From NCBI RefSeq assembly GCF_037126175.1, contig NZ_CP146986.1, forward strand, positions 4,960,501 to 5,024,500: a stretch of 64,000 bases of DNA, in the 5' to 3' direction. The translations under genes and the position numbers were made by a program. Each line of letters opens with the position of its first letter. The stretch's first letter is position 1. The notes below the pieces were generated by a model. The model did no database searches. It saw only the letters and a program-made list of their open reading frames with translations, and had not been told where the DNA came from. Positions 1 to 64,000 of the stretch are shown here, one piece after another. The stretch is from Pseudomonas sp. RSB 5.4 (GTDB lineage Bacteria; Pseudomonadota; Gammaproteobacteria; Pseudomonadales; Pseudomonadaceae).

Positions 1-157
1 GGATTCCCCGGCCTGCCTGTACCAAGGTCCCCGAAACGGGTGGTGAATCGAATCACCTGTAAGGGTTATTGCAGGGCGCGTGCCAGTTTTAGTATTTCGA
101 AACAGAAAAAAGCTTCAGATGCGCGAAAGCCCCGTAAATCGGGGCTTTCGTGTTTTT
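1..157 (+). ncRNA. Possible 3' part of a small RNA (NrsZ-like by position)
   Basis: No credible reading frame covers this stretch. On the + strand it shows small hairpins (CCCG-AAA-CGGG near 34-43 and GGTGA-N6-TCACC near 42-57) and ends in a strong intrinsic terminator, the usual build of a small RNA. In P. aeruginosa the nitrogen-regulated small RNA NrsZ lies just downstream of ntrC, which is the gene next door here. That is a positional argument only; I cannot align the sequence. It could equally be the trailer of a gene left of the window. Confidence 0.3.
124..157 (+). terminator. Rho-independent terminator
   Basis: A perfect 11-bp stem (CGAAAGCCCCG at 124-134 with CGGGGCTTTCG at 140-150), loop TAAAT, is followed directly by TGTTTTT. 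It ends rightward transcription coming from left of the window. A T-rich run on the other strand lies about 10 bp from the stem, so it may act weakly on leftward transcripts too. Confidence 0.85.
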
Positions 158-257
158 ACTGGCTGGTTTTTTCAGTCTTGCCTGGATGTTTTTAGCAACG
201 GCTGCGATGCCCGATCACGGGTCAAAGTGCATTAGGTTGGTGCACGGCGGGGCCACT

Positions 258-343
258 GTGGGAGCGGGCTTGCTCGCGAAGGCGTCGCGTCAGTCACTGA
301 TACGTTTCATGAACAGCGCTTTCGTGAGCAAGCCCACTCTCAC
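258..343. repeat. REP pair (REPIN), GTGGGAGCGGGC family
   Basis: A 23-bp REP beginning GTGGGAGCGGGCTTGCTCGC (258-280) faces a degenerate inverted copy (321-343) across a 40-bp spacer. It lies just past the ntrC stop, where it could form a hairpin at the 3' end of the ntrBC message. Confidence 0.85.
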
Positions 344-358
344 AGAGGGCGTGGTTGA

Positions 359-1795
359 TCAGCCCTCATCCCCCTCATCCTCGTCCCCGCCATCCACTTT
401 CATCCCCAATTCCTTGATCTTGCGCGTCAGGGTGTTGCGCCCCCAGCCAAGCAATACCGCCGCATCGCGCCGACGCCCGGCGGTGTGCTTCAGTGCAGTC
501 TCGATCATGATCCGCTCGAACGCCGGCACTGCGCTGTCGAGCAGGCTCGACTGGCCGCGGGCCAACGCCTGATCGGCCCACTGGCGCAGCGCTTGTTCCC
601 AGTTGGTCACCGGCGCCGAATCCTGCGGCAGGCTCAGCAGTTCCGGTGGCAGGTCACTGATGTGCACTTCGCGCCCGGACGCCATCACGGTGATCCAGCG
701 GCAGGTGTTCTCCAGCTGGCGCACGTTGCCGCCCCACGGCAGGTTTTTCAGGTATTCCTCGGTCTCGCTCTTCAGCAGCTTCGGCTCCACCGCCAGTTCT
801 TGCGCAGCGCGGCTGAGGAAATGCTTGGCGAGGGTCGGGATGTCTTCGCGACGGTCCGACAGGCGTGGAATGTGGATGCGGATCACGTTGAGGCGGTGGA
901 ACAAGTCCTCACGGAATTTCCCGGCGTGGACCAGGGTTTCCAGATTCTGGTGAGTCGCGGCGATGATCCGCACGTCGACCTTGACCGGCACATGGCCGCC
1001 GACGCGATAGAACTCACCGTCCGCCAGCACCCGCAGCAAGCGGGTCTGGGTATCGGCCGGCATGTCGCCGATTTCGTCGAGGAACAGCGTGCCGCCGTCA
1101 GCCTGTTCGAAGCGCCCGCGCCGCAGGTTGGCCGCGCCGGTGAACGCGCCTTTCTCGTGGCCGAACAGCTCGGATTCCATCAGGTCTTTCGGGATCGCCG
1201 CCATGTTCAGCGCGATGAACGGCGAGGCCGCGCGCGGGCTGTGGCGGTGCAGGGCGTGCGCCACCAGTTCTTTACCGGTGCCGGATTCGCCGTTGATCAG
1301 TACGGTGATGTTGGAATGGCTCAAGCGGCCGATGGCGCGAAACACTTCCTGCATCGCCGGTGCTTCGCCGATGATTTCCGGGGTGCGGGTCAGCGCCGGC
1401 ACCACTTCCAGGCCTTGCTGTTCCTGCGCGTGCTGGTTCGCACGTTTGACCAGCGATACCGCCTCGTCCACGTCGAAAGGCTTGGGCAGGTATTCGAACG
1501 CGCCGCCCTGATAGGAGGCGACGGCGCTGTCCAGGTCGGAGTGAGCGGTCATGATGATGACCGGCAACCGTGGATGCTGTTCGCGGATGCGCGCCAGCAG
1601 GTCGAGGCCACTGGCGCCCGGCATGCGGATGTCGGAAATGATCACATCAGGCTGCTGACGGGCCAGACGACTCATCACGCCATCGGCGCTGTCGAAGCTC
1701 TGCGTGGTCATGCCTTCCTGCTGCAAGGCCTTTTCCAGAACCCAACGGATAGAACGGTCGTCATCGACGATCCACACGGTTTCACTACGGCTCAT
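359..1795 (-). CDS. ntrC: Nitrogen regulation response regulator NtrC (NR-I)
   Basis: This is the DNA-binding half of the NtrB/NtrC two-component system; when phosphorylated it activates sigma54 promoters such as that of glnA under nitrogen limitation. An N-terminal receiver domain carries the acidic pair DDD at 11-13 and the phospho-acceptor Asp55 (ISDIRMPG). The central AAA+ domain has a Walker A GESGTGKE, and the GAFTGA loop that contacts sigma54. A Fis-type helix-turn-helix sits at the C-terminus (AAVLLGWGRNTLTRKIKEL). The length of 478 residues is normal; the last dozen residues form an acidic Gly/Asp/Glu tail. Its start overlaps the ntrB stop by 4 bases (ATGA), so the two are translationally coupled. 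Confidence 0.97.
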   Translation of the reverse strand: MSRSETVWIVDDDRSIRWVLEKALQQEGMTTQSFDSADGVMSRLARQQPDVIISDIRMPGASGLDLLARIREQHPRLPVIIMTAHSDLDSAVASYQGGAFEYLPKPFDVDEAVSLVKRANQHAQEQQGLEVVPALTRTPEIIGEAPAMQEVFRAIGRLSHSNITVLINGESGTGKELVAHALHRHSPRAASPFIALNMAAIPKDLMESELFGHEKGAFTGAANLRRGRFEQADGGTLFLDEIGDMPADTQTRLLRVLADGEFYRVGGHVPVKVDVRIIAATHQNLETLVHAGKFREDLFHRLNVIRIHIPRLSDRREDIPTLAKHFLSRAAQELAVEPKLLKSETEEYLKNLPWGGNVRQLENTCRWITVMASGREVHISDLPPELLSLPQDSAPVTNWEQALRQWADQALARGQSSLLDSAVPAFERIMIETALKHTAGRRRDAAVLLGWGRNTLTRKIKELGMKVDGGDEDEGDEG

Positions 1796-2877
1796 GTCGA
1801 TGTGGCTCCTTGTTCCAGTGGCAGAAAGATCGAGAACGTGGTGTGGCCGGGGTGGCTGTCACACTCGATCAGGCCCTGGTGCTGGCTGATGATGTTCTGG
1901 GTAATGGCCAGGCCCAGCCCGGTACCGTCCGGACGGCCGCTGACCATGGGAAAGAAAATGGTTTCCTGGAGTTCGGCCGGTATCCCGGGGCCGTTGTCGA
2001 TGATCTCGATCTTGGTCACCAGGCGATGACGGACGTGGCCGATGGTGAACTGGCGCATGGTCCGGGTGCGCAGGCTGATGCGGCCCAGACGCAGCTCGTT
2101 CTGGCTGCTGATCGCCTGCATCGCGTTGCGCACGATGTTCAGTACGGCCTGAATCATTTGTTCGCGGTCGATCAGGACGTCGGGAATACTCGGGTCGTAG
2201 TCGCGCACCAAGGTGATGCAGCCCTGGCTTTCCGCTTCGACCAGTTGGCTGACGCGCTCCAGCACTTCGTGAACGTTGCACAGCGCCAGTGACGGCAGCT
2301 TGTTGGAGCCGAGCATGCGGTCGACCAGATTGCGCAGGCGGTCGGCCTCTTCGATGATCACATTGGTGTAGTCGCGCAGACTGTCTTCCGGCAGCTCACG
2401 GGCCAGCAACTGCGCCGCACCACGGATGCCGCCGAGCGGATTCTTGATCTCGTGGGCCAGGCCGCGCACCAGCATCTTGCTGGTTTCCTGTTTGGACAGC
2501 TGCGCCTCTTCCTTGGTGATCCGCAGCAGGCGATCACGCGGGTGCACTTCCAGCAGGAGCATGGTCGCGCCGTTGCTGAGGATTGGCGTCACCGCGTAGT
2601 CCACGGTCAGGGTCTGGCCGGTGAGGGCGGTGAGCATCGCTTCGCGTTTGGTGAACGGGTGTGCCTGTTCGACCGCCTGCCGCAGCGAGTTGAGCGCCTC
2701 GGTGGACTCGGTGAACAGCTCGCTGATGAACTGGCCATGACTGCGCTGGCCGCTGATGGCCAGCAGCATCTCGGCCGCCGGGTTCATGTACTCAAGGCGC
2801 AATTCGGCGTCGAGCAGGATGGTGGCGGTGGTCAGGTTGTCGAGCAGCAAACGGTGGATTGCGTCGCTAATAGTCAT
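1792..2877 (-). CDS. glnL: Nitrogen regulation sensor histidine kinase/phosphatase NtrB (NR-II)
   Basis: A cytosolic histidine kinase and phosphatase that sets the phosphorylation state of NtrC in response to PII (GlnB/GlnK). Its 361 residues show an N-terminal PAS domain, a HisKA dimerisation helix with the phospho-acceptor His in GLAHEIKNPLGG, and a C-terminal ATPase domain with N box (NIVRNAMQAI), G1 box (EIIDNGPGIP) and G2 box (GTGLGLAI). No membrane segment is seen, as expected for NtrB. It is first in the ntrBC operon. Upstream are a candidate sigma54 element and NtrC-type dyads, suggesting nitrogen-controlled autoregulation. Also called ntrB. Confidence 0.96.
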   Translation of the reverse strand: MTISDAIHRLLLDNLTTATILLDAELRLEYMNPAAEMLLAISGQRSHGQFISELFTESTEALNSLRQAVEQAHPFTKREAMLTALTGQTLTVDYAVTPILSNGATMLLLEVHPRDRLLRITKEEAQLSKQETSKMLVRGLAHEIKNPLGGIRGAAQLLARELPEDSLRDYTNVIIEEADRLRNLVDRMLGSNKLPSLALCNVHEVLERVSQLVEAESQGCITLVRDYDPSIPDVLIDREQMIQAVLNIVRNAMQAISSQNELRLGRISLRTRTMRQFTIGHVRHRLVTKIEIIDNGPGIPAELQETIFFPMVSGRPDGTGLGLAITQNIISQHQGLIECDSHPGHTTFSIFLPLEQGATST

Positions 2878-2934
2878 CGGAGCCTCTTTTGGGGGCGGAG
2901 CGTGCGCAAGAAGCAGGCGTCGTTAAACGGAAAA

Positions 2935-2951
2935 TGCAAAAACCAAACCAA
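2935..2951 (-). promoter_or_regulatory. Candidate sigma54 promoter of ntrBC
   Basis: Read on the minus strand, TTGGTTTGGTTTTTGCA fits the -24/-12 consensus YTGGCACG-N4-TTGCW at the critical GG and GC with exact spacing, but the positions just after GG are TTT rather than CAC. It points at ntrB, whose start is 58 bases downstream of the element. An NtrC-type dyad lies about 130 bp upstream. Prediction only. Confidence 0.42.
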
Positions 2952-3064
2952 GGCTCCGAAAAGAAGCGTTCAACCCGTGAAACAGGCGTTTGACGCTCGT
3001 TTGCGTGGCGCCATTGCCGCCGGAACGGGAAGTTTCGAACCAAAATGGGTTGGGATGTGGGTAC

Positions 3065-3093
3065 GGTGCAACCTTATGCACCAATATAGTGCG
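3065..3093. promoter_or_regulatory. NtrC-type binding dyads upstream of ntrB
   Basis: TGCACCAATATAGTGCG at 3077-3093 matches the enhancer consensus TGCACY-N5-GGTGCA with two mismatches, both in the right half. A further half-site GGTGCA at 3065-3070 forms a second inverted arrangement with TGCACC at 3077-3082. The cluster lies in the gap between ntrB and the upstream DUF4124 gene, a suitable distance from the candidate sigma54 element. Confidence 0.6.
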
Positions 3094-3108
3094 CAAAGCT
3101 GAACGGCG

Positions 3109-3726
3109 TTAGAAGAAACGCAGGAAGGGATTTTTTTCTTCGGCGGGTTTGTCTTTCAGCGGACATTCCGGGCGCACGCCGTAGTCCTCGCTGACGCAGG
3201 GTTTGACCTGGCGTTTCTGCGCCAGCGAGATGCGCAGCATGTGGAACGGCTGGTTGGCGGTGCGCTCGACGATGCGACCCTCGACATCGAGGATTTCCAC
3301 CGACAGGTTGTGGCTGCCACGGTCGACGTTACTCAATGGGAATACCGGACTCAGGCCCGCCTCGCCAGTGGCCTGGCCGTCGAGCAGCAGGCGATAGCGA
3401 TGGCCCTGTTGCAAACCGGGTTCGCTGGTGACGCTGACGATCACTTCGCCCGCGCTACTGCGAATGGTCGCGTCCGGCTCGGGAATCAGGATGCGCAGCA
3501 TGTCGTAGTGGAACAAGGGTTGTTCCGCGACCTTTTTTGCAGCGCTGATCGGTGCTGCAGCCGTGGGGTTGGCCGACATGCGATTACTGGTCGCGATAGG
3601 TACGCGCTTGGCGTTGCCGCGCGGCTGGTCTGTGTAGACGCGATTGCCGTGCGCGTCGACATAGGTGAAGACCTCGGCGTGCACGGGCAGGGCGCACAGG
3701 CACAGGATCAGCCAGAAAATCCTCAC
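3109..3726 (-). CDS. Exported DUF4124 domain protein
   Basis: A 205-residue protein of unknown function. It opens with a cleavable signal peptide (about residues 1-17, ending AHA-type LPVHA) followed at once by a DUF4124 module with the signature FTYVDAHGNRVYTDQP. The middle (about 75-170) resembles an immunoglobulin-like fold with the phrase VDRGSHNLSVEILD, also present in the neighbour upstream. The C-terminus contains two Cys (KPCVSEDYGVRPECP) that could form a disulfide in the periplasm. Its start overlaps the previous gene by 4 bases. The pair looks like an ancient tandem duplication. Function is unknown to me. Confidence 0.85.
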   Translation of the reverse strand: MRIFWLILCLCALPVHAEVFTYVDAHGNRVYTDQPRGNAKRVPIATSNRMSANPTAAAPISAAKKVAEQPLFHYDMLRILIPEPDATIRSSAGEVIVSVTSEPGLQQGHRYRLLLDGQATGEAGLSPVFPLSNVDRGSHNLSVEILDVEGRIVERTANQPFHMLRISLAQKRQVKPCVSEDYGVRPECPLKDKPAEEKNPFLRFF

Positions 3727-4235
3727 GGCTTATGCACCCGCTGCACGGTGAACACCACCGCCGGGCTCTGCTGGATGATCGCTTCACCGTCGATCACCTG
3801 CACCGCGAGACGATGCTCGCCGCGATCGACATTCACCAGTTGCAGGATCGGCACGTTGCTCGGCTGGCCGTAGGGCGCGTCGTCCAATACCAGCCTTAGC
3901 TGGTGTGGCGGCTGCAGGCGCGGCTTGATCAGCACGTTGACGGTGAAGGTGCCGTTGTTGGCGCGCAGGGCTTCTTCGCTGGGCAGGCCGGTCAGTTCCA
4001 GCACCTCATAAGCACTGCGCGCCGCTGGGCGCGTGTCCGTGCTGGCGGGCGCCAGGGGGCTCGGTGCCTGCGGTTCGACGCTGTTGAGTGGTGGCAGCGC
4101 TACCGGCAGCGCCTTTACACCGTCCGGCGCATGATCGCTGTAGACCGTGTTGCCATTGGCATCGGTGTACTTGTAGATCTGCGCGGCGGCGGGCAGGGCG
4201 ATCAGTAGCAGGAGGTAGAGAAAGGTGCGACCCAT
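3723..4235 (-). CDS. Exported DUF4124 domain protein
   Basis: A 170-residue paralogue of the following gene. The start at MGRTFLYLLLL is preferred over an upstream in-frame Met because it gives a clean signal peptide (to about residue 18, PAAA) and has an AAGG/GAGG-free but short leader; the longer form would bury the signal. The DUF4124 signature is IYKYTDANGNTVYSDHAP. The rest is Pro/Ala-rich then a beta-type domain with NVDRGEHRLAVQVIDGEA, matching the same part of the neighbour. Its stop overlaps the next start (ATGA). Sited between glnA and ntrBC, but no direct link to nitrogen control is visible in the protein. Confidence 0.83.
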   Translation of the reverse strand: MGRTFLYLLLLIALPAAAQIYKYTDANGNTVYSDHAPDGVKALPVALPPLNSVEPQAPSPLAPASTDTRPAARSAYEVLELTGLPSEEALRANNGTFTVNVLIKPRLQPPHQLRLVLDDAPYGQPSNVPILQLVNVDRGEHRLAVQVIDGEAIIQQSPAVVFTVQRVHKP

Positions 4236-4340
4236 GAAATCGACCGGCAATGAAAACGATGGGGTGGAGCATAGGCCAGGTGTGGCGGTTGGCCCAACCC
4301 TGGACATATCCGCAAATCATTCAGACGCTGCAATGCCCCC

Positions 4341-4427
4341 GTGGGAGCGGGCTTGCTCGCGAATGCGGTCGGTCATTGAAGATGATGGTGGCTGACACGA
4401 CGCCTTCGCGAGCAAGCCCGCTCCCAC
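4341..4427. repeat. REP pair (REPIN), GTGGGAGCGGGC family
   Basis: Two perfect 23-bp REPs (4341-4363 and inverted 4405-4427) face each other across 41 bp. The pair sits between the glnA terminator and the start of the DUF4124 operon. Confidence 0.92.
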
Positions 4428-4461
4428 AGGGTCGTGCGGGCGCCAACGAAATCCGCGCAAT

Positions 4462-4495
4462 AAAAAAGGCCTCCCGAAGGAGGCCTCTTTTTGTC
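4462..4495 (-). terminator. glnA terminator (bidirectional in form)
   Basis: GGCCTCC (4468-4474), loop CGAA and GGAGGCC (4479-4485) form a perfect stem. On the minus strand it is followed by a run of T (AAAAAA at 4462-4467 on the + strand), just after the glnA stop. A T run also follows on the + strand, so it could work in both directions. Confidence 0.88.
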
Positions 4496-4521
4496 ACGCC
4501 GCGTAGCACGGCGCTACCGGA

Positions 4522-5928
4522 TCAGCAGCTGTAGTACAGCTCATATTCCAGTGGGTGTACGAAGGTGCGGACCTTGATTTCTTCTTCGGATTTCAGCGCG
4601 ATGTAAGCGTCGATGAAGTCGTCGGAGAACACGCCGCCCTTGGTCAGGAACGCACGGCCCTTGTCCAGCTCTTCCAGGGCTTCTTTCAGGCTGCCGCAAA
4701 CTTGTGGGATCTCTTTCGCCTCTTCAGGCGGCAGGTCGTACAGGTTTTTGTCAGCGGCGTCGCCTGGGTGGATCTTGTTCTGGATGCCGTCCAGGCCGGC
4801 CATCAGCAGTGCTGCGAAAGCCAGGTACGGGTTGGCAGCCGGATCCGGGAAACGGGCTTCGATACGACGGCCGCGTGGGCTGTTGACGTAAGGAATACGG
4901 ATCGAGGCGGAACGGTTGCGAGCCGAGTAGGCCAGCATCACCGGCGCTTCGAAACCTGGCACCAGACGCTTGTAGGAGTTGGTGGCCGGGTTGGTGAAGC
5001 CGTTCAGGGCCTTACCGTGTTTGATGATACCGCCGATGAAGTACAGGGCGGTTTCGGACAGGCCGGCATAGCCTTCACCTGCGAAGGTGTTCTTGCCGTC
5101 TTTGGCGATGGACATGTGCACGTGCATGCCCGAGCCGTTGTCGCCGTACAGTGGCTTCGGCATGAAGGTCGCGGTGCGGCCGTAGGCGTCGGCAACGTTG
5201 TGCACAACGTATTTCAGCGTCTGAACTTCGTCAGCTTTCTTCACCAGGGTGTTGAACTTGACACCGATTTCGTTCTGACCGGCAGTCGCCACTTCGTGGT
5301 GGTGAACTTCAACGGTCTGGCCCATCTCTTCCAGTGCGTTGCACATGGCAGTACGGATTTCGTGGTCGTGGTCGAACGGCGGAACCGGGAAGTAGCCGCC
5401 TTTGATACCAGGACGGTGGCCTTTGTTGCCGCCTTCGATGTCCTGGTCGGACATCCACGAGCCTTGTTCGGAGTAGATCTTGAACATCGAACCGGAGATG
5501 TCCGACTTGAACTTCACTTCGTCGAAGATGAAGAATTCTGGCTCTGGACCGGCGAAGACGGTGTCACCGATACCGGTGGTCTTCAGGTATTCCTCGGCGC
5601 GGTGAGCGATGGCGCGCGGGTCGCGATCGTAACCTTGCATGGTCGAAGGTTCGATGATGTCGCAAACCAGGATAAGGGTTGCGTCTTCGGTGAACGGGTC
5701 CAGAACGGCAGTGTCGTCGTCCGGCAGCAGGATCATGTCGGAGGCTTCGATGCCTTTCCAGCCAGCGATGGAGGAACCGTCGAACATCTTGCCGACTTCG
5801 AAGAAGTCGTCTTCCAGCGCATCGCGAGCCGGCATGGTCACGTGGTGCTGAGTGCCTTTGGTGTCCGTGAAGCGCAGATCAATCCACTTGACGTCATGAT
5901 CTTTGATGAGTTGAACCGACTTCGACAT
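4522..5928 (-). CDS. glnA: Type I glutamine synthetase
   Basis: It makes glutamine from glutamate, ammonia and ATP and is the main route of ammonia assimilation. The 468 residues are the standard length of the dodecameric GSI-beta enzyme. Visible signatures are the N-terminal [17 protein letters not shown], the ATP-binding [16 protein letters not shown], and NLYDLPPEE with Tyr397, the site modified by the adenylyltransferase GlnE. It is monocistronic: a terminator lies just downstream and a sigma54 promoter with a possible NtrC site just upstream, so control by NtrBC is expected. Codon use is that of a highly expressed gene. Confidence 0.98.
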
Positions 5929-6025
5929 AGTGTCCTCCGGGGTGGCTTAGGGCTTGGTAGTGGATGCCCTTAATATGGGTGATGCCGGCGCAGATACTCT
6001 GCCAAGGCAACCTGCCTCACAAGGG

Positions 6026-6042
6026 AGCAAATTGCATGCCAG
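6026..6042 (-). promoter_or_regulatory. sigma54 promoter of glnA
   Basis: On the minus strand CTGGCATGCAATTTGCT matches YTGGCACG-N4-TTGCW at all but one position, with the exact spacing. The predicted start is near 6015, giving a leader of about 85 bases before the glnA start. Confidence 0.85.
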
Positions 6043-6145
6043 TGCCCCAGCATGGGTTTTTTGCCCCAAATTCACGCTTTCACAGGACGAAAGCGCCATA
6101 AAGGCGAAAATCTCGCCCTTTAATGTAGCGTCCTAAATCAAAAAT

Positions 6146-6160
6146 GACCCGTTTTGGTGC
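6146..6160. promoter_or_regulatory. Candidate NtrC site for glnA
   Basis: GACCCGTTTTGGTGC matches GCACY-N5-GGTGC at all but two fixed positions. It lies about 110 bp upstream of the glnA sigma54 promoter, a normal enhancer distance. It also lies just upstream of the thiI promoter, so an effect there is possible. Confidence 0.45.
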
Positions 6161-6187
6161 AAGTGAAACCTTCTGCATATTAACTGG

Positions 6188-6215
6188 TTAAACCTTGAGC
6201 AATTTCCGCTATAAT
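6188..6215 (+). promoter_or_regulatory. Candidate sigma70 promoter of thiI
   Basis: A perfect -10 hexamer TATAAT (6210-6215) is preceded at 16 bp by a weak -35 (TTAAAC at 6188-6193). It would start transcription near 6222, about 36 bases before the chosen thiI start. Confidence 0.5.
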
Positions 6216-6257
6216 CCGCGCCCCCCTTTTTCGGCTGGCCCTGCGCGCGCTGTTTTC

Positions 6258-7712
6258 ATGAAACTAATCGTAAAAGTCTTCCCCGAGATCACCATCAAAA
6301 GCCGCCCTGTCCGGATGCGTTTCATCCGCCAGCTGGCCAAGAACATCCGCGCCGTGCTCCGCGATCTGGACCCGGCCGTGGTGGTGAACGGTGTGTGGGA
6401 CAATCTCGAGCTGGAAACCCGCGTTACCGACCCCAAAGCCTTGAAAGAGATGGGCGAGCGCCTGACTTGCACTCCGGGTGTCGCGCACTTTCTGCAGATC
6501 GACGAGTACCCGCTGGGCGACTTCGACGACATCACCGAGAAGTGCAAACAGCACTACGGCGATGTGCTGGCCGGGAAGATTTTCTCGGTGCGCTGCAAGC
6601 GTGCAGGCAAGCATCCGTTCAGCTCGATGGACGTTGAAAAATACGTCGGCAGCAAGCTGCGTCGTGAGTGCGGTGCGGCCGGAATCGACCTCAAAGACCC
6701 GCAAATCGAAGTTCGCATCGAAGTTCGCGACCAACGGTTGTTTGTCATTCACAGCCAGCACAACGGCATCGGCGGATATCCGCTCGGCGCCCTGGAGCAG
6801 ACGCTGGTATTGATGTCCGGCGGCTTTGACTCGACGGTTGCCGCGTACCAGATCATGCGCCGCGGCCTGATGGCGCATTTCTGCTTCTTCAATCTGGGCG
6901 GGCGTGCCCACGAATTGGGCGTGATGGAAGTCGCGCATTTCATCTGGAAGAAGTACGGCAGCTCGCAACGCGTGCTATTTGTCAGTGTTCCGTTCGAAGA
7001 AGTGTTGGGCGAAATTCTCGGCAAAGTCGATAACAGTCATATGGGCGTCGTATTGAAGCGTATGATGTTGCGCGCATCGTCGGCCATCGCCGATCGGCTG
7101 CACATCGATGCGCTGGTCACCGGCGAAGCGATTTCCCAGGTATCGAGCCAGACGCTGCCGAACCTGTCGGTGATCGACTGTGTGACCGACAAGCTGGTCC
7201 TGCGCCCACTGATCGTCGCGCACAAGCAGGACATCATCGACACGGCCAACGAGATCGGCACCGCCGATTTCGCCCGGCACATGCCGGAGTACTGCGGGGT
7301 CATCTCGGTCAATCCGAAGACCGCCGCCAAGCGCCACCGTGTTGAGCACGAAGAGAAAGAATTCGACATGGCGGTTCTCGAGCGTGCGCTCGAAAACGCC
7401 AAACTGGTGTCGATCGATCGGGTGATCGACGAATTGGGCCAGGATTTGCAAATCGAAGAAGTCGGCGAGGCGCTGGCCGGTCAGATCGTCATCGACATCC
7501 GTCACCCGGATGCGGCCGAGGATGACCCGCTGGAACTTGCCGGCATAGAAGTACAGACGATGCCGTTCTACGCAGTGAACGCTCGTTTCAAGGAGCTGGA
7601 TCCGACTCGCCAGTACCTGCTGTATTGCGACAAAGGCGTGATGAGTCGCCTGCATGCTCACCATTTGCTCAGTGAGGGGCATGCCAATGTGCGCGTTTAT
7701 CGACCGAGCTAA
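6258..7712 (+). CDS. thiI: tRNA 4-thiouridine synthase / thiamine biosynthesis sulfurtransferase ThiI
   Basis: It adenylates U8 of tRNA and transfers sulfur to make s4U, and can pass sulfur to the thiamine thiazole pathway. The start at [11 protein letters not shown] gives 484 residues, close to the E. coli enzyme; an upstream in-frame Met would fall across the -10 box. An N-terminal ferredoxin-like and THUMP region is followed by the PP-loop SGGFDS (187-192). A C-terminal rhodanese domain is present with the persulfide Cys457 (YCDKGVMS), and the partner Cys lies in EYCGVIS. Many ThiI proteins lack the rhodanese domain; this one has it. It is transcribed divergently from glnA. Confidence 0.96.
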
Positions 7713-7851
7713 GTGCCCGGGGCTGTTTGCCTGTGGCCTGCGTCACCGGCCCCCCGACACCGCCGTCAAGCTGTAACGGCCATGCCGGACACTACTGTTA
7801 ATCGCTGCCAAGACTTGTCAGCAAACCGAATCCTCTGATCGAGATACACAA

Positions 7852-9672
7852 GTGATCGAAAATCTACGTAACATCGCCATCATTGCCCACGTTGACCATG
7901 GTAAGACCACCCTGGTAGACAAACTCCTGCGTCAATCCGGCACCCTGGAGCGCAACGAGCTCAACGACGAGCGCGTGATGGACTCCAACGACCAGGAAAA
8001 AGAGCGCGGTATTACCATTCTGGCGAAAAACACCGCCATCAACTGGAACGGCTACCACATCAACATCGTGGACACCCCGGGCCACGCCGACTTCGGCGGC
8101 GAAGTAGAACGCGTAATGTCGATGGTCGACTCCGTTCTGCTGCTGGTTGACGCTCAAGACGGCCCTATGCCGCAAACCCGTTTCGTGACCAAGAAGGCCT
8201 TCGAAGCCGGCCTGCGTCCAATCGTGGTCATCAACAAGGTTGACCGTCCAGGCGCGCGTCCGGACTGGGTTCTGGACCAGATCTTCGACCTGTTCGACAA
8301 CCTCGGTGCTACCGAAGAACAACTGGACTTCCAGGTTGTTTACGCTTCGGCCCTGAACGGCATCGCCGGTCTGGATCACACCGCCATGGCGGAAGACATG
8401 ACCCCGCTGTACCAAGCGGTAGTCGATCACGTTCCGCCTCCGGCCGTTGACCGTGACGGTCCGTTCCAGATGCAGATCTCCGCTCTGGACTACAACAGCT
8501 TCCTGGGTGTTATCGGTGTTGGCCGTATCGCTCGTGGTCGCGTCAAGCCGAACACCCCGGTTGTCGCTATCAGCGCCGACGGCAAGCGCCGCAACGGTCG
8601 TATCCTGAAGCTGATGGGTCACCACGGTCTGCACCGCATTGACGTTGAAGAAGCGGCGGCCGGCGACATCGTCTGCATCAGCGGCTTCGACGAGCTGTTC
8701 ATCTCCGACACCCTGTGCGATATCAACACCGTCGAGGCGATGAAGCCGCTGACCGTTGACGAGCCAACCGTTTCCATGACCTTCCAGGTAAACGACTCGC
8801 CATTCTGCGGTAAAGAAGGCAAGTTCGTGACCTCCCGTAACATCAAGGATCGTCTGGACAAAGAGCTGCTGTACAACGTTGCACTGCGCGTTGAAGAAGG
8901 CGACTCGGCTGACAAGTTCAAGGTTTCCGGCCGTGGTGAGCTGCACCTCTCGGTACTGATCGAAACCATGCGTCGCGAAGGCTTCGAGCTGGCTCTGGGC
9001 CGTCCTGAAGTGATCATCCGTGAAGTTGACGGCGTGAAGCAGGAACCGTTCGAAAACGTCACCATCGACATCCCTGAAGAATCGCAGGGCAAGGTCATGG
9101 AAGAGATGGGTCTGCGTAAGGGCGACCTGAGCAACATGGTGCCGGATGGCAAGGGCCGTGTTCGTCTGGAATACAACATCCCTGCTCGCGGTCTGATCGG
9201 TTTCCGTAACCAGTTCCTGACCCTGACCAACGGTGCTGGCATCCTGACCTCGATCTTCGACCGTTACGCGCCAGTGAAGTCGGGCCACATGTCCGGCCGT
9301 CAGAACGGCGTTCTGGTTTCGGTTGAAACCGGCAAGGCACTGACCTACTCGCTGGAAACCCTGCAGGCTCGTGGCAAGCTGTTCGTAGAACACGGCCAGG
9401 AGATCTACAACGGTCAGATCGTTGGTCAGAACAGCCGCGACAACGACCTGGGTGTGAACCCAACCAAAGGCAAGAAGCTCGACAACATGCGTGCTTCGGG
9501 TAAAGACGAAACCATCGCTCTGGTACCACCTGTTCGCTTCACTCTGGAACAGGCTCTGGAATACATCCAGGAAGACGAGCTGTGCGAAGTCACGCCTAAG
9601 TCCATCCGTCTTCGCAAGAAGATCCTGGACGAAAGCGAGCGTACCCGCGCTGCCAAGAAAGCCAAGGCGTAA
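7852..9672 (+). CDS. typA: Ribosome-associated GTPase TypA/BipA
   Basis: A translational GTPase of the EF-G/LepA family that helps 50S assembly and stress adaptation. The GTG start gives [20 protein letters not shown] with the G1 P-loop at about 12-20. G2-G4 elements follow ([17 protein letters not shown]). EF-Tu-like beta domain, EF-G III/V-like domains and the BipA-specific C-terminal domain fill out 606 residues, the normal length. Codon use is strongly biased as in highly expressed genes. It stands alone between thiI and a strong terminator. Confidence 0.97.
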
Positions 9673-9692
9673 TTTAGCCCGAGCTTGAAAAA

Positions 9693-9724
9693 ACGCCCCC
9701 GGTCGCGAGACCGGGGGCGTTTTT
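9693..9724 (+). terminator. typA terminator
   Basis: A perfect 12-bp stem, ACGCCCCCGGTC (9693-9704) with GACCGGGGGCGT (9709-9720) and loop GCGA, is followed by a T run. It lies 20 bp past the typA stop. Confidence 0.95.
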
Positions 9725-9772
9725 GTTTGTCCGGGATTTAACCGAGACGGGTGCGGTGTTTGTGCTGGCTTC

Positions 9773-9863
9773 TTCGCGAGCAAGCCCGCTCCCACAGCAG
9801 ATCTCGGTGAACACAAATCTTGTGTACGCCATAGTTCCCTGTGGGAGCGGGCTTGCTCGCGAA
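9773..9863. repeat. REP pair in outward order
   Basis: An inverted REP (9773-9795) comes first and a forward REP (9841-9863) second, spaced by 45 bp. This is the opposite order to the common facing pairs. It lies in the gap between the convergent typA and cysteine-cluster genes. Confidence 0.85.
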
Positions 9864-9898
9864 GGCGGCCTGACAGGCGCCGAAAATTTCAGGAACGA

Positions 9899-10336
9899 TC
9901 AGAACTTCTCGATCGACCGCGAGTTCTGCACTCGCTCCACTTCTTTGGGCTTGTACGCGCAATACCCCGGCCGCGGGCCGATTTTCGGGTGGTTGCGGCA
10001 GGTGTCCGGGCGCTTGTCATAAATGGTGCACAAGCGCGATTTACGATCCAGGTAGTAGCAATCGTTGTTGCTCATGCGCTGCAGGGTGAAGATCCCCGAC
10101 TTCTGGTTGAAGCGCTCGACCAGCCCTTCCTTTTGCAGGCGCTTGGCGATGTTCTTCGGCGGATCGCCCAGCTCGAACTCGTCGACCACGCCGATGCGCA
10201 CCAGATCCTTGATCTTGACCTCGACCGGCAGCGTGCAGCAGCTGGAGATACAAGAGCCACACATCGGGGCCGAATATTTGGCCCACGTATCGAGACGATC
10301 GATCTCGGCGGCGGCAATCAGGTTGGGCTTCATCAT
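9899..10336 (-). CDS. YkgJ-family cysteine cluster protein
   Basis: A small cytosolic protein of 145 residues with the CxxC-x3-CC cluster (MCGSCISSCC, about residues 25-34) and further Cys in NDCYYLD, RLCTIYDKRPDTCRNHP and YCAYKP. This matches the UPF0153/YkgJ zinc- or iron-binding family, whose biochemical role is not settled. It begins at the doubled Met (MMKPNL). It is convergent with typA and divergent from glgP. Confidence 0.85.
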   Translation of the reverse strand: MMKPNLIAAAEIDRLDTWAKYSAPMCGSCISSCCTLPVEVKIKDLVRIGVVDEFELGDPPKNIAKRLQKEGLVERFNQKSGIFTLQRMSNNDCYYLDRKSRLCTIYDKRPDTCRNHPKIGPRPGYCAYKPKEVERVQNSRSIEKF

Positions 10337-10596
10337 CGGGGGTTACCAGGCGTGTGTGCATCAGGGCGCGCGATCATACCGGGACTGGTGGATTTTTGAA
10401 CAACCTTTCGCCAGATTTTTTCATCGCCCGCCAAAGTTGGCGCTTAACCCGGCACGGGCCATGCATCGATCCGCGTGCTCGCCAAGGTTATGCCGGGCGA
10501 TCTCACACTCTCAAGAAAAACTGCCGAACCAGAGCCGTCAGCGTCGGTCAGACCGTCTAGGCTCAGACAATTCCCCGCTCGCTCGAGGTCCTATCG

Positions 10597-13047
10597 ATGA
10601 CTCAAGAACCACTAGTTCGCGAAGCAGAGGTGGCCGCATTCCGCGATGCCGTCCTGACCAAGCTCACCTATGCAGTGGGCAAAGACCCGGATCACGCCTT
10701 CGACCATGACTGGTTCGAAGCCATTGCCCTGGCGGCGCGCGACCACATGGTCGAGCACTGGATGGACCACACCCGGCAGATCTACCGCAAAGGCCAGAAG
10801 CGGGTGTATTACCTCTCGCTGGAATTTCTCATCGGTCGTTTGCTCTACGACAGCCTGAGCAACCTCGGCCTGCTCGACGTCGCCCGTGAAGCACTGACTG
10901 AACTGGGTGTCGATCTGGAACGGATTCGCCTGCTGGAACCCGACGCGGCACTCGGCAACGGTGGCCTCGGACGTCTGGCGGCGTGCTTCATGGAAAGCAT
11001 GTCGACCCTCGGTATCGCCGGGCACGGCTACGGCATTCGCTACGAACACGGTCTGTTCCGTCAGGCCATCGTCGATGGCTGGCAGCAGGAACAGACCGAG
11101 CACTGGCTGGATTTCGGCAACCCGTGGGAGTTCGAACGTCCGGAAGTGGTGTACTCGATCGGCTTCGGCGGCAGCGTCGAAACCGTGACCGATGCCAGCG
11201 GCAAGACCAAACAGGTCTGGTCGCCTGCGGAAACCGTGCGGGCGATTGCCTATGACACGCCAGTGGTCGGCTGGCGCGGGGCGAGCGTCAACACCCTGCG
11301 CCTGTGGCGTGCCCGGGCCATGGAAGATCTGCACCTGGAGCGCTTCAACGCCGGTGACCACTTGGGCGCCGTCGCCGAAGTCGCGCGGGCTGAAAGCATT
11401 TCCCGGGTTCTCTATCCGGCCGACAGCACCGAAGCCGGGCAAGAGCTGCGTCTGCGTCAGGAGTATTTCTTCGTCGCCGCTTCGCTGCAGGATTTGCTGC
11501 GCCGCCATCGCAACATGCACACCTCGGTGCTGACCCTGGGCGATCACGCGGCGATCCAGCTCAACGACACCCACCCTTCGATTGCCGTCGCCGAATTGAT
11601 GCGCCAACTGGTCGACGTCTACGACGTGGCCTGGGATGCGGCGTGGCAAGTCACCGTCGACACCCTGTCGTACACCAACCACACGCTGCTGCCGGAGGCG
11701 CTGGAAACCTGGCCGGTGGGCCTGATGGAGCGCATGCTGCCGCGGCACATGCAGATCATTTATCTGATCAACGCCCAGCACATCGACTCGCTGCGGGCCA
11801 AAGGCATTCACGATTTCGACGTGCTGCGCGCGGTTTCCCTGATCGAGGAAGACAACGGTCGCCGTGTGCGCATGGGCAACCTCGCGTTCCTCGGTTCGCA
11901 TAGCGTCAACGGCGTGTCCGGGCTGCACACGCAGTTGATGCGCAAGACCGTGTTCGCTGAACTGCACAAGCTCTACCCGGAGCGGATCAACAACAAAACC
12001 AACGGCATCACCTTCCGCCGCTGGCTGTTCCAGGCCAACTCCGAGCTGACCTCGATGCTGGTCGACTCCCTCGGCCCGGAGGTGCTGGATAACCCGGAAG
12101 AACGCTTGCTCGACCTCGAACCGTTCGCCGAGAAACCCGCCTTCCGCAAAGCCTTCGCCGAGCAGCGCCTGCACAGCAAAAAGGCCCTGGCCTACCTGAT
12201 TCACGAGCGGCTGGGGATTGCGGTCAATCCGGCGGCGATGTTCGACGTGCAGGTCAAACGGATCCACGAATACAAGCGTCAGTTGCTCAACCTGATGCAC
12301 ACCGTGGCGCTGTATCAGGCGATCCGTGCCGAGCCGGAAACCGACTGGGTGCCACGGGTGAAAATCTTCGCCGGTAAAGCGGCGGCCAGTTATCACCAGG
12401 CCAAACTGATCATCAAACTGACCAACGATATCGCCCGGGTGGTGAACAACGACCCGACCGTACGCGGCTTGCTGAAAGTGGTGTTCCTGCCCAACTACAA
12501 CGTCAGCCTGGCGGAGAGCATCATTCCGGCGGCGGACTTGTCCGAGCAGATTTCCACGGCTGGTTTCGAGGCTTCGGGCACCAGTAACATGAAGTTCGGC
12601 CTCAACGGTGCACTGACCATCGGCACCCTCGACGGCGCCAACGTGGAAATGTGCGAGCGCATCGGCGCCGAGCACATGTTCATCTTCGGCCTCAGCGCGC
12701 AGCAGGTCGAAGCGCGTAAACAGAACCACGAGTTCAGCGCCGCACCGGACATCGCTGCGTCCCATCGTCTGAACGATGTGCTGCAGGCGATCCGCAGTGG
12801 TGTGTTCTCACCGGACGACACGTCGCGCTATACCGGGCTGATCGATTCGCTGGTGGACTACGACCGCTTCCTGGTCTGCGCCGACTTCGACTCGTACTGG
12901 GAAGCGCAGATGCGCGTCGATGCGCACTGGCACGATTCCAACAACTGGTGGCGTTCGGCAGTGCTCAACACGGCGCGCATGGGCTGGTTCTCCTCAGACC
13001 GGACGATTCGTGAATACGCCACCGATATCTGGAAAGCGCTGGAGTAA
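10597..13047 (+). CDS. glgP: Glycogen/maltodextrin phosphorylase
   Basis: It releases glucose-1-phosphate from alpha-1,4-glucans using phosphate and pyridoxal phosphate. The 816-residue length is that of bacterial GlgP. Near the N-terminus is LEFLIGRLLYDSLSNLGL, and the PLP-site region EASGTSNMKFGLNGALTIG carries the lysine that forms the Schiff base. It is not in an operon with other glg genes here. About 260 bp upstream shows no clear promoter to me. It may act on glycogen or on trehalose-linked glucan pools known in Pseudomonas. Confidence 0.95.
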   Translation: MTQEPLVREAEVAAFRDAVLTKLTYAVGKDPDHAFDHDWFEAIALAARDHMVEHWMDHTRQIYRKGQKRVYYLSLEFLIGRLLYDSLSNLGLLDVAREALTELGVDLERIRLLEPDAALGNGGLGRLAACFMESMSTLGIAGHGYGIRYEHGLFRQAIVDGWQQEQTEHWLDFGNPWEFERPEVVYSIGFGGSVETVTDASGKTKQVWSPAETVRAIAYDTPVVGWRGASVNTLRLWRARAMEDLHLERFNAGDHLGAVAEVARAESISRVLYPADSTEAGQELRLRQEYFFVAASLQDLLRRHRNMHTSVLTLGDHAAIQLNDTHPSIAVAELMRQLVDVYDVAWDAAWQVTVDTLSYTNHTLLPEALETWPVGLMERMLPRHMQIIYLINAQHIDSLRAKGIHDFDVLRAVSLIEEDNGRRVRMGNLAFLGSHSVNGVSGLHTQLMRKTVFAELHKLYPERINNKTNGITFRRWLFQANSELTSMLVDSLGPEVLDNPEERLLDLEPFAEKPAFRKAFAEQRLHSKKALAYLIHERLGIAVNPAAMFDVQVKRIHEYKRQLLNLMHTVALYQAIRAEPETDWVPRVKIFAGKAAASYHQAKLIIKLTNDIARVVNNDPTVRGLLKVVFLPNYNVSLAESIIPAADLSEQISTAGFEASGTSNMKFGLNGALTIGTLDGANVEMCERIGAEHMFIFGLSAQQVEARKQNHEFSAAPDIAASHRLNDVLQAIRSGVFSPDDTSRYTGLIDSLVDYDRFLVCADFDSYWEAQMRVDAHWHDSNNWWRSAVLNTARMGWFSSDRTIREYATDIWKALE

Positions 13048-13146
13048 TCTTTCGCAACAAATGTGCGCAAGGCCCAGCGTTTGTTGGGCCGGATCGATAT
13101 ACTGAGCGCCGGTTACCGAATGTGTCAGTTAGCACAAGACCCCCTT

Positions 13147-13233
13147 GTGGGAGCGGGCTTGCTCGCGAAGGCGTTGTATCAGTCAATTGGATATCGACTG
13201 ACACAACGCCTTCGCGAGCAAGCCCGCTCCCAC
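13147..13233. repeat. REP pair (REPIN), GTGGGAGCGGGC family
   Basis: Two perfect 23-bp REPs (13147-13169, inverted 13211-13233) face each other across 41 bp between glgP and the DUF2339 gene. The stem extends outward and inward (GGCGTTGT with ACAACGCC). Confidence 0.92.
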
Positions 13234-13303
13234 ATTGGATTTTGCCTAGACTGAAGCGACTGTCGGGATTGCCCCGCCTTGGGGCTGCTTAGGGATATCG
13301 ACC

Positions 13304-16300
13304 ATGCAATGGATGTTCATGTTGATCGGGCTATTGCTCGGCTGGCTGCTCGACGAGTCGTTCAGTGATGCACTGCTGGGTGCGCTGCTCGGACTGGCGA
13401 TCGGGCAAACGCTGCGCATCGCCCAGCTCGGCAGGCAGACTGCGGAGCAACAGCGCCAACTTGAACAGACGAAGGTGGCCTTGCAAGGCGTCGCGCAGCG
13501 CCTGTATCTGCTGGAAGGCTCTCTCTCTCACGCGGTGCCAGCGGCAAGCGCGGAACCGGTCAGCGAGCCTGCCATCGTCGCCGAACAAGCACCCGCCGAC
13601 GCGCCGGATCTGGTCTGGGAACTGCCACCCGAGCTCGAACCGATCTCTGCCGTTGCCAGCGAAACCAGTCAGCCGCTGCCGGCCGATGTCTGGCATCTGG
13701 ACGCCGTCACTGCCGAGCCATCGCCCCTCGCACAACCTGCCGAACCCCGTGGCCCGAACCTGATCGAGCGTGGCATCCGCGCTGCGCGCAACTGGCTGTT
13801 CGGCGGCAACACCGTGCTGCGGGTCGGTGTGGTGCTGCTGTTTTTCGGTCTGGCCTTCCTGCTGCGCTACGCCACCGAAGGCATGGTGGTGCCGATCGAA
13901 TTGCGTTACGCCAGCGTCGCGGCGGCGGCGTTGGCCCTGCTGGCGCTGGGCTGGTGGCTGCGCACACGCAACAACAGCTATGCGCTGATCCTGCAAGGCA
14001 CCGGGATTGCGGTGCTGTACCTGACGGTGTTTGCGGCGATGCGTCTGCATCCGCTGCTCGATCCGTCCGCCGCGCTGGGTCTGCTGGTGGCGGTCACGGT
14101 GTTCTCGGCGATCCTCGCCATCACTCAGGATGCTCTTGGACTGGCCGCCGCCGCTGCGCTTGGCGGTTTCGCCGCACCGATCCTGACCTCGACCGGGGAG
14201 GGCAACCATGTCGCGCTGTTCAGCTATTTCGCGCTGCTCAATGCCGGCATTCTCGCCATTGCGTGGTTCAAGGCCTGGCGCCTGCTCAACCTGATCGGGT
14301 TCGTCGGCACCTTCGGTATCGGCTTCGCTTGGGGCCTGCGTTCCTATGCGCCCGAGTTGCTGTGGAGCACCGAGCCGTTCCTGATTCTGTTCTTCCTGAT
14401 GTATCTGGCCATCGGCCTGCTGTTCGCCCGGCGCAAGTTGCTCGACATGCCCGATGCGCCGGCGGACGGTGATCGCGAGGCGCTGCTGCACTGGTCGGCG
14501 CGCAAAGGCGACTACGTCGACGGCACGATGCTGTTCGGCCCGCCGATCGTTGGCTTCGGCTTGCAGTTTGCGCTGGTGCAGCACCTGGAGTTCGCCGCCG
14601 CGTTCAGCGCACTCGCACTGGGCGTGATCTACATGGGTCTGGCCCGGTTACTGATGAGTGGTCGCGCCTTGTTGCTGGGTGAAACCTGTCTGGCGCTGGG
14701 GGTGATTTTCGCCAGTCTGGCGATCCCGCTGGGCCTCGATGCGCGCTGGACTTCGGCGGCGTGGGCAGTGGAGGGCGCGGGGATATTCTGGCTCGGCCTG
14801 CGTCAGCAGCGGCCGTTCGCCCGGGCGTTTGCCCTGCTGCTGCAACTGGGTTCGGCGCTGGCCTTTCTCAGTCAGTTGCGGGTTGGCGAAAGCAGCCTGC
14901 TCGACGGCGCACCGCTGGGGGCATTGATGCTCGGCATCGCGCTGCTGTTCAGTTTCTATCAATTGCGCAAAGCCACGCCGGAACAGGCTTCTCCATGGGA
15001 GCGCCAGGGTTTGCCGGTGCTGGCGGCGCTGGGCCTGACCTTCCTGTACCTGCTGGCGCCGCTGTTTTTCTTTGTTCAGGCGACAGCGATCAGTTGGGCC
15101 TTGGCCGGATTGGTGACCTTGTTTGTCGGCCTGCGCCTGCAATCGCGCACGTTCCTGTTCACCGCGTTCGCCGTGCAGTTGCTCGGCGGCGCGCTGTTCC
15201 TGTTGCGCCTGCAAGGCGCGGGCGAGGATTCGGCGGCCGTGTTCAGTGCCGGTTGGAGCGGTTTGCTCAGCGCATCGCTGATCGGTCTGGCGTTGATCGG
15301 CGGCATGTTGCTGGCGGCGCGCGACGAGATGGTGCGCGGCGATGTGCGGCTGCTGCGCGGGTTGTCGGTGGTGTTGCTGGCGGGGTTGGTGCTGATCAAT
15401 CTGGCAGTGCTGTTCGTGCTGCCGTGGCAGACTGCAAGCGCGGTGTGGGCGGCGAGCGGTCTGTTGATCATCTGGCTCAGCCTGTACCTCAAACAGCGCG
15501 TGAGTTTTGTCTTTGGGCTGTTGTTGCAGTTGATCGGCGGCGCGGCATTCTTGTTGGCCGGCCCCGCGTTGCTCGGGCCGCTGTCCAGCGAAGGTCTGCG
15601 GCCGTTGGCCCATGGCGGCTTCTGGACGCCGCTGGTGCTGGGGTTGGCCGCGCTGGTCGGTGCCTGGCGCCTGCAATTGGGCAATCACGCCTCGGCCTTC
15701 GATGCGCTGAGTTTGCAACGCCTGTCCGAAGTGCTGCTGGTGTGGGGCGCCGGTTGGTGGGTGTTGGCGTGGGTCAGTGAGGTGCTGCGTTTTGCGCCGC
15801 TGAATCTGCAGGCGACGCTGTTACTGCTGGTCGCTGCGCTGAGTGTGGCGCTGTGGACGCTGTTGTCGCTGCGTCTGAAATGGCCGGCGCTGGGCCTGCT
15901 TTGCACCTTGCTGATTCCGGCGGCGGGGCTGGTGTTGCTGGCGGCGTGGCATGCGCGTTATCACCCAGCGGCGAATTTCGGTTGGCTGGCGTGGGTATTG
16001 GTGTTCGCCGTGCATTTCTTCAGCCTGCGGCGTCTGGCACCGATGCTGCCGGCACGAGCCTTGAGCACTGCGCATGTACTGGGTTGCTGGCTGCTGATCG
16101 GCGTACTGGCGCTGGAGCTGCGCTACGGCTTACTGCTGTTGTCCGAGCAATACAACGCCTGGCGCTGGCTGGGCTGGGCGATCCTGCCGAGCCTGTATCT
16201 GCTGTTGGCGGCGGCTCCGCGCAACTGGCCGTGGCCGGTGGCAGCGTTCCCTCGTGAATATCGTTTGTACGCTGCTGCGCCGCTGGCAGTGCTGATGCTG

Positions 16301-16891
16301 GCGTGGTTCTGGCTGGCCAACGGTGTCAGCGACGGCAACGCCGAGCCGCTGCCGTATGTGCCGCTGCTCAACCCGCTGGAATTGGGCCTGCTGTTCGCTT
16401 TGTTCGGGGTTTACGTGTGGTCGCGTCATGCGGTGACGCAGTTTGCCCTGCGCAAGGATTACGCCGAGTACGCCACGCAACTGGTCGCCGGGGTTTCGCT
16501 GTTCGCCTTCTGTACCGCGCTGGTGACCCGCGCCGCACACCATTGGGCGGGGATTCCGTTCGAGCTGGATCTGCTGCTCGAATCGATGCTGGTGCAGGCC
16601 GGGTTGTCCATCGTCTGGACCCTGATGGCGCTGGGTCTGATGATCGGCGGCCATCTGCGCCATCGTCGCGAAGTGTGGCTGATCGGCGCGGCGCTGATTG
16701 CGCTGGTGGTGGCCAAACTGATTTTTGTCGAATTGAGCAACCGTGGCGGCCTCGCCCGGATCGTCTCGTTTATCGGTGTCGGTGTGTTGCTGCTGGTGGT
16801 GGGCTACTTTGCACCGCTGCCACCGAAACGCGCCGAAGCCGAACCGGCGGCGGACAAACCCGTCCCGGACACCGAAGGAGTTTCATCTTGA
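13304..16891 (+). CDS. Very large polytopic DUF2339 membrane protein
   Basis: A 1195-residue inner-membrane protein with a cytosolic, Glu/Pro/Ala-rich stretch from about 60 to 150 after a first hydrophobic hairpin, then hydrophobic segments in almost continuous succession to about residue 1170. The phrase RAARNWLFGGNTVLRVGVVLLFFGLAFLLRY near 155-185 is typical of DUF2339. No enzyme motif is recognisable. The stop overlaps the next start by 3-4 bases (TTGA), so it is coupled to the DUF3999 gene. Family function is unknown; a role in envelope or polymer transport is only a guess from the topology. Confidence 0.85.
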   Translation: MQWMFMLIGLLLGWLLDESFSDALLGALLGLAIGQTLRIAQLGRQTAEQQRQLEQTKVALQGVAQRLYLLEGSLSHAVPAASAEPVSEPAIVAEQAPADAPDLVWELPPELEPISAVASETSQPLPADVWHLDAVTAEPSPLAQPAEPRGPNLIERGIRAARNWLFGGNTVLRVGVVLLFFGLAFLLRYATEGMVVPIELRYASVAAAALALLALGWWLRTRNNSYALILQGTGIAVLYLTVFAAMRLHPLLDPSAALGLLVAVTVFSAILAITQDALGLAAAAALGGFAAPILTSTGEGNHVALFSYFALLNAGILAIAWFKAWRLLNLIGFVGTFGIGFAWGLRSYAPELLWSTEPFLILFFLMYLAIGLLFARRKLLDMPDAPADGDREALLHWSARKGDYVDGTMLFGPPIVGFGLQFALVQHLEFAAAFSALALGVIYMGLARLLMSGRALLLGETCLALGVIFASLAIPLGLDARWTSAAWAVEGAGIFWLGLRQQRPFARAFALLLQLGSALAFLSQLRVGESSLLDGAPLGALMLGIALLFSFYQLRKATPEQASPWERQGLPVLAALGLTFLYLLAPLFFFVQATAISWALAGLVTLFVGLRLQSRTFLFTAFAVQLLGGALFLLRLQGAGEDSAAVFSAGWSGLLSASLIGLALIGGMLLAARDEMVRGDVRLLRGLSVVLLAGLVLINLAVLFVLPWQTASAVWAASGLLIIWLSLYLKQRVSFVFGLLLQLIGGAAFLLAGPALLGPLSSEGLRPLAHGGFWTPLVLGLAALVGAWRLQLGNHASAFDALSLQRLSEVLLVWGAGWWVLAWVSEVLRFAPLNLQATLLLLVAALSVALWTLLSLRLKWPALGLLCTLLIPAAGLVLLAAWHARYHPAANFGWLAWVLVFAVHFFSLRRLAPMLPARALSTAHVLGCWLLIGVLALELRYGLLLLSEQYNAWRWLGWAILPSLYLLLAAAPRNWPWPVAAFPREYRLYAAAPLAVLMLAWFWLANGVSDGNAEPLPYVPLLNPLELGLLFALFGVYVWSRHAVTQFALRKDYAEYATQLVAGVSLFAFCTALVTRAAHHWAGIPFELDLLLESMLVQAGLSIVWTLMALGLMIGGHLRHRREVWLIGAALIALVVAKLIFVELSNRGGLARIVSFIGVGVLLLVVGYFAPLPPKRAEAEPAADKPVPDTEGVSS

Positions 16892-18252
16892 GTCGCATGC
16901 TGAATCTGGGGTGGTTGGCGCTGGGTGTGGTGATGACTGCCGGCGCCCTGGAAAAACCGGCGGACTTCGCCACGCAGGTGCCGCTGGCGGTGAGTGGCAA
17001 CGGTCCGTGGTATCGCCTCGACCTGCCGTTGAGCGCGCAATTGCAGGCACGCCAGACCGATCTCAGCGACCTGCGCATATTCAACGCTGCCGGTGAACCG
17101 CAAGCCTACGCCCTGGCCCGCGAATCGGCGCAGACCCGCGACGACGGGCAGTTGCATGAGGTGAAGTGGTTCCCGCTGTACAACGCCGCCGATGCCAGTG
17201 AGCGTGCGCCGAACGTGCGTGTGCAATCGACCACCACTGGCACATTGGTAGAAGTGCAGCCGTCGACTCAACTGGAGGCCGGCGAAGAAGTGCTGCGTGG
17301 CTGGCTGCTCGATGCCAGTGCGATCAAGGCGCCGCTGCAGCAGCTGATTCTCGACTGGACCAGCGAGCGTGACGGCTTCCAGCGCTTCAGCATCGAGGCC
17401 AGTGATGACTTGCAGCATTGGCAGGCGTGGGGTGAGGGGCAGGTGGCACGGCTGACCTTTTCCGACGAGCGCATCGAACAGCATGAGGTCGCGCTGCCGG
17501 GGCAATCGGCGCGCTATCTGCGCCTGCTGTGGGAGGCGCCGACGTCGGCACCGATCCTGACTTCGGCACAATTGAAAAGCAGCGATCCCCGCAACGTGCC
17601 GCTGCCGTTGGTCTGGTCGCAAGCGCTGGCGGGCAGCAGCACCCAGTCCGGCGAGTACACCTGGCAGCTGCCGATGGGGCTGAATGTCGAGCGGGTGCAG
17701 GTCGAGCTGAAGCAACCGAACAGTCTGGCTCCGGTCACGCTTGCGGGCCGGCGCGAAAGCAGCCTGCCGTGGCAGACGTTGAGCAACGGTTTGCTGTATC
17801 GCCTGACCCAGAACGGTCAGGACGTGGTGCAGAACGAATTGCAGTTGTACGGGCAGACTGTGCAGCAATTGAAACTGAGCGTGGACGAGCGCGGCGGTGG
17901 TCTGGGCGAGCAGGCACCGAGCCTGAAATACGCGGTGCGGGCGACGCAGGTGATTTTCCTTGCGCGCGGTGAGGGGCCGTACAGTCTGGCGCTGGGCAAT
18001 CCGTCGGTGAAAACCGCGAACCTGCCGCTGAGCACGCTGATTCCGGATTTCAAAGCGGAAAAACTCGCGACGCTGGGCAAGGCAACGGTGCAGGGCGCAG
18101 TGGTTGTCACGCCGGCTGCGCCGGCAACCACAACGGCGGTGGCCGAGACCAACTGGAAGAAGATCGGCCTGTGGGCGGTGTTGCTGGTGAGCGTGGTGTT
18201 CCTTGGGGCGATGGCGGCGAGTCTGTTGCGCAAGCCACCGACCAATTCCTGA
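16888..18252 (+). CDS. DUF3999 membrane-anchored periplasmic protein
   Basis: A TTG start is chosen because GGAG sits 7 bases upstream and it overlaps the previous stop; an ATG 9 bases further in is the alternative. The 454 residues comprise an N-terminal signal peptide (about 1-20, VVMTAGALE), a large beta-rich periplasmic region with a discoidin-like stretch (near 140-220), an Ala/Thr-rich linker and one C-terminal membrane helix (GLWAVLLVSVVFLGAMAASLL) ending in a basic tail. This is the build of a DUF3999 protein. It is paired with DUF2339, so the two probably form one complex. Function unknown. Confidence 0.83.
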   Translation: MSRMLNLGWLALGVVMTAGALEKPADFATQVPLAVSGNGPWYRLDLPLSAQLQARQTDLSDLRIFNAAGEPQAYALARESAQTRDDGQLHEVKWFPLYNAADASERAPNVRVQSTTTGTLVEVQPSTQLEAGEEVLRGWLLDASAIKAPLQQLILDWTSERDGFQRFSIEASDDLQHWQAWGEGQVARLTFSDERIEQHEVALPGQSARYLRLLWEAPTSAPILTSAQLKSSDPRNVPLPLVWSQALAGSSTQSGEYTWQLPMGLNVERVQVELKQPNSLAPVTLAGRRESSLPWQTLSNGLLYRLTQNGQDVVQNELQLYGQTVQQLKLSVDERGGGLGEQAPSLKYAVRATQVIFLARGEGPYSLALGNPSVKTANLPLSTLIPDFKAEKLATLGKATVQGAVVVTPAAPATTTAVAETNWKKIGLWAVLLVSVVFLGAMAASLLRKPPTNS

Positions 18253-18274
18253 GCATGGCTGGCGCTGCGCGCCA

Positions 18275-18354
18275 TTCGCGAGCAAGCCCGCCCCCACATT
18301 GATCGCGTCCAGCAGGGCTACTCGGTCAACTGTGGGAGCGGGCTTGCTCGCGAA
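18275..18354. repeat. REP pair in outward order
   Basis: An inverted REP with one base change (18275-18297) is followed by a perfect forward REP (18332-18354) after 34 bp. The rest of this 329-bp gap (18355-18581) shows no gene; it should hold the fbp promoter, with a possible -10 TAAACT at about 18538. Confidence 0.85.
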
Positions 18355-18581
18355 GGCGGCCGATCGGCCAACAAGAATTTCAGATCGGTCGCGGATCCGC
18401 ATGCACCACCCGTCCCGTTTCGAACTACGCTGAATGCGGTGCCTGAACTCTCTCGACCCGTTCACGTCTGATGGAAGCAATTGCGCCCCAATGCACGTTA
18501 CCGGGCGTCATCGCTCGCTACGTTTTCAGACTCCCTGTAAACTGCGCGGGTTTTTAGCCCCCCATTCCACCGGAGCCGTCC

Positions 18582-19592
18582 ATGTCCCGCGTTACCCTGA
18601 GTCGCTATTTGATTGAGCAGACCCGCAGCAATAACACTCCTGCCGATCTGCGCTTCCTGATCGAAGTGGTGGCGCGTGCCTGCAAAGAGATCAGCCACGC
18701 CGTGTCCAAAGGCGCCCTGGGTGGTGTTCTGGGCAGCATGGGCACTGAAAACGTCCAAGGCGAAGTGCAGAAGAAACTCGACGTGCTGTCGAACGAAATC
18801 CTGCTCGAAGCCAACGAATGGGGCGGTCACCTGGCCGGCATGGCGTCCGAAGAAATGGACAATGCCTACCAGATCCCGGGCAAATACCCGAAAGGCGCCT
18901 ACCTGCTGGTATTCGACCCACTGGACGGCTCGTCGAACATCGACATCAACGCCCCGGTCGGCACCATCTTCTCGGTACTGCGTTGCCCGAACGAATACCT
19001 GAGCCAGAACGAAGCGCTGAACGAAAAAGCCTTCCTGCAGCCAGGCACCCAGCAGGTTGCTGCCGGTTACGCGATCTACGGCCCGCAGACCATGCTGGTA
19101 CTGACCCTGGGCGACGGCGTCAAAGGCTTCACCCTGGACCGCGAAATGGGCAGCTTCGTGCTGACCCACGAAGACATCACCATTCCTGAAACCACCCAGG
19201 AATTCGCGATCAACATGTCCAACCAGCGCCACTGGGAAGCCCCGGTGCAACGCTACGTCAGCGAACTGCTGGCCGGCGAAGAAGGCCCGCTGAAAAAGAA
19301 CTACAACATGCGCTGGGTCGCCGCGATGGTGGCCGACGTACACCGCATCCTGACCCGTGGCGGTCTGTTCATGTACCCACGCGACAGCCGTGAGCCATCC
19401 AAGCCCGGCAAACTGCGTCTGATGTACGAAGCCAACCCGATGTCGTTCCTGGTGGAACAGGCCGGCGGCGCGTCCACCGACGGTCACCAGCGCATCCTCG
19501 ACATTCAGCCGGAAGGCCTGCACCAGCGTGTAGCGGTATTCCTCGGTTCGAAAGAAGAAGTCGCCCGCGCTACGGCCTACCACAAGGAATAA
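18582..19592 (+). CDS. fbp: Class I fructose-1,6-bisphosphatase
   Basis: It hydrolyses fructose-1,6-bisphosphate to fructose-6-phosphate, the committed step of gluconeogenesis. The metal-site signature [20 protein letters not shown] is intact at about residues 112-131, and the C-terminal substrate part [20 protein letters not shown] is present. The 336-residue length is normal. Codon use suggests high expression. The next gene starts 3 bases past its stop and is probably cotranscribed. Confidence 0.97.
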
Positions 19593-19595
19593 GCC

Positions 19596-20198
19596 ATGAG
19601 CGCGCCCTGGCAGCCGTTGCTCGATTGGTGGTTCGGACACGCCGAATCACCGGACGAGATTGCGGCTGACAAGGGCAAGTTGTGGTTCGGCAAGAAAGAC
19701 AGCCAAGACCTCGAAGCGCGTGAGCGTTTCGGGGTCTTTGTCGATCAGGCTCTCGCTGGCGAATTGACCGAGTGGACGCAACGTCCTGAAGGTTGGCTGG
19801 CGCTGGTGTTGTTGCTCGATCAACTGCCGCGCATGATTTTTCGCGACTCTCCTAAAGCCTTTTCCGGTGATCTGCGCGCGCAGAAGCTCGTCGCGCAGGG
19901 CATTGCTGCGGATTTCGACCGGCAACTGAAGCCGATCCAGCGGGTATTCATTTATCTGGTGTTCGAACACTGCGAAAACCTCGCGGTGCAGAACGAAGCC
20001 GTTTCGCGCTTTATCGATCTGCTGGCCGAACAGCCGGAAGCCGAGCGGGCGGTGTTTGCCGACAATCTGGATTATGCCGAGCGGCATCGGAAAGTGATTG
20101 CGCGGTTTGGAAGGTTTCCGCATCGCAATGCGGTGTTGGGGCGGGAGTCTACGGCTGAGGAGTTGGCGTTTCTCAGTCAGCCTGGGTCACGGTTCTGA
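19596..20198 (+). CDS. DUF924 family protein
   Basis: A 200-residue cytosolic, helix-rich protein. Signatures of DUF924 are WWFG near the N-terminus, LLLDQLPRMIFRDSPKAF in the middle and RFGRFPHRNAVLGRESTAEE near the end. The fold in this family resembles tetratricopeptide-like helices, but no function is established. It follows fbp with a 3-base gap, so translational coupling is likely. Confidence 0.85.
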   Translation: MSAPWQPLLDWWFGHAESPDEIAADKGKLWFGKKDSQDLEARERFGVFVDQALAGELTEWTQRPEGWLALVLLLDQLPRMIFRDSPKAFSGDLRAQKLVAQGIAADFDRQLKPIQRVFIYLVFEHCENLAVQNEAVSRFIDLLAEQPEAERAVFADNLDYAERHRKVIARFGRFPHRNAVLGRESTAEELAFLSQPGSRF

Positions 20199-20208
20199 TT
20201 TGTTGAGT

Positions 20209-20541
20209 TCAAGGATTGCCGTTCAACAGCCTCTTCATCAAAAGTGACGGCAGGCTTTTTCTTGAGTCGACAATGATATGAACGAAGACGGTTTTTTCTC
20301 TGACTTCATAAATGACTCGGTTCATCCCGGAAATGATTTGTCGGTATTGACCAAGATTGAGCTTCTCGATTTCCTCGGGGATTGAACCGGAATAAGGAAG
20401 GTCTGCGAGACCAAGAATGGCGGTCTTGAGATCAGCGTAGATACTCTGCCACGTCTGACTCGAGAACTGTTTGATAAGGTAGGTACGGAGTTCTTTGAGA
20501 TCTGTCTGTGCGGACTGAAGAATAACGACCTTTAAACTCAT
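20209..20541 (-). CDS. ParE/RelE-family toxin of a type II toxin-antitoxin pair
   Basis: A small basic protein of 110 residues with the ParE-like pattern: an N-terminal LKVVILQSAQTDLKELRTYL helix region, then GQYRQIISGMNRVIYEVREKTVFVHIIVDSRKSL. It should inhibit growth by hitting gyrase (ParE-like) or mRNA (RelE-like); sequence alone does not decide. Its start overlaps the antitoxin stop by 4 bases (ATGA). The base composition is visibly more AT-rich than the neighbours, a sign of horizontal gain. Confidence 0.85.
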   Translation of the reverse strand: MSLKVVILQSAQTDLKELRTYLIKQFSSQTWQSIYADLKTAILGLADLPYSGSIPEEIEKLNLGQYRQIISGMNRVIYEVREKTVFVHIIVDSRKSLPSLLMKRLLNGNP

Positions 20542-20810
20542 TGATGGTCGGCCCTGTCCAAGTCCGCGAAAACATCCTCAGCGTCTCGATACTTGCCTTC
20601 CTCAATCTCCCGATTGCCCATTGCCAATAGCTTCAGCAAAGCCATTGTGTCTTCCTGCTCCTCAAAGCTTTTCACGTCCATAACTACAAGCTTGGCTTCA
20701 CCATTTTGGGTGATGACCAATGGCTCACGGCTTTCAGTGATCGACTTGACGATCTCCGCTGTATGACTTTTGAGGTAGCTGATCGGTTTGATTTGCGATG
20801 AAAGCTTCAT
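20538..20810 (-). CDS. Phd/YefM-family antitoxin
   Basis: A 90-residue protein with the Phd/YefM N-terminal DNA-binding and dimer region (IKPISYLKSHTAEIVKSITESREPLVITQNGEAKLVVMD) and an acidic C-terminal tail that would cover the toxin. It precedes the toxin, the normal order for this class. A 9-bp inverted repeat lies just upstream as a candidate operator for autorepression. Like the toxin gene it is AT-richer than the surroundings. Confidence 0.88.
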   Translation of the reverse strand: MKLSSQIKPISYLKSHTAEIVKSITESREPLVITQNGEAKLVVMDVKSFEEQEDTMALLKLLAMGNREIEEGKYRDAEDVFADLDRADHQ

Positions 20811-20832
20811 GGTTGAGTCTCGCCAAATTGAA

Positions 20833-20863
20833 CAGGACTGAGTTTAGTCTTAATTCAGTCCTG
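20833..20863. promoter_or_regulatory. Inverted repeat, likely toxin-antitoxin operator
   Basis: CAGGACTGA (20833-20841) and TCAGTCCTG (20855-20863) form perfect 9-bp arms around a 13-bp centre. The repeat begins 23 bp upstream of the antitoxin start, where Phd-type proteins bind to repress their own promoter. It could also be a hairpin without regulatory meaning. Confidence 0.5.
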
Positions 20864-20973
20864 CGTCATTGCGAGCTGACCAGCGTATTTCAACTCAAAA
20901 TTCAATCGTCGCTAACACCGTCATCGCCAGCAGGCTGCCTCCCAAAGGGGATCTGTGTCGTTCACAAAAACCT

Positions 20974-20996
20974 GTGGGAGCGGGCTTGCTCGCGAA
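20974..20996 (+). repeat. Single REP element
   Basis: One forward REP copy without a visible partner lies between the toxin-antitoxin pair and the chemoreceptor stop. Confidence 0.8.
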
Positions 20997-21014
20997 GACG
21001 CCAGTGGCCGCGCC

Positions 21015-22907
21015 TTAGATCCTGAAGCTGCCTACCAGCTGCTTCAACCGCGCCGCCTGCTGCTCCAGATCCCAGCAAGCCCGCAAGGTCGCCTGCAGGT
21101 TCTCGACACCTTCCTGGTTCAGCGTGTTGATCTCGTTGATGTCGACGTTGATCGACTCGACCACCGCGGTCTGCTCTTCGGTCGCGGTAGCCACCGACTG
21201 GTTCATCCCGTCGATCTCGCCGATGCGTTGGGTCACGCTGCCCAGACGTTCGCCGGCCTGGTTGGCGATGCCGACGCTGCTTTCGCTCTCGCGCTGGCTC
21301 TCGGTCATGATGCTGACTGCCTGGCGTGCGCCGACCTGCAGTTCTTCGATCATCTTCTGCACTTGCTGCGCCGAATCCTGAGTGCGGTGTGCGAGGTTGC
21401 GCACCTCGTCAGCGACCACGGCGAAACCTCGGCCAGCCTCACCGGCGCGGGCCGCCTCGATCGCGGCGTTGAGCGCCAGCAGGTTGGTCTGTTGCGAGAT
21501 GCTGGTGATCACTTCCAGAATCTGCCCGATGTTCACCGTGTTGCTGTTGAGGGTTTCGATGTTGCCGCAGGAGTCGCTGATTTTTGCCGACAGCTGCTGC
21601 ATGGCCTGAATGGTTTTATCCACAACCTGCTGGCCGTCGACCGCCAGGCTGCGCGCGTCGCTCGAATGCTGCGAGGCGAGGGCGGCGTTCTGGGCGATTT
21701 CCTGAGCGGCGGCGCCGAGCTGGTTGATCGCCGCGGCCACGCTGTTGGTGCGGGTCGCTTGCTGATCGGAGTTGTACATCGACGAGTTCGACGCGGCGAC
21801 CACGCGCAGGGCGACTTCGTTGACTTGGCCGGTGGCCGAGGACACTTCGCGGATCGAGGTGTGAATACGCTCGACGAAGCGGTTGAACGACAGGCCCAGC
21901 GCGCCGAACTCGTCGTGGCCGTGGATCACCAGGCGCTTGGTCAGGTCGCCTTCGCCTTCGGCGATGTCATGCATGGCGCGACCCATGGTCAGCAGCGGCT
22001 GCATCAGCACGCGAATCAGCATGCCGAGCAGGGCGATGATGATCACCACCGCGATCGCCATGGCGATCAGCGCCGAGGTGCGGAATTCGCTGAGCATCGA
22101 GAACGCGGTGTCTTTGTCCAGCACCAGCGCCACGTACCAGTCAGCCGATGGCACGCCGTTGACGCGGGTGAACGAGATCAGTTGGGTCTTGCCGTCGAAT
22201 TCGACTTCTTTCAGGCCCGGGCTGACTTTCGGTGCGCCGTTTGGATAAGCCTCGGCGAGGGTTTTCAGAACCAGTTTGCTGTCCGGGTGAATCAGGATCT
22301 TGCCATCGGCGCTGACGATGAACGCATGGCCGTGGCCACCAAAGTTGAGCGAGTTGATGATCGCGCTGACGCTGGTCAGGTCGATGTCGGCGCCGGCCAC
22401 ACCGATTATCTGGCCCTGGCGCTGCACCGGGGTGGCGACGGTGATCACCAGTTTGCCCGACGACGCGGCGATGTAGGGTTCGGTGACGATGGTCTGCTGC
22501 GCGCTGTTGGCCGCCTTGTACCAGCCACGGGCGCGCGGGTCATAGTCCGGCGCGCGGTTGCCGGCGGGTACCGAGAACATCACGCCGTCAGCGCCGCCGA
22601 AGTAGCTGAGCTGGAAATTGCCGGTGTAGGCGGGCAGGTCGATGATGCGTTTGAGGCTGGCCGGGGCGCTGCCGTCGGCGGCGACCTGTTGCGACAGCGA
22701 TTGCAGCAACTGGATACGGCTTTCCAGCCAGGTCTGGATGTTGCTGGTGGTCAGGCTGCCCAGTTCCTGCATCGAGGCTTCGGTGCTGCTGCTCAGGGCT
22801 TCGCGTTGTCGATAGTCGTTGAACAAAATGAAACAGGCGAATGCAACGGCCACCACGAGGGCGGCAGCCAGCAAGATCTTGTGGCTGAATTTCATGTTTC
22901 TGGTCAT
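21015..22907 (-). CDS. Amino-acid chemoreceptor, PctA/PctB/PctC type
   Basis: A methyl-accepting chemotaxis protein of 630 residues. The start at [11 protein letters not shown] is chosen because it puts the first membrane helix (about 11-30) at the N-terminus, as in PctA; a second Met 12 bases on is possible. A periplasmic double-Cache domain spans about 31-285. It holds the amino-acid pocket residues Tyr122, Arg127, Trp129, Tyr130, Tyr145 and Asp174, each one higher than in P. aeruginosa PctA. A second helix (about 285-310), HAMP and a signalling hairpin with [20 protein letters not shown] follow. It should steer cells to amino acids. A GCCGATAA box upstream suggests FliA control. Confidence 0.92.
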
Positions 22908-23063
22908 CGAATGAACTACCGCGAAGGGGCTGGTCGAGAAAGGGCGGCAATTTGCCACACTCGGGGGCTTTGCGCTGCTCTTATTTCGGCCTCGGCGCGC
23001 CAAAGATTAGGGGGCTTTTGTGAAAAGCGACGAAATGCTCAGAAGCCCTGCAAAGTGTCTGAT

Positions 23064-23071
23064 TTATCGGC
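23064..23071 (-). promoter_or_regulatory. Candidate FliA (sigma28) -10 element
   Basis: On the minus strand GCCGATAA is a perfect sigma28 -10 box, about 155 bases upstream of the chemoreceptor start. No TAAA-type -35 is visible at the right spacing, so this is weak. Confidence 0.3.
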
Positions 23072-23189
23072 AAAAGCCAGACGAGCGGAGCAATAAATAG
23101 CCATTTCTGAAGGGAACCAGATGAGGGTTTTCTCTTCTAAGCTTCTGGTTGGCCCCATGCCATCCCCCTTCCGCTCCAGGAGTTACTTC

Positions 23190-23444
23190 ATGTCGCTGCG
23201 ATCTATCGCCCTTCTGACCTTTTGCGTGCTGCTCGCCGCATGCAGCAAGGTCAATCAGGAAAACTACTCGAAACTGTCGGCCGGCATGGCCAAGGCCGAA
23301 GTCGAGACGTTGCTCGGCAAACCTACCGACTGCTCGGGCGCGCTCGGCATGTCCAGTTGCACCTGGGGCGACAAGAACAGCTTTATCAGCGTGCAGTACG
23401 CCGGTGACAAAGTGCTGATGTTTTCCGGCCAAGGCCTGAAGTAA
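23190..23444 (+). CDS. Small OmlA/SmpA-like lipoprotein
   Basis: The start at MSLRSIALLTF is preferred because AGGAG sits just upstream and the product has a clear lipoprotein signal (LLAAC, Cys at about 17). The 84-residue product has KLSAGMAKAEVETLLGKPTDC, the motif at the start of the small SmpA/OmlA/BamE-like fold, then a short beta sheet (CTWGDKNSFISVQYAGDKVLM). It is probably anchored in the envelope. No partner is evident; the next gene, also a lipoprotein, follows after 31 bp. Confidence 0.8.
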   Translation: MSLRSIALLTFCVLLAACSKVNQENYSKLSAGMAKAEVETLLGKPTDCSGALGMSSCTWGDKNSFISVQYAGDKVLMFSGQGLK

Positions 23445-23475
23445 ACCGGGGCTGTGCGCCCACGGGAGAAAAACA

Positions 23476-24045
23476 ATGAAGCGGTTATTGCTTGTCCTTT
23501 TTGCCGGCCTGGTACTGGCCGGCTGCGCCACGCACGGTGAAGATCCGCTGGCGCCCAAGACGGCCCACGAGGTCAACCTCAAGCGTTACCAGGGTACCTG
23601 GTACGAACTGGCGCGGATGCCGATGTACTTTCAGCGCAACTGTGCGCAATCCGAGGCCCATTACACGCTCGAGACCAACGGCAACGTCGATGTGCTCAAC
23701 CGTTGCCTGACGGCCGACTGGCAGTGGGAAGAGGTCAAGGGCACGGCTTACCCACAGGTGCCGGGCAAGACCGACAAGTTGTGGGTCGAGTTCGATACCT
23801 GGTTCTCGCGGCTGATTCCGGGTGTGGCGAAGGGGCAATACTGGGTGTTGTACGTCAGCGATGACTACAAGACCGCCATCGTTGGCGATCCGAGTCGCAA
23901 GTACATGTGGCTGCTGTCGCGCACGCCAACCGTCAACGCTGAAGTGCGTGAAGAGTTGCTGAGCAAGGCGCGGCAGCAGGGTTACGACACCACGCGCCTG
24001 ATCTGGCGGGCGTCGGATCGACAGATGGCCAAAACCTCGAATTAA
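23476..24045 (+). CDS. blc: Outer-membrane lipocalin lipoprotein (Blc type)
   Basis: A 189-residue lipoprotein with a lipobox LVLAGC at residues 13-18. The lipocalin signature YQGTWYELARMPMYFQRNC follows the N-terminus, and conserved parts of bacterial Blc proteins (NVDVLNRC, YWVLYVSDDYKTAIVGDPSRKYMWLLSRTP) are present. The residue after the lipid Cys is Ala, not Asp, so outer-membrane sorting is expected. The family binds lipids, probably lysophospholipids, under envelope stress. It is likely cotranscribed with the small lipoprotein upstream. Confidence 0.92.
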   Translation: MKRLLLVLFAGLVLAGCATHGEDPLAPKTAHEVNLKRYQGTWYELARMPMYFQRNCAQSEAHYTLETNGNVDVLNRCLTADWQWEEVKGTAYPQVPGKTDKLWVEFDTWFSRLIPGVAKGQYWVLYVSDDYKTAIVGDPSRKYMWLLSRTPTVNAEVREELLSKARQQGYDTTRLIWRASDRQMAKTSN

Positions 24046-24064
24046 GCATCACCGAAGATCAAAT

Positions 24065-24151
24065 GTGGGAGCGGGCTTGCTCGCGAAGAGGGTGTGTCAG
24101 TTAACGAAAATGTTGCTGATACACCGCTTTCGCGAGCAAGCCCGGTCCCAC
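24065..24151. repeat. REP pair (REPIN), GTGGGAGCGGGC family
   Basis: A forward REP (24065-24087) and an inverted copy with one change (24129-24151) face each other across 41 bp between the convergent blc and hutF genes. Confidence 0.9.
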
Positions 24152-24165
24152 ATTTTTGTTTTGTG

Positions 24166-25530
24166 TCAGCCCAAAAGTTCGCGCAGAACCTGGGTGAAGG
24201 CTCTGGCACTTTCCTCTTCGCCGGCATGCCGTCCGTCGCGCACCACCCATTGGCCGTTGACCAGCACGTCGCGCACCTGACGATCGCCACCGGCAAACAA
24301 CCAGCGATTCAAGATCCCGTCACCACTGGCCGTGGCCAGATACGGGTCATTGCCGTCGAGCACGATCCAGTCCGCACGCTTGCCGACTTCCAGCGCACCG
24401 ATCGGCTGTCCCAATGCCTGGGCGCCGCCATCCAGTGCCGCGTCATATAGCGTGCGCCCGACCATCGGCTGATCCGCGCCATACAAACGGTTACGCCGCT
24501 GGTCGCGCAGCCGCTGGCCGTATTCCAGCCAGCGCAACTCTTCGACCACGCTGAGCGACACATGGCTATCGGAGCCGATGCCCATGCGGCCGCCCTGAGC
24601 GAGGAAATCCACCGCCGGGAAAATCCCGTCGCCGAGGTTGGCTTCGGTGGTCAGGCACAGGCCGGCGATGGCGCGACTCTTGGCCATCAGCGTGACTTCT
24701 TCCGGGTTGGCGTGAGTCGCGTGGACCAGACACCAGCGCTGATCGACTTCGGTGTTTTCGTACAGCCACTGCAATGGACGGCGGCCGCTCCAGCTCAGGC
24801 AATCATCGACTTCCTTCTGCTGTTCGGCGATGTGGATATGCACCGGGCATTGCTTGTCGCTGGCGGCCAATACTTCGCTGATCTGCTGCGGGGTGACCGC
24901 GCGCAACGAGTGGAAGCACAGACCCAGCGATTGGGCTTTTTGCTGCGCCAGCAGGGGTTGCAGGCGTGCTTGCAGCTTCAGATAGTTTTCGCTGCTGTTG
25001 ATGAAGCGGCGCTGGCCATCGTTCGGCATCTGACCGCCGAAACCCGAGTGGCTATAGAGCACCGGCAGCAGGGTCAGGCCGATGCCGCTGTCGCTTGCGG
25101 CCTGACTGATGCGCAGCGCCAGCTCGGCCGGATCGGCATATGGCTGACCGTTGTTGTCGTGGTGCACGTAGTGGAATTCGGCGACCGAGGTGTAACCGGC
25201 CTTGAGCATTTCGATGTACAGCTGACGGGCGATGACGCCGAGTTGCTCCGGGCTGATTTTTCCGACCAGCCGATACATCAGGTCGCGCCAGGTCCAGAAA
25301 CTGTCGTTCGGATTACCGGCCACTTCGGCCAGCCCGGCCATCGCGCGCTGGAAGGCGTGGGAGTGCAGATTGGGCATCCCCGGCAGCAGCGGACCGCTTA
25401 GCCGCTCGGCGCCGTCTGCGGTGGAATCGGCCAGGATTCGGGTCAGCAGGCCATCGGCGCTGACCTCAAGACGTACATTGTTGGCCCATCCGTTAGGCAG
25501 CAGCGCGCGTTCGGCAAAGAAGGCGGACAT
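24166..25530 (-). CDS. hutF: Formimidoylglutamate deiminase HutF
   Basis: It deiminates N-formimino-glutamate to N-formyl-glutamate, the step before HutG in the five-step histidine pathway. It is an amidohydrolase of 454 residues. The metal ligands show as PNLHSHAFQRAMAG near residue 55, HIHIAEQQKEVDDC and CLVHATHAN in the middle and GIGSDSHVSLSVVEEL near 320. It is transcribed away from hutC, and the shared gap holds a palindrome of HutC type. The presence of HutF with HutG shows the five-step route, not the four-step HutG-formimidase route. Confidence 0.96.
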   Translation of the reverse strand: MSAFFAERALLPNGWANNVRLEVSADGLLTRILADSTADGAERLSGPLLPGMPNLHSHAFQRAMAGLAEVAGNPNDSFWTWRDLMYRLVGKISPEQLGVIARQLYIEMLKAGYTSVAEFHYVHHDNNGQPYADPAELALRISQAASDSGIGLTLLPVLYSHSGFGGQMPNDGQRRFINSSENYLKLQARLQPLLAQQKAQSLGLCFHSLRAVTPQQISEVLAASDKQCPVHIHIAEQQKEVDDCLSWSGRRPLQWLYENTEVDQRWCLVHATHANPEEVTLMAKSRAIAGLCLTTEANLGDGIFPAVDFLAQGGRMGIGSDSHVSLSVVEELRWLEYGQRLRDQRRNRLYGADQPMVGRTLYDAALDGGAQALGQPIGALEVGKRADWIVLDGNDPYLATASGDGILNRWLFAGGDRQVRDVLVNGQWVVRDGRHAGEEESARAFTQVLRELLG

Positions 25531-25556
25531 GGTTCAGCACCCCATCGTGTGTTATT

Positions 25557-25566
25557 TGTATATACA
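25557..25566. promoter_or_regulatory. Probable HutC operator between hutF and hutC
   Basis: TGTATATACA is a perfect palindrome and resembles the core of the HutC box found upstream of hutU in this window (TGTATGTACA). It lies 27 bp before the hutF start and 72 bp before hutC, so it could serve both. Confidence 0.65.
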
Positions 25567-25637
25567 TATACAGACGTTTGCCTGCCCGGTAAACTCCGGC
25601 AAGCTAGCAACTTTCAGCCAATAAACAGGGATCAACC

Positions 25638-26387
25638 GTGCCGACTCCGCCTCCAGTCTCTCCGTTGGCCGCGAACCTGGGCGACAGTCCGGCGCCCTTG
25701 TACGCCCGCGTCAAACAGATGATCACCCAGCAGATCGACAGCGGTAACTGGCCACCGCACTACCGCGTGCCATCGGAAAGCGAACTGGTCAGCCAGCTCG
25801 GTTTCAGCCGCATGACCATCAACCGCGCCCTGCGCGAGATGACCGCCGACGGTCTGCTGGTGCGCATGCAAGGTGTCGGTACGTTTGTCGCCGAACCGAA
25901 GAGCCAGTCCGCGCTGTTCGAAGTGCACAACATCGCCGACGAAATCGCCTCCCGTGGCCATCGCCACACCTGCCAGGTGATCACCCTCGAAGAAGAGGCC
26001 GCCGGTTCCGAGCGCGCGCTGGCACTGGACATGCGCGAAGGGCAGAAGGTCTTCCACTCGCTGATCGTGCATTACGAAAACGATATTCCGGTGCAAATCG
26101 AAGACCGTTTCGTCAACGCACTGGTCGCCCCGGACTACCTCAAGCAGGACTTCACCCTGCAGACCCCTTACGCCTATCTCAATCAGGTCGCGCCGTTGAC
26201 CGAAGGCGAGCACGTGGTTGAAGCGATCCTCGCCGAGCCGTCCGAGTGCAAGTTGCTGCAGATCGAAAAAGGCGAGCCGTGCCTGCTGATCCGTCGCCGC
26301 ACCTGGTCAGGGCGGCAGCCGGTGACGGCGGCGCGCCTGATCCACCCAGGTTCCCGTCATCGTCTGGAAGGACGCTTTCATAAATGA
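25638..26387 (+). CDS. hutC: Histidine utilisation repressor HutC
   Basis: A GntR-family repressor of the HutC subfamily, 249 residues, released from DNA by urocanate. The N-terminal winged helix-turn-helix reads YRVPSESELVSQLGFSRMTINRALREMTADGLLVRMQGVGTFVAEP. The C-terminal UTRA domain binds the inducer (about 95-235, with VHYENDIPVQIEDRFVNA). The GTG start is supported by AGGGA 6 bases upstream. The stop overlaps the hutD start (ATGA). Targets are the palindromes between hutF and hutC and before hutU. Confidence 0.96.
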   Translation: MPTPPPVSPLAANLGDSPAPLYARVKQMITQQIDSGNWPPHYRVPSESELVSQLGFSRMTINRALREMTADGLLVRMQGVGTFVAEPKSQSALFEVHNIADEIASRGHRHTCQVITLEEEAAGSERALALDMREGQKVFHSLIVHYENDIPVQIEDRFVNALVAPDYLKQDFTLQTPYAYLNQVAPLTEGEHVVEAILAEPSECKLLQIEKGEPCLLIRRRTWSGRQPVTAARLIHPGSRHRLEGRFHK

Positions 26388-26953
26388 GTCAGGTAAAGGT
26401 TTTACGCGCTGAAGGCTACCCGCGCATGCCGTGGAAAAACGGCGGCGGCAGCACCGAAGAGATTACCCGTGATGCGGGTGCCGGCCTCGATGGTTTCGGC
26501 TGGCGCCTGTCGATTGCCGATATCGCCGAGTCCGGTGGTTTCTCGACATTTGCCGGTTACCAGCGAGTGATTACGGTGCTGCAGGGCGATGGCATGACCC
26601 TGTGTGTCGACGGTGATGACACGCGTCCACTGTTACCGCTGGACCCGTTTGCGTTCAGTGGCGAAAGCCAGGTCTCGTGCACCTTGCTCGGCGGCGCGAT
26701 CCGCGACTTCAACCTGATCTACGCGCCGCAGCGTTACAGTGCGCGCTTGCAGTGGCTGGACGGTGAGCAGCGGTTTTTCAGCTCGGCGGGGACGGTGTTG
26801 GTGTTCAGTGTCAGTGAGTTGCTTGAGGCGAAAGTCGCTGACAGCGTCGCGCAACTGGGCCGGCACGATTGCCTGCAACTGGACGGTAACAGTGGTCTGG
26901 TTGAAGTGGCCGTCAATGCTCCGTGCTGCGTGATCGAGCTGACAGCGCGCTGA
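26384..26953 (+). CDS. hutD: HutD family protein
   Basis: A 189-residue cupin-like protein coupled to hutC by a 4-base overlap. The N-terminal WKNGGGSTEEITRD and the GGAIRDFNLIY stretch are typical of HutD. In P. fluorescens SBW25 hutD has been described as limiting the upper level of hut expression, probably by binding a pathway intermediate; that is family knowledge and not visible here. No catalytic motif is seen. Confidence 0.93.
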   Translation: MSQVKVLRAEGYPRMPWKNGGGSTEEITRDAGAGLDGFGWRLSIADIAESGGFSTFAGYQRVITVLQGDGMTLCVDGDDTRPLLPLDPFAFSGESQVSCTLLGGAIRDFNLIYAPQRYSARLQWLDGEQRFFSSAGTVLVFSVSELLEAKVADSVAQLGRHDCLQLDGNSGLVEVAVNAPCCVIELTAR

Positions 26954-26978
26954 TCCTTCTGCTCATATAAAACACATT

Positions 26979-27084
26979 GTGGCGAGGGAGCTTGCTCCCG
27001 CTGGGCTGCGAAGCGGCCCCAAAACCGGTAGATGCCGGAATTGGGAGTCCTTCGGCCTCCAGCGGGAGCAAGCTCCCTCGCCAC
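26979..27084. repeat. REP pair, GTGGCGAGGGAGC family
   Basis: A second REP type: GTGGCGAGGGAGCTTGCTCC (26979-) and its inverted copy (ending 27084), 23 bp each, spaced by 60 bp. It takes up the first part of the 483-bp gap between hutD and hutU. The stretch 27085-27282 shows nothing I can assign; binding sites for CbrB or NtrC would be expected there. Confidence 0.88.
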
Positions 27085-27282
27085 ATTTGCGTTCACGCAG
27101 ACTGTTTCCCTTCACGCACCAACTTGTTACCGAACGCCCCAGCGTGGCGCAAAACCACGGGTTCGTAACGATCCGCCGCCACCTCATTTCCTCCCTGCAA
27201 AAAAATTCATCCACGCCACAACCCTTGTGTCAGGCGCTCTCCAGCGCTGTCCGCAATTTTTCCTGAACAGCCCGCCGGCAAG

Positions 27283-27299
27283 TTGGCCGCTTGATTGCA
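27283..27299 (+). promoter_or_regulatory. sigma54 promoter of hutU operon
   Basis: TTGGCCGCTTGATTGCA fits YTGGCACG-N4-TTGCW with exact GG-N10-GC spacing. This agrees with the known sigma54, CbrAB- and NtrBC-dependent control of hutU in P. fluorescens. The predicted start point is near 27310, inside the HutC box that follows. Confidence 0.82.
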
Positions 27300-27303
27300 T
27301 ATG

Positions 27304-27317
27304 CTTGTATGTACAAG
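27304..27317. promoter_or_regulatory. HutC operator at the hutU promoter
   Basis: CTTGTATGTACAAG is a near-perfect 14-bp palindrome identical in form to the described Pseudomonas hut operator. It covers the predicted transcription start of the sigma54 promoter, so bound HutC would block initiation directly. Confidence 0.88.
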
Positions 27318-27436
27318 TAAAGACGTATGCGTATAAGTCCGCAGCGTCCACTGATTCGCTTGTCGCGCATTGAGGCGCACAGGCTGCTTGCCCACTGCCA
27401 GGGTTGGTTTGAATTGATCGCTGAGGAGTCTTTTTC

Positions 27437-29134
27437 GTGACTGACAATAAGCCTACAACTGCCGTTTATACAAAGAGACGTGACGTCGAGATCCGCGCTG
27501 CCCGCGGCAACAAGCTGACCGCCAAGAGCTGGCTGACCGAAGCGCCGCTGCGCATGCTGATGAACAACCTCGATCCGGAAGTGGCCGAGAACCCGAAAGA
27601 GCTGGTGGTTTACGGTGGTATCGGTCGCGCTGCGCGCAACTGGGAGTGCTACGACAAGATCGTCGAGAGCCTGACCAATCTCAATGACGACGAAACCCTG
27701 CTGGTGCAGTCGGGCAAACCGGTCGGCGTGTTCAAGACTCACAGCAACGCACCGCGCGTACTGATCGCCAACTCCAACCTGGTGCCGCACTGGGCGAGCT
27801 GGGAACACTTCAACGAACTCGACGCCAAAGGCCTGGCCATGTACGGCCAGATGACCGCCGGCAGCTGGATCTACATCGGCAGCCAGGGCATCGTTCAGGG
27901 CACCTACGAAACCTTCGTCGAAGCCGGGCGCCAGCACTACAACGACAACCTCAAGGGCAAGTGGGTGCTGACCGCGGGTCTCGGCGGCATGGGCGGTGCC
28001 CAGCCACTGGCCGCCACCCTGGCCGGTGCCTGTTCGCTGAACATTGAGTGCCAACAGGTGAGCATCGATTTCCGCCTGAAAAGCCGCTATGTCGATGAGC
28101 AGGCCAAAGACCTCGACGACGCCCTGGCGCGCATCGCCAAATACACCGCTGAAGGCAAAGCGATTTCCATCGCGCTGCTGGGCAACGCGGCAGAAATCCT
28201 GCCGGAACTGGTCAAGCGTGGCGTGCGCCCGGACATGGTCACCGACCAGACCAGCGCCCACGACCCACTGAACGGCTACCTGCCGGCGGGCTGGACCTGG
28301 GAAGAGTACCGCGCTCGTGCCAAGACCGAGCCGGCCGCCGTGATCAAAGCCGCCAAGCAATCGATGGCGGTCCACGTCAAAGCCATGCTGGACTTCCAGA
28401 AGCAAGGCATTCCGACCTTCGACTACGGCAACAACATCCGTCAGATGGCGCAGGAAGAAGGCGTGGAAAACGCGTTCGACTTCCCGGGCTTCGTCCCGGC
28501 CTACATCCGTCCGCTGTTCTGCCGTGGCATCGGCCCGTTCCGTTGGGCGGCGCTGTCGGGTGATCCGCAGGACATCTTCAAGACCGACGCCAAAGTCAAA
28601 GAGCTGATCCCGGACGACGCGCACCTGCACAACTGGCTGGACATGGCCCGCGAGCGCATCAGCTTCCAGGGTCTGCCGGCACGTATCTGCTGGGTCGGTC
28701 TGGGCCTGCGCGCCAAGCTCGGTCTGGCGTTCAACGAAATGGTGCGCAGCGGCGAGCTGTCGGCGCCGATCGTCATCGGTCGCGACCACCTCGACTCCGG
28801 CTCGGTAGCCAGCCCGAACCGCGAAACCGAATCGATGCAGGACGGTTCCGACGCGGTCTCCGACTGGCCGCTGCTTAACGCTCTGCTCAACACCGCGAGC
28901 GGCGCGACCTGGGTGTCCCTGCACCACGGTGGCGGTGTCGGCATGGGCTTCTCCCAGCACTCGGGCATGGTGATCGTCTGCGACGGTACCGACGAAGCGG
29001 CCGAGCGCATTGCTCGCGTCCTGCACAACGACCCGGCCACCGGTGTCATGCGTCACGCCGATGCCGGTTACCAGATCGCCATCGACTGCGCCAAGGAGCA
29101 GGGGCTGAACCTGCCGATGATTACCGGTAAATAA
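27437..29134 (+). CDS. hutU: Urocanate hydratase
   Basis: It converts urocanate to imidazolone propionate using NAD as an electrophile. The 565-residue length and the sequence ([20 protein letters not shown], the NAD-binding [15 protein letters not shown], and the active-site segment with Cys in [21 protein letters not shown]) are classic HutU. The GTG start has GAGGAG 8 bases upstream. First gene of the long operon that runs to hutG, driven by the sigma54/HutC promoter. Confidence 0.98.
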
Positions 29135-29160
29135 ACGCAATTCTGTGGGAAATGCTTTTG

Positions 29161-29248
29161 GTGGGAGTGGGCTTGCTCACGAATGCGCTGGATCAATCAG
29201 CACATGTTTCGAATGTGCCGGCCCCTTCGCGAGCAAGCCCGCTCCCAC
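29161..29248. repeat. REP pair (REPIN), GTGGGAGCGGGC family
   Basis: A forward REP with two changes (29161-29183) and a perfect inverted copy (29226-29248), 42 bp apart, lie between hutU and the permease gene and may stabilise the hutU message. Confidence 0.88.
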
Positions 29249-29308
29249 CAAAAGCACCCCGCGCAAGACGCTCAGTGAACTCGAATAACAATCCACAGAG
29301 GTTGAATC

Positions 29309-30781
29309 ATGGCTGTAACCCCTGATCGTGCAAGCAACAAACCGTTGATCGAAAGGCGTTCGATCGACTACATCCCGGAAGCGGAAAGACACGGTCGTCT
29401 GTTTAGCCAGTTCACCCTGTGGATGGGTGCGAATCTGCAAATCACTGCGATTGTCACCGGGGCCCTGGCCGTGGTGCTGGGCGGTGATGTGTTCTGGTCG
29501 TTGATCGGTCTGTTGATCGGTCAACTGCTGGGCGGCGGCGTGATGGCGCTGCATGCGGCGCAAGGGCCGAAGCTGGGCCTGCCGCAGATGATTTCCAGCC
29601 GCGTGCAATTTGGCGTGTACGGTGCGGCGATTCCGATCGTGCTGGTGTGCCTGATGTACCTGGGTTTCACCGCCACCGGTACGGTGCTTTCCGGTCAGGC
29701 GCTGGGCCAGTTGTTTGGCGTCAGCGACACCGTCGGCATTCTGCTGTTCGCCAGTGTCATCGTGCTGGTCACGGTGCTCGGTTATCGGGTGATCCACTGG
29801 ATCGGCCGGGTCGCCAGTGTGATTGGCGTGATTGCCTTTGTGTATCTGTTCAGCCGCCTGCTGAGCCAGGTGGACGTTGGCGCACTCCTGCAAATTCGCC
29901 ACTTCAGCTGGAGCAGCTTCCTGCTGGCAGTGTCGCTCGCGGCCTCCTGGCAGATCGCTTTCGGCCCTTATGTGGCGGACTACTCGCGTTACCTGCCGAG
30001 CAAGATTTCCTCGGTGAAAACCTTCTTTGCCGCTGGCGCAGGTTCGGTCATCGGCGCGCAGGTGGCGATGGTCCTCGGCGTGTTCGCGGCAGCTTCGGCC
30101 AACGGCCAGTTCGCCGGTCACGAAGTGGCCTACATCGTCGGGCTGGGCGGCACCGGGGCCACCGCCGCGCTGCTGTACTTCAGCATCGCGTTCGGCAAGG
30201 TGACCATCTCGACGCTGAACTCCTATGGCAGCTTCATGTGCATCGCGACCATCATCAGCGGCTTCCGTGGCCACCTGACGGTCTCGCGTCTGCAGCGTCT
30301 GGTGTTCGTGCTGGTGATCGTCAGTGCGGCCACCCTGATCGCCTTGCTCGGTCAGCACTCGTTCCTCGGTGCGTTCAAGTCGTTCATCCTGTTCCTGCTG
30401 GCGTTCTTCACGCCATGGAGCGCGATCAACCTGGTCGACTACTACTGCATCACCCGCGAGCGCTATGACGTGCCGGCGCTGGCCGATCCGAACGGTCGCT
30501 ACGGGCGCTGGAACCTGCTCGGGATCAGCGTCTATGTGTTCGGCGTGCTGGTGCAACTACCGTTCATCTCCACCAAGTTCTACACCGGCCCGCTGGTGGC
30601 TGCCCTCGGTGACGTGGATATCTCCTGGATCATCGGTCTGGTGCTGCCTGCTGCTCTCTATTACGTGTGCGCAAAAAAATGGCACGGCTCGGTGCCCGAT
30701 CACCTGATTCTGCCGGTCGAGCAGAACAGCGATGTACAACCTGAAACAAGTGGGGCCAGTCGCGCTGCGGCGCAGGCCTGA
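29309..30781 (+). CDS. NCS1-family permease, probable urocanate transporter
   Basis: A 490-residue inner-membrane protein with about twelve membrane helices from residue 35 to 455. The phrase FTLWMGANLQITAIVTGALAVVLGG and WQIAFGPYVADYSRYLP mark the NCS1 nucleobase-cation symporter family (CodB-like). The place between hutU and hutXWV, inside the operon, argues against cytosine as substrate. In P. fluorescens a urocanate-specific permease called HutTu is reported in this locus, and this gene is the natural candidate; I infer that by position. The C-terminal 30 residues are polar and cytosolic. Confidence 0.75.
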   Translation: MAVTPDRASNKPLIERRSIDYIPEAERHGRLFSQFTLWMGANLQITAIVTGALAVVLGGDVFWSLIGLLIGQLLGGGVMALHAAQGPKLGLPQMISSRVQFGVYGAAIPIVLVCLMYLGFTATGTVLSGQALGQLFGVSDTVGILLFASVIVLVTVLGYRVIHWIGRVASVIGVIAFVYLFSRLLSQVDVGALLQIRHFSWSSFLLAVSLAASWQIAFGPYVADYSRYLPSKISSVKTFFAAGAGSVIGAQVAMVLGVFAAASANGQFAGHEVAYIVGLGGTGATAALLYFSIAFGKVTISTLNSYGSFMCIATIISGFRGHLTVSRLQRLVFVLVIVSAATLIALLGQHSFLGAFKSFILFLLAFFTPWSAINLVDYYCITRERYDVPALADPNGRYGRWNLLGISVYVFGVLVQLPFISTKFYTGPLVAALGDVDISWIIGLVLPAALYYVCAKKWHGSVPDHLILPVEQNSDVQPETSGASRAAAQA

Positions 30782-30851
30782 CTGGACGTGGACAGGGCTG
30801 GATGCCTCTTGAACTGCCGTAAGCCAATTCATGATTAGGAGCGTCGCGACA

Positions 30852-31820
30852 ATGAAATCGAACAAGACCCTGCTGACCACATTGCTGTCCATGGGCCTGT
30901 TGGCCAGTGCCGGTGCGACTCAGGCAACTGGCTGGTGCGAATCGGGCAAACCGGTGAAGTTTGCCGGCCTGAACTGGGAAAGCGGCATGCTGCTGACCGA
31001 CGTCCTGCAAGTGGTTCTGGAGAAAGGCTACGACTGCAAGACCGATAGCTTGCCGGGCAACTCGATCACCATGGAGAACGCCCTGAGCAGCAACGACATT
31101 CAAGTGTTCGCCGAAGAGTGGGTCGGCCGCAGCGAGGTCTGGAACAAAGCCGAGAAGGCCGGCAAGGTTGTCGGTGTCGGCGCGCCGATCGTTGGTGCGG
31201 TCGAAGGCTGGTACGTGCCGCGCTACGTGATCGAAGGCGACGCCAAGCGCAAGCTTGAGCCGAAAGCGCCGGACCTGAAAAACATCGCCGATCTGGGCAA
31301 ATACGCAGCCATTTTCAAAGACGCCGAAGAGCCGTCCAAGGGCCGTTTCTACAACTGCCCGGCCGGCTGGACCTGCGAGCTGGACAACAGCGAAATGCTC
31401 AAGAGCTACGGCCTGGAAAACAGCTACACCAACTTCCGTCCGGGCACCGGCCCGGCGCTGGATGCGGCGGTGCTGTCGAGCTACAAGCGTGGCGAGCCGA
31501 TCCTGTTCTACTACTGGTCGCCAACCCCGCTGATGGGCCAGATCGACGCGGTCAAGCTGGAAGAAAAACCGGGCGTCGACAAGAGCGTGAGCATCAAGGT
31601 CGGCCTGTCGAAAACCTTCCACGAGCAGGCGCCGGAACTGGTGGCCGTGCTGGAAAAGGTCAATCTGCCGATCGACCTGCTGAACCAGAACCTGGGCCGC
31701 ATGGCGAAGGAACGTATCGAGTCGCCGAAGCTGGCGAAAATCTTCCTCAAGGAACATCCTGAAGTCTGGCATGCGTGGGTCAGTGACGACGCAGCCAAAA
31801 AAATCGACGCGGCGCTGTAG
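30852..31820 (+). CDS. hutX: Periplasmic histidine-binding protein of the HutXWV ABC transporter
   Basis: The start at MKSNKTLLTTLLSMGLLASAGATQATG is preferred: it gives a signal peptide with cleavage near ATG-W and has AGGAG 10 bases upstream. The 322-residue product is of the OpuAC/ProX type (KFAGLNWESGMLLTDVLQVVLEKGYDCKTDSLPG), like the Sinorhizobium and Pseudomonas HutX proteins. A conserved Trp-rich pocket (EEWVGRSEVW, EGWYVPRY, FYYWSPTPLMG) suits an aromatic or cationic ligand. The hut context makes histidine the likely ligand. Confidence 0.85.
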   Translation: MKSNKTLLTTLLSMGLLASAGATQATGWCESGKPVKFAGLNWESGMLLTDVLQVVLEKGYDCKTDSLPGNSITMENALSSNDIQVFAEEWVGRSEVWNKAEKAGKVVGVGAPIVGAVEGWYVPRYVIEGDAKRKLEPKAPDLKNIADLGKYAAIFKDAEEPSKGRFYNCPAGWTCELDNSEMLKSYGLENSYTNFRPGTGPALDAAVLSSYKRGEPILFYYWSPTPLMGQIDAVKLEEKPGVDKSVSIKVGLSKTFHEQAPELVAVLEKVNLPIDLLNQNLGRMAKERIESPKLAKIFLKEHPEVWHAWVSDDAAKKIDAAL

Positions 31821-31904
31821 GTCGATACCTCCCGGTCAACCGTGAGGCTGGCCGGGAGATATGCCGTAAATCGCTTGATTGAGATTTCTGATTGAGAGCC
31901 GCTT

Positions 31905-32756
31905 ATGTTTCCCGAAAGCTTTACCTTTTCCATCGCCGACTGGGTCAACGGTTGGGTCGATGCGCTGGTCACCAACTACGGTGATGTATTCCGCCACATC
32001 TCGGACACGCTGCTGTGGGCCATCGTCAACCTCGAAGGCCTGCTGCGTGCGGCGCCGTGGTGGTTGATGCTGGCGATCGTCGGCGTCGTCGCCTGGCACG
32101 CCACGCGCAAAGTCGTCACCACTGCGGTCATCGTCGGTCTGTTGTTCCTGGTGGGAGCTGTCGGCCTGTGGGACAAACTCATGCAGACCCTGGCGCTGAT
32201 GATGGTCGCGACGATCATTTCGGTGCTGATCGGCATTCCGCTGGGGATCCTTTCGGCGCGCAGCAATCGCCTGCGTTCGGTGCTGATGCCGCTGCTCGAC
32301 ATCATGCAGACCATGCCCAGCTTCGTGTACCTGATTCCGGTGCTGATGCTGTTCGGTCTGGGCAAGGTTCCGGCGATTTTCGCCACGGTGATCTACGCCG
32401 CGCCGCCGCTGATCCGTCTGACCGATCTGGGCATCCGCCAGGTCGACGGCGAAGTGATGGAAGCGATCAACGCTTTCGGTGCCAACCGCTGGCAGCAACT
32501 GTTCGGCGTGCAACTGCCGCTGGCCCTGCCGAGCATCATGGCCGGGATCAACCAGACCACCATGATGGCCCTGTCGATGGTGGTGATCGCCTCGATGATC
32601 GGCGCCCGTGGTTTGGGTGAAGACGTGCTGGTGGGGATTCAGACCCTCAACGTCGGACGCGGCCTCGAAGCCGGTCTGGCGATCGTGATTCTCGCAGTGG
32701 TCATCGACCGCATTACTCAAGCGTACGGTCGGCCACGGCATGAGGTGAGCAAATGA
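31905..32756 (+). CDS. hutW: ABC transporter permease HutW
   Basis: A 283-residue membrane subunit of the ProW/OpuAB class with a hydrophilic N-terminus, about six helices, and the EAA loop EAINAFGANRWQQLFGVQLP that docks the ATPase. It follows hutX after 84 bp and overlaps hutV by 4 bases. The role is histidine uptake together with HutX and HutV. Confidence 0.88.
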   Translation: MFPESFTFSIADWVNGWVDALVTNYGDVFRHISDTLLWAIVNLEGLLRAAPWWLMLAIVGVVAWHATRKVVTTAVIVGLLFLVGAVGLWDKLMQTLALMMVATIISVLIGIPLGILSARSNRLRSVLMPLLDIMQTMPSFVYLIPVLMLFGLGKVPAIFATVIYAAPPLIRLTDLGIRQVDGEVMEAINAFGANRWQQLFGVQLPLALPSIMAGINQTTMMALSMVVIASMIGARGLGEDVLVGIQTLNVGRGLEAGLAIVILAVVIDRITQAYGRPRHEVSK

Positions 32757-33583
32757 GCAACGCAACCGTGAGCAAGATCGAAGTCAAAAACGTCTTCAAG
32801 ATTTTCGGCAACCGCGCCAAGGACGCACTGGCGATGGTCGGCCAGGGCAAGACCAAGGATCAGGTGCTGAACGAAACCGGTTGCGTGGTCGGGGTCAACG
32901 ACCTGTCGCTGAGCATCGGCACCGGTGAGATCTTCGTGATCATGGGCCTGTCCGGCTCGGGCAAATCCACCTTGGTGCGCCACTTCAACCGCCTGATCGA
33001 CCCCACCAGCGGCGCGATCCTGGTCGATGGCGTGGACATCCTGCAATACGACATGGAAGCGCTGCGCGAATTTCGCCGGCACAAGATCAGCATGGTGTTC
33101 CAGAGCTTCGGCCTGCTGCCGCACAAGACCGTGATCGAGAACGTCGCCTACGGTCTGAAAGTGCGCGGCGAAAGCAAACAGCTGTGCAACGAGCGCGCCT
33201 TGCACTGGATCAACACCGTGGGCCTCAAAGGCTACGAAAACAAATACCCGCACCAGCTCTCCGGCGGCATGCGTCAGCGTGTCGGCCTGGCCCGCGCCTT
33301 GGCGGCGGACACCGACATCATCCTGATGGACGAAGCCTTCAGTGCGCTGGACCCGCTGATCCGCGCCGAGATGCAGGACCAGTTGCTCGAGCTGCAAAAG
33401 ACCCTGCACAAGACCATCGTCTTCATCACCCACGACCTCGACGAGGCCGTGCGCATCGGCAACCGCATCGCGATCCTCAAGGACGGCCGCCTGATTCAAG
33501 TCGGCACCCCGAGAGAGATCCTGCATTCGCCGGCGGATGAGTATGTCGACCGGTTCGTGCAGCGGCGGGCGGCGGTGGTTTGA
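32753..33583 (+). CDS. hutV: ABC transporter ATP-binding protein HutV
   Basis: A 276-residue ATPase of the ProV/OpuAA class. Walker A (GLSGSGKST) is at about 63-71, the signature LSGGMRQRVGLARAL and Walker B ILMDEAFSALDP follow. Unlike ProV it has no C-terminal CBS domains, being about 120 residues shorter, which suits HutV. Near the N-terminus is the class-typical insert ALAMVGQGKTKDQVLNETG. Its ATGA start overlaps hutW. Confidence 0.88.
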   Translation: MSNATVSKIEVKNVFKIFGNRAKDALAMVGQGKTKDQVLNETGCVVGVNDLSLSIGTGEIFVIMGLSGSGKSTLVRHFNRLIDPTSGAILVDGVDILQYDMEALREFRRHKISMVFQSFGLLPHKTVIENVAYGLKVRGESKQLCNERALHWINTVGLKGYENKYPHQLSGGMRQRVGLARALAADTDIILMDEAFSALDPLIRAEMQDQLLELQKTLHKTIVFITHDLDEAVRIGNRIAILKDGRLIQVGTPREILHSPADEYVDRFVQRRAAVV

Positions 33584-33632
33584 CAGATTTTGTGGTGAGA
33601 CAGCTTTGTGGGGAGACAGCTTGTGGTGAGGG
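33582..33632. repeat. Three imperfect 16-bp tandem repeats
   Basis: Units of about GACAGCTTTGTGGTGA repeat three times directly after the hutV stop, the last one running into the REP element that follows. They look like slipped copies of the outer end of that REP. Confidence 0.75.
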
Positions 33633-33752
33633 GATTTATCCCCGATGGGTGGCGAAGCCGCCCCAAAAATCTCCAGCCTGGCTGCTTCAGGTACACCGCA
33701 TGCAATCCTGAGGGCTGCTGCGCAGCCCATCGGGGATAAATCCCCTCACCAC
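33623..33752. repeat. REP pair, GTGGTGAGGGGATTTATCC family
   Basis: A third REP type. A 27-bp element starting GTGGTGAGGGGATTTATCCC (33623-33649) has a perfect inverted copy (33726-33752) across 76 bp. It separates hutV from hutH1 and can form a long hairpin in the hut message. Confidence 0.9.
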
Positions 33753-33789
33753 AGGTTTTTGTATCAACAGAATTGGCATGAGGTTTCAG

Positions 33790-35313
33790 ATGTCCCAGGC
33801 TGAAAAAATCATCATCACCGGTAACCCCCTGCGTTGGCAGGACGTGGTCGCCGTTGCCCGTCACGGCGCAAAACTTGAGCTGTCGAGCGAGACCTGGGCG
33901 CGCATCGAAAACGCTCAGGGCATCGTCCAGCGCATCGTCGAAAGCGGCGAACGCGCTTACGGCGTCAACACCGGTCTGGGCGGTTTGTCCAACGTCTCGC
34001 TGAAGGATGAACAGCTCAGCCAGCTGTCGCGCAATACCTTGCTCAGCCACGCCTGTGGTGTCGGCCCGGTACTGCCTGATGAACAAACTCGCGCGATCCT
34101 CTGCGCGGCGATCCACAACTACAGCCACGGCAAATCCGGCATTCATCGCCGTGTGGTCGAAGCACTGCTGGCACTGCTCAATCGCGGCATCACCCCGCAA
34201 GTGCCGGCGCAAGGCTCGGTGGGTTACCTGACGCACATGGCGCACATCGGCATCGCCCTGCTGGGCGTGGGCAATGTCAGCTATCGCGGACAGATCACCT
34301 CGGCGCAACAGGCGCTGGCCGAAGAAGGCCTGCAACCGGTGCAGCTCGGTGCGAAGGACGGTTTGTGCCTGGTCAACGGCACCCCGTGCATGACCGGCCT
34401 TAGTTGCCTGGCGATCGCCGATGCGACGCGGCTGGTGCAGTGGGCCGATGTGATCGGCGCCATGAGCTTCGAAGCGCAGCGCGGGCAGATTGCCGCGTTC
34501 GATGCCGAGATCATCGCGCTCAAACCGCACCCGGGCATGCAGCAGGTCGGGATCAACCTGCGGGCCTTGCTCGACGGCAGTGAAGTGATCGCGGCCAGCC
34601 AAGGCATTCGTACTCAGGATGCGCTGAGCATTCGTTCGATCCCGCAGGTGCACGGTGCGGCGCGCGACCAACTGGAGCACGCGATCAAACAGGTCGAGGC
34701 CGAGCTCAACGGTTGCACCGATAACCCGTTGCTGCTGGGCACGCCGGAGAATTTCCGGGTGATGTCGCAGGCCAACCCGCACGGTCAGTCAGTGGCGATG
34801 GCGGCGGATCTGCTGGCGATTGCCATGGCTGAAATCGGCTCGATTGCCGAGCGCCGCCTCGATCGTCTGGTCAACCCGCACGTCAGTGGTCTGCCGGCGT
34901 TTCTGGTGGCCAACCCGGGGGTGAACTCCGGGATGATGATCGTGCAATACGTCGCCGCTTCGCTGTGTGCCGAGAACCGCCAACTGGCGCAACCGGCAGT
35001 GCTCGACAACTATGTCACCTCGGGCCTGCAGGAAGACCATCTGAGCATGGGCACCAGCGCTGCGCTGAAGCTGCACCGCGCCTTGGAAAACTGCACGCAG
35101 ATCCTCGCCATCGAGTACCTGCTGGCGGCGCAGGCCTTTGAATTCCTCAAGGAGCAGCGCTTTGGCGCGGGCACTGACCAGGCCTGGCGCCTGCTGCGTG
35201 AAACAGTCCCGGCCTACGATCAGGATCGCTGGCTGGCGCCGGATATCGCCGCCGCCGCGAACGTTTTGAAAGACCCGAATTCGCTGCACAAAGTATTACC
35301 GAATCTGCACTGA
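33790..35313 (+). CDS. HutH1: histidine ammonia-lyase homologue lacking the MIO triad
   Basis: A HAL/PAL-family protein of 507 residues; this start has GAGG 6 bases upstream, while an ATG 12 bases earlier has no ribosome site. The fold is intact (ERAYGVNTGLGGLSN, LSHACGVG, LVNGTPCMTG, LQEDHLSMGTSAALKLH). Where active lyases have [15 protein letters not shown], this has GSVG-YLTHMAHI: the Ala-Ser-Gly that cyclises to MIO is missing. The catalytic Tyr of QDPYSLR is replaced (QDALSIR), and the Phe of GGNFHAEP is Pro. It cannot be a normal lyase. Genetic work in P. fluorescens SBW25 found hutH2, not hutH1, needed for histidine growth, as I recall. Function unknown. Confidence 0.85.
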   Translation: MSQAEKIIITGNPLRWQDVVAVARHGAKLELSSETWARIENAQGIVQRIVESGERAYGVNTGLGGLSNVSLKDEQLSQLSRNTLLSHACGVGPVLPDEQTRAILCAAIHNYSHGKSGIHRRVVEALLALLNRGITPQVPAQGSVGYLTHMAHIGIALLGVGNVSYRGQITSAQQALAEEGLQPVQLGAKDGLCLVNGTPCMTGLSCLAIADATRLVQWADVIGAMSFEAQRGQIAAFDAEIIALKPHPGMQQVGINLRALLDGSEVIAASQGIRTQDALSIRSIPQVHGAARDQLEHAIKQVEAELNGCTDNPLLLGTPENFRVMSQANPHGQSVAMAADLLAIAMAEIGSIAERRLDRLVNPHVSGLPAFLVANPGVNSGMMIVQYVAASLCAENRQLAQPAVLDNYVTSGLQEDHLSMGTSAALKLHRALENCTQILAIEYLLAAQAFEFLKEQRFGAGTDQAWRLLRETVPAYDQDRWLAPDIAAAANVLKDPNSLHKVLPNLH

Positions 35314-35430
35314 TTTTTACAACGCCAGCGTGCCAAGGCGCGGATCGTCCAAAAGGCGAAATGCGACGGACAACGGAATTATCCGGAGCGACTGGCGAGC
35401 CAATAACAAACTCTCAAAAGGAGCATTTTA

Positions 35431-36963
35431 ATGACTGCGCTGAACCTGATTCCCGGCCAACTGAGCCTGACCCAACTGCGTGACGTCTATCAGCACCCGG
35501 TCAAACTGACCCTCGACCACAGCGCCTCCGCGCAGATCGAGGCCAGCGTGGCCTGCGTCGAGCAGATCCTCGCCGAGAACCGCACCGCCTACGGCATCAA
35601 CACCGGTTTCGGCCTGCTGGCGTCGACCCGCATCGCCAGCGAAGACCTGGAAAACCTGCAGCGTTCGCTGGTGTTGTCTCACGCTGCCGGTGTCGGCCAG
35701 CCGATCAGCGATGAGTTGGTGCGCTTGATCATGGTGCTCAAGGTCAACAGCCTCAGCCGTGGTTTCTCCGGCATCCGCCGCGTGGTGATCGACGCGCTGA
35801 TCGCGCTGATCAACGCCGAGGTTTATCCGCACATTCCGCTCAAGGGATCGGTCGGTGCATCGGGTGACCTCGCGCCGCTGGCGCACATGTCGCTGGTGCT
35901 GCTGGGCGAGGGCAAGGCGCGTTACAAAGGCGAGTGGATGGAAGCCACCGAAGCGCTGAAAGTCGCTGGTCTGACCCCGCTGACGCTGGCGGCGAAAGAA
36001 GGTCTGGCACTGCTCAACGGCACTCAAGTGTCTAGCGCATTTGCCCTGCGCGGTCTGTTTGAAGGTGAAGACCTGTTTGCCGGTGCGCTGGCAATCGGCG
36101 GTCTGACGGTTGAAGCGGTGCTCGGTTCGCGCTCGCCGTTTGACGCGCGCATCCACGCGGCCCGTGGGCAGAAAGGTCAGATCGACGCCGCCATGGCTTA
36201 CCGCGATCTGCTCGGTGAGCGCAGCGAAGTCTCTGATTCGCACCAGAACTGCGAGAAGGTCCAGGACCCGTACTCGCTGCGTTGCCAGCCGCAAGTCATG
36301 GGCGCCTGCCTGACCCAGTTCCGTCAGGCCGCTGAAGTGCTGGTGGTCGAAGCCAACGCCGTCTCTGACAACCCGTTGGTATTCGCGGCTGAAGGCGACG
36401 TGATTTCCGGTGGTAACTTCCACGCCGAACCGGTGGCCATGGCCGCCGACAACATGGCCCTGGCCATCGCCGAAATCGGCTCGCTGAGCGAACGCCGCAT
36501 CTCGCTGATGATGGACAAGCACATGTCGCAGCTGCCGCCGTTCCTGGTGGCCAATGGCGGCGTCAACTCCGGTTTCATGATCGCCCAGGTGACCGCCGCG
36601 GCACTGGCCAGCGAGAACAAGGCACTGTCCCATCCGCATTCGGTCGACAGCCTGCCGACCTCGGCCAACCAGGAAGACCACGTGTCGATGGCTCCGGCCG
36701 CCGGCAAGCGCCTGTGGGAAATGGCCGAGAACACTCGCGGCATTCTCGCGGTGGAATGGCTGGCGGCGGTGCAGGGGCTGGATTTGCGTAACGGTCTGAA
36801 GACCTCGGCCAAGCTGGAGCAGGCGCGGGCGACTCTGCGCAAGGAAGTGCCGTTCTATGAGAAGGACCGCTTCTTTGCGCCGGACATCAATGCGGCGACT
36901 GAGCTGCTGGCTTCGCGCTGCTTGAGCGAATTGGTTCCGGCGAAATTGCTGCCTAGTTTGTAA
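35431..36963 (+). CDS. hutH: Histidine ammonia-lyase HutH2
   Basis: It removes ammonia from histidine to give urocanate, the first step of the pathway. The 510-residue enzyme has the MIO-forming Ala143-Ser144-Gly145 in [15 protein letters not shown]; Ser144 equals Ser143 of the P. putida enzyme. Tyr281 ([15 protein letters not shown]) equals catalytic Tyr280. Other pocket residues ([44 protein letters not shown]) are intact. AAAAGGAG lies just upstream of the start. It lies 117 bp after hutH1, without room for a permease gene between them. Confidence 0.97.
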
Positions 36964-37002
36964 GTGTTTTTCAGGGGGAGTTTTGTTGTTGCTGAAATCG
37001 AT

Positions 37003-37164
37003 CCCCCTCACCCCAGCCCTCTCCCCCAAGGGGGAGAGGGGGAAGGGAGCCAATCTTCATTGTTTTCAGAGCCGGAGTTCGGCTCAAGATTCTCAGGTCG
37101 ATGTATCTCGACAGAACAACCCGGTCAGTCCCCTCTCCCTCCGGGAGAGGGCTAGGGTGAGGGG
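37003..37164. repeat. Imperfect palindromic repeat, CCCTCACCCCAGCCCTCTCCC type
   Basis: Left end CCCCCTCACCCCAGCCCTCT with an internal small hairpin and right end GAGAGGGCTAGGGTGAGGGG are inverted copies around a central 90 bp. The same element recurs at 58800-58976. It fills most of the gap between hutH2 and hutI. Confidence 0.8.
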
Positions 37165-37208
37165 CTTTTAAAGGCTCCCCACCAAACCAATTCCAACGGA
37201 GGCCAACA

Positions 37209-38414
37209 GTGAAAACCCTCTGGCAACACTGCCACGTCGCAACCATGGCGCAGGGCGTCTACTCGATCATCGAGGACGCAGCCATTGTGACGTCCGGTGC
37301 GCACATCGAGTGGATCGGTCCGCGCAATCTGCTGCCGTCCGGCGAATACCCGGCGGTCAACGATCTGCAAGGCGCGTGGGTGACCCCGGGGCTGATCGAC
37401 TGCCACACCCACACGGTGTTCGGCGGCAACCGCAGCGGCGAATTCGAGAAGCGCCTGCAAGGCGTCAGCTACGCCGAGATCGCGGCGCAGGGCGGCGGCA
37501 TCGCCAGCACCGTGCGCGCTACTCGTGAAGCGAGCGAAGACGAGCTGTTCGCCAGCGCCGCCAAACGCCTGAAAAGCCTGATGCGCGACGGCGTGACCAC
37601 GGTCGAGATGAAGTCCGGCTACGGTCTGGATCTGGCCAACGAGCGCAAGATCCTGCGGGTCATCCGTCGCCTGGAAAAAGAGCTGCCGATCAGCGTGCGC
37701 AGCACCTGTCTGGCCGCCCACGCGCTGCCGCCGGAGTACAAGGATCGCGCCGACGACTACATCGACCTGATCTGCAGCGAAATGCTTCCCGCACTGGCTG
37801 CCGAAGGGCTGGTCGATGCTGTGGACGCGTTCTGTGAATACCTGGCGTTCTCGCCGGAGCAGGTCGAGCGGGTGTTCATCACCGCACAGAAGCTCGGCCT
37901 ACCGGTGAAGTTGCACGCCGAGCAATTGTCATCCCTGCACGGCTCCAGTCTGGCCGCCCGCTATAAGGCGTTGTCCGCCGATCACCTGGAGTTCATGGAC
38001 GAAGACGACGCCATCGCCATGGCCAAAGCCGACACCGTCGCCGTGCTGTTGCCGGGAGCGTTCTACTTCCTGCGCGAAACCCAGCTGCCACCGATGGACG
38101 CCCTGCGCAAGCACAAGGTGAAAATCGCCATCGCCAGCGACCTCAACCCGGGTACCTCGCCCGCGCTGTCGCTGCGCCTGATGCTGAACATGGCCTGCAC
38201 CTGTTTCCGCATGACCCCGGAAGAAGCCCTGGCCGGCGCGACCATTCATGCCGCGCAGGCGCTGGGCATGGCTGACACCCACGGTTCGCTGGAAGTCGGC
38301 AAGGTCGCGGATTTCGTCGCCTGGCACATCGATCGTCCGGCGGACCTGGCCTATTGGCTCGGGGGTGATCTGGACAAACGCGTCGTGCGTCACGGCGTCG
38401 AATCAAGTCTGTAG
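37209..38414 (+). CDS. hutI: Imidazolonepropionase
   Basis: It hydrolyses imidazolone-5-propionate to N-formimino-glutamate, which goes to HutF. The 401-residue amidohydrolase shows the metal site as [17 protein letters not shown] (about 58-74), [38 protein letters not shown] and [10 protein letters not shown] near 310. GGAGGCC lies just before the start. Next to hutG with an 10-base gap. Confidence 0.97.
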
Positions 38415-38424
38415 GAGAGCGGTT

Positions 38425-39228
38425 GTGGATAAGGTTCTGAGTTTCAAACAAGGTCGCGTGCCCCTGCTGATCAGCATGCCGCATGCCGGTGTGCGCCTGA
38501 CGTCTGCGGTCGAGGCCGGGCTGATACCGGACGCGAAAAGCCTGCCGGACACCGACTGGCACATTCCGCAGCTCTACGATTTTGCCGAAGAGCTGGGCGC
38601 CAGCACCCTGGCGGCCGAGTACTCGCGGTTCGTCATCGACCTCAACCGTCCGTCCGATGACAAGCCGTTGTATGCCGGCGCCACCACAGGCCTGTACCCC
38701 GCGACGCTGTTTGACGGTATCCCGTTGTTCCGCGAAGGTCAGGAACCCTCCAAAGCAGAACGCGCAACTTATCTGGAACAGGTCTGGACGCCGTACCACC
38801 GCACTCTGCAACAGGAACTGGCGCGGCTGAAAGCCGAGTTCGGCTATGCGCTGCTATTCGACGCGCATTCGATCCGCTCGATCATCCCGCACCTGTTCGA
38901 CGGCAAACTGCCGGACTTCAACCTCGGCACCTTCAACGGCGCCAGCTGTGATCCGCAATTGGCGGAGCAACTGCAGGCGATCTGCGCCCGGCATGGCAAT
39001 TACAGCCACGTGCTCAACGGGCGCTTCAAGGGCGGCCACATCACCCGCCATTACGGCAACCCGGCCGAGAACATCCACGCCGTGCAACTGGAGCTGTGCC
39101 AGAGCACCTACATGGAAGAGTTCGAACCGTTCCGCTACCGCGCCGATCTGGCGGAGCCGACGCGGGTGGTGCTGAAGGAGTTGCTGCAGGGCTATCTGGC
39201 CTGGGCAAAGTCGCACTACACCGCATAA
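38425..39228 (+). CDS. hutG: N-formylglutamate deformylase
   Basis: It splits N-formylglutamate to formate and glutamate, the last step of the five-step route. The GTG start (VDKVLSFKQG) is supported by AGGAG 7 bases upstream and gives 267 residues, normal for this class. The N-formylglutamate amidohydrolase signature ISMPHAGVRL, FVIDLNRPSDD and LLFDAHSIRS carry the metal ligands. Ends the hut operon. Confidence 0.96.
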   Translation: MDKVLSFKQGRVPLLISMPHAGVRLTSAVEAGLIPDAKSLPDTDWHIPQLYDFAEELGASTLAAEYSRFVIDLNRPSDDKPLYAGATTGLYPATLFDGIPLFREGQEPSKAERATYLEQVWTPYHRTLQQELARLKAEFGYALLFDAHSIRSIIPHLFDGKLPDFNLGTFNGASCDPQLAEQLQAICARHGNYSHVLNGRFKGGHITRHYGNPAENIHAVQLELCQSTYMEEFEPFRYRADLAEPTRVVLKELLQGYLAWAKSHYTA

Positions 39229-39234
39229 CCCACT

Positions 39235-39322
39235 GTGGGAGCGGGCTTGCTCGCGAAGGCGGCGCATCAGGCAACATATGCGTTGAATGACACAGCGCTT
39301 TGGCGAGCAAGCCCGCTCCCAC
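39235..39322. repeat. REP pair (REPIN), GTGGGAGCGGGC family
   Basis: A forward REP (39235-39257) and an inverted copy with one change (39300-39322) face each other across 42 bp just past the hutG stop and may protect the 3' end of the hut message. Confidence 0.9.
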
Positions 39323-39455
39323 AGGTTTTGTATGCAGCAGAAAAATTGTGACTGCGTACGGGCATGCTCATTGACGTAAATCGGGTTTATGATGCCCAAC
39401 GGCAGAATAATAGAAGTCCCCCCAGGGATGACCTCGACCCCTTACGGAGCGCGCA

Positions 39456-40427
39456 ATGCAGACATTGTTTCCGCAGATCAAACCCCATGCCCGGCACGAT
39501 CTGGCTGTCGATGACACCCACACGCTGTACGTCGACGAAAGCGGCTCGCCGGAAGGCTTGCCGGTGGTGTTCATCCACGGCGGCCCGGGTGCCGGTTGCG
39601 ACGCGCAGAGCCGTCGCTATTTCGATCCGAACCTGTATCGCATTGTTACCTTCGACCAGCGCGGCTGCGGACGCTCCACCCCGCACGCCAGCCTGGAAAA
39701 CAACACCACCTGGGATCTGGTCGCCGACCTCGAGCGTATCCGCAAGCACCTGGGCATCGACAAATGGGTGTTGTTCGGCGGTTCGTGGGGTTCGACCCTG
39801 GCGTTGGCCTACGCGCAAACCCATCCGGAGCGCGTACACGGCCTGATCCTGCGAGGGATCTTCCTCTGCCGCCCGCAGGAAATCGAGTGGTTCTATCAGG
39901 CCGGTGCCAGCCGTCTGTTTCCCGATTACTGGCAGGACTACATCGCGCCGATCCCGCTGGACGAGCGCGACGATCTGCTCAGCGCCTTCCACAAGCGTCT
40001 GGTCGGTAACGATCAGATCGCCCAGATGCACGCGGCCAAGGCCTGGTCGACGTGGGAAGGGCGCACCGCGACCCTGCGGCCGAACCCGCTGGTGGTCGAC
40101 CGCTTCTCCGAACCGCAGCGCGCCCTGTCGATCGCGCGGATCGAGTGTCACTACTTCACCAACAATGCGTTCCTCGAGCCGAATCAACTGATCCGCGACA
40201 TGGGCAAGATCGCCCATCTGCCGGGGGTGATCATTCACGGTCGTTACGACGTGATCTGTCCGCTGGACAACGCCTGGGAGCTGCATCAGGCGTGGCCGAA
40301 CAGCGAGCTGCAGGTGATTCGCGACGCCGGTCACGCCGCGTCCGAACCGGGCATCACCGATGCGCTGGTGCGTGCCGCGAGCAACATGGCCCGTCGCTTG
40401 CTCGACCTGCCGCCCGAAGAAGCATGA
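39456..40427 (+). CDS. pip: Proline iminopeptidase
   Basis: An alpha/beta hydrolase of peptidase family S33 that removes N-terminal proline. The 323 residues show the oxyanion part [11 protein letters not shown], the family mark [21 protein letters not shown] and the nucleophile elbow [14 protein letters not shown]. The Asp (HGRYDVICP) and His ([11 protein letters not shown]) complete the triad. The stop overlaps dtd by 4 bases, so the two are coupled; both have links to quality control of amino acids, but no joint role is known. Confidence 0.95.
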
Positions 40428-40861
40428 AGGGGCTTTTACAGCGCGTGCGCGGTGCGCGAGTCGAAGTCGCGGGAGAGATAGTCGGTGCGGTGGATCAGGG
40501 TTTGCTGGTATTGGTGGCGGTCGAACCCGACGATACCCGTACCAGCGCCGACAAACTTCTGCATAAGCTGCTTAACTATCGGGTATTCAGTGACGCCGAG
40601 GGCAAGATGAATCTGTCCCTGGCGGATGTAGGTGGCGGGTTGCTGCTGGTCTCTCAGTTCACCCTGGCTGCCGACACCAAGAGCGGGTTGCGCCCGAGTT
40701 TCTCGACCGCGGCCCCTCCGGCATTGGGCGAGGAATTGTTCGACTATCTATTAAGCAAAGCGAAACAGATGCATGGCACTGTGGCATCAGGTAGATTCGG
40801 CGCGGATATGCAGGTGCACCTGGTCAACGATGGCCCGGTAACCTTCCTGTTACAGACATGA
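40424..40861 (+). CDS. dtd: D-aminoacyl-tRNA deacylase
   Basis: It hydrolyses D-aminoacyl-tRNA and glycyl-tRNA(Ala) and so keeps D-amino acids out of proteins. The 145-residue product has both signatures: [21 protein letters not shown] and, at the C-terminus, [12 protein letters not shown] with the cross-subunit Gly-cisPro pair. The ATG overlaps the pip stop (ATGA). Confidence 0.96.
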
Positions 40862-41183
40862 AAGCGCTTGAAACATCTTTTCAAGGGCTTTTCGACTGAA
40901 AACAGGCGTTTTTCGCGATAAATACTTTGTTACCCCTGATGCGTTGTCACGCGGGCTACTAGATAATCGCGCGCTATGGGGATCAGCGTTCGCTGTTCCA
41001 TTTTTGACTTAGGTAGAGACTTGTCTGGATCCGATTGGGGAATCATTTTGCCCTAGCGGAGTCGGAACAATGCTCGCCAACTTGGCAAGGGTGCGCTGGG
41101 AGGTCGGCTTTTCAAAGTCGAGAATCCCACAGGCACTTAATCTGGCCGTTGGTTTTTTGATCTGTTTTCGGCGAGGGTTGCTC
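40862..41183. other. Intergenic region before opgG
   Basis: This 322-bp gap holds no gene that I can support. It contains a short inverted repeat GCCAA-C-TTGGC (41076-41086). It should hold the opgG promoter and a long leader, but no convincing -35/-10 or -24/-12 pair was found. Confidence 0.5.
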
Positions 41184-42998
41184 GTGATTGTTAGTCCCTG
41201 TAATGCAGCAAAAATGTCTGCCAAACGCATGCGAAGTGCCCTGGTAGCGGGTTCGGCGCTCCTGTGCCTGCTCAGCGCCGGCCAGCTTTGGGCGTTCAAT
41301 CTTGACGATGTATCGGCCAAGGCTAAAGAGCTGGCCGGGCAGAAGTTCGAAGCCCCGCGCAGCAACCTGCCGAACGAATTCCGTGACATGAAGTTCGCGG
41401 ATTACCAGAAAATCCGCTTCCTCACCGAAAAGGCGGAGTGGGCCGATCAGAAGACTCCATTCAAGCTGTCCTTCTACCACCAGGGCATGCACTTCGATAC
41501 ACCGGTGAAAATCAACGAAATCACGGCGAACACCGTCGAAGAGATCAAATACGATCCGACCCGCTTCGATTTCGGCGACCTCAAGTTCGATCCGAAGGCC
41601 ACTGAGCAACTGGGCTACGCCGGTTTCCGTGTGCTGTACCCGATCAACAAGGCCGACAAGCAAGACGAAATCATGACCATGCTCGGCGCGAGCTACTTCC
41701 GCGTCGTCGGCAAAGGTCACACCTACGGTCTGTCGGCCCGTGGCCTGGCGATCGATACCGCGCTGCCGTCGGGCGAAGAATTCCCGCGTTTCCGCGAGTT
41801 CTGGATTCAACAGCCGAAGCCGGGCGACAAGCACCTGGTGATCTTTGCCCTGCTTGATTCGCCGCGTGCCACCGGTGCCTACCGCCTGATCGTGCGCCCG
41901 GGCAGCGACACCATTGTCGACGTCAAAGCGCAGATGTTCCTGCGTGACAAGGTCGGCAAACTGGGCATCGCGCCGTTGACCAGCATGTTCCTGTTCGGCG
42001 CCAACCAGCCGTCGAAAGTCCTCAACTACCGTCGTGAACTGCACGACTCCAGCGGTCTGTCGATTCATGCCGGCAACGGCGAGTGGATCTGGCGTCCGCT
42101 GAACAACCCGAAACACCTGTCCGTGAGCAACTTCAGTGTCGAGAACCCGCGTGGGTTCGGCCTGCTGCAGCGCGGCCGTGACTTCAGCCACTACGAAGAC
42201 CTCGACGATCGCTACGACAAGCGCCCAAGCGCCTGGATCGAGCCGAAGGGCGAGTGGGGCAAGGGCACCGTTGATCTGGTAGAAATCCCGACTGCCGACG
42301 AAACCAACGACAACATCGTTGCCTTCTGGAGTCCGGAAACCATGCCGGAGCCAGGCAAGCCGCTGGATTTCGCCTACCGCATGCACTGGACAATGGACGA
42401 AGCGGCGATTCACGCCCCCGACAGCGCCTGGGTCAAGCAGACCTTGCGTTCGACCGGCGACGTCAAACAGTCGAACCTGATCCGTCAGCCGGACGGCAGC
42501 GTCGCTTACCTGGTCGACTTCGAAGGTCCATCGCTGGCGGCTCTGGCCCCGGATGCCGACGTGCGCAGTCAGGTCAGCGTTGGCGATAACGCCGAACTGG
42601 TCGAGAACAGCGTGCGCTACAACCCGGAAACCAAGGGCTGGCGCCTGACTCTGCGGATGAAGATCAAGGACGCGAGCAAGGCCACCGAGATGCGCGCCGC
42701 ACTGGTACAGCCAGTCGTGACCGCTGATCTGGCCAAGTCTTCGGTACCGGCGTCGAACTCGTCGGTGGCCAAGGCTGACAAGGTCGCGGCCAAGCAACAA
42801 GAGAAGGAAGACAAGGAAGCCAAGGCCGCGGAAGCCAAACAGGCCGACGCCAAGCCAACCGCAGATGCCAAGGACAAGGCCAACAAAGACGCCAAGCAGC
42901 CAACCGCTGCAGACGCGGCCCCAGCCACACCGGAATCGGCACCGACTGAAGAAGTCCTGACCGAGACCTGGAGCTATCAGTTGCCTGCCGATGAGTAA
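41184..42998 (+). CDS. opgG: Periplasmic glucan biosynthesis protein OpgG (MdoG)
   Basis: It is needed for beta-1,2/1,6-glucans of the periplasm, acting with OpgH. The GTG start ([20 protein letters not shown]) matches the start in related Pseudomonas; an upstream in-frame Met would extend past the signal. The signal peptide ends near LWA-FN (about residue 38). The MdoG domain runs to about 520 ([44 protein letters not shown]). The last ~85 residues are a Lys/Ala/Asp low-complexity tail not found in the 511-residue E. coli protein. The stop overlaps opgH by 8 bases. Confidence 0.95.
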
Positions 42999-45561
42999 CT
43001 CTCAAGTACAGCCGGAGACTCTGTCCGAGTATCTGGCGCATCTGCCGATGACCGACGAGCAGCGCGCGGAACTCGCGGGCTGCCAGTCCTTCAGCGAACT
43101 GCACCAGCGCCTGTCGTCGTCGACGTTCGACGCCCCTGCCGAAGCCGCCCAGGCTTCGGTGGGCAAGCGTCTGACCCTGAGCACCGCCGAAGAACTCGAA
43201 GAGGCGGAAATGCTGGTGCTGGACGCCAGTGGCCGGGTCAGCCTGAAAGCCACGCCGCCGATTCGCCGCACGAAGGTCGTGCCGGAGCCGTGGCGCACCA
43301 ATATTCTGGTGCGTGGCTGGCGCCGCCTGACCGGGCGCACCAATCCGCCGAAGCCGCCGAAAGACGAGCGTGTTCTGCCGGCTGCGCGCTGGCGCACCGT
43401 CGGTTCGATCCGTCGCTACATTCTGTTGCTGCTGATGCTCGGTCAGACCATCGTTGCCGGCTGGTACATGAAAGGCATCATGCCGTACCAGGGCTGGTCG
43501 TTCGTCGATCTGGACGAAGTCCTGCACCAGCCGCTGCTGCAAACCGCGACGCAAGTGCTGCCGTACGCACTGCAAACCAGCATCCTGATTCTGTTCGGAA
43601 TTCTGTTCTGCTGGGTCTCGGCCGGTTTCTGGACCGCGCTGATGGGCTTCCTCGAGTTGCTCACCGGTCACGATAAATACCGTATCTCCGGCAAAAGCGC
43701 GGGCAACGAGCCGATTCCGAAAGACGCCCGTACTGCGCTGGTGATGCCGATCTGCAATGAAGACGTGCCGCGGGTATTCGCCGGTCTGCGCGCCACGTTC
43801 GAATCGGTCGCGGCCACCGGTGATCTGGATCGTTTCGACTTCTTCGTCCTCAGCGACAGTAACGACACCGATATCTGCGTTGCCGAGCAACAGGCCTGGC
43901 TGGATGTCTGCCGCGAAGCCAAAGGCTTCGGCAAGATCTTCTATCGCCGCCGTCGCCGTCGTGTGAAACGCAAGAGCGGCAACCTCGACGACTTCTGCCG
44001 TCGCTGGGGCGGTGACTACAAGTACATGGTCGTGCTCGACGCCGACTCGGTGATGAGCGGCGAGTGCCTGACCAGTCTGGTGCGCCTGATGGAAGCCACG
44101 CCGGACGCCGGGATCATCCAGACCGCGCCGCGTGCGTCGGGCATGGACACGCTGTATGCGCGTATGCAGCAGTTCGCCACCCGTGTTTACGGTCCGCTGT
44201 TCACCGCCGGTCTGCACTTCTGGCAGTTGGGTGAATCCCACTACTGGGGTCACAACGCGATCATCCGCATGAAGCCGTTCATCGACCACTGCGCCCTGGC
44301 GCCGTTGCCGGGTAAAGGTGCGTTCTCCGGGGCGATCCTGTCTCACGACTTCGTCGAAGCCGCGCTGATGCGTCGTGCCGGTTGGGGCGTGTGGATTGCC
44401 TACGACCTGCCGGGCAGTTACGAAGAGTTGCCGCCAAACCTGCTCGATGAACTCAAGCGTGACCGTCGCTGGTGCCACGGTAACCTGATGAACTTCCGCC
44501 TGTTCCTGGTCAAGGGCATGCACCCGGTGCACCGTGCGGTGTTCCTGACCGGCGTGATGTCGTACCTGTCGGCGCCGTTGTGGTTCTTCTTCCTGGTGTT
44601 GTCGACTGCGCTGCTGGCGGTGAACACGCTGATGGAGCCGCAGTATTTCCTCGAACCGCGTCAGCTCTATCCGCTGTGGCCACAATGGCACCCGGACAAG
44701 GCGATCGCGCTGTTCTCCACCACCATCGTGCTGCTGTTCCTGCCGAAACTGCTGAGCATCATCCTGATCTGGGCCAAAGGCGCGAAAGAGTTCGGCGGCA
44801 AGTTCAAGGTGACCCTGTCGATGCTGCTGGAGATGCTGTTCTCCATGCTGCTGGCGCCAGTGCGGATGATTTTCCACACCCGTTTCGTGCTCGCCGCGTT
44901 CCTCGGCTGGGCCGCGACCTGGAACTCGCCGCAACGTGACGACGACTCCACGCCGTGGAGCGAGGCGGTCAAGCGCCACGGCCCGCAGACCCTGCTGGGT
45001 TTCTGCTGGGCACTGCTGGTGATCTGGCTGAACCCGAGCTTCCTGTGGTGGCTGGTGCCGATCGTCGGTTCGCTGATGCTGTCGATCCCGGTGTCGGTGA
45101 TTTCCAGCCGTGTCGGTCTGGGCCTCAAGTCCCGTGACGAGAGCCTGTTCCTGATCCCCGAGGAATACAATCCGCCGCAGGCACTGCTGGCGACCGACCA
45201 GTACACCCACGAGAACCGTTGGCATGCACTGAACGACGGCTTCGTCCGCGCCGTGGTCGATCCGCAGCAGAACGCCCTGGCGTGCTCGCTGGCGACGGCC
45301 CGTCACGGTCAGGCCGAGCCGATCGAGTTGCTGCGTCAGGAGCGTGTGCGTCATGCCCTGAAGGCGGGTCCGGCGGCACTGAGCAACCATGATCGCCTGC
45401 AATTGCTGAGCGATCCGGTGGCGCTGGCGCGTCTGCACGAGCTGGTCTGGGCCGAAGGCCACAACGAGTGGCTGGATGCCTGGCGGGCCTCGGTGAAAGC
45501 CGATCCGCATGCACCGCTGTTGCCGTTGCGACCGCTGAGCATGCAGGCTCAGCCGGCCTGA
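42991..45561 (+). CDS. opgH: Glucan biosynthesis glucosyltransferase OpgH (MdoH)
   Basis: An inner-membrane family-2 glucosyltransferase of 856 residues that makes the linear glucan from UDP-glucose and moves it across the membrane. After a cytosolic N-terminus (to about 140) there are two helices, then the catalytic domain with [30 protein letters not shown] and the RDRRWCHGN motif, then about five more helices. The C-terminal ~140 residues are cytosolic. Overlaps opgG; a strong terminator follows the stop. Confidence 0.97.
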
Positions 45562-45565
45562 TAAG

Positions 45566-45594
45566 AAGCCCCGCCATCCGGCGGGGCTTTTTTA
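45566..45594 (+). terminator. opgGH terminator
   Basis: AAGCCCCGCC (45566-45575), loop ATCC, GGCGGGGCTT (45580-45589) and a following T run make a strong intrinsic terminator 5 bases past the opgH stop. Confidence 0.95.
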
Positions 45595-45734
45595 TTGTTA
45601 AACAAATCGTCCATTAACTCTTGTGCAAAAGAACGAGTGCGTTAGCATCCGTCCCCGAATTGGCGCACCTGGGCATTTTTGCCCGTCACTGCTGGTTTTC
45701 GCGCCGCACATGCAATGGTTTTGGGGACTTGAAG

Positions 45735-46532
45735 ATGAAGAAGTATCTGTCGATGCTGCTGGTCGGCGTCACGGCACTGGTTGCAGTCAATGCGGCGCAC
45801 GCCGGCGCAATCGATGACGCGGTCAAGCGCGGCACGTTGAAAGTCGGTATGGATCCGACTTACATGCCGTTCGAAATGACCAACAAGCGCGGCGAGATCA
45901 TCGGCTTCGAAGTCGACATCCTCAAAGCCATGTCCAAGGCCATGGGCGTCAAGCTCGAGCTGGTGTCCACCGGTTACGACGGGATCATCCCGGCCCTGAT
46001 GACCGACAAGTTCGACATGATCGGCAGCGGCATGACCCTGACCCAGGAACGCAACCTGCGCCTGAATTTCAGCGAACCGTTCATCGTTGTCGGCCAGACC
46101 CTGCTGATCCGCAAGGAGCTGGAAGGCACCATCAAGTCCTATAAAGACCTGAACACCGCCGACTACCGCATCACCTCCAAGCTCGGTACCACCGGTGAGA
46201 TGGTTGCCAAGAAGCTGATCGCCAAGGCCAAGTACCACGGCTACGACAACGAGCAGGAAGCCGTGCTCGACGTGGTCAACGGCAAGGCCGACGCGTTCAT
46301 CTATGACGCGCCGTACAACGTGGTCGCGGTGAACAAGGTCGGCGCCGGCAAACTGGTGTTCCTCGACAAGCCGTTCACCTACGAGCCGCTGGCCTTCGGC
46401 CTGAAGAAGGGTGATTACGACAGCATCAACTTCATCAACAACTTCCTGCACCAGATCCACGAAGACGGCACCTACGATCGCATCCATGACAAGTGGTTCA
46501 AGAGCACCGAGTGGCTCAAGGACATGGAATAA
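45735..46532 (+). CDS. Polar amino-acid ABC transporter, periplasmic binding protein
   Basis: The start at MKKYLSMLLVGVTALVAVNAAHAG gives a signal peptide cut near AHA-G, leaving a mature protein of about 242 residues; upstream in-frame starts would spoil the signal. It is a family-3 solute-binding protein (LKVGMDPTYMPFEMTNKRGEIIGFEVDIL, GTTGEMVAKKLI). The ligand Asp/Arg pattern suits a polar or acidic amino acid, but the substrate cannot be read from the sequence. The permease and ATPase genes follow; a REP pair lies directly after this gene. Confidence 0.9.
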   Translation: MKKYLSMLLVGVTALVAVNAAHAGAIDDAVKRGTLKVGMDPTYMPFEMTNKRGEIIGFEVDILKAMSKAMGVKLELVSTGYDGIIPALMTDKFDMIGSGMTLTQERNLRLNFSEPFIVVGQTLLIRKELEGTIKSYKDLNTADYRITSKLGTTGEMVAKKLIAKAKYHGYDNEQEAVLDVVNGKADAFIYDAPYNVVAVNKVGAGKLVFLDKPFTYEPLAFGLKKGDYDSINFINNFLHQIHEDGTYDRIHDKWFKSTEWLKDME

Positions 46533-46561
46533 CACTGGGTCAGTCAGACCGAGTCGCCCCA

Positions 46562-46627
46562 TTCGCGAGCAAGCCCGCTCCCACATTTGAAATGCAGTCC
46601 AAATGTGGGAGCGGGCTTGCTCGCGAA
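46562..46627. repeat. REP pair in outward order within the ABC operon
   Basis: An inverted REP (46562-46584) and a forward REP (46605-46627), both perfect, are 20 bp apart. They lie between the binding protein and its permease, a place where a message-stabilising hairpin would raise the output of the first gene. Confidence 0.9.
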
Positions 46628-46664
46628 GAGGGCCTGCCAGGCAACACAAAATCCGGAACCTGCA

Positions 46665-47624
46665 ATGAAACAGAAAAAAGCCCAATGGCCCTGGCACGTC
46701 CTGACCGTGCTGGTGCTGGTCGGCCTGGCGGGCGCGTTGTATTACGCCACGTCGCTGATGTCCTACGAATGGCGCTGGAATCGCGTGCCGCAGTACTTCG
46801 CCTATCAGGCCGAAGAATCCCAGCGTGCCACCGATATTTCCACCGTCACCGAACTGGTGCGCAAGGGCGGCAGCGCGCAGGTCACCCTGCGCAACGACGC
46901 CGGTGACGAGCAGCATCTGACCGTCGACGAGAACAGCCTGCAATTCGCTCAGGGCGACGATGTGGCGGAAGGTGACGTCGTGGGCGTGACCCGACATTGG
47001 GCGGCAGGGCCGCTGCTGTGGGGCCTTTGGACAACGTTGTGGTTGTCGGTGGTGTCTGGAGTACTCGGTCTGCTGATCGGTCTGGTCACCGGGCTGTGCC
47101 GCCTGTCGAATAACCCGACCCTGCGCGACCTGTCGAGCATCTACGTCGAGCTGGTGCGCGGCACGCCACTGCTGGTGCAGATCTTCATTTTCTACTTCTT
47201 CATCGGCACGGTGATGAACCTGTCCCGCGAGTTCGCCGGGATCGCCGCGCTGTCGCTGTTCACTGGCGCGTATGTGGCCGAGATCATCCGTTCCGGCGTG
47301 CAGTCGATTGCCCGTGGCCAGAACGAAGCGGCGCGTTCGCTGGGTCTGAGCGCCGGCCAGTCGATGCGCCACGTGGTACTGCCGCAAGCGTTCAAACGCG
47401 TGCTCCCACCGCTGGCCGGACAGTTCATCAGTCTGGTGAAAGACACCTCGCTGGTGTCGGTGATCGCGATTACCGAGCTGCTGAAAAGCGGTCGCGAAGT
47501 CATCACCACCTCGTTTTCGCCGTTCGAGATCCTGTTCTGCGTCGCCGGCCTGTACCTGTTGATCAACCTGCCGCTGTCGAAAATCGCCAGCCGGCTTGAG
47601 CGGAGGCTCGCGCAAAGTGATTGA
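46665..47624 (+). CDS. Polar amino-acid ABC transporter permease with periplasmic insert
   Basis: The start at [15 protein letters not shown] lies past the REP pair and gives 319 residues. A first helix (about 10-28) is followed by a polar stretch of about 90 residues ([13 protein letters not shown] to [12 protein letters not shown]) before the usual HisM/GlnP-type core with the EAA loop [20 protein letters not shown]. Family members are mostly 220-250 residues; the insert makes this one longer. It overlaps the ATPase gene by 8 bases. Confidence 0.9.
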
Positions 47625-48351
47625 AGTCCGCGATCTGGTAAAAGTCTTCGATACCCGTGGCCAGGTAGTACGGGCTGTGGATAACGTCAGCACCACGGTG
47701 GCCAAGGGCGAAGTTCTGGTGGTGATCGGCCCGTCCGGTTCCGGCAAGTCGACCTTCCTGCGCTGTCTCAACGGCCTGGAAGAATTCGACTCGGGCTCGG
47801 TGAGCATCGATGGCCTGCAACTGGCCGACCCGAAAACCGACGTCAACGCTTACCGCCGCGAAGTCGGCATGGTCTTTCAGCACTTCAACCTGTTCCCGCA
47901 CATGACCGTGCTGGAAAACCTCTGCCTGGCGCAGAAAGTCGTGCGCAAGCGCGGGCAAAAGGAAAGCGAGGCCAAGGCCCTCGCGTTGCTGGAAAAGGTC
48001 GGTATTGCGCAGAAGGCGCGGGAATACCCGTCACGCCTGTCCGGCGGTCAGCAACAGCGCGTGGCGATTGCCCGGGCGCTGGCGATGGACCCGAAAGTGA
48101 TGTTGTTCGACGAACCGACTTCGGCCCTCGACCCGGAAATGGTCGGTGAAGTGCTGGACGTGATGAAGAACCTGGCCGTTGAAGGCATGACCATGGTTTG
48201 CGTGACCCACGAAATGGGTTTCGCCCGGGAAGTGGCGGATCGGGTGCTGTTCTTCGATCACGGCAAACTGCTGGAAGATGCTTCCCCAGCCGAGTTCTTC
48301 GATGCACCGAAGGATCCGCGGGCGCAGGCGTTTCTGCGCCAGGTCCTGTAA
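47617..48351 (+). CDS. Polar amino-acid ABC transporter ATP-binding protein
   Basis: The GTG start ([15 protein letters not shown]) is chosen because it has GGAGG about 10 bases upstream and suits family starts; a TTG 21 bases earlier is the alternative. The 244 residues carry Walker [11 protein letters not shown] loop HFNLFPH, signature [15 protein letters not shown] and Walker [15 protein letters not shown]. This is a GlnQ/HisP-type ATPase for the permease upstream. Confidence 0.93.
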
Positions 48352-48374
48352 TTTTCAGCGCCTGATCTGGCGCC

Positions 48375-48455
48375 TTCGCGAGCAAGCCCGCTCCCACAGT
48401 TGACCGAGTTGTCCAGGCGGACGCGGTCCAATGTGGGAGCGGGCTTGCTCGCGAA
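48375..48455. repeat. REP pair in outward order
   Basis: An inverted REP (48375-48397) and a forward REP (48433-48455), both perfect, are separated by 35 bp between the convergent ABC operon and chemoreceptor gene. Confidence 0.9.
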
Positions 48456-48498
48456 GGCATCACCTCGGATTTCAATCAACCGAGGTATTCGCATCACC

Positions 48499-50415
48499 TC
48501 AAACCTTGAACCGCCCCACCAGCATCTGCAGATGCGTCCCCAGCCGCGCCAGCTCAACACTCGACGCCGCGGTCTCTTCACTCGCCGCCGACGTCTGATC
48601 CGACACATCCCGCACATTCAGCACGCTACGGTTGATCTCCTCGGCCACGGCACTCTGCTGCTCGGCTGCCGCTGCAATCTGCTGGTTCATCGCCTGAATC
48701 GCCGAGACGGTGCGGGTGATGCTTTCCAGCGAACCGCCGGCACGGCGGGTCAGTTCGACGCTGCTGTCGGTCAGGCTGCGGCTGTTGTCCATGATCGTTG
48801 CCACTTGCTGGGTGCCGTTCTGCAGGCCGACGATCAGTTCTTCGATCTCTTCGGTGGACTTCTGCGTGCGCTGGGCGAGGCTGCGCACTTCATCGGCAAC
48901 CACCGCAAAACCACGCCCGGCCTCACCGGCACGCGCCGCTTCGATCGCGGCGTTGAGCGCCAGCAGGTTGGTTTGCTGGGCTACCGATTTGATCACGTCG
49001 AGCACGCTGCCGATCTTGTCGCTCTCGCGTTTGAGCTCACCCATGGCTTCGGTCGAATGACCGACTTCAGCGGCCAAACGCTCGATCTGCGCGATCGCTT
49101 CACCCACCACTTTGTCGCCTTCGCGGGCCTGTTGATCGGCGGCCACGGCGGCTTCGGAAGCTTCCTCGGCGTTGCGCGCGACTTCCTGCACGGTGGCAGC
49201 CATTTCGTTCATGGCGGTGGCGACCTGATCAGTCTCGATCTTCTGATTGTTGACCCCGGCGCTGGTCTGCTCGGTCACCGCCGACAGCTCTTCAGCCGCA
49301 CTGGCGATCTGCGTAACGCCGTCGCTGATGCCGCCGATCAGGTCGCGCAGGCCTTGGGTCATGCTCTGCATCGAACGCTGCAACTGGCCGAGTTCGTCGC
49401 GGCGTTGCGACACCAGGTTATGGGTCAGGTCGCCGGCAGCCACGCGTTCAGCGACTTTCAGGGTCTGGTTCAGCGGAATGATGATCTGCCGAGTGATCGC
49501 CCACGCCGCCAGCAGGCCGAAGGCCACGGCCAGCATGGTGGCGATGATCAACTGGTTTTTGGCTGCTGCGGCATCCGTGTCGCGCACGATAGTCTGAGAG
49601 TCGGTGAGTTGTTTGCTGACGTCGGACAGCAGGTCACCCTGCGTCGACATGCGGGCCAGCGCCTTGGCACTGGCGACCTGCGAGTCGCGGAACTGGCTGA
49701 CGGCTGCGCGGTAAGCCTTGAGCGAGTCGGTGGCCTGTTGCAGGTTGGCGATGTGCTGCTCAGGCAATTTGGCCGGCAGGGTTTCGAGGTTTTTCAGGGC
49801 ATTGTCGATGGCGTCGAGCGCAGGCTGCTCGGCTTCGGTCTTGCCGCTGTAGGTGTAGCCGCGCACCTGGAAGCGCGCCTGCTGGATCAATTTGCTCAGG
49901 TCGATGACCGCGTTGAACTGGGCGACGCTGTCGCCCTGCAACATGGACTTCTCCACCTCGGCGACCTTGGCCACGGCGTTGTCGGCGGTGGCGCCGAGTT
50001 TGCTGCGGGCGTCTTCGCGGTTGGCGCCGGCCTGGATCAAGTCGTTGAAGGCGCGCTTGTATTCGGCGACGGCGGCCAGTTGCTGGTCGACCTTCGCTGC
50101 GTCAGCCGGTTGTTCAATCTCGCCACGCGCAGTTTGCAGACCACTTTCGAGTTTACCGAGCAAGTCGTTGACCGCTCCTGGACCTTGTTCGCCCCGGCGC
50201 ATTTCGTAGTCCAGACGCGCCAGACGCAGATCCTTGGTCAGCTCGTTGAGACTGGAGATAAACCCGAGCTTGTCGCCGCGACTGATGATGCCGTTCATGC
50301 CGGTCCAGCCGGTGAAGGTGATCAATAGCGTCAGCAACAGCACCAGGCCGAAACTGATCCCCAGCTTGCGTTTGACGCTGACGTTTCCAAGATTCTCGGC
50401 TAACCAACGGTACAT
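48499..50415 (-). CDS. HBM-domain chemoreceptor, McpQ-like
   Basis: A methyl-accepting chemotaxis protein of 638 residues. A first helix (about 17-37) leads to a helical periplasmic domain of about 245 residues with repeated [14 protein letters not shown] and [18 protein letters not shown] segments, the mark of the helical bimodular (HBM) fold of McpS and McpQ. The second helix (about 288-308), HAMP and a signalling part with [20 protein letters not shown] follow. Gene order (amino-acid ABC transporter, this gene, rsmE, tat) is the same as around P. putida mcpQ, a citrate receptor, so citrate or a related organic acid is the likely signal. That is inference by synteny. Confidence 0.88.
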
Positions 50416-50513
50416 GCGACGACTCCCCTCGGACCACTAATTGGACTTATGGGGACTGTATCGGCTGGGGGGTGGCAATCTGTAACCCGATTTGTCTGGA
50501 ACGTAGCGGCATT

Positions 50514-50634
50514 GTGGCGAGGGAGCTTGCTCCCGCCCGGCGGCGCAGCCGTCGCAAAACCGGCAAACACATTTTCATCTGAAGGAAGAGCAATGGCCGC
50601 TTCGCGCCCAAGCGGGAGCAAGCTCCCTCGCCAC
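50514..50634. repeat. REP pair, GTGGCGAGGGAGC family
   Basis: A forward element (50514-50536) and a perfect inverted copy (50612-50634) are 75 bp apart, directly after the rsmE stop and upstream of the chemoreceptor gene. Confidence 0.88.
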
Positions 50635-50641
50635 AGTCCTT

Positions 50642-51349
50642 TTAGAACAGGCGGGCGAGCAGGGCGGTGACGGCGGTTTCGACGCGCAGGATGCGCTCGC
50701 CCAGTTGCACCGGTTGCAGGCCGGACTTGCCCAGCAGGTCGATTTCGTAGGGGATCCAGCCACCCTCGGGGCCGATCGCCAGCGTCACCGGTTCGCTCAA
50801 TGCGCGCGGGCAGGGCGGGAAGTTACCGGGATGGCCGACCAGACCGAGGGTGCCTTCGCTGATCGCCGGCAGGCGATCTTCGACGAACGGCTTGAAGCGT
50901 TTCTCGATGATGATTTCCGGCAGCACGGTATCGCGGGCCTGTTCGAGACCGAGGATCAGATTCTCGCGAATCGCTTCCGGCTCGAGAAACGGCGTCTGCC
51001 AGAAGCTCTTCTCGACGCGGTAGCTGTTGACCAGAATCACCTTCGACACACCCATGGTCGCCACGGTCTGAAACACCCGCCGCAGCATCTTCGGACGCGG
51101 CAGGGCCAGTACCAGGGTCAGCGGCAACTTGGCCGGCGGTGACTGATCGAGGCTGACGCGCAATTCCGCTTCGCCGGCCTCAAGGCGCAGCAGTTCGGCC
51201 GAGCCCATCAAGCCATTGATGCGCCCGACCCGCAGGCTGTCGCCGACTTCCGAGCGATGCACTTCCTGCATGTGGGTCAGGCGCCGGTCACGCAGCACGA
51301 CGCGGTCGGCCGCGATGAAGTCGGCCTCTTCGAGCAACAGCAGGTTCAT
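50642..51349 (-). CDS. rsmE: 16S rRNA m3U1498 methyltransferase RsmE
   Basis: It methylates N3 of U1498 in 16S rRNA. It is a SPOUT enzyme of 235 residues with an N-terminal PUA-like domain and the knotted C-terminus ([36 protein letters not shown]). The length is normal. The start overlaps the tatC stop by 4 bases, so it is likely carried on the tat transcript. Confidence 0.96.
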
Positions 51350-52137
51350 GCCTGGGTCGCTGGCGGCTGGTCGTTGTGATCGTCGGCCGGATTTTCGTCC
51401 GGGCGTTCGCGCTTGCTGACCAGGCTGCCGAACAGAATGCCGATTTCAAACAGCATCCACATCGGTACTGCCAGCAGGGTCTGCGAGAAGATGTCCGGCG
51501 GCGTAAGGATCATGCCGACCACGAAGCAGCCGATGATCACGTACGGGCGAATCTTCTTCAGGTATTTGACGTCGACCACGCCGATCCACACCAGCAGCAC
51601 CACGGCCACCGGGATTTCGAACGCGACGCCGAAGGCGAAGAACAGCGTCATCACGAAGTCGAGGTAACTGGTGATGTCGGTCATCATTTCCACGCCGGCC
51701 GGGGTGGCGGCGGCGAAGAATTTGAAGATCAGCGGGAACACGAAGTAATAGGCGAACGCCATGCCGGTGTAGAACAGCAGGATGCTGGACACCAGCAGCG
51801 GCACCGCGATGCGTTTCTCATGCTTGTACAGGCCCGGCGCGATGAAGCCCCAGATCTGATGCAGGATCACCGGAATCGCGAGGAACAGCGAGACCATCAT
51901 CGTCAGCTTCAGCGGCGTCAGGAACGGCGACGACACATCCGTGGCGATCATCGTCGCGCCGACCGGCAGGTACTGGCGCAGCGGCGTCGAGACGAAGGTG
52001 TAGATCTGCTGGGTGAACGCGAACAACCCGGCGAAGATGATGAACACCGCCGCCACACAACGCAGCAGGCGGGTGCGCAACTCGGTGAGGTGCGATACCA
52101 GCGGCATGTGCTGGTCGTTTTCGGGAAGATCGCTCAT
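51346..52137 (-). CDS. tatC: Twin-arginine translocase subunit TatC
   Basis: The polytopic receptor of the Tat pathway, which exports folded proteins. The 263 residues have six membrane helices and the N-terminal [15 protein letters not shown] and central [16 protein letters not shown] (with the conserved Glu) typical of TatC. It overlaps tatB and rsmE by 4 bases each. The C-terminus is polar and cytosolic. Confidence 0.97.
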
Positions 52138-52583
52138 GGGGCTCGCGGCGGCAGTGTGGAGTCGTGAGGAGCTGACGCAATAGGCGCAGCCGCAGGTGCA
52201 ACGGGTTCGACAGGCTTCATGATCGGCGCAGCTTCAGCGGCTGCGGCAGAAACGTGTTCGACGCTCGCCGGCTGCTCCGCAACGGGAGCCGCAGGCGTCT
52301 GCTCTGCCACTGGCTGCACGGGCGTCGGCTCCTGCTGAACCGGCGTGAAAATCTTCCGCGCCTCCTGCTCCAGCGACAGGATGTGCTCGTTGTGCAGTTG
52401 CCGACGGATCTCGTCGGCACCGATCTCACGTTCAACTTCCTGTTTGATCGCGTTGAAGCTGCGCTTCAGCCTGCCGACCCACAGGCCGGCGGTGCGCGCA
52501 GCGCCCGGCAGACGCTCGGGGCCCAGCACCAGCAGGGCGACGAGGCCGACGAGCAGCAGTTCAGAGAAGCTGATACCAAACAT
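52134..52583 (-). CDS. tatB: Sec-independent translocase subunit TatB
   Basis: A 149-residue protein with one N-terminal helix ([26 protein letters not shown], conserved Glu8 and the GPERLP turn), an amphipathic helix ([19 protein letters not shown]) and a long Pro/Ala/Glu-rich tail. It forms the receptor complex with TatC. It overlaps tatC by 4 bases and follows tatA by 9. Confidence 0.95.
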
Positions 52584-52592
52584 TTGTCAGTC

Positions 52593-52874
52593 TCACACGT
52601 CTTTGCGGATCGGCTCTTCGACTTTCTGCGCCTGCACGTCGATGGTGTGCGGCGGGTTGGCCTGAGCGGTGGCCTGCGGCTGCACCGGTGGAACGGGCTG
52701 CGCAGGCGTTACGGTCGGATCGGCGGCCGGTTTTTCGTCATCGTTCATGGCTTTACGGAAGCCCTTGATTGACTCGCCGACGTCGGTGCCGAGGTTTTTC
52801 AGTTTCTTGGTGCCGAACACCAGCACCACGACTACCAGAATGACGATCCAGTGTTTCCAGTCAAAAATGCCCAT
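52593..52874 (-). CDS. tatA: Sec-independent translocase subunit TatA
   Basis: The pore-forming subunit. The start at [25 protein letters not shown] gives 93 residues; an upstream in-frame Met would place extra polar residues before the helix. The [10 protein letters not shown] hinge and the amphipathic helix with [15 protein letters not shown] are typical; the tail is Pro/Gln-rich. First gene of tatABC-rsmE. Confidence 0.95.
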
Positions 52875-52899
52875 GTTGCTGTTCCTCTCTAAAAATTGT

Positions 52900-53232
52900 T
52901 CAGGCGGACGGACGCGAGGCTTTCTCGACGTGTCCGGACAGACCGAAGCGACGATCCAGTTCATCCAGCACGGCCTGCGGATGCTGCCCCAGTTGGGCGA
53001 GCATGACCATGCTGTGGAACCACAGGTCGGCAGTCTCGTAGATCACATCGCTGCAGTCACCGCTGATGGCGGCGTCCTTGGCGGCAATAATGGTTTCGAC
53101 CGACTCTTCGCCGACTTTCTCCAGAATCTTGTTCAGGCCCTTGTGATACAGACTAGCTACATATGAGCTGTCGGCCGCTGCGCCTTTGCGCTCTTCGAGC
53201 ACTTCGGCCAGGCGAGTCAGGGTGTCACTCAT
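52900..53232 (-). CDS. hisE: Phosphoribosyl-ATP pyrophosphatase
   Basis: It hydrolyses phosphoribosyl-ATP to phosphoribosyl-AMP, step two of histidine synthesis. The 110-residue all-helical protein has the MazG-like motif [19 protein letters not shown] and the [14 protein letters not shown] stretch. It is separate from hisI, as usual in Pseudomonas, and overlaps it by 8 bases. Confidence 0.96.
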
Positions 53233-53626
53233 GTTTATGTCCTGCGGAATAGATAGCGTGCGGGTCTTTCAGAACCGGGTCGACTGTCTTCCAGTCACCG
53301 TTTTCGTAGACGCGGTAAAAGCAGCTTTGACGGCCGGTATGGCAAGCGATGTCGCCGATCTGTTCGACCATCAGGATGATCACGTCGGCATCACAGTCCA
53401 GGCGCATTTCATGCAGGGTCTGTACGTGGCCGGACTCTTCGCCCTTGCGCCACAGCTTGCCACGGGAACGTGACCAGTAGATTGCACGGTTTTCCGCAGC
53501 GGTCAGTTCCAGCGCTTCGCGGTTCATCCAGGCCATCATCAGCACGCGTCCGGTCTTGTGATCCTGGGCAATCGCCGGCACCAGGCCATCCGCGTCCCAC
53601 TTGATCTCGTCCAGCCAGTTTTTCAT
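53225..53626 (-). CDS. hisI: Phosphoribosyl-AMP cyclohydrolase
   Basis: It opens the purine ring of phosphoribosyl-AMP, step three of histidine synthesis. The start at [10 protein letters not shown] gives 133 residues, the normal length of the single-function enzyme. The metal-binding signature is [12 protein letters not shown] with [11 protein letters not shown] near the C-terminus; [18 protein letters not shown] is also diagnostic. Confidence 0.96.
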
Positions 53627-53706
53627 CTTCGACTCCGACAGCGAACCCCCACTTCGATAGTCGGGTTCAGGCGTTGAAACAGTGTGCCAGCCGATCAGCA
53701 AACTGG

Positions 53707-55311
53707 CTATCGGCGAACGACCAGATACAAGCCGACTGCCACCATGATGCCCGCCGGCCAATGCCCCAGTTCGTGCAACGGGCCGCCGGCGGCAAGGATC
53801 GTCCCGCCCGCCAGATGCGCGCAACCGAGCAGGCGCAGGAACCAGTCGTCCTTGCGTTTGTGCCACGGTGGCGGCGGGTCGTAGGCGTGCGGTTGCGACA
53901 TGCGTTCGAGCAGGTCGCGGGCCATGTTGGCCAGGTGCGGCAGCTGTTCGAACTGGCTCTGCACGTTGCCGAGCAAGGCTTTCGGGCTGACGCGCTCGCG
54001 CATCCAGCGCTCGAGGAACGGCTGCGCGGTGTTCCACAGATCCAGATCCGGGTACAGCTGACGACCGAGGCCCTCGATGTTCAGCAGGGTCTTTTGCAGC
54101 AACACCAGTTGCGGCTGCACTTCCATGTTGAAGCGCCGCGCGGTCTGGAACAGGCGCATCAGCACTTGGCCAAATGAAATATCTTTTAACGGTTTTTCGA
54201 AGATCGGCTCGCACACGGTGCGGATCGCCGCTTCGAATTCGTTGAGTTTGGTTTCCGCCGGCACCCAGCCCGAATCGATGTGCAACTGCGCCACGCGGCG
54301 GTAGTCGCGCTTGAAGAAGGCGAACAGGTTGCGCGCCAGGTAGTCCTGGTCTTCCGGGGTCAGGCTGCCGACGATGCCGCAGTCGATCGCGATGTACTGC
54401 GGGCTCCACGGGTTGACGGTGCTGACGAAGATGTTGCCCGGGTGCATGTCGGCGTGGAAGAAACTGTCGCGGAACACCTGGGTGAAGAAGATCTCCACGC
54501 CGCGCTCGGCGAGCATTTTCATGTCGGTGCGCTGGTCGGCGAGGGTCGCCAGATCCGTCACCTGAATCCCGTAGATGCGTTCCATCACCAGCACTTTCGG
54601 CCGGCACCAGTCCCAATAGACCTGTGGCACGTAGAGCAGCGGCGAGCCTTCGAAGTTGCGCTTCAACTGGCTGGCGTTGGCCGCCTCGCGCAGCAGGTCG
54701 AGTTCGTCGTAGATGGTTTTTTCGTAGTCCTGCACCACGTCCACCGGGTGCAGCAGGCGGGCGTCGGCCGAGACCTTTTCGGCGGCGCGGGCGAGGATGA
54801 ACAGCCACGCCAGATCTTGGGCGATCACCGGTTTCAGGCCCGGGCGGATCACCTTGACCACCACTTCTTCACCGGTTTTCAGCTGCGCGGCATGCACTTG
54901 CGCCACCGAGGCCGAGGCCAGCGGTTCGACGTCGAAACGGCTGAACACTTCGCTGATTTTCTTGCCCAGCTGTTCTTCGATCAGCTTGATCGACAGCTGC
55001 GAATCGAACGGCGGTACGCGGTCCTGCAGCAGCATCAGCTCATCGGCGATGTCTTCCGGCAGCAGGTCGCGGCGGGTCGAGAGAATCTGCCCGAACTTGA
55101 TGAAGATCGGCCCCAGATCCTGCAACGCCAGACGCAGACGCGCGCCACGGCTCAGCTCCAGCGGCTTGCGCGGCAACCAGCGCCACGGCAGCACGTAACG
55201 CAGTGCCAGGAGAAACCAGGGCAGCGGCAGCTCGAACAGCAGGTCATCGAGGCGGTAGCGGATCACGACGCGCTGAATGCGCAACAGACGGCGGACGGCA
55301 AGCAGCTTCAT
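53707..55311 (-). CDS. ubiB: Ubiquinone biosynthesis ATPase/kinase-like UbiB
   Basis: An atypical protein-kinase-like ATPase that supports the Ubi complex at the membrane. The 534 residues contain the family KxGQ motif ([11 protein letters not shown], about 70-80), the Ala-rich loop [14 protein letters not shown], and the kinase-like [10 protein letters not shown] and IDCGIVGSL. Two membrane helices end the protein (about 495-532). It overlaps ubiJ by 4 bases. Confidence 0.97.
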
Positions 55312-55931
55312 GCGTTATCGCTTGGGTCGAGGGATCGGGAAAGGCGCTCGAAACGCGCCTCGAGACGTTCCAGATCAAGTTTGATCCGGTCCAGTTCGCT
55401 GAACCGCGCTTCGGCTTCGCGCTGCCCGACCAGGGTGCGCGATTCTTCGGCGAGGTATTCGGCGAGGTTCTGGTTGAGGCTGGCAAATCCTTGTTGATAC
55501 CAGCGTGCGCGGCTGCGCAGGTGACCGCCAATCAGTTGCGTGGCGACCGGGCCGAGCCAGCGTGAGAGTTCGTACTCCCAGTCCAGCTCGAGGTCCTGCA
55601 GCACCCCGGCCAGCTCCAGCAGCACGCCGCTGTCACCATCGAGCTCGACTTCCGGGGCGTGCAGCACCGCGGTCTTGTCTTTGCTCACGGCCAGTTTCAC
55701 CAGGCTTGAAGCGGGGGCGCGCAGGGTACAGTCGACGCCGGTTTCCCAGTGCGAGGCGAGCATCAGGCCCTCATCGCTGGGCAGGATGAACAGTTGCAGT
55801 GCCGGGCTGCGGCAATCGACGGCAATCACTTTGCCAGTCAGATGCGCCAGCCGCGGCAGCGCCGTGCTGTCGAGACGCAGCACCCGGTTGAGGCCGAGTT
55901 CGACGCTGGCGAGCAGCCCGGTGAGCAACAT
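55308..55931 (-). CDS. ubiJ: Ubiquinone biosynthesis accessory factor UbiJ
   Basis: A 207-residue protein with an SCP2 lipid-binding domain at the N-terminus ([23 protein letters not shown]) and a C-terminal coiled coil (about 165-200, rich in Glu/Arg/Leu). With UbiK it organises the soluble Ubi complex and holds the lipid intermediates. It lies between ubiE and ubiB as in most gamma-proteobacteria, with 1- and 4-base overlaps. Confidence 0.93.
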
Positions 55932-56701
55932 CAGGGCTTGATGCCGCGGTGCAGGGCGACGATGCCTGCGGTCATGTTGTGATAGGTCACGCGATCGAAA
56001 CCGGCGTCGACCATCATCGACTTCAGGGTTTCCTGATTCGGGTGCATGCGGATCGATTCGGCCAGGTAGCGATAGCTTTCCGAATCGTTGGTGATCAGCT
56101 TGCCCATCAGCGGCATGAAGGCGAACGAGTAAGCGTCGTAGGCTTTCGACATCAGCGCGTTGGTCGGCTTGGAGAACTCCAGCACCAGCAGGCGGCCGCC
56201 GGGCTTGAGCACGCGCAGCATCGAGCGCAGGGCGTCTTCCTTGTGCGTCACGTTGCGCAGGCCGAAGGCGATGGTCACGCAGTCGAAATGGTTGTCCGGG
56301 AACGGCAGCTTTTCCGCGTCCGCCTGAACGAATTCGACGTTGCCCGACACACCCAGATCCAGCAGGCGGTCACGGCCGACCTTGAGCATGGATTCGTTGA
56401 TGTCGGCCAATACCACCTGACCGGTAGGGCCAACCAGGTGCGAGAATTTCTTGGTCAGGTCACCGGTGCCGCCGGCGATGTCGAGCACGCGGTTACCGCT
56501 GCGCACACCGGAAAGTTCGATCGCGAAACGCTTCCACAGACGGTGCATGCCGCCCGACAGAAGGTCGTTCATCAGGTCGTATTTCGCGGCTACGGAGTGG
56601 AACACCTCAGCGACTTTTTCCGCTTTCTGGCTTTCCGGAACGTTTTTGAAGCCGAAGTGAGTGGTGGGTTCGGCATCGCTGCCTTTGCGCTGATCAGTCA
56701 T
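55931..56701 (-). CDS. ubiE: Ubiquinone/menaquinone C-methyltransferase UbiE
   Basis: A SAM-dependent C-methyltransferase of ubiquinone synthesis. The start at [21 protein letters not shown] gives 256 residues, normal for UbiE. The motifs [16 protein letters not shown] (SAM site), [19 protein letters not shown] and [18 protein letters not shown] are intact. First gene of ubiE-ubiJ-ubiB. Pseudomonas make ubiquinone, so the menaquinone role is not expected here. Confidence 0.97.
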
Positions 56702-56855
56702 ATCGCTGTCACCAAAAGAGAATGCGCGACATTCTAATCCCCAAGCAATGCTTTGTCTTGGAATGGCTAAAGGTAAGATGGGCAACCTTCGGGACGATTT
56801 GCCGCAGACGCGGTCAAGATTTACCGTCACCTATTCATCAAGCAGGAGTCATTCA

Positions 56856-57131
56856 ATGGCCAAAATCAGTGTTGAGCGTGCCCACAGCCTGGGCAAGGAA
56901 GCCGCCCGCGAGAAGGCCGACAAGCTGGCGCAGAAACTCTCCGATCAATATGGCCTGGAGCCGCAGTGGTCGGGCGACACCCTGAACCTCAAGCGCTCGG
57001 GCGTGAAAGGCGCGGTGCATGTGGCTGACGATTCGATCCGCGTCGACGTGGAGCTGGGCATCATGATGTCGGCCATGAGCGGCATGATCAAAGCCGAGAT
57101 CGAGAAGGCGCTGGACAAAGCGCTGGTCTGA
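56856..57131 (+). CDS. Polyhydroxyalkanoic acid system family protein (PHA_gran_rgn)
   Basis: A 91-residue soluble protein; the start at MAKISVERAHSLG has AGGAG 9 bases upstream. It has the family mark AREKADKLAQKLSDQYGLEPQWSGD and SIRVDVELGIMMSAMSGMIKAEIEKALDKAL. The family sits near PHA genes in many proteobacteria, but its role is not known. Here it is 245 bp before phaI. Confidence 0.85.
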   Translation: MAKISVERAHSLGKEAAREKADKLAQKLSDQYGLEPQWSGDTLNLKRSGVKGAVHVADDSIRVDVELGIMMSAMSGMIKAEIEKALDKALV

Positions 57132-57155
57132 TTTCTGCCGGAAATGAAATTCCCT

Positions 57156-57244
57156 GTGGGGAGCGGGCTTGCTCGCGAATGCGGTGCAACAGTCGACATT
57201 TCTCGTGACTGGTACACCGCATTCGCGAGCAAGCCCGCTCCCAC
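57156..57244. repeat. REP pair (REPIN), GTGGGAGCGGGC family
   Basis: A forward REP with one extra G (57156-57179) and a perfect inverted copy (57222-57244) face each other across 42 bp. It lies between the PHA_gran_rgn gene and phaI; the phaI promoter should follow in 57245-57375. Confidence 0.88.
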
Positions 57245-57375
57245 ATTTGTTTTGTGGTGCCCCTGTTGTTTATGTCAGTTGTTAGGGTGCCGTTTCTAAT
57301 TTTTCTCCCTACTTTGTGCCTGAGCCCGACACCTTTGCGGGCAGTTCCTCAAACCTTCTGCGCGTGAGGTGGACC

Positions 57376-57798
57376 ATGGCCAAAGTAATTCTGAAGAAAA
57401 AAATCGACGTTTCGACTTCTGCTCTGAGCGACGTCAAATCCTATGCCCGCAAGATCTGGCTGGCAGGCCTGGGTGCCTACGCCAAGGTCGGCCAAGAGGG
57501 CAGTGACTACTTTCAGGAGTTGATCAAGGCTGGTCAAACTGTTGAAAAGAAAGGCAAAAAAGTCGTCACCGAAAAGCTCGAAGCCGCCAACGCCGAGATC
57601 GACGAAGCCAAGGATGAGGTCAGCTCGTTCAAAGGTCGCGTCGAAGTTCAGCTCGACAAGGTCGAGAAGGCGTTCGACTCCCGCGTGGCAAGTGCCTTGA
57701 ATCGTATCGGCATTCCGTCTAAACATGACGTTGAGACACTCTCTGCTAAGCTCGATGAGCTGACGGCATTGCTCGAACGCGTCGCGCGTAAATCTTAA
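57376..57798 (+). CDS. phaI: PHA granule phasin PhaI
   Basis: A small granule-bound phasin of 140 residues. The start at MAKVILKKKIDVS has GAGGTGGACC just upstream. The phasin helix has SYARKIWLAGLGAYAKVGQEG, and heptads (residues ~60-138) end in a leucine-zipper-like coiled coil (LSAKLDELTALLERV). Its N-terminal 135 residues are homologous to PhaF, which follows after 10 bases. Confidence 0.95.
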   Translation: MAKVILKKKIDVSTSALSDVKSYARKIWLAGLGAYAKVGQEGSDYFQELIKAGQTVEKKGKKVVTEKLEAANAEIDEAKDEVSSFKGRVEVQLDKVEKAFDSRVASALNRIGIPSKHDVETLSAKLDELTALLERVARKS

Positions 57799-57808
57799 GG
57801 AGAACGGG

Positions 57809-58729
57809 ATGGCTGGTAAAAAGAACACCGATAAAGAAGGCAGCTCGTGGATTGGGAAAGTCGAAGACTACTCCCGCAAAATCTGGCTGGCTGGTTTAGG
57901 CGTGTACTCGAAGATCGACACTGACGGCAGCAAACTCTTCGAGTCACTGGTCAAAGACGGCGAGAAAGCCGAGAAGCTCACCAAGTCCGCAGTCGGCAAG
58001 AAAGTCGATGCCGCCAAGGATTCCGCTTCTTCGGCCAAGTCGCGCATCAGCGGCGTGAAAGATCGCGCACTGGGCAAGTGGGACGAGCTGGAAGGGGCTT
58101 TCGACAAGCGCCTGAACAGCGCGATTTCGCGCCTCGGTGTGCCAAGCCGCAATGAAGTCAAGGCGCTGCACAGCAAGGTCGAAACCCTGACCAAGCAGAT
58201 CGAGAAACTTACCGGCGAGAAGGCACGTCCGGTAGCGGCGAAAACCGCTGCGGCCAAACCGGCAGCTAAAACTGCAGCGGCAAAACCGGCAGCCAAAACA
58301 GCTGCCAAGCCATTGGTCAAAGCGGCTGCCAAACCAGTTGCGAAGGCTAAAGCAGCCGTTAAATCCGTAGCGAAAACGGCTGCCGCCAAACCTGCTGCGA
58401 AAACAGCGGCCAAGCCGGTTGCAGCCGCCAAGGCAGCTGCGAAGCCTGCCGCTAAAACCGCGGCGAAGCCAGCAGCCAAGCCAGCAGCGAAAACCGCTGC
58501 CGCCAAACCTGCTGCCAAGCCAGCGGCCAAACCGGCTGCGGCGAAAAAGCCGGCAGTGAAAAAACCGGCCGCGCCGAAAGCCGCTGCGCCGAAACCGGCA
58601 GCACCTGCGGCAGCCAAGCCTGCTACCCCGGCAACCCCGGCCAGCGCGTCGAACTCCGCCGCTGCACCGACCCCGGTAGCCACCCCGACTGCTGCATCGA
58701 CCCCGTCGACGCCAACCAGTCAGTCCTGA
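57809..58729 (+). CDS. phaF: PHA granule phasin and nucleoid-binding protein PhaF
   Basis: A bifunctional phasin of 306 residues. The N-terminal part (to about 145) matches PhaI (YSRKIWLAGLGVYSKI, heptads, VPSRNEVKALHSKVETLTKQIEKL). The C-terminal half is a histone-H1-like array of AAKPAAKTAA-type repeats, over a dozen copies, that binds DNA and ties granules to the nucleoid in P. putida. The last 40 residues switch to Pro/Ala/Thr/Ser. A terminator follows. Confidence 0.96.
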   Translation: MAGKKNTDKEGSSWIGKVEDYSRKIWLAGLGVYSKIDTDGSKLFESLVKDGEKAEKLTKSAVGKKVDAAKDSASSAKSRISGVKDRALGKWDELEGAFDKRLNSAISRLGVPSRNEVKALHSKVETLTKQIEKLTGEKARPVAAKTAAAKPAAKTAAAKPAAKTAAKPLVKAAAKPVAKAKAAVKSVAKTAAAKPAAKTAAKPVAAAKAAAKPAAKTAAKPAAKPAAKTAAAKPAAKPAAKPAAAKKPAVKKPAAPKAAAPKPAAPAAAKPATPATPASASNSAAAPTPVATPTAASTPSTPTSQS

Positions 58730-58748
58730 TTTTTCAGGGCAAAACAAA

Positions 58749-58779
58749 ACGCCCGGCCTGTGAAGGCCGGGCGTTTTTG
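58749..58779 (+). terminator. phaIF terminator
   Basis: ACGCCCGGCC (58749-58758) and GGCCGGGCGT (58765-58774) form a perfect 10-bp stem followed by a T run, 19 bases past the phaF stop. Confidence 0.95.
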
Positions 58780-58799
58780 TTTGTCTTTTTAAAAGCTTA

Positions 58800-58976
58800 C
58801 CCTCACCCCAGCCCTCTCCCCGAGGGAGAGGGGGCCGATTCGGGGATGCTTCAGCCTTACACCGACCTGAAAGTGTTGTATTGAATCCATAATCGACTGG
58901 ATTTTTCAGGTCGCCGTATCGCGTAAGACAATAAGGTCAGTCCCCTCTCCCTCTGGGAGAGGGTTAGGGTGAGGGG
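58800..58976. repeat. Imperfect palindromic repeat, CCCTCACCCCAGCCCTCTCCC type
   Basis: The same element as at 37003-37164: a left end CCCTCACCCCAGCCCTCTCC with a small hairpin and an inverted right end ending GGGTTAGGGTGAGGGG. It fills the gap between the convergent phaF and phaD genes. Confidence 0.8.
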
Positions 58977-58985
58977 CTCTTGATT

Positions 58986-59606
58986 TCATTCGTGATCTTC
59001 GAGGTATTGCAGGGCCATCCGTTCAGTAGCCACTTTCACCGGCGGCAGCAGATGCGGTGCCACCAGCATCATGATCTGGTACACCACCAGTTTGACCTCA
59101 CCCTCGCGATCGAGAATCCGCTGATAGTCCAGCGAGAACAGCAGGGTCATGGTGATCTGCTCCACCAGTTGCCCCAACGCCTGGGTATCACTGACCAATT
59201 GCCCCGACGCCTTCAGGCGCGCCAGCAATGACGCCAGCGTGCGCTTGAGTGCGTTGAGCAGATTGCGGATGCCCTTGGCCAGTTTTGGCAGGCGCCCGGC
59301 GAGGTTCGACAGGTCCTGGAACAGAAACCGGTATTGCGCCAGGCGCTCGACGATCAAGTGCAGGAACAGCCAGTAATCCTCCGGCGCCAACTCGGCATCC
59401 GATGGAGGATCGAGCAGCGGCGCCAGTTCATTTTGGAAGCGTTCGAACAGGCCGAGAATCAGCGGCTCCTTGCCGTGGAAGTGGTAGTAGAGGTTGCCGG
59501 GGCTGATCCCCATCTCATTGGCAACTTCCATGGTGGAGACGTTCGGTTCGCCTTTCTCATTGAACAACTGCAGAGCACATTCGAGAATCCGGTCGCGGGT
59601 TTTCAT
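58986..59606 (-). CDS. phaD: PhaD, TetR-family activator of PHA genes
   Basis: A TetR/AcrR-type regulator of 206 residues that activates phaC1 and phaI promoters in P. putida in response to a fatty-acid-derived effector. The helix-turn-helix reads VSTMEVANEMGISPGNLYYHFHGKEPL at about 20-46, with the ligand domain after it. It follows phaC2 after 30 bp and faces phaF. Confidence 0.95.
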   Translation of the reverse strand: MKTRDRILECALQLFNEKGEPNVSTMEVANEMGISPGNLYYHFHGKEPLILGLFERFQNELAPLLDPPSDAELAPEDYWLFLHLIVERLAQYRFLFQDLSNLAGRLPKLAKGIRNLLNALKRTLASLLARLKASGQLVSDTQALGQLVEQITMTLLFSLDYQRILDREGEVKLVVYQIMMLVAPHLLPPVKVATERMALQYLEDHE

Positions 59607-59636
59607 CCAGTCTTCTTAGAAAAGTTCGGTTAAGCG

Positions 59637-61319
59637 TCAGCGCACATGCACGTAGGTGCCGGGTGCTGCCTCCATCGGTGGATAGTTCGGGTTGCCGAGG
59701 GTAAACGTGGTTTCGTGCTGCGTGCCGGAGCGCTGCTGAATCCATTCCAGCCACTGCGGCCACCAACTGCCGTCAACGCGTTTGGCGTCGTAATACCAGG
59801 CGCGCGGATCGCTACTGAGCTTGCCGTTCTCGACGTAATTGGCTTTCGGGTTGCTGGGCGGGTTGAGGATGCTTTGCACGTGGCCGCTGTTGGACAGCAC
59901 GAAGCGCCGCTCGCCGCCGAGCAGCAACGTCGAGCGATACACCGCGTCCCACGGCGTGATGTGGTCGTTCATGCCGGCCACACTGAAGCTGTCGACGGTG
60001 ACTTTCTGCAGGTCGATAGGCGTGCCGCAGACTTCCAGGCCGCCCGGGTGGGTCAGCGGGTTGTGCTTGAAGAAGTCCAGCAGGTCGCCGTGGAATGCGG
60101 CGGGCAGGCGCGTGTTGTCGTTGTTCCAGTAGAGGATGTCGAAGGCTGGCGGCTCCTTGCCGAGCAGGTAGTTATTGACGAAGTAACTCCAGATCAAATC
60201 GTTGGGCCGCATCCAGGCGAACACCTTGGCCATGTCGCGACCGTCGAGCACGCCTCTCTGATAGGAACGGCGCTTGGCGGCTTCGATGGTCTGTTCGTCG
60301 GCGAACAGGGTGGTCGGGGTTTCGATCTCGCTGTCGAGCAGGCTGACCAGATAGGTCGCACTGGAGATTCGCCGCAGCTGCCGTTTGGCCTGCAGATGCC
60401 CCTGCAGCGCGGCAATGGTCAGGCCACCGGCGCAGGCGCCCATCAGGTTGACCTCGCGCGCGCCGGTGATCGCCCGGCAGATGTTCATCGCTTCTTCCAC
60501 CGCTTCGACGTAGGTCGAGAGGCCCCATTCCCGGTGGCGTACGTCCGGGTTGCGCCAACTGATCATGAAGGTCTGCAGGCCGTTTTTCAGCGCGTACTGG
60601 ACAAAGCTGTTCTGCGGGCTGAGGTCGAAAATGTAGTACTTGTTGATTTGCGGCGGCACCACCAGCAACGGCTTGGCGTACTGTTTTTCGCTCATCGGCT
60701 TGTACTGGATCAGCTCCAGCAGCTCGTTGCGAAACACCACGGCACCGGGGGTGGTCGCGACGGTCTTGCCAACTTCGAAAGCCTGTTTGGTGACCTGGCG
60801 CGGCAGGCCATCGTTGTGCAGCAGATCATCGAACAGATGACTCAGACCGCGCACCAGACTCTGGCCGCCGGAATTGAATAGCTCCTTGACCGCCAGCGGA
60901 TTGAGCAAGGTATTGGAGGGCGCCACGGCATCGTTGAGCAGGGTGAACGCGAAGTGCGCGCGGGCGCGGTCGTCCTCGCTCATGCTGCTTTCATCGATCC
61001 AGCTCTTGACCTGTTTCTGCCAGGCCAGATACGCCTGCAGGCTGCGCCGGTAGAACGGATTGAGGCTCCACGCCGGGTCGGCGAACCGCGCGTCCTGCGG
61101 GTTGGTCGGATGCAGGGTTTCACCGAGCAGCACGCGACCGAGTTGGCCGCCGAGTTTCAGCGCGTGTCTGGCACTGTGGATCGGGTTACGCAGACCGTGG
61201 GCTGCGACGCTGCGCAGCGTCGAGAGCAGGTCCCGGCCACGCAGCCCGGTCATTGCACTCTGTGCATTGATGAACACGGCGGGACTGGGCACTACGCCCG
61301 TCGCAGGTTTGTCGCGCAT
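59637..61319 (-). CDS. phaC2: Class II PHA synthase 2
   Basis: It polymerises medium-chain (R)-3-hydroxyacyl-CoA on the granule. The 560 residues carry the lipase-like box with the catalytic Cys (LMGACAGGLTIAALQGH), the Asp in VAGMNDHITPWDAV and the His in LSNSGHVQSILNPP. It is clearly a paralogue of PhaC1 next door. It lies between phaZ and phaD in the usual order. Confidence 0.97.
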   Translation of the reverse strand: MRDKPATGVVPSPAVFINAQSAMTGLRGRDLLSTLRSVAAHGLRNPIHSARHALKLGGQLGRVLLGETLHPTNPQDARFADPAWSLNPFYRRSLQAYLAWQKQVKSWIDESSMSEDDRARAHFAFTLLNDAVAPSNTLLNPLAVKELFNSGGQSLVRGLSHLFDDLLHNDGLPRQVTKQAFEVGKTVATTPGAVVFRNELLELIQYKPMSEKQYAKPLLVVPPQINKYYIFDLSPQNSFVQYALKNGLQTFMISWRNPDVRHREWGLSTYVEAVEEAMNICRAITGAREVNLMGACAGGLTIAALQGHLQAKRQLRRISSATYLVSLLDSEIETPTTLFADEQTIEAAKRRSYQRGVLDGRDMAKVFAWMRPNDLIWSYFVNNYLLGKEPPAFDILYWNNDNTRLPAAFHGDLLDFFKHNPLTHPGGLEVCGTPIDLQKVTVDSFSVAGMNDHITPWDAVYRSTLLLGGERRFVLSNSGHVQSILNPPSNPKANYVENGKLSSDPRAWYYDAKRVDGSWWPQWLEWIQQRSGTQHETTFTLGNPNYPPMEAAPGTYVHVR

Positions 61320-61458
61320 GACTCAACACTCCTTCGTCTTCAGGTCAAAAACAAACTCACCGAACCAGAACACCATAGTCGCTGTTACGGGTTGCTGCCT
61401 GCGCGGCGTCCTGCCGCGCACGTTGTTCAAAACCCTGCATAAAGCCTGCCGCCGTGAT

Positions 61459-62313
61459 TTATCCGCCCAGCGGCGAGGGTTGCGGATGCATGACCGCTCG
61501 CTGACGCTCCTCCTGGAGGAACTTCATGATGATCGGCGCCACCGCTTCGGCGCGGGTGATCAGGAACAGATGACCGTCGTCGATGATGTGCAATTGGGCG
61601 TTGGGAATCCGCCAGGCGAGCATGCGCATATTGATCAACGGGATCAGCGGGTCGTCGTCACCGGCCAGCACCAGGGTCGGCTGATGGATCTTGTGCAGCC
61701 AATGAATGCTGGTCCAGCCGAGGCCGGCGAACAGTTGCCAGTAGTAACCGAGCTTGCCCGCCGAACGTACTTTCGCTGCATGGCTGGCAGCCAGCGTCGG
61801 GTCGCGGCGGAATGAGCCGCCGTAGATCAACGGCGCAATGCGGATCACGTGGGACGGCTGGATGTAGCGTCGCGGGCTGGCCATCATCCACAGCACTTTC
61901 GGTTTGCCCGGCACCATGAAGGCACCGGCCGCGGTCGCCGCCAGCACCAGTTTCTTGCAGCGTTCCGGGTAGTCGTGGGCGAATTGCTGCGCCAGTGCAC
62001 CACCCCAGGACACGCCGATCACATTGACCTGGCCGTAGTCGAGGTAGTCGAGCATCCGCGAGGTCAGCTTCGCCAACCCGGGAAAGCGATAAGGCCGGTT
62101 CGGCGTCGACGAGCCGCCGACACCGGGCACGTCGAAGGCGATCACTTCGAGATCCGGATCCAGCGCCGCGACAAACGGAAACACCAACTCCAGGTTGGCG
62201 CCGATGCCGTTGAAAATCAGCAAGGGCGTCAAATGAGGCTTGCCGGGGCGTACCGCGGTGCGGAGGGTCTGCCCATCCAGATCGACGGTACGGAAAATGA
62301 ACGGTTGCGGCAT
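61459..62313 (-). CDS. phaZ: Intracellular medium-chain PHA depolymerase
   Basis: A serine hydrolase of 284 residues bound to the granule, releasing 3-hydroxy-acids for reuse. The triad is Ser102 (GVSWGGALAQQ), Asp221 (AGDDDPLIP) and His248 (DDGHLFL), the same numbers as in the P. putida enzyme. It lies between phaC1 and phaC2. A long perfect inverted repeat separates it from phaC1. Confidence 0.97.
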   Translation of the reverse strand: MPQPFIFRTVDLDGQTLRTAVRPGKPHLTPLLIFNGIGANLELVFPFVAALDPDLEVIAFDVPGVGGSSTPNRPYRFPGLAKLTSRMLDYLDYGQVNVIGVSWGGALAQQFAHDYPERCKKLVLAATAAGAFMVPGKPKVLWMMASPRRYIQPSHVIRIAPLIYGGSFRRDPTLAASHAAKVRSAGKLGYYWQLFAGLGWTSIHWLHKIHQPTLVLAGDDDPLIPLINMRMLAWRIPNAQLHIIDDGHLFLITRAEAVAPIIMKFLQEERQRAVMHPQPSPLGG

Positions 62314-62349
62314 GCTTCAGGCCCTGTGGATTAATTCATCCCCGCTCCC

Positions 62350-62436
62350 CTGTAGGAGCTGCCGCAGGCTGCGATCTTTTGATCTTGTTTTTTTGAATCA
62401 AGATCAAAAGATCGCAGCCTGCGGCAGCTCCTACAG
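62350..62436. repeat. 38-bp perfect inverted repeat between phaC1 and phaZ
   Basis: Left arm 62350-62387 (CTGTAGGAGCTGCCGCAGGC...) and right arm 62399-62436 are perfectly complementary over 38 bp with an 11-base loop. The sequence is a known type of Pseudomonas intergenic repeat. As RNA it would be a very stable hairpin between the phaC1 stop and phaZ; a T run in the loop only, so it is not a classic terminator. Confidence 0.92.
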
Positions 62437-62453
62437 GGAGGGCGAGGTGTCAG

Positions 62454-64000
62454 TTACCGCTCATGTACATAAGTGCCCGGCGAGGCCTCGCCTGCCGGAT
62501 ACGCCTTGTTGCCCAGTTTCAGTGGCGCCTTTTTCAGATTGCCCGAGCGCTCGGCCTGCCACGCCTGCCAGTACAGCCACCAGGAATCGGTGTGCTTGGT
62601 CGAGTTCTCTTGCCACTCGTCGGCATTGGCGGCCATGCCTTCGCTGGTCATGTAGCGCGATTTCGGGTTGCCCGGCGGATTCAGGATGCTCTGGATGTGC
62701 CCGCTGCTCGACAGCACGAACTCGACCTTGCCGCCAAACAGCTGCGCCGACTTGTAGCAGGACTTCCACGGGGTGATGTGGTCGTTGGTGCCGGCCAGCG
62801 AGAAGATGTCAGCCGTGACCTGCTTGAGGTCGATCGGCGTGCCGCACACTTCCAGTGCATTGGGGCGAATCAGTGGGTTGTTTTTGAACATCTCGATCAG
62901 GTCGCCGTGGAACGCCGCCGGCAACCGGGTGGTGTCGTTGTTCCAGAACAGGATGTCGAACACCGGCGGCTCGTTGCCGAGCAGGTAATTGTTGACCCAG
63001 TAGTTCCAGATCAGATCGTTCGGGCGCATCCACGCGAAGACCTTGGCCATGTCCTTGCCTTCAAGCACACCGGCCTGATACGAGTGACGCTTGGCGGTCT
63101 CGAGGGTCTGCTCGTCGACGAACAGGGCGACGTCGCTGTCCAGCGTGGTATCGAGCACGCTGACCAGCAGGGTCAGGGCGTTGACCTTCTTCTCGCCGAG
63201 CGCGGCATAGTGGCCGAGCAGGGCAGTGCAGGTGATGCCGCCGGAGCAGGCGCCGAGCATGTTGATGTCTTTGCTGCCGGTGATCGCCGTAACCACGTCG
63301 ACCGCTTCCTTCAGCGCATCGATGTAGGTCGACAGGCCCCATTCGCGCTGAGCCTTGGTCGGGTTGCGCCAGCTGACGATGAAGGTCTGCACGTTATTGC
63401 GCAGGCAGAAGCGCGCCAGACTCTTGTCCGGGCTCAGGTCGAAAACGTAGAACTTGTTGATCTGTGGCGGCACCACGAGCAACGGCCGCTCGTGGACCTG
63501 CTCGGTGATCGGCTTGTACTGGATCAGCTCCAGCACGTCGTTGCGAAACACCACCGCGCCTTCGGTCACGCCGAGGCTCTTGCCGACCTCGAACGCGCCC
63601 ATGTTGACCTGGCTCGGCATGCCGCCGTTGTGCACCAGATCCTTGGCCAGATGCGAGAGGCCGTCGAGCAGGCTTTTGCCGCCGGTCTCGAAGAAGCGTT
63701 TGACTGCCGCCGGGTTGGCTGCGGTGTTGGTCGGGGCCATGGCTTCGGTCATCAGGTTGATCACGAAGTGGCCGCGCGCGATGTCTTTGGGTGACAGGCT
63801 GCTGTCGTCGATCCAGGAATGGAGCTCCTTGCGCCACGCCAGGTAAGTTTGCAGATAACGTTTGTAGAGCGGGTTCTGACTCCACGCCGGATCAGCGAAG
63901 CGACGGTCATCGCTGGCCGGTTGCAGTTCGGATTTGCCGAACAGCACGTTCTTCAGTTCAAGACCGAAATGGGTCACGTGCTTGACGCTATGGATCGGTT
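62454..64000 (-). CDS. phaC1: Class II PHA synthase 1 (5' end beyond window)
   Basis: The first enzyme of the pha operon, polymerising medium-chain 3-hydroxyacyl-CoA. About 515 codons are visible; the frame remains open through the right edge, where it reads PIHSVKHVTHFGLEL, internal to PhaC1, so some 45 N-terminal residues are missing. The catalytic Cys box is MLGACSGGITCTALLGH, the Asp is in LAGTNDHITPW and the His in LSSSGHIQSILNPP. The C-terminus GEASPGTYVHER is typical. The phaC1 promoter lies outside the window. Confidence 0.97.
   Translation of the reverse strand, partial: PIHSVKHVTHFGLELKNVLFGKSELQPASDDRRFADPAWSQNPLYKRYLQTYLAWRKELHSWIDDSSLSPKDIARGHFVINLMTEAMAPTNTAANPAAVKRFFETGGKSLLDGLSHLAKDLVHNGGMPSQVNMGAFEVGKSLGVTEGAVVFRNDVLELIQYKPITEQVHERPLLVVPPQINKFYVFDLSPDKSLARFCLRNNVQTFIVSWRNPTKAQREWGLSTYIDALKEAVDVVTAITGSKDINMLGACSGGITCTALLGHYAALGEKKVNALTLLVSVLDTTLDSDVALFVDEQTLETAKRHSYQAGVLEGKDMAKVFAWMRPNDLIWNYWVNNYLLGNEPPVFDILFWNNDTTRLPAAFHGDLIEMFKNNPLIRPNALEVCGTPIDLKQVTADIFSLAGTNDHITPWKSCYKSAQLFGGKVEFVLSSSGHIQSILNPPGNPKSRYMTSEGMAANADEWQENSTKHTDSWWLYWQAWQAERSGNLKKAPLKLGNKAYPAGEASPGTYVHER

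Follow-up and report, generated by a model that had tools for sequence, protein, structure and literature searches.

HutH1, a MIO-less relative of histidase encoded behind importer genes in Pseudomonas, is a likely hercynine trimethylamine-lyase

HutH1, encoded in the hut cluster of Pseudomonas sp. RSB 5.4, is probably a hercynine (N-alpha-trimethylhistidine, histidine betaine) trimethylamine-lyase, which would convert hercynine to urocanate and trimethylamine. Judged by its sequence, the protein lacks MIO, has leucine in place of Tyr280 as does ergothionase and keeps the residues on the imidazole/carboxylate side, and its gene is linked to importers. We liken its putative action to that of ergothionase, but class it neither as an ergothionase, from which it departs in residues, position on the tree and partner gene, nor as a histidase, because MIO is missing. 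Slightly less firmly, we favor a widespread histidine-betaine-eating pathway, in which HutXWV, a BCCT carrier or an amino-acid ABC importer together with HutH1 would break down hercynine from fungi, actinobacteria and cyanobacteria to urocanate and trimethylamine, with HutC control in many lineages.

HutH1 has the histidase fold without the MIO tripeptide

The window, i.e., the whole stretch of DNA analyzed (64,000 nucleotides), contains a hut cluster comprising hutC, hutD, hutU, a cytosine-family permease gene, hutX, hutW, hutV, hutH1, hutH2 and hutI (gene coordinates are on the plus strand). The repressor gene hutC (25638..26387) and hutI (37209..38414) score above the cut-offs of TIGR02018 and TIGR01224, respectively. 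The urocanate hydratase encoded by hutU (27437..29134; TIGR01228, 1022 bits), which is below the cut-off of the thiourocanate hydratase model, would take the predicted product of HutH1. The permease gene (29309..30781; PF02133, cytosine/purine family) occupies the position named hutTu in passages of PMC8871633, and hutH2 (35431..36963) encodes a canonical histidase with the MIO motif (TIGR01225, 728 bits). A third HAL-family gene of the same genome lies outside the window (G000:C1:5068442-5069809, minus strand; L008); its product has an intact ASG and is 35% identical to HutH1.

hutH1 (33790..35313) is an open frame of 507 codons from the ATG at 33790, with a second in-frame ATG four codons upstream, at 33778. 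HutH1 and HutH2 share 40% identity in an alignment of 477 columns, which contains a gap of exactly three residues at GSVG---(YLTHMAHI) (34213..34248, GSVGYLTHMAHI), where the HAL tripeptide is absent and Tyr146 stands. The loss of the MIO residues claimed in a sequence-only reading of this DNA is thereby borne out, and so are its other claims on the active site (residues are numbered as in Pseudomonas putida HAL, PpHAL, unless assigned to HutH1). The catalytic tyrosine of QDPYSLR in HutH2 is lost in QDALSIR (34615..34635), in which HutH1 Leu279 corresponds to HAL Tyr280 and Gln276 and Arg282 are retained; the pocket phenylalanine of GGNFHAEP is lost in SQANPHGQ (34765..34788), in which Pro330 corresponds to HAL Phe329; and the glutamate of QEDHLSM (35029..35049; Glu415, equivalent to HAL Glu414 and ergothionase Glu411) is kept within an intact 507-codon frame. 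Cys89 (LSHACGVG) is nearly invariant in an 18-row alignment but is replaced by valine in a Burkholderia protein, and is thus common, not invariant.

The fold and the PF00221 match (557 bits) place HutH1 in the aromatic amino acid lyase superfamily. The AlphaFold2 model has a mean pLDDT of 89 and a pTM of 0.90, although its active-site loops are weak, with residues 407-419 below a pLDDT of 50. HAL and ergothionase are among the nearest structures in the fold comparison, HutH1 being closer to HAL by both sequence and fold scores. HAL (P. putida 1b8f; HutH2) shares with HutH1 the fold, the length, the imidazole/carboxylate residues and the place in the hut operon, at 37-40% identity. Unlike HAL, HutH1 has neither the MIO tripeptide nor Tyr280 nor Phe329, and its gene is importer-linked. 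Against the histidase model TIGR01225, it scores 544.9 bits, narrowly over the cut-off of 539.15 (HutH2, 728 bits); of the features of a histidase, the imidazole/carboxylate residues are present, whereas the ASG tripeptide and Tyr280 are absent.

Conservation, spread and phylogeny of HutH1

GSVGYLTH is found in 120/120 of the closest proteins among the matches listed (84-97% identical, 487-507 residues). GSVGYL[TSA]H is found in all 80 best-matching named loci, which were fetched by two peptide patterns outside the motif, one of them, [GFY][VIL]TS[GA]LQED, itself HutH1-like, and which, ordered by how closely they resemble a Halomonas-type protein, lean to Gammaproteobacteria. Both sets test the loss of ASG independently, since they were not sorted by the motif. 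A larger set of 104 HutH1-type proteins, used below for residue counts, was drawn from 104 loci, namely the window, five plasmid loci hand-picked from the 60 listed of 896, 18 phylum-sample loci and the 80 named loci; it contains near-copies and at least one repeat (L080/L100, Salinicola). Its rows were classed as HutH1 or MIO type by the motif itself, so that the lack of ASG in this set is partly by construction.

A DNA pattern for GS[VA]GYLTH matched at least 82 of 119 Pseudomonas genomes, counted by motif match alone, and 19 of 398 phylum-sample genomes, after one match in an unrelated protein (G243, L079) had been dropped as false. The Pseudomonas count is a lower bound because the strict motif passes over members with GYLSH or GYLAH, which account for 8 of the 80 named loci. 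The reversed control pattern matched 0/398 and 1/119 genomes, respectively.

Median dN/dS values against the window were 0.123 for HutH1 (70 pairs), 0.063 for HutH2 (51), 0.116 for HutI (58) and 0.043 for HutU (61), counting pairs with at least 75% identity and dS of 0.1-1.5; HutH1 is less constrained than HutH2, with a median paired dN/dS ratio of 1.9 in 51 pairs. The YLTH stretch of the homologues is thus conserved, and strong purifying selection (median dN/dS of 0.12) acts on the gene; the decay that the sequence-only reading had kept as a caveat is rejected on both counts. A sequencing error at the MIO site is likewise rejected: the motif recurs in all 120 matches listed and in all 80 loci, which excludes an erroneous base confined to a single genome.

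In a phylogeny of 38 rows, all 24 HutH1 rows form one group apart from the ergothionases (SH-aLRT 99), in a tree with long branches and an unsure root. Either one or two losses of MIO, in HutH1 and ergothionase, are compatible with this tree, in which these long branches meet.

The substrate side of the pocket is retained

Tyr53, His83, Asn195, Gln277, Arg283 and Glu414 are invariant in the 104 HutH1 proteins. In HAL, these are the imidazole and carboxylate residues. In the same 104 proteins MIO is absent, Tyr280 is always replaced by leucine, and Phe329 is replaced by proline or, in 11 of them, by alanine or cysteine. PDB titles list the HAL mutants Y280F, F329A and D145A, indicating that such residues have been studied before. 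Ergothionase, described in passages of PMC13405746 as a MIO-less enzyme that releases trimethylamine from ergothioneine, shows a closely similar pattern. The Treponema denticola enzyme (6s7j/6s7q) and three proteobacterial candidates (L019-L021), picked by neighborhood as having a thiourocanate hydratase gene within about 6 kb, share with HutH1 the HAL fold, the absence of MIO, leucine at position 280 and five pocket residues (Tyr53, His83, Gln277, Arg283 and Glu414). A fourth genome over the thiourocanate hydratase cut-off (G289, L022) yielded no such lyase. By this residue pattern, common to HutH1 and ergothionase, the HutH1 pocket is one in which the histidine-like ring/carboxylate side is kept and the amine side changed, as in a known trimethylamine-lyase.

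hutH1 is linked to importer genes

The idea of a betaine substrate was set down before the neighbors of hutH1 were tallied. In each of the 80 best-matching named loci, an importer gene lies directly upstream of hutH1 on the same strand, with -16 to 187 bases between the matched ends. It encodes HutV of the betaine-type ABC importer hutXWV in 62 loci, a BCCT betaine carrier in 13 and an amino-acid ABC ATPase in 5. The phylum sample and the window together show an importer before hutH1 in 18 of 19 loci (HutV 11, amino-acid ABC 5, BCCT 2), no recognized importer preceding it in L072. The amino-acid-type importer, which thus serves hutH1 in 5/80 named and 5/19 sampled loci, does so in 4/5 plasmid loci. 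As a control, no importer was found upstream of canonical hutH in 38 loci (1.5 kb flanks); this gene stands behind hutU in 14 of them, hutI in 8, hutH1 in 3 and other hut-type genes on either strand in 6, no gene of the query set being present within 400 bases in the other 7. Mapped onto the HutH1 tree, the importer type must have changed at least three times. Thus, what hutH1 is linked to is import in itself; of the three importer types, two are betaine-class carriers.

In the window, hutX (30831..31820) encodes an OpuAC-type substrate-binding protein of the glycine-betaine class (PF04069), hutW (31905..32756) a permease of the choline/betaine ABC family (TIGR03416, 292 bits, below the cut-off) and hutV (32753..33583), directly upstream of hutH1, an ATPase of the betaine/proline/choline ABC family (above the TIGR01186 cut-off). 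Trp49, Trp97, Trp127 and Trp229 of HutX are present in 78/78 HutX-like matches and, in PDB alignments, match tryptophans in two binding proteins of the betaine class, 7yle and 4xz6, the ligands of which we take to be DMSP and TMAO. Such tryptophans cage a quaternary amine. With a PF04069 protein carrying four conserved tryptophans, HutXWV resembles the ProXWV-type quaternary amine ABC importers; unlike these, it is tied to a MIO-less lyase in 62 of the 80 best-matching named loci. Set beside HutXWV by description only, EgtU of Firmicutes likewise imports a histidine betaine as an ABC transporter of the quaternary-amine type, with cation-pi contacts, though specific for ergothioneine and binding hercynine weakly, according to passages of PMC9732360. 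Participation of HutXWV in histidine uptake is reported in passages of PMC8871633.

Within Pseudomonas, a HutX orthologue occurs in 36 of the 37 motif-bearing genomes considered, which were drawn from the 82, versus 1 of 37 genomes lacking the HutH1 motif (Fisher p 1.6e-18, with genomes treated as unrelated). One Pseudomonas genome, G439 (L225), has HutC-HutXWV without HutH1, and another, G420 (L226), has HutH1 with HutW and HutV, no HutX being found.

No hutH2, hutU or hutI is in view around the hutXWV-hutH1 module in nine loci of Pseudomonas (from P. putida, P. monteilii, P. soli and further species) or around the importer-hutH1 module in several other loci. Among the genes scanned beside these stand-alone modules, nothing for trimethylamine use was found. 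In P. laurentiana, a gene for a HalD-like (PF23169) protein lies close to the HutH1 module (L168:3728-4516, plus strand).

HutC-type palindromes suggest urocanate as the product

Two copies of the palindrome TTGTATATACAA, allowing up to two mismatches, are present in the 64 kb window, against an expectation of 0.17; at least two were seen in 3 of 100 shuffled sequences. One copy, TTGTATATACAT (25556..25567), lies between hutF and hutC, and the other, TTGTATGTACAA (27305..27316), upstream of hutU. Both are predicted HutC operators, a role that their occurrence fits. With at most one mismatch, 9 of the 27 hutH1 loci scanned have the palindrome upstream of the first importer gene, at a distance of 48 to 203 bases; they include modules of Erwinia, Burkholderia and Halomonas without hutU or hutI in view. 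The 18 of 27 loci scanned in which no such palindrome precedes the importer consist of nine stand-alone Pseudomonas modules and nine further loci. HutC is described in passages of PMC8871633 as DNA-bound when urocanate is absent. An import-and-cleave module under HutC control suggests that its product is urocanate.

The same data bear on the possibility that HutH1 is a MIO-less lyase of another quaternary or activated histidine derivative, e.g., ring-methylated hercynine, or of several. The pocket and the importers point to a histidine-like betaine and leave ring substituents free, but the hut linkage, the HutC-type palindromes and the plain HutU encoded next door favor urocanate itself, making such a substrate unlikely.

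Proposed reaction of HutH1

In the proposed hercynine pathway, HutXWV would import hercynine, bound by its charge and ring via the HutX tryptophans. HutH1 would hold the ring and carboxylate as histidase does, its conserved Tyr/Glu pair would abstract the beta-proton, and trimethylamine would depart without help from MIO, which may not be needed because trimethylamine is a good leaving group for which beta-proton abstraction should suffice. The resulting urocanate would pass to HutU and release HutC, and HutH2 would retain the ordinary histidine reaction. Hercynine would come from other organisms, since EgtD was not found in the own genome (in the same search, none of 14 control genomes was over the cut-off). 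Several observations go against a hercynine lyase. HutH1 is over the TIGR01225 cut-off, retains Asn195 as in histidases and scores closer to HAL than to ergothionase; some hutH1 loci have an amino-acid-type importer, no recognized importer or no palindrome before the importer gene; the pairing with HutX is broken in G439 and G420; HutXWV has a reported part in histidine uptake; and the soil isolates of PMC4595634 did not use histidine betaine.

The sequence-only reading had proposed either a binding, regulatory or hetero-oligomer role for HutH1 or a different chemistry. The latter is supported; the former are not favored because the substrate-side residues are invariant (104/104) and the gene travels as part of an importer-plus-lyase module. 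Without MIO and Tyr280, the capacity for histidase chemistry would be lost, and hutH1 adjoins hutH2 in many Pseudomonas, as expected of a pseudoenzyme that acts as a regulator, a ligand sensor or a subunit assembling with HutH2. However, the modules without hutH2 in view and the linkage to importers argue against it, and an active MIO-less enzyme has precedent: the loss of Tyr280 is no sign of a dead enzyme because the active T. denticola ergothionase and the three candidates carry the same leucine. We thus consider a pseudoenzyme improbable.

That HutH1 is itself an ergothionase, splitting ergothioneine into thiourocanate and trimethylamine, is in keeping with the shared fold, loss of MIO and change of Tyr280 to leucine, but is very improbable. 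The four ergothionase rows have serine at 195 and lysine at HAL386, where all 104 HutH1 proteins have asparagine and tyrosine (Tyr387, 34948..34950; aligned with valine in 69 of 70 MIO-type proteins). HutH1 is a separate group in the tree and is 28-29% identical to 6s7j in structural alignments and about 25% identical to L019-L021, the candidates encoded near thiourocanate hydratase. Furthermore, the own genome has one HutU-family match only, with 689 bits versus the thiourocanate hydratase cut-off of 930, and both types of lyase occur together in three genomes.

Finally, a weak or conditional histidase activity despite the lack of MIO is scarcely credible: the score just above the histidase cut-off and a Salinicola genome (G308) whose hut operon has BCCT and HutH1, with no canonical HutH match of at least 50%, speak for it, but replacing Ser143 of P. 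putida HAL by alanine lowers activity more than a thousandfold according to passages of PMC3903478, hutH1 of SBW25 is not required on histidine according to passages of PMC8871633, and G308 holds a distant ASG protein elsewhere (L200).

Background and implications

If HutH1 is a hercynine lyase, an enzyme now claimed by histidase models in Pseudomonas and other Proteobacteria would receive a name, and many annotated 'histidases' would prove misnamed. hutXWV would gain a dedicated substrate, the HAL fold a second reaction releasing trimethylamine, and Proteobacteria would join the chemistry of ergothioneine precursors to the hut pathway, among them at least 82 of the 119 Pseudomonas genomes sampled, as counted by motif. 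In SBW25, one of the two hutH copies has reportedly been called nonfunctional. By gene order, we take PA5093 to be in the hutH1 position and PA5091 to be hutG. PA5093, which is labeled 'hutG' in passages of PMC12772324 and the mutant of which grows poorly there on histidine and urocanate, may be hutH1.

A route for the use of soil histidine betaine would also be supplied. Passages of PMC4595634 describe a soil cyanobacterium that releases histidine betaine, its depletion in biocrust by unidentified microbes, and tested soil isolates that did not use it. In the open-licence literature, searched by title or abstract start and with subscription papers outside the scope, no paper on hercynine breakdown was found.

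On this reading of HutH1, MIO and Tyr280 would be dispensable with trimethylamine as the leaving group, and their joint loss would therefore serve as a recognizable sign of betaine lyases in the HAL family. A further MIO-less PF00221-type group, outside the sets of 104 HutH1, 70 MIO-type and 3 ergothionase-candidate proteins, carries the motif GS[IL]GA[AG]DL and, where HAL has Tyr280, the sequence QDPLS (L080:4810-6345, minus strand; L196; L198). A member in Salinicola is encoded next to the hut operon and beside a HutWV-like ABC importer, and the group is possibly another betaine lyase.
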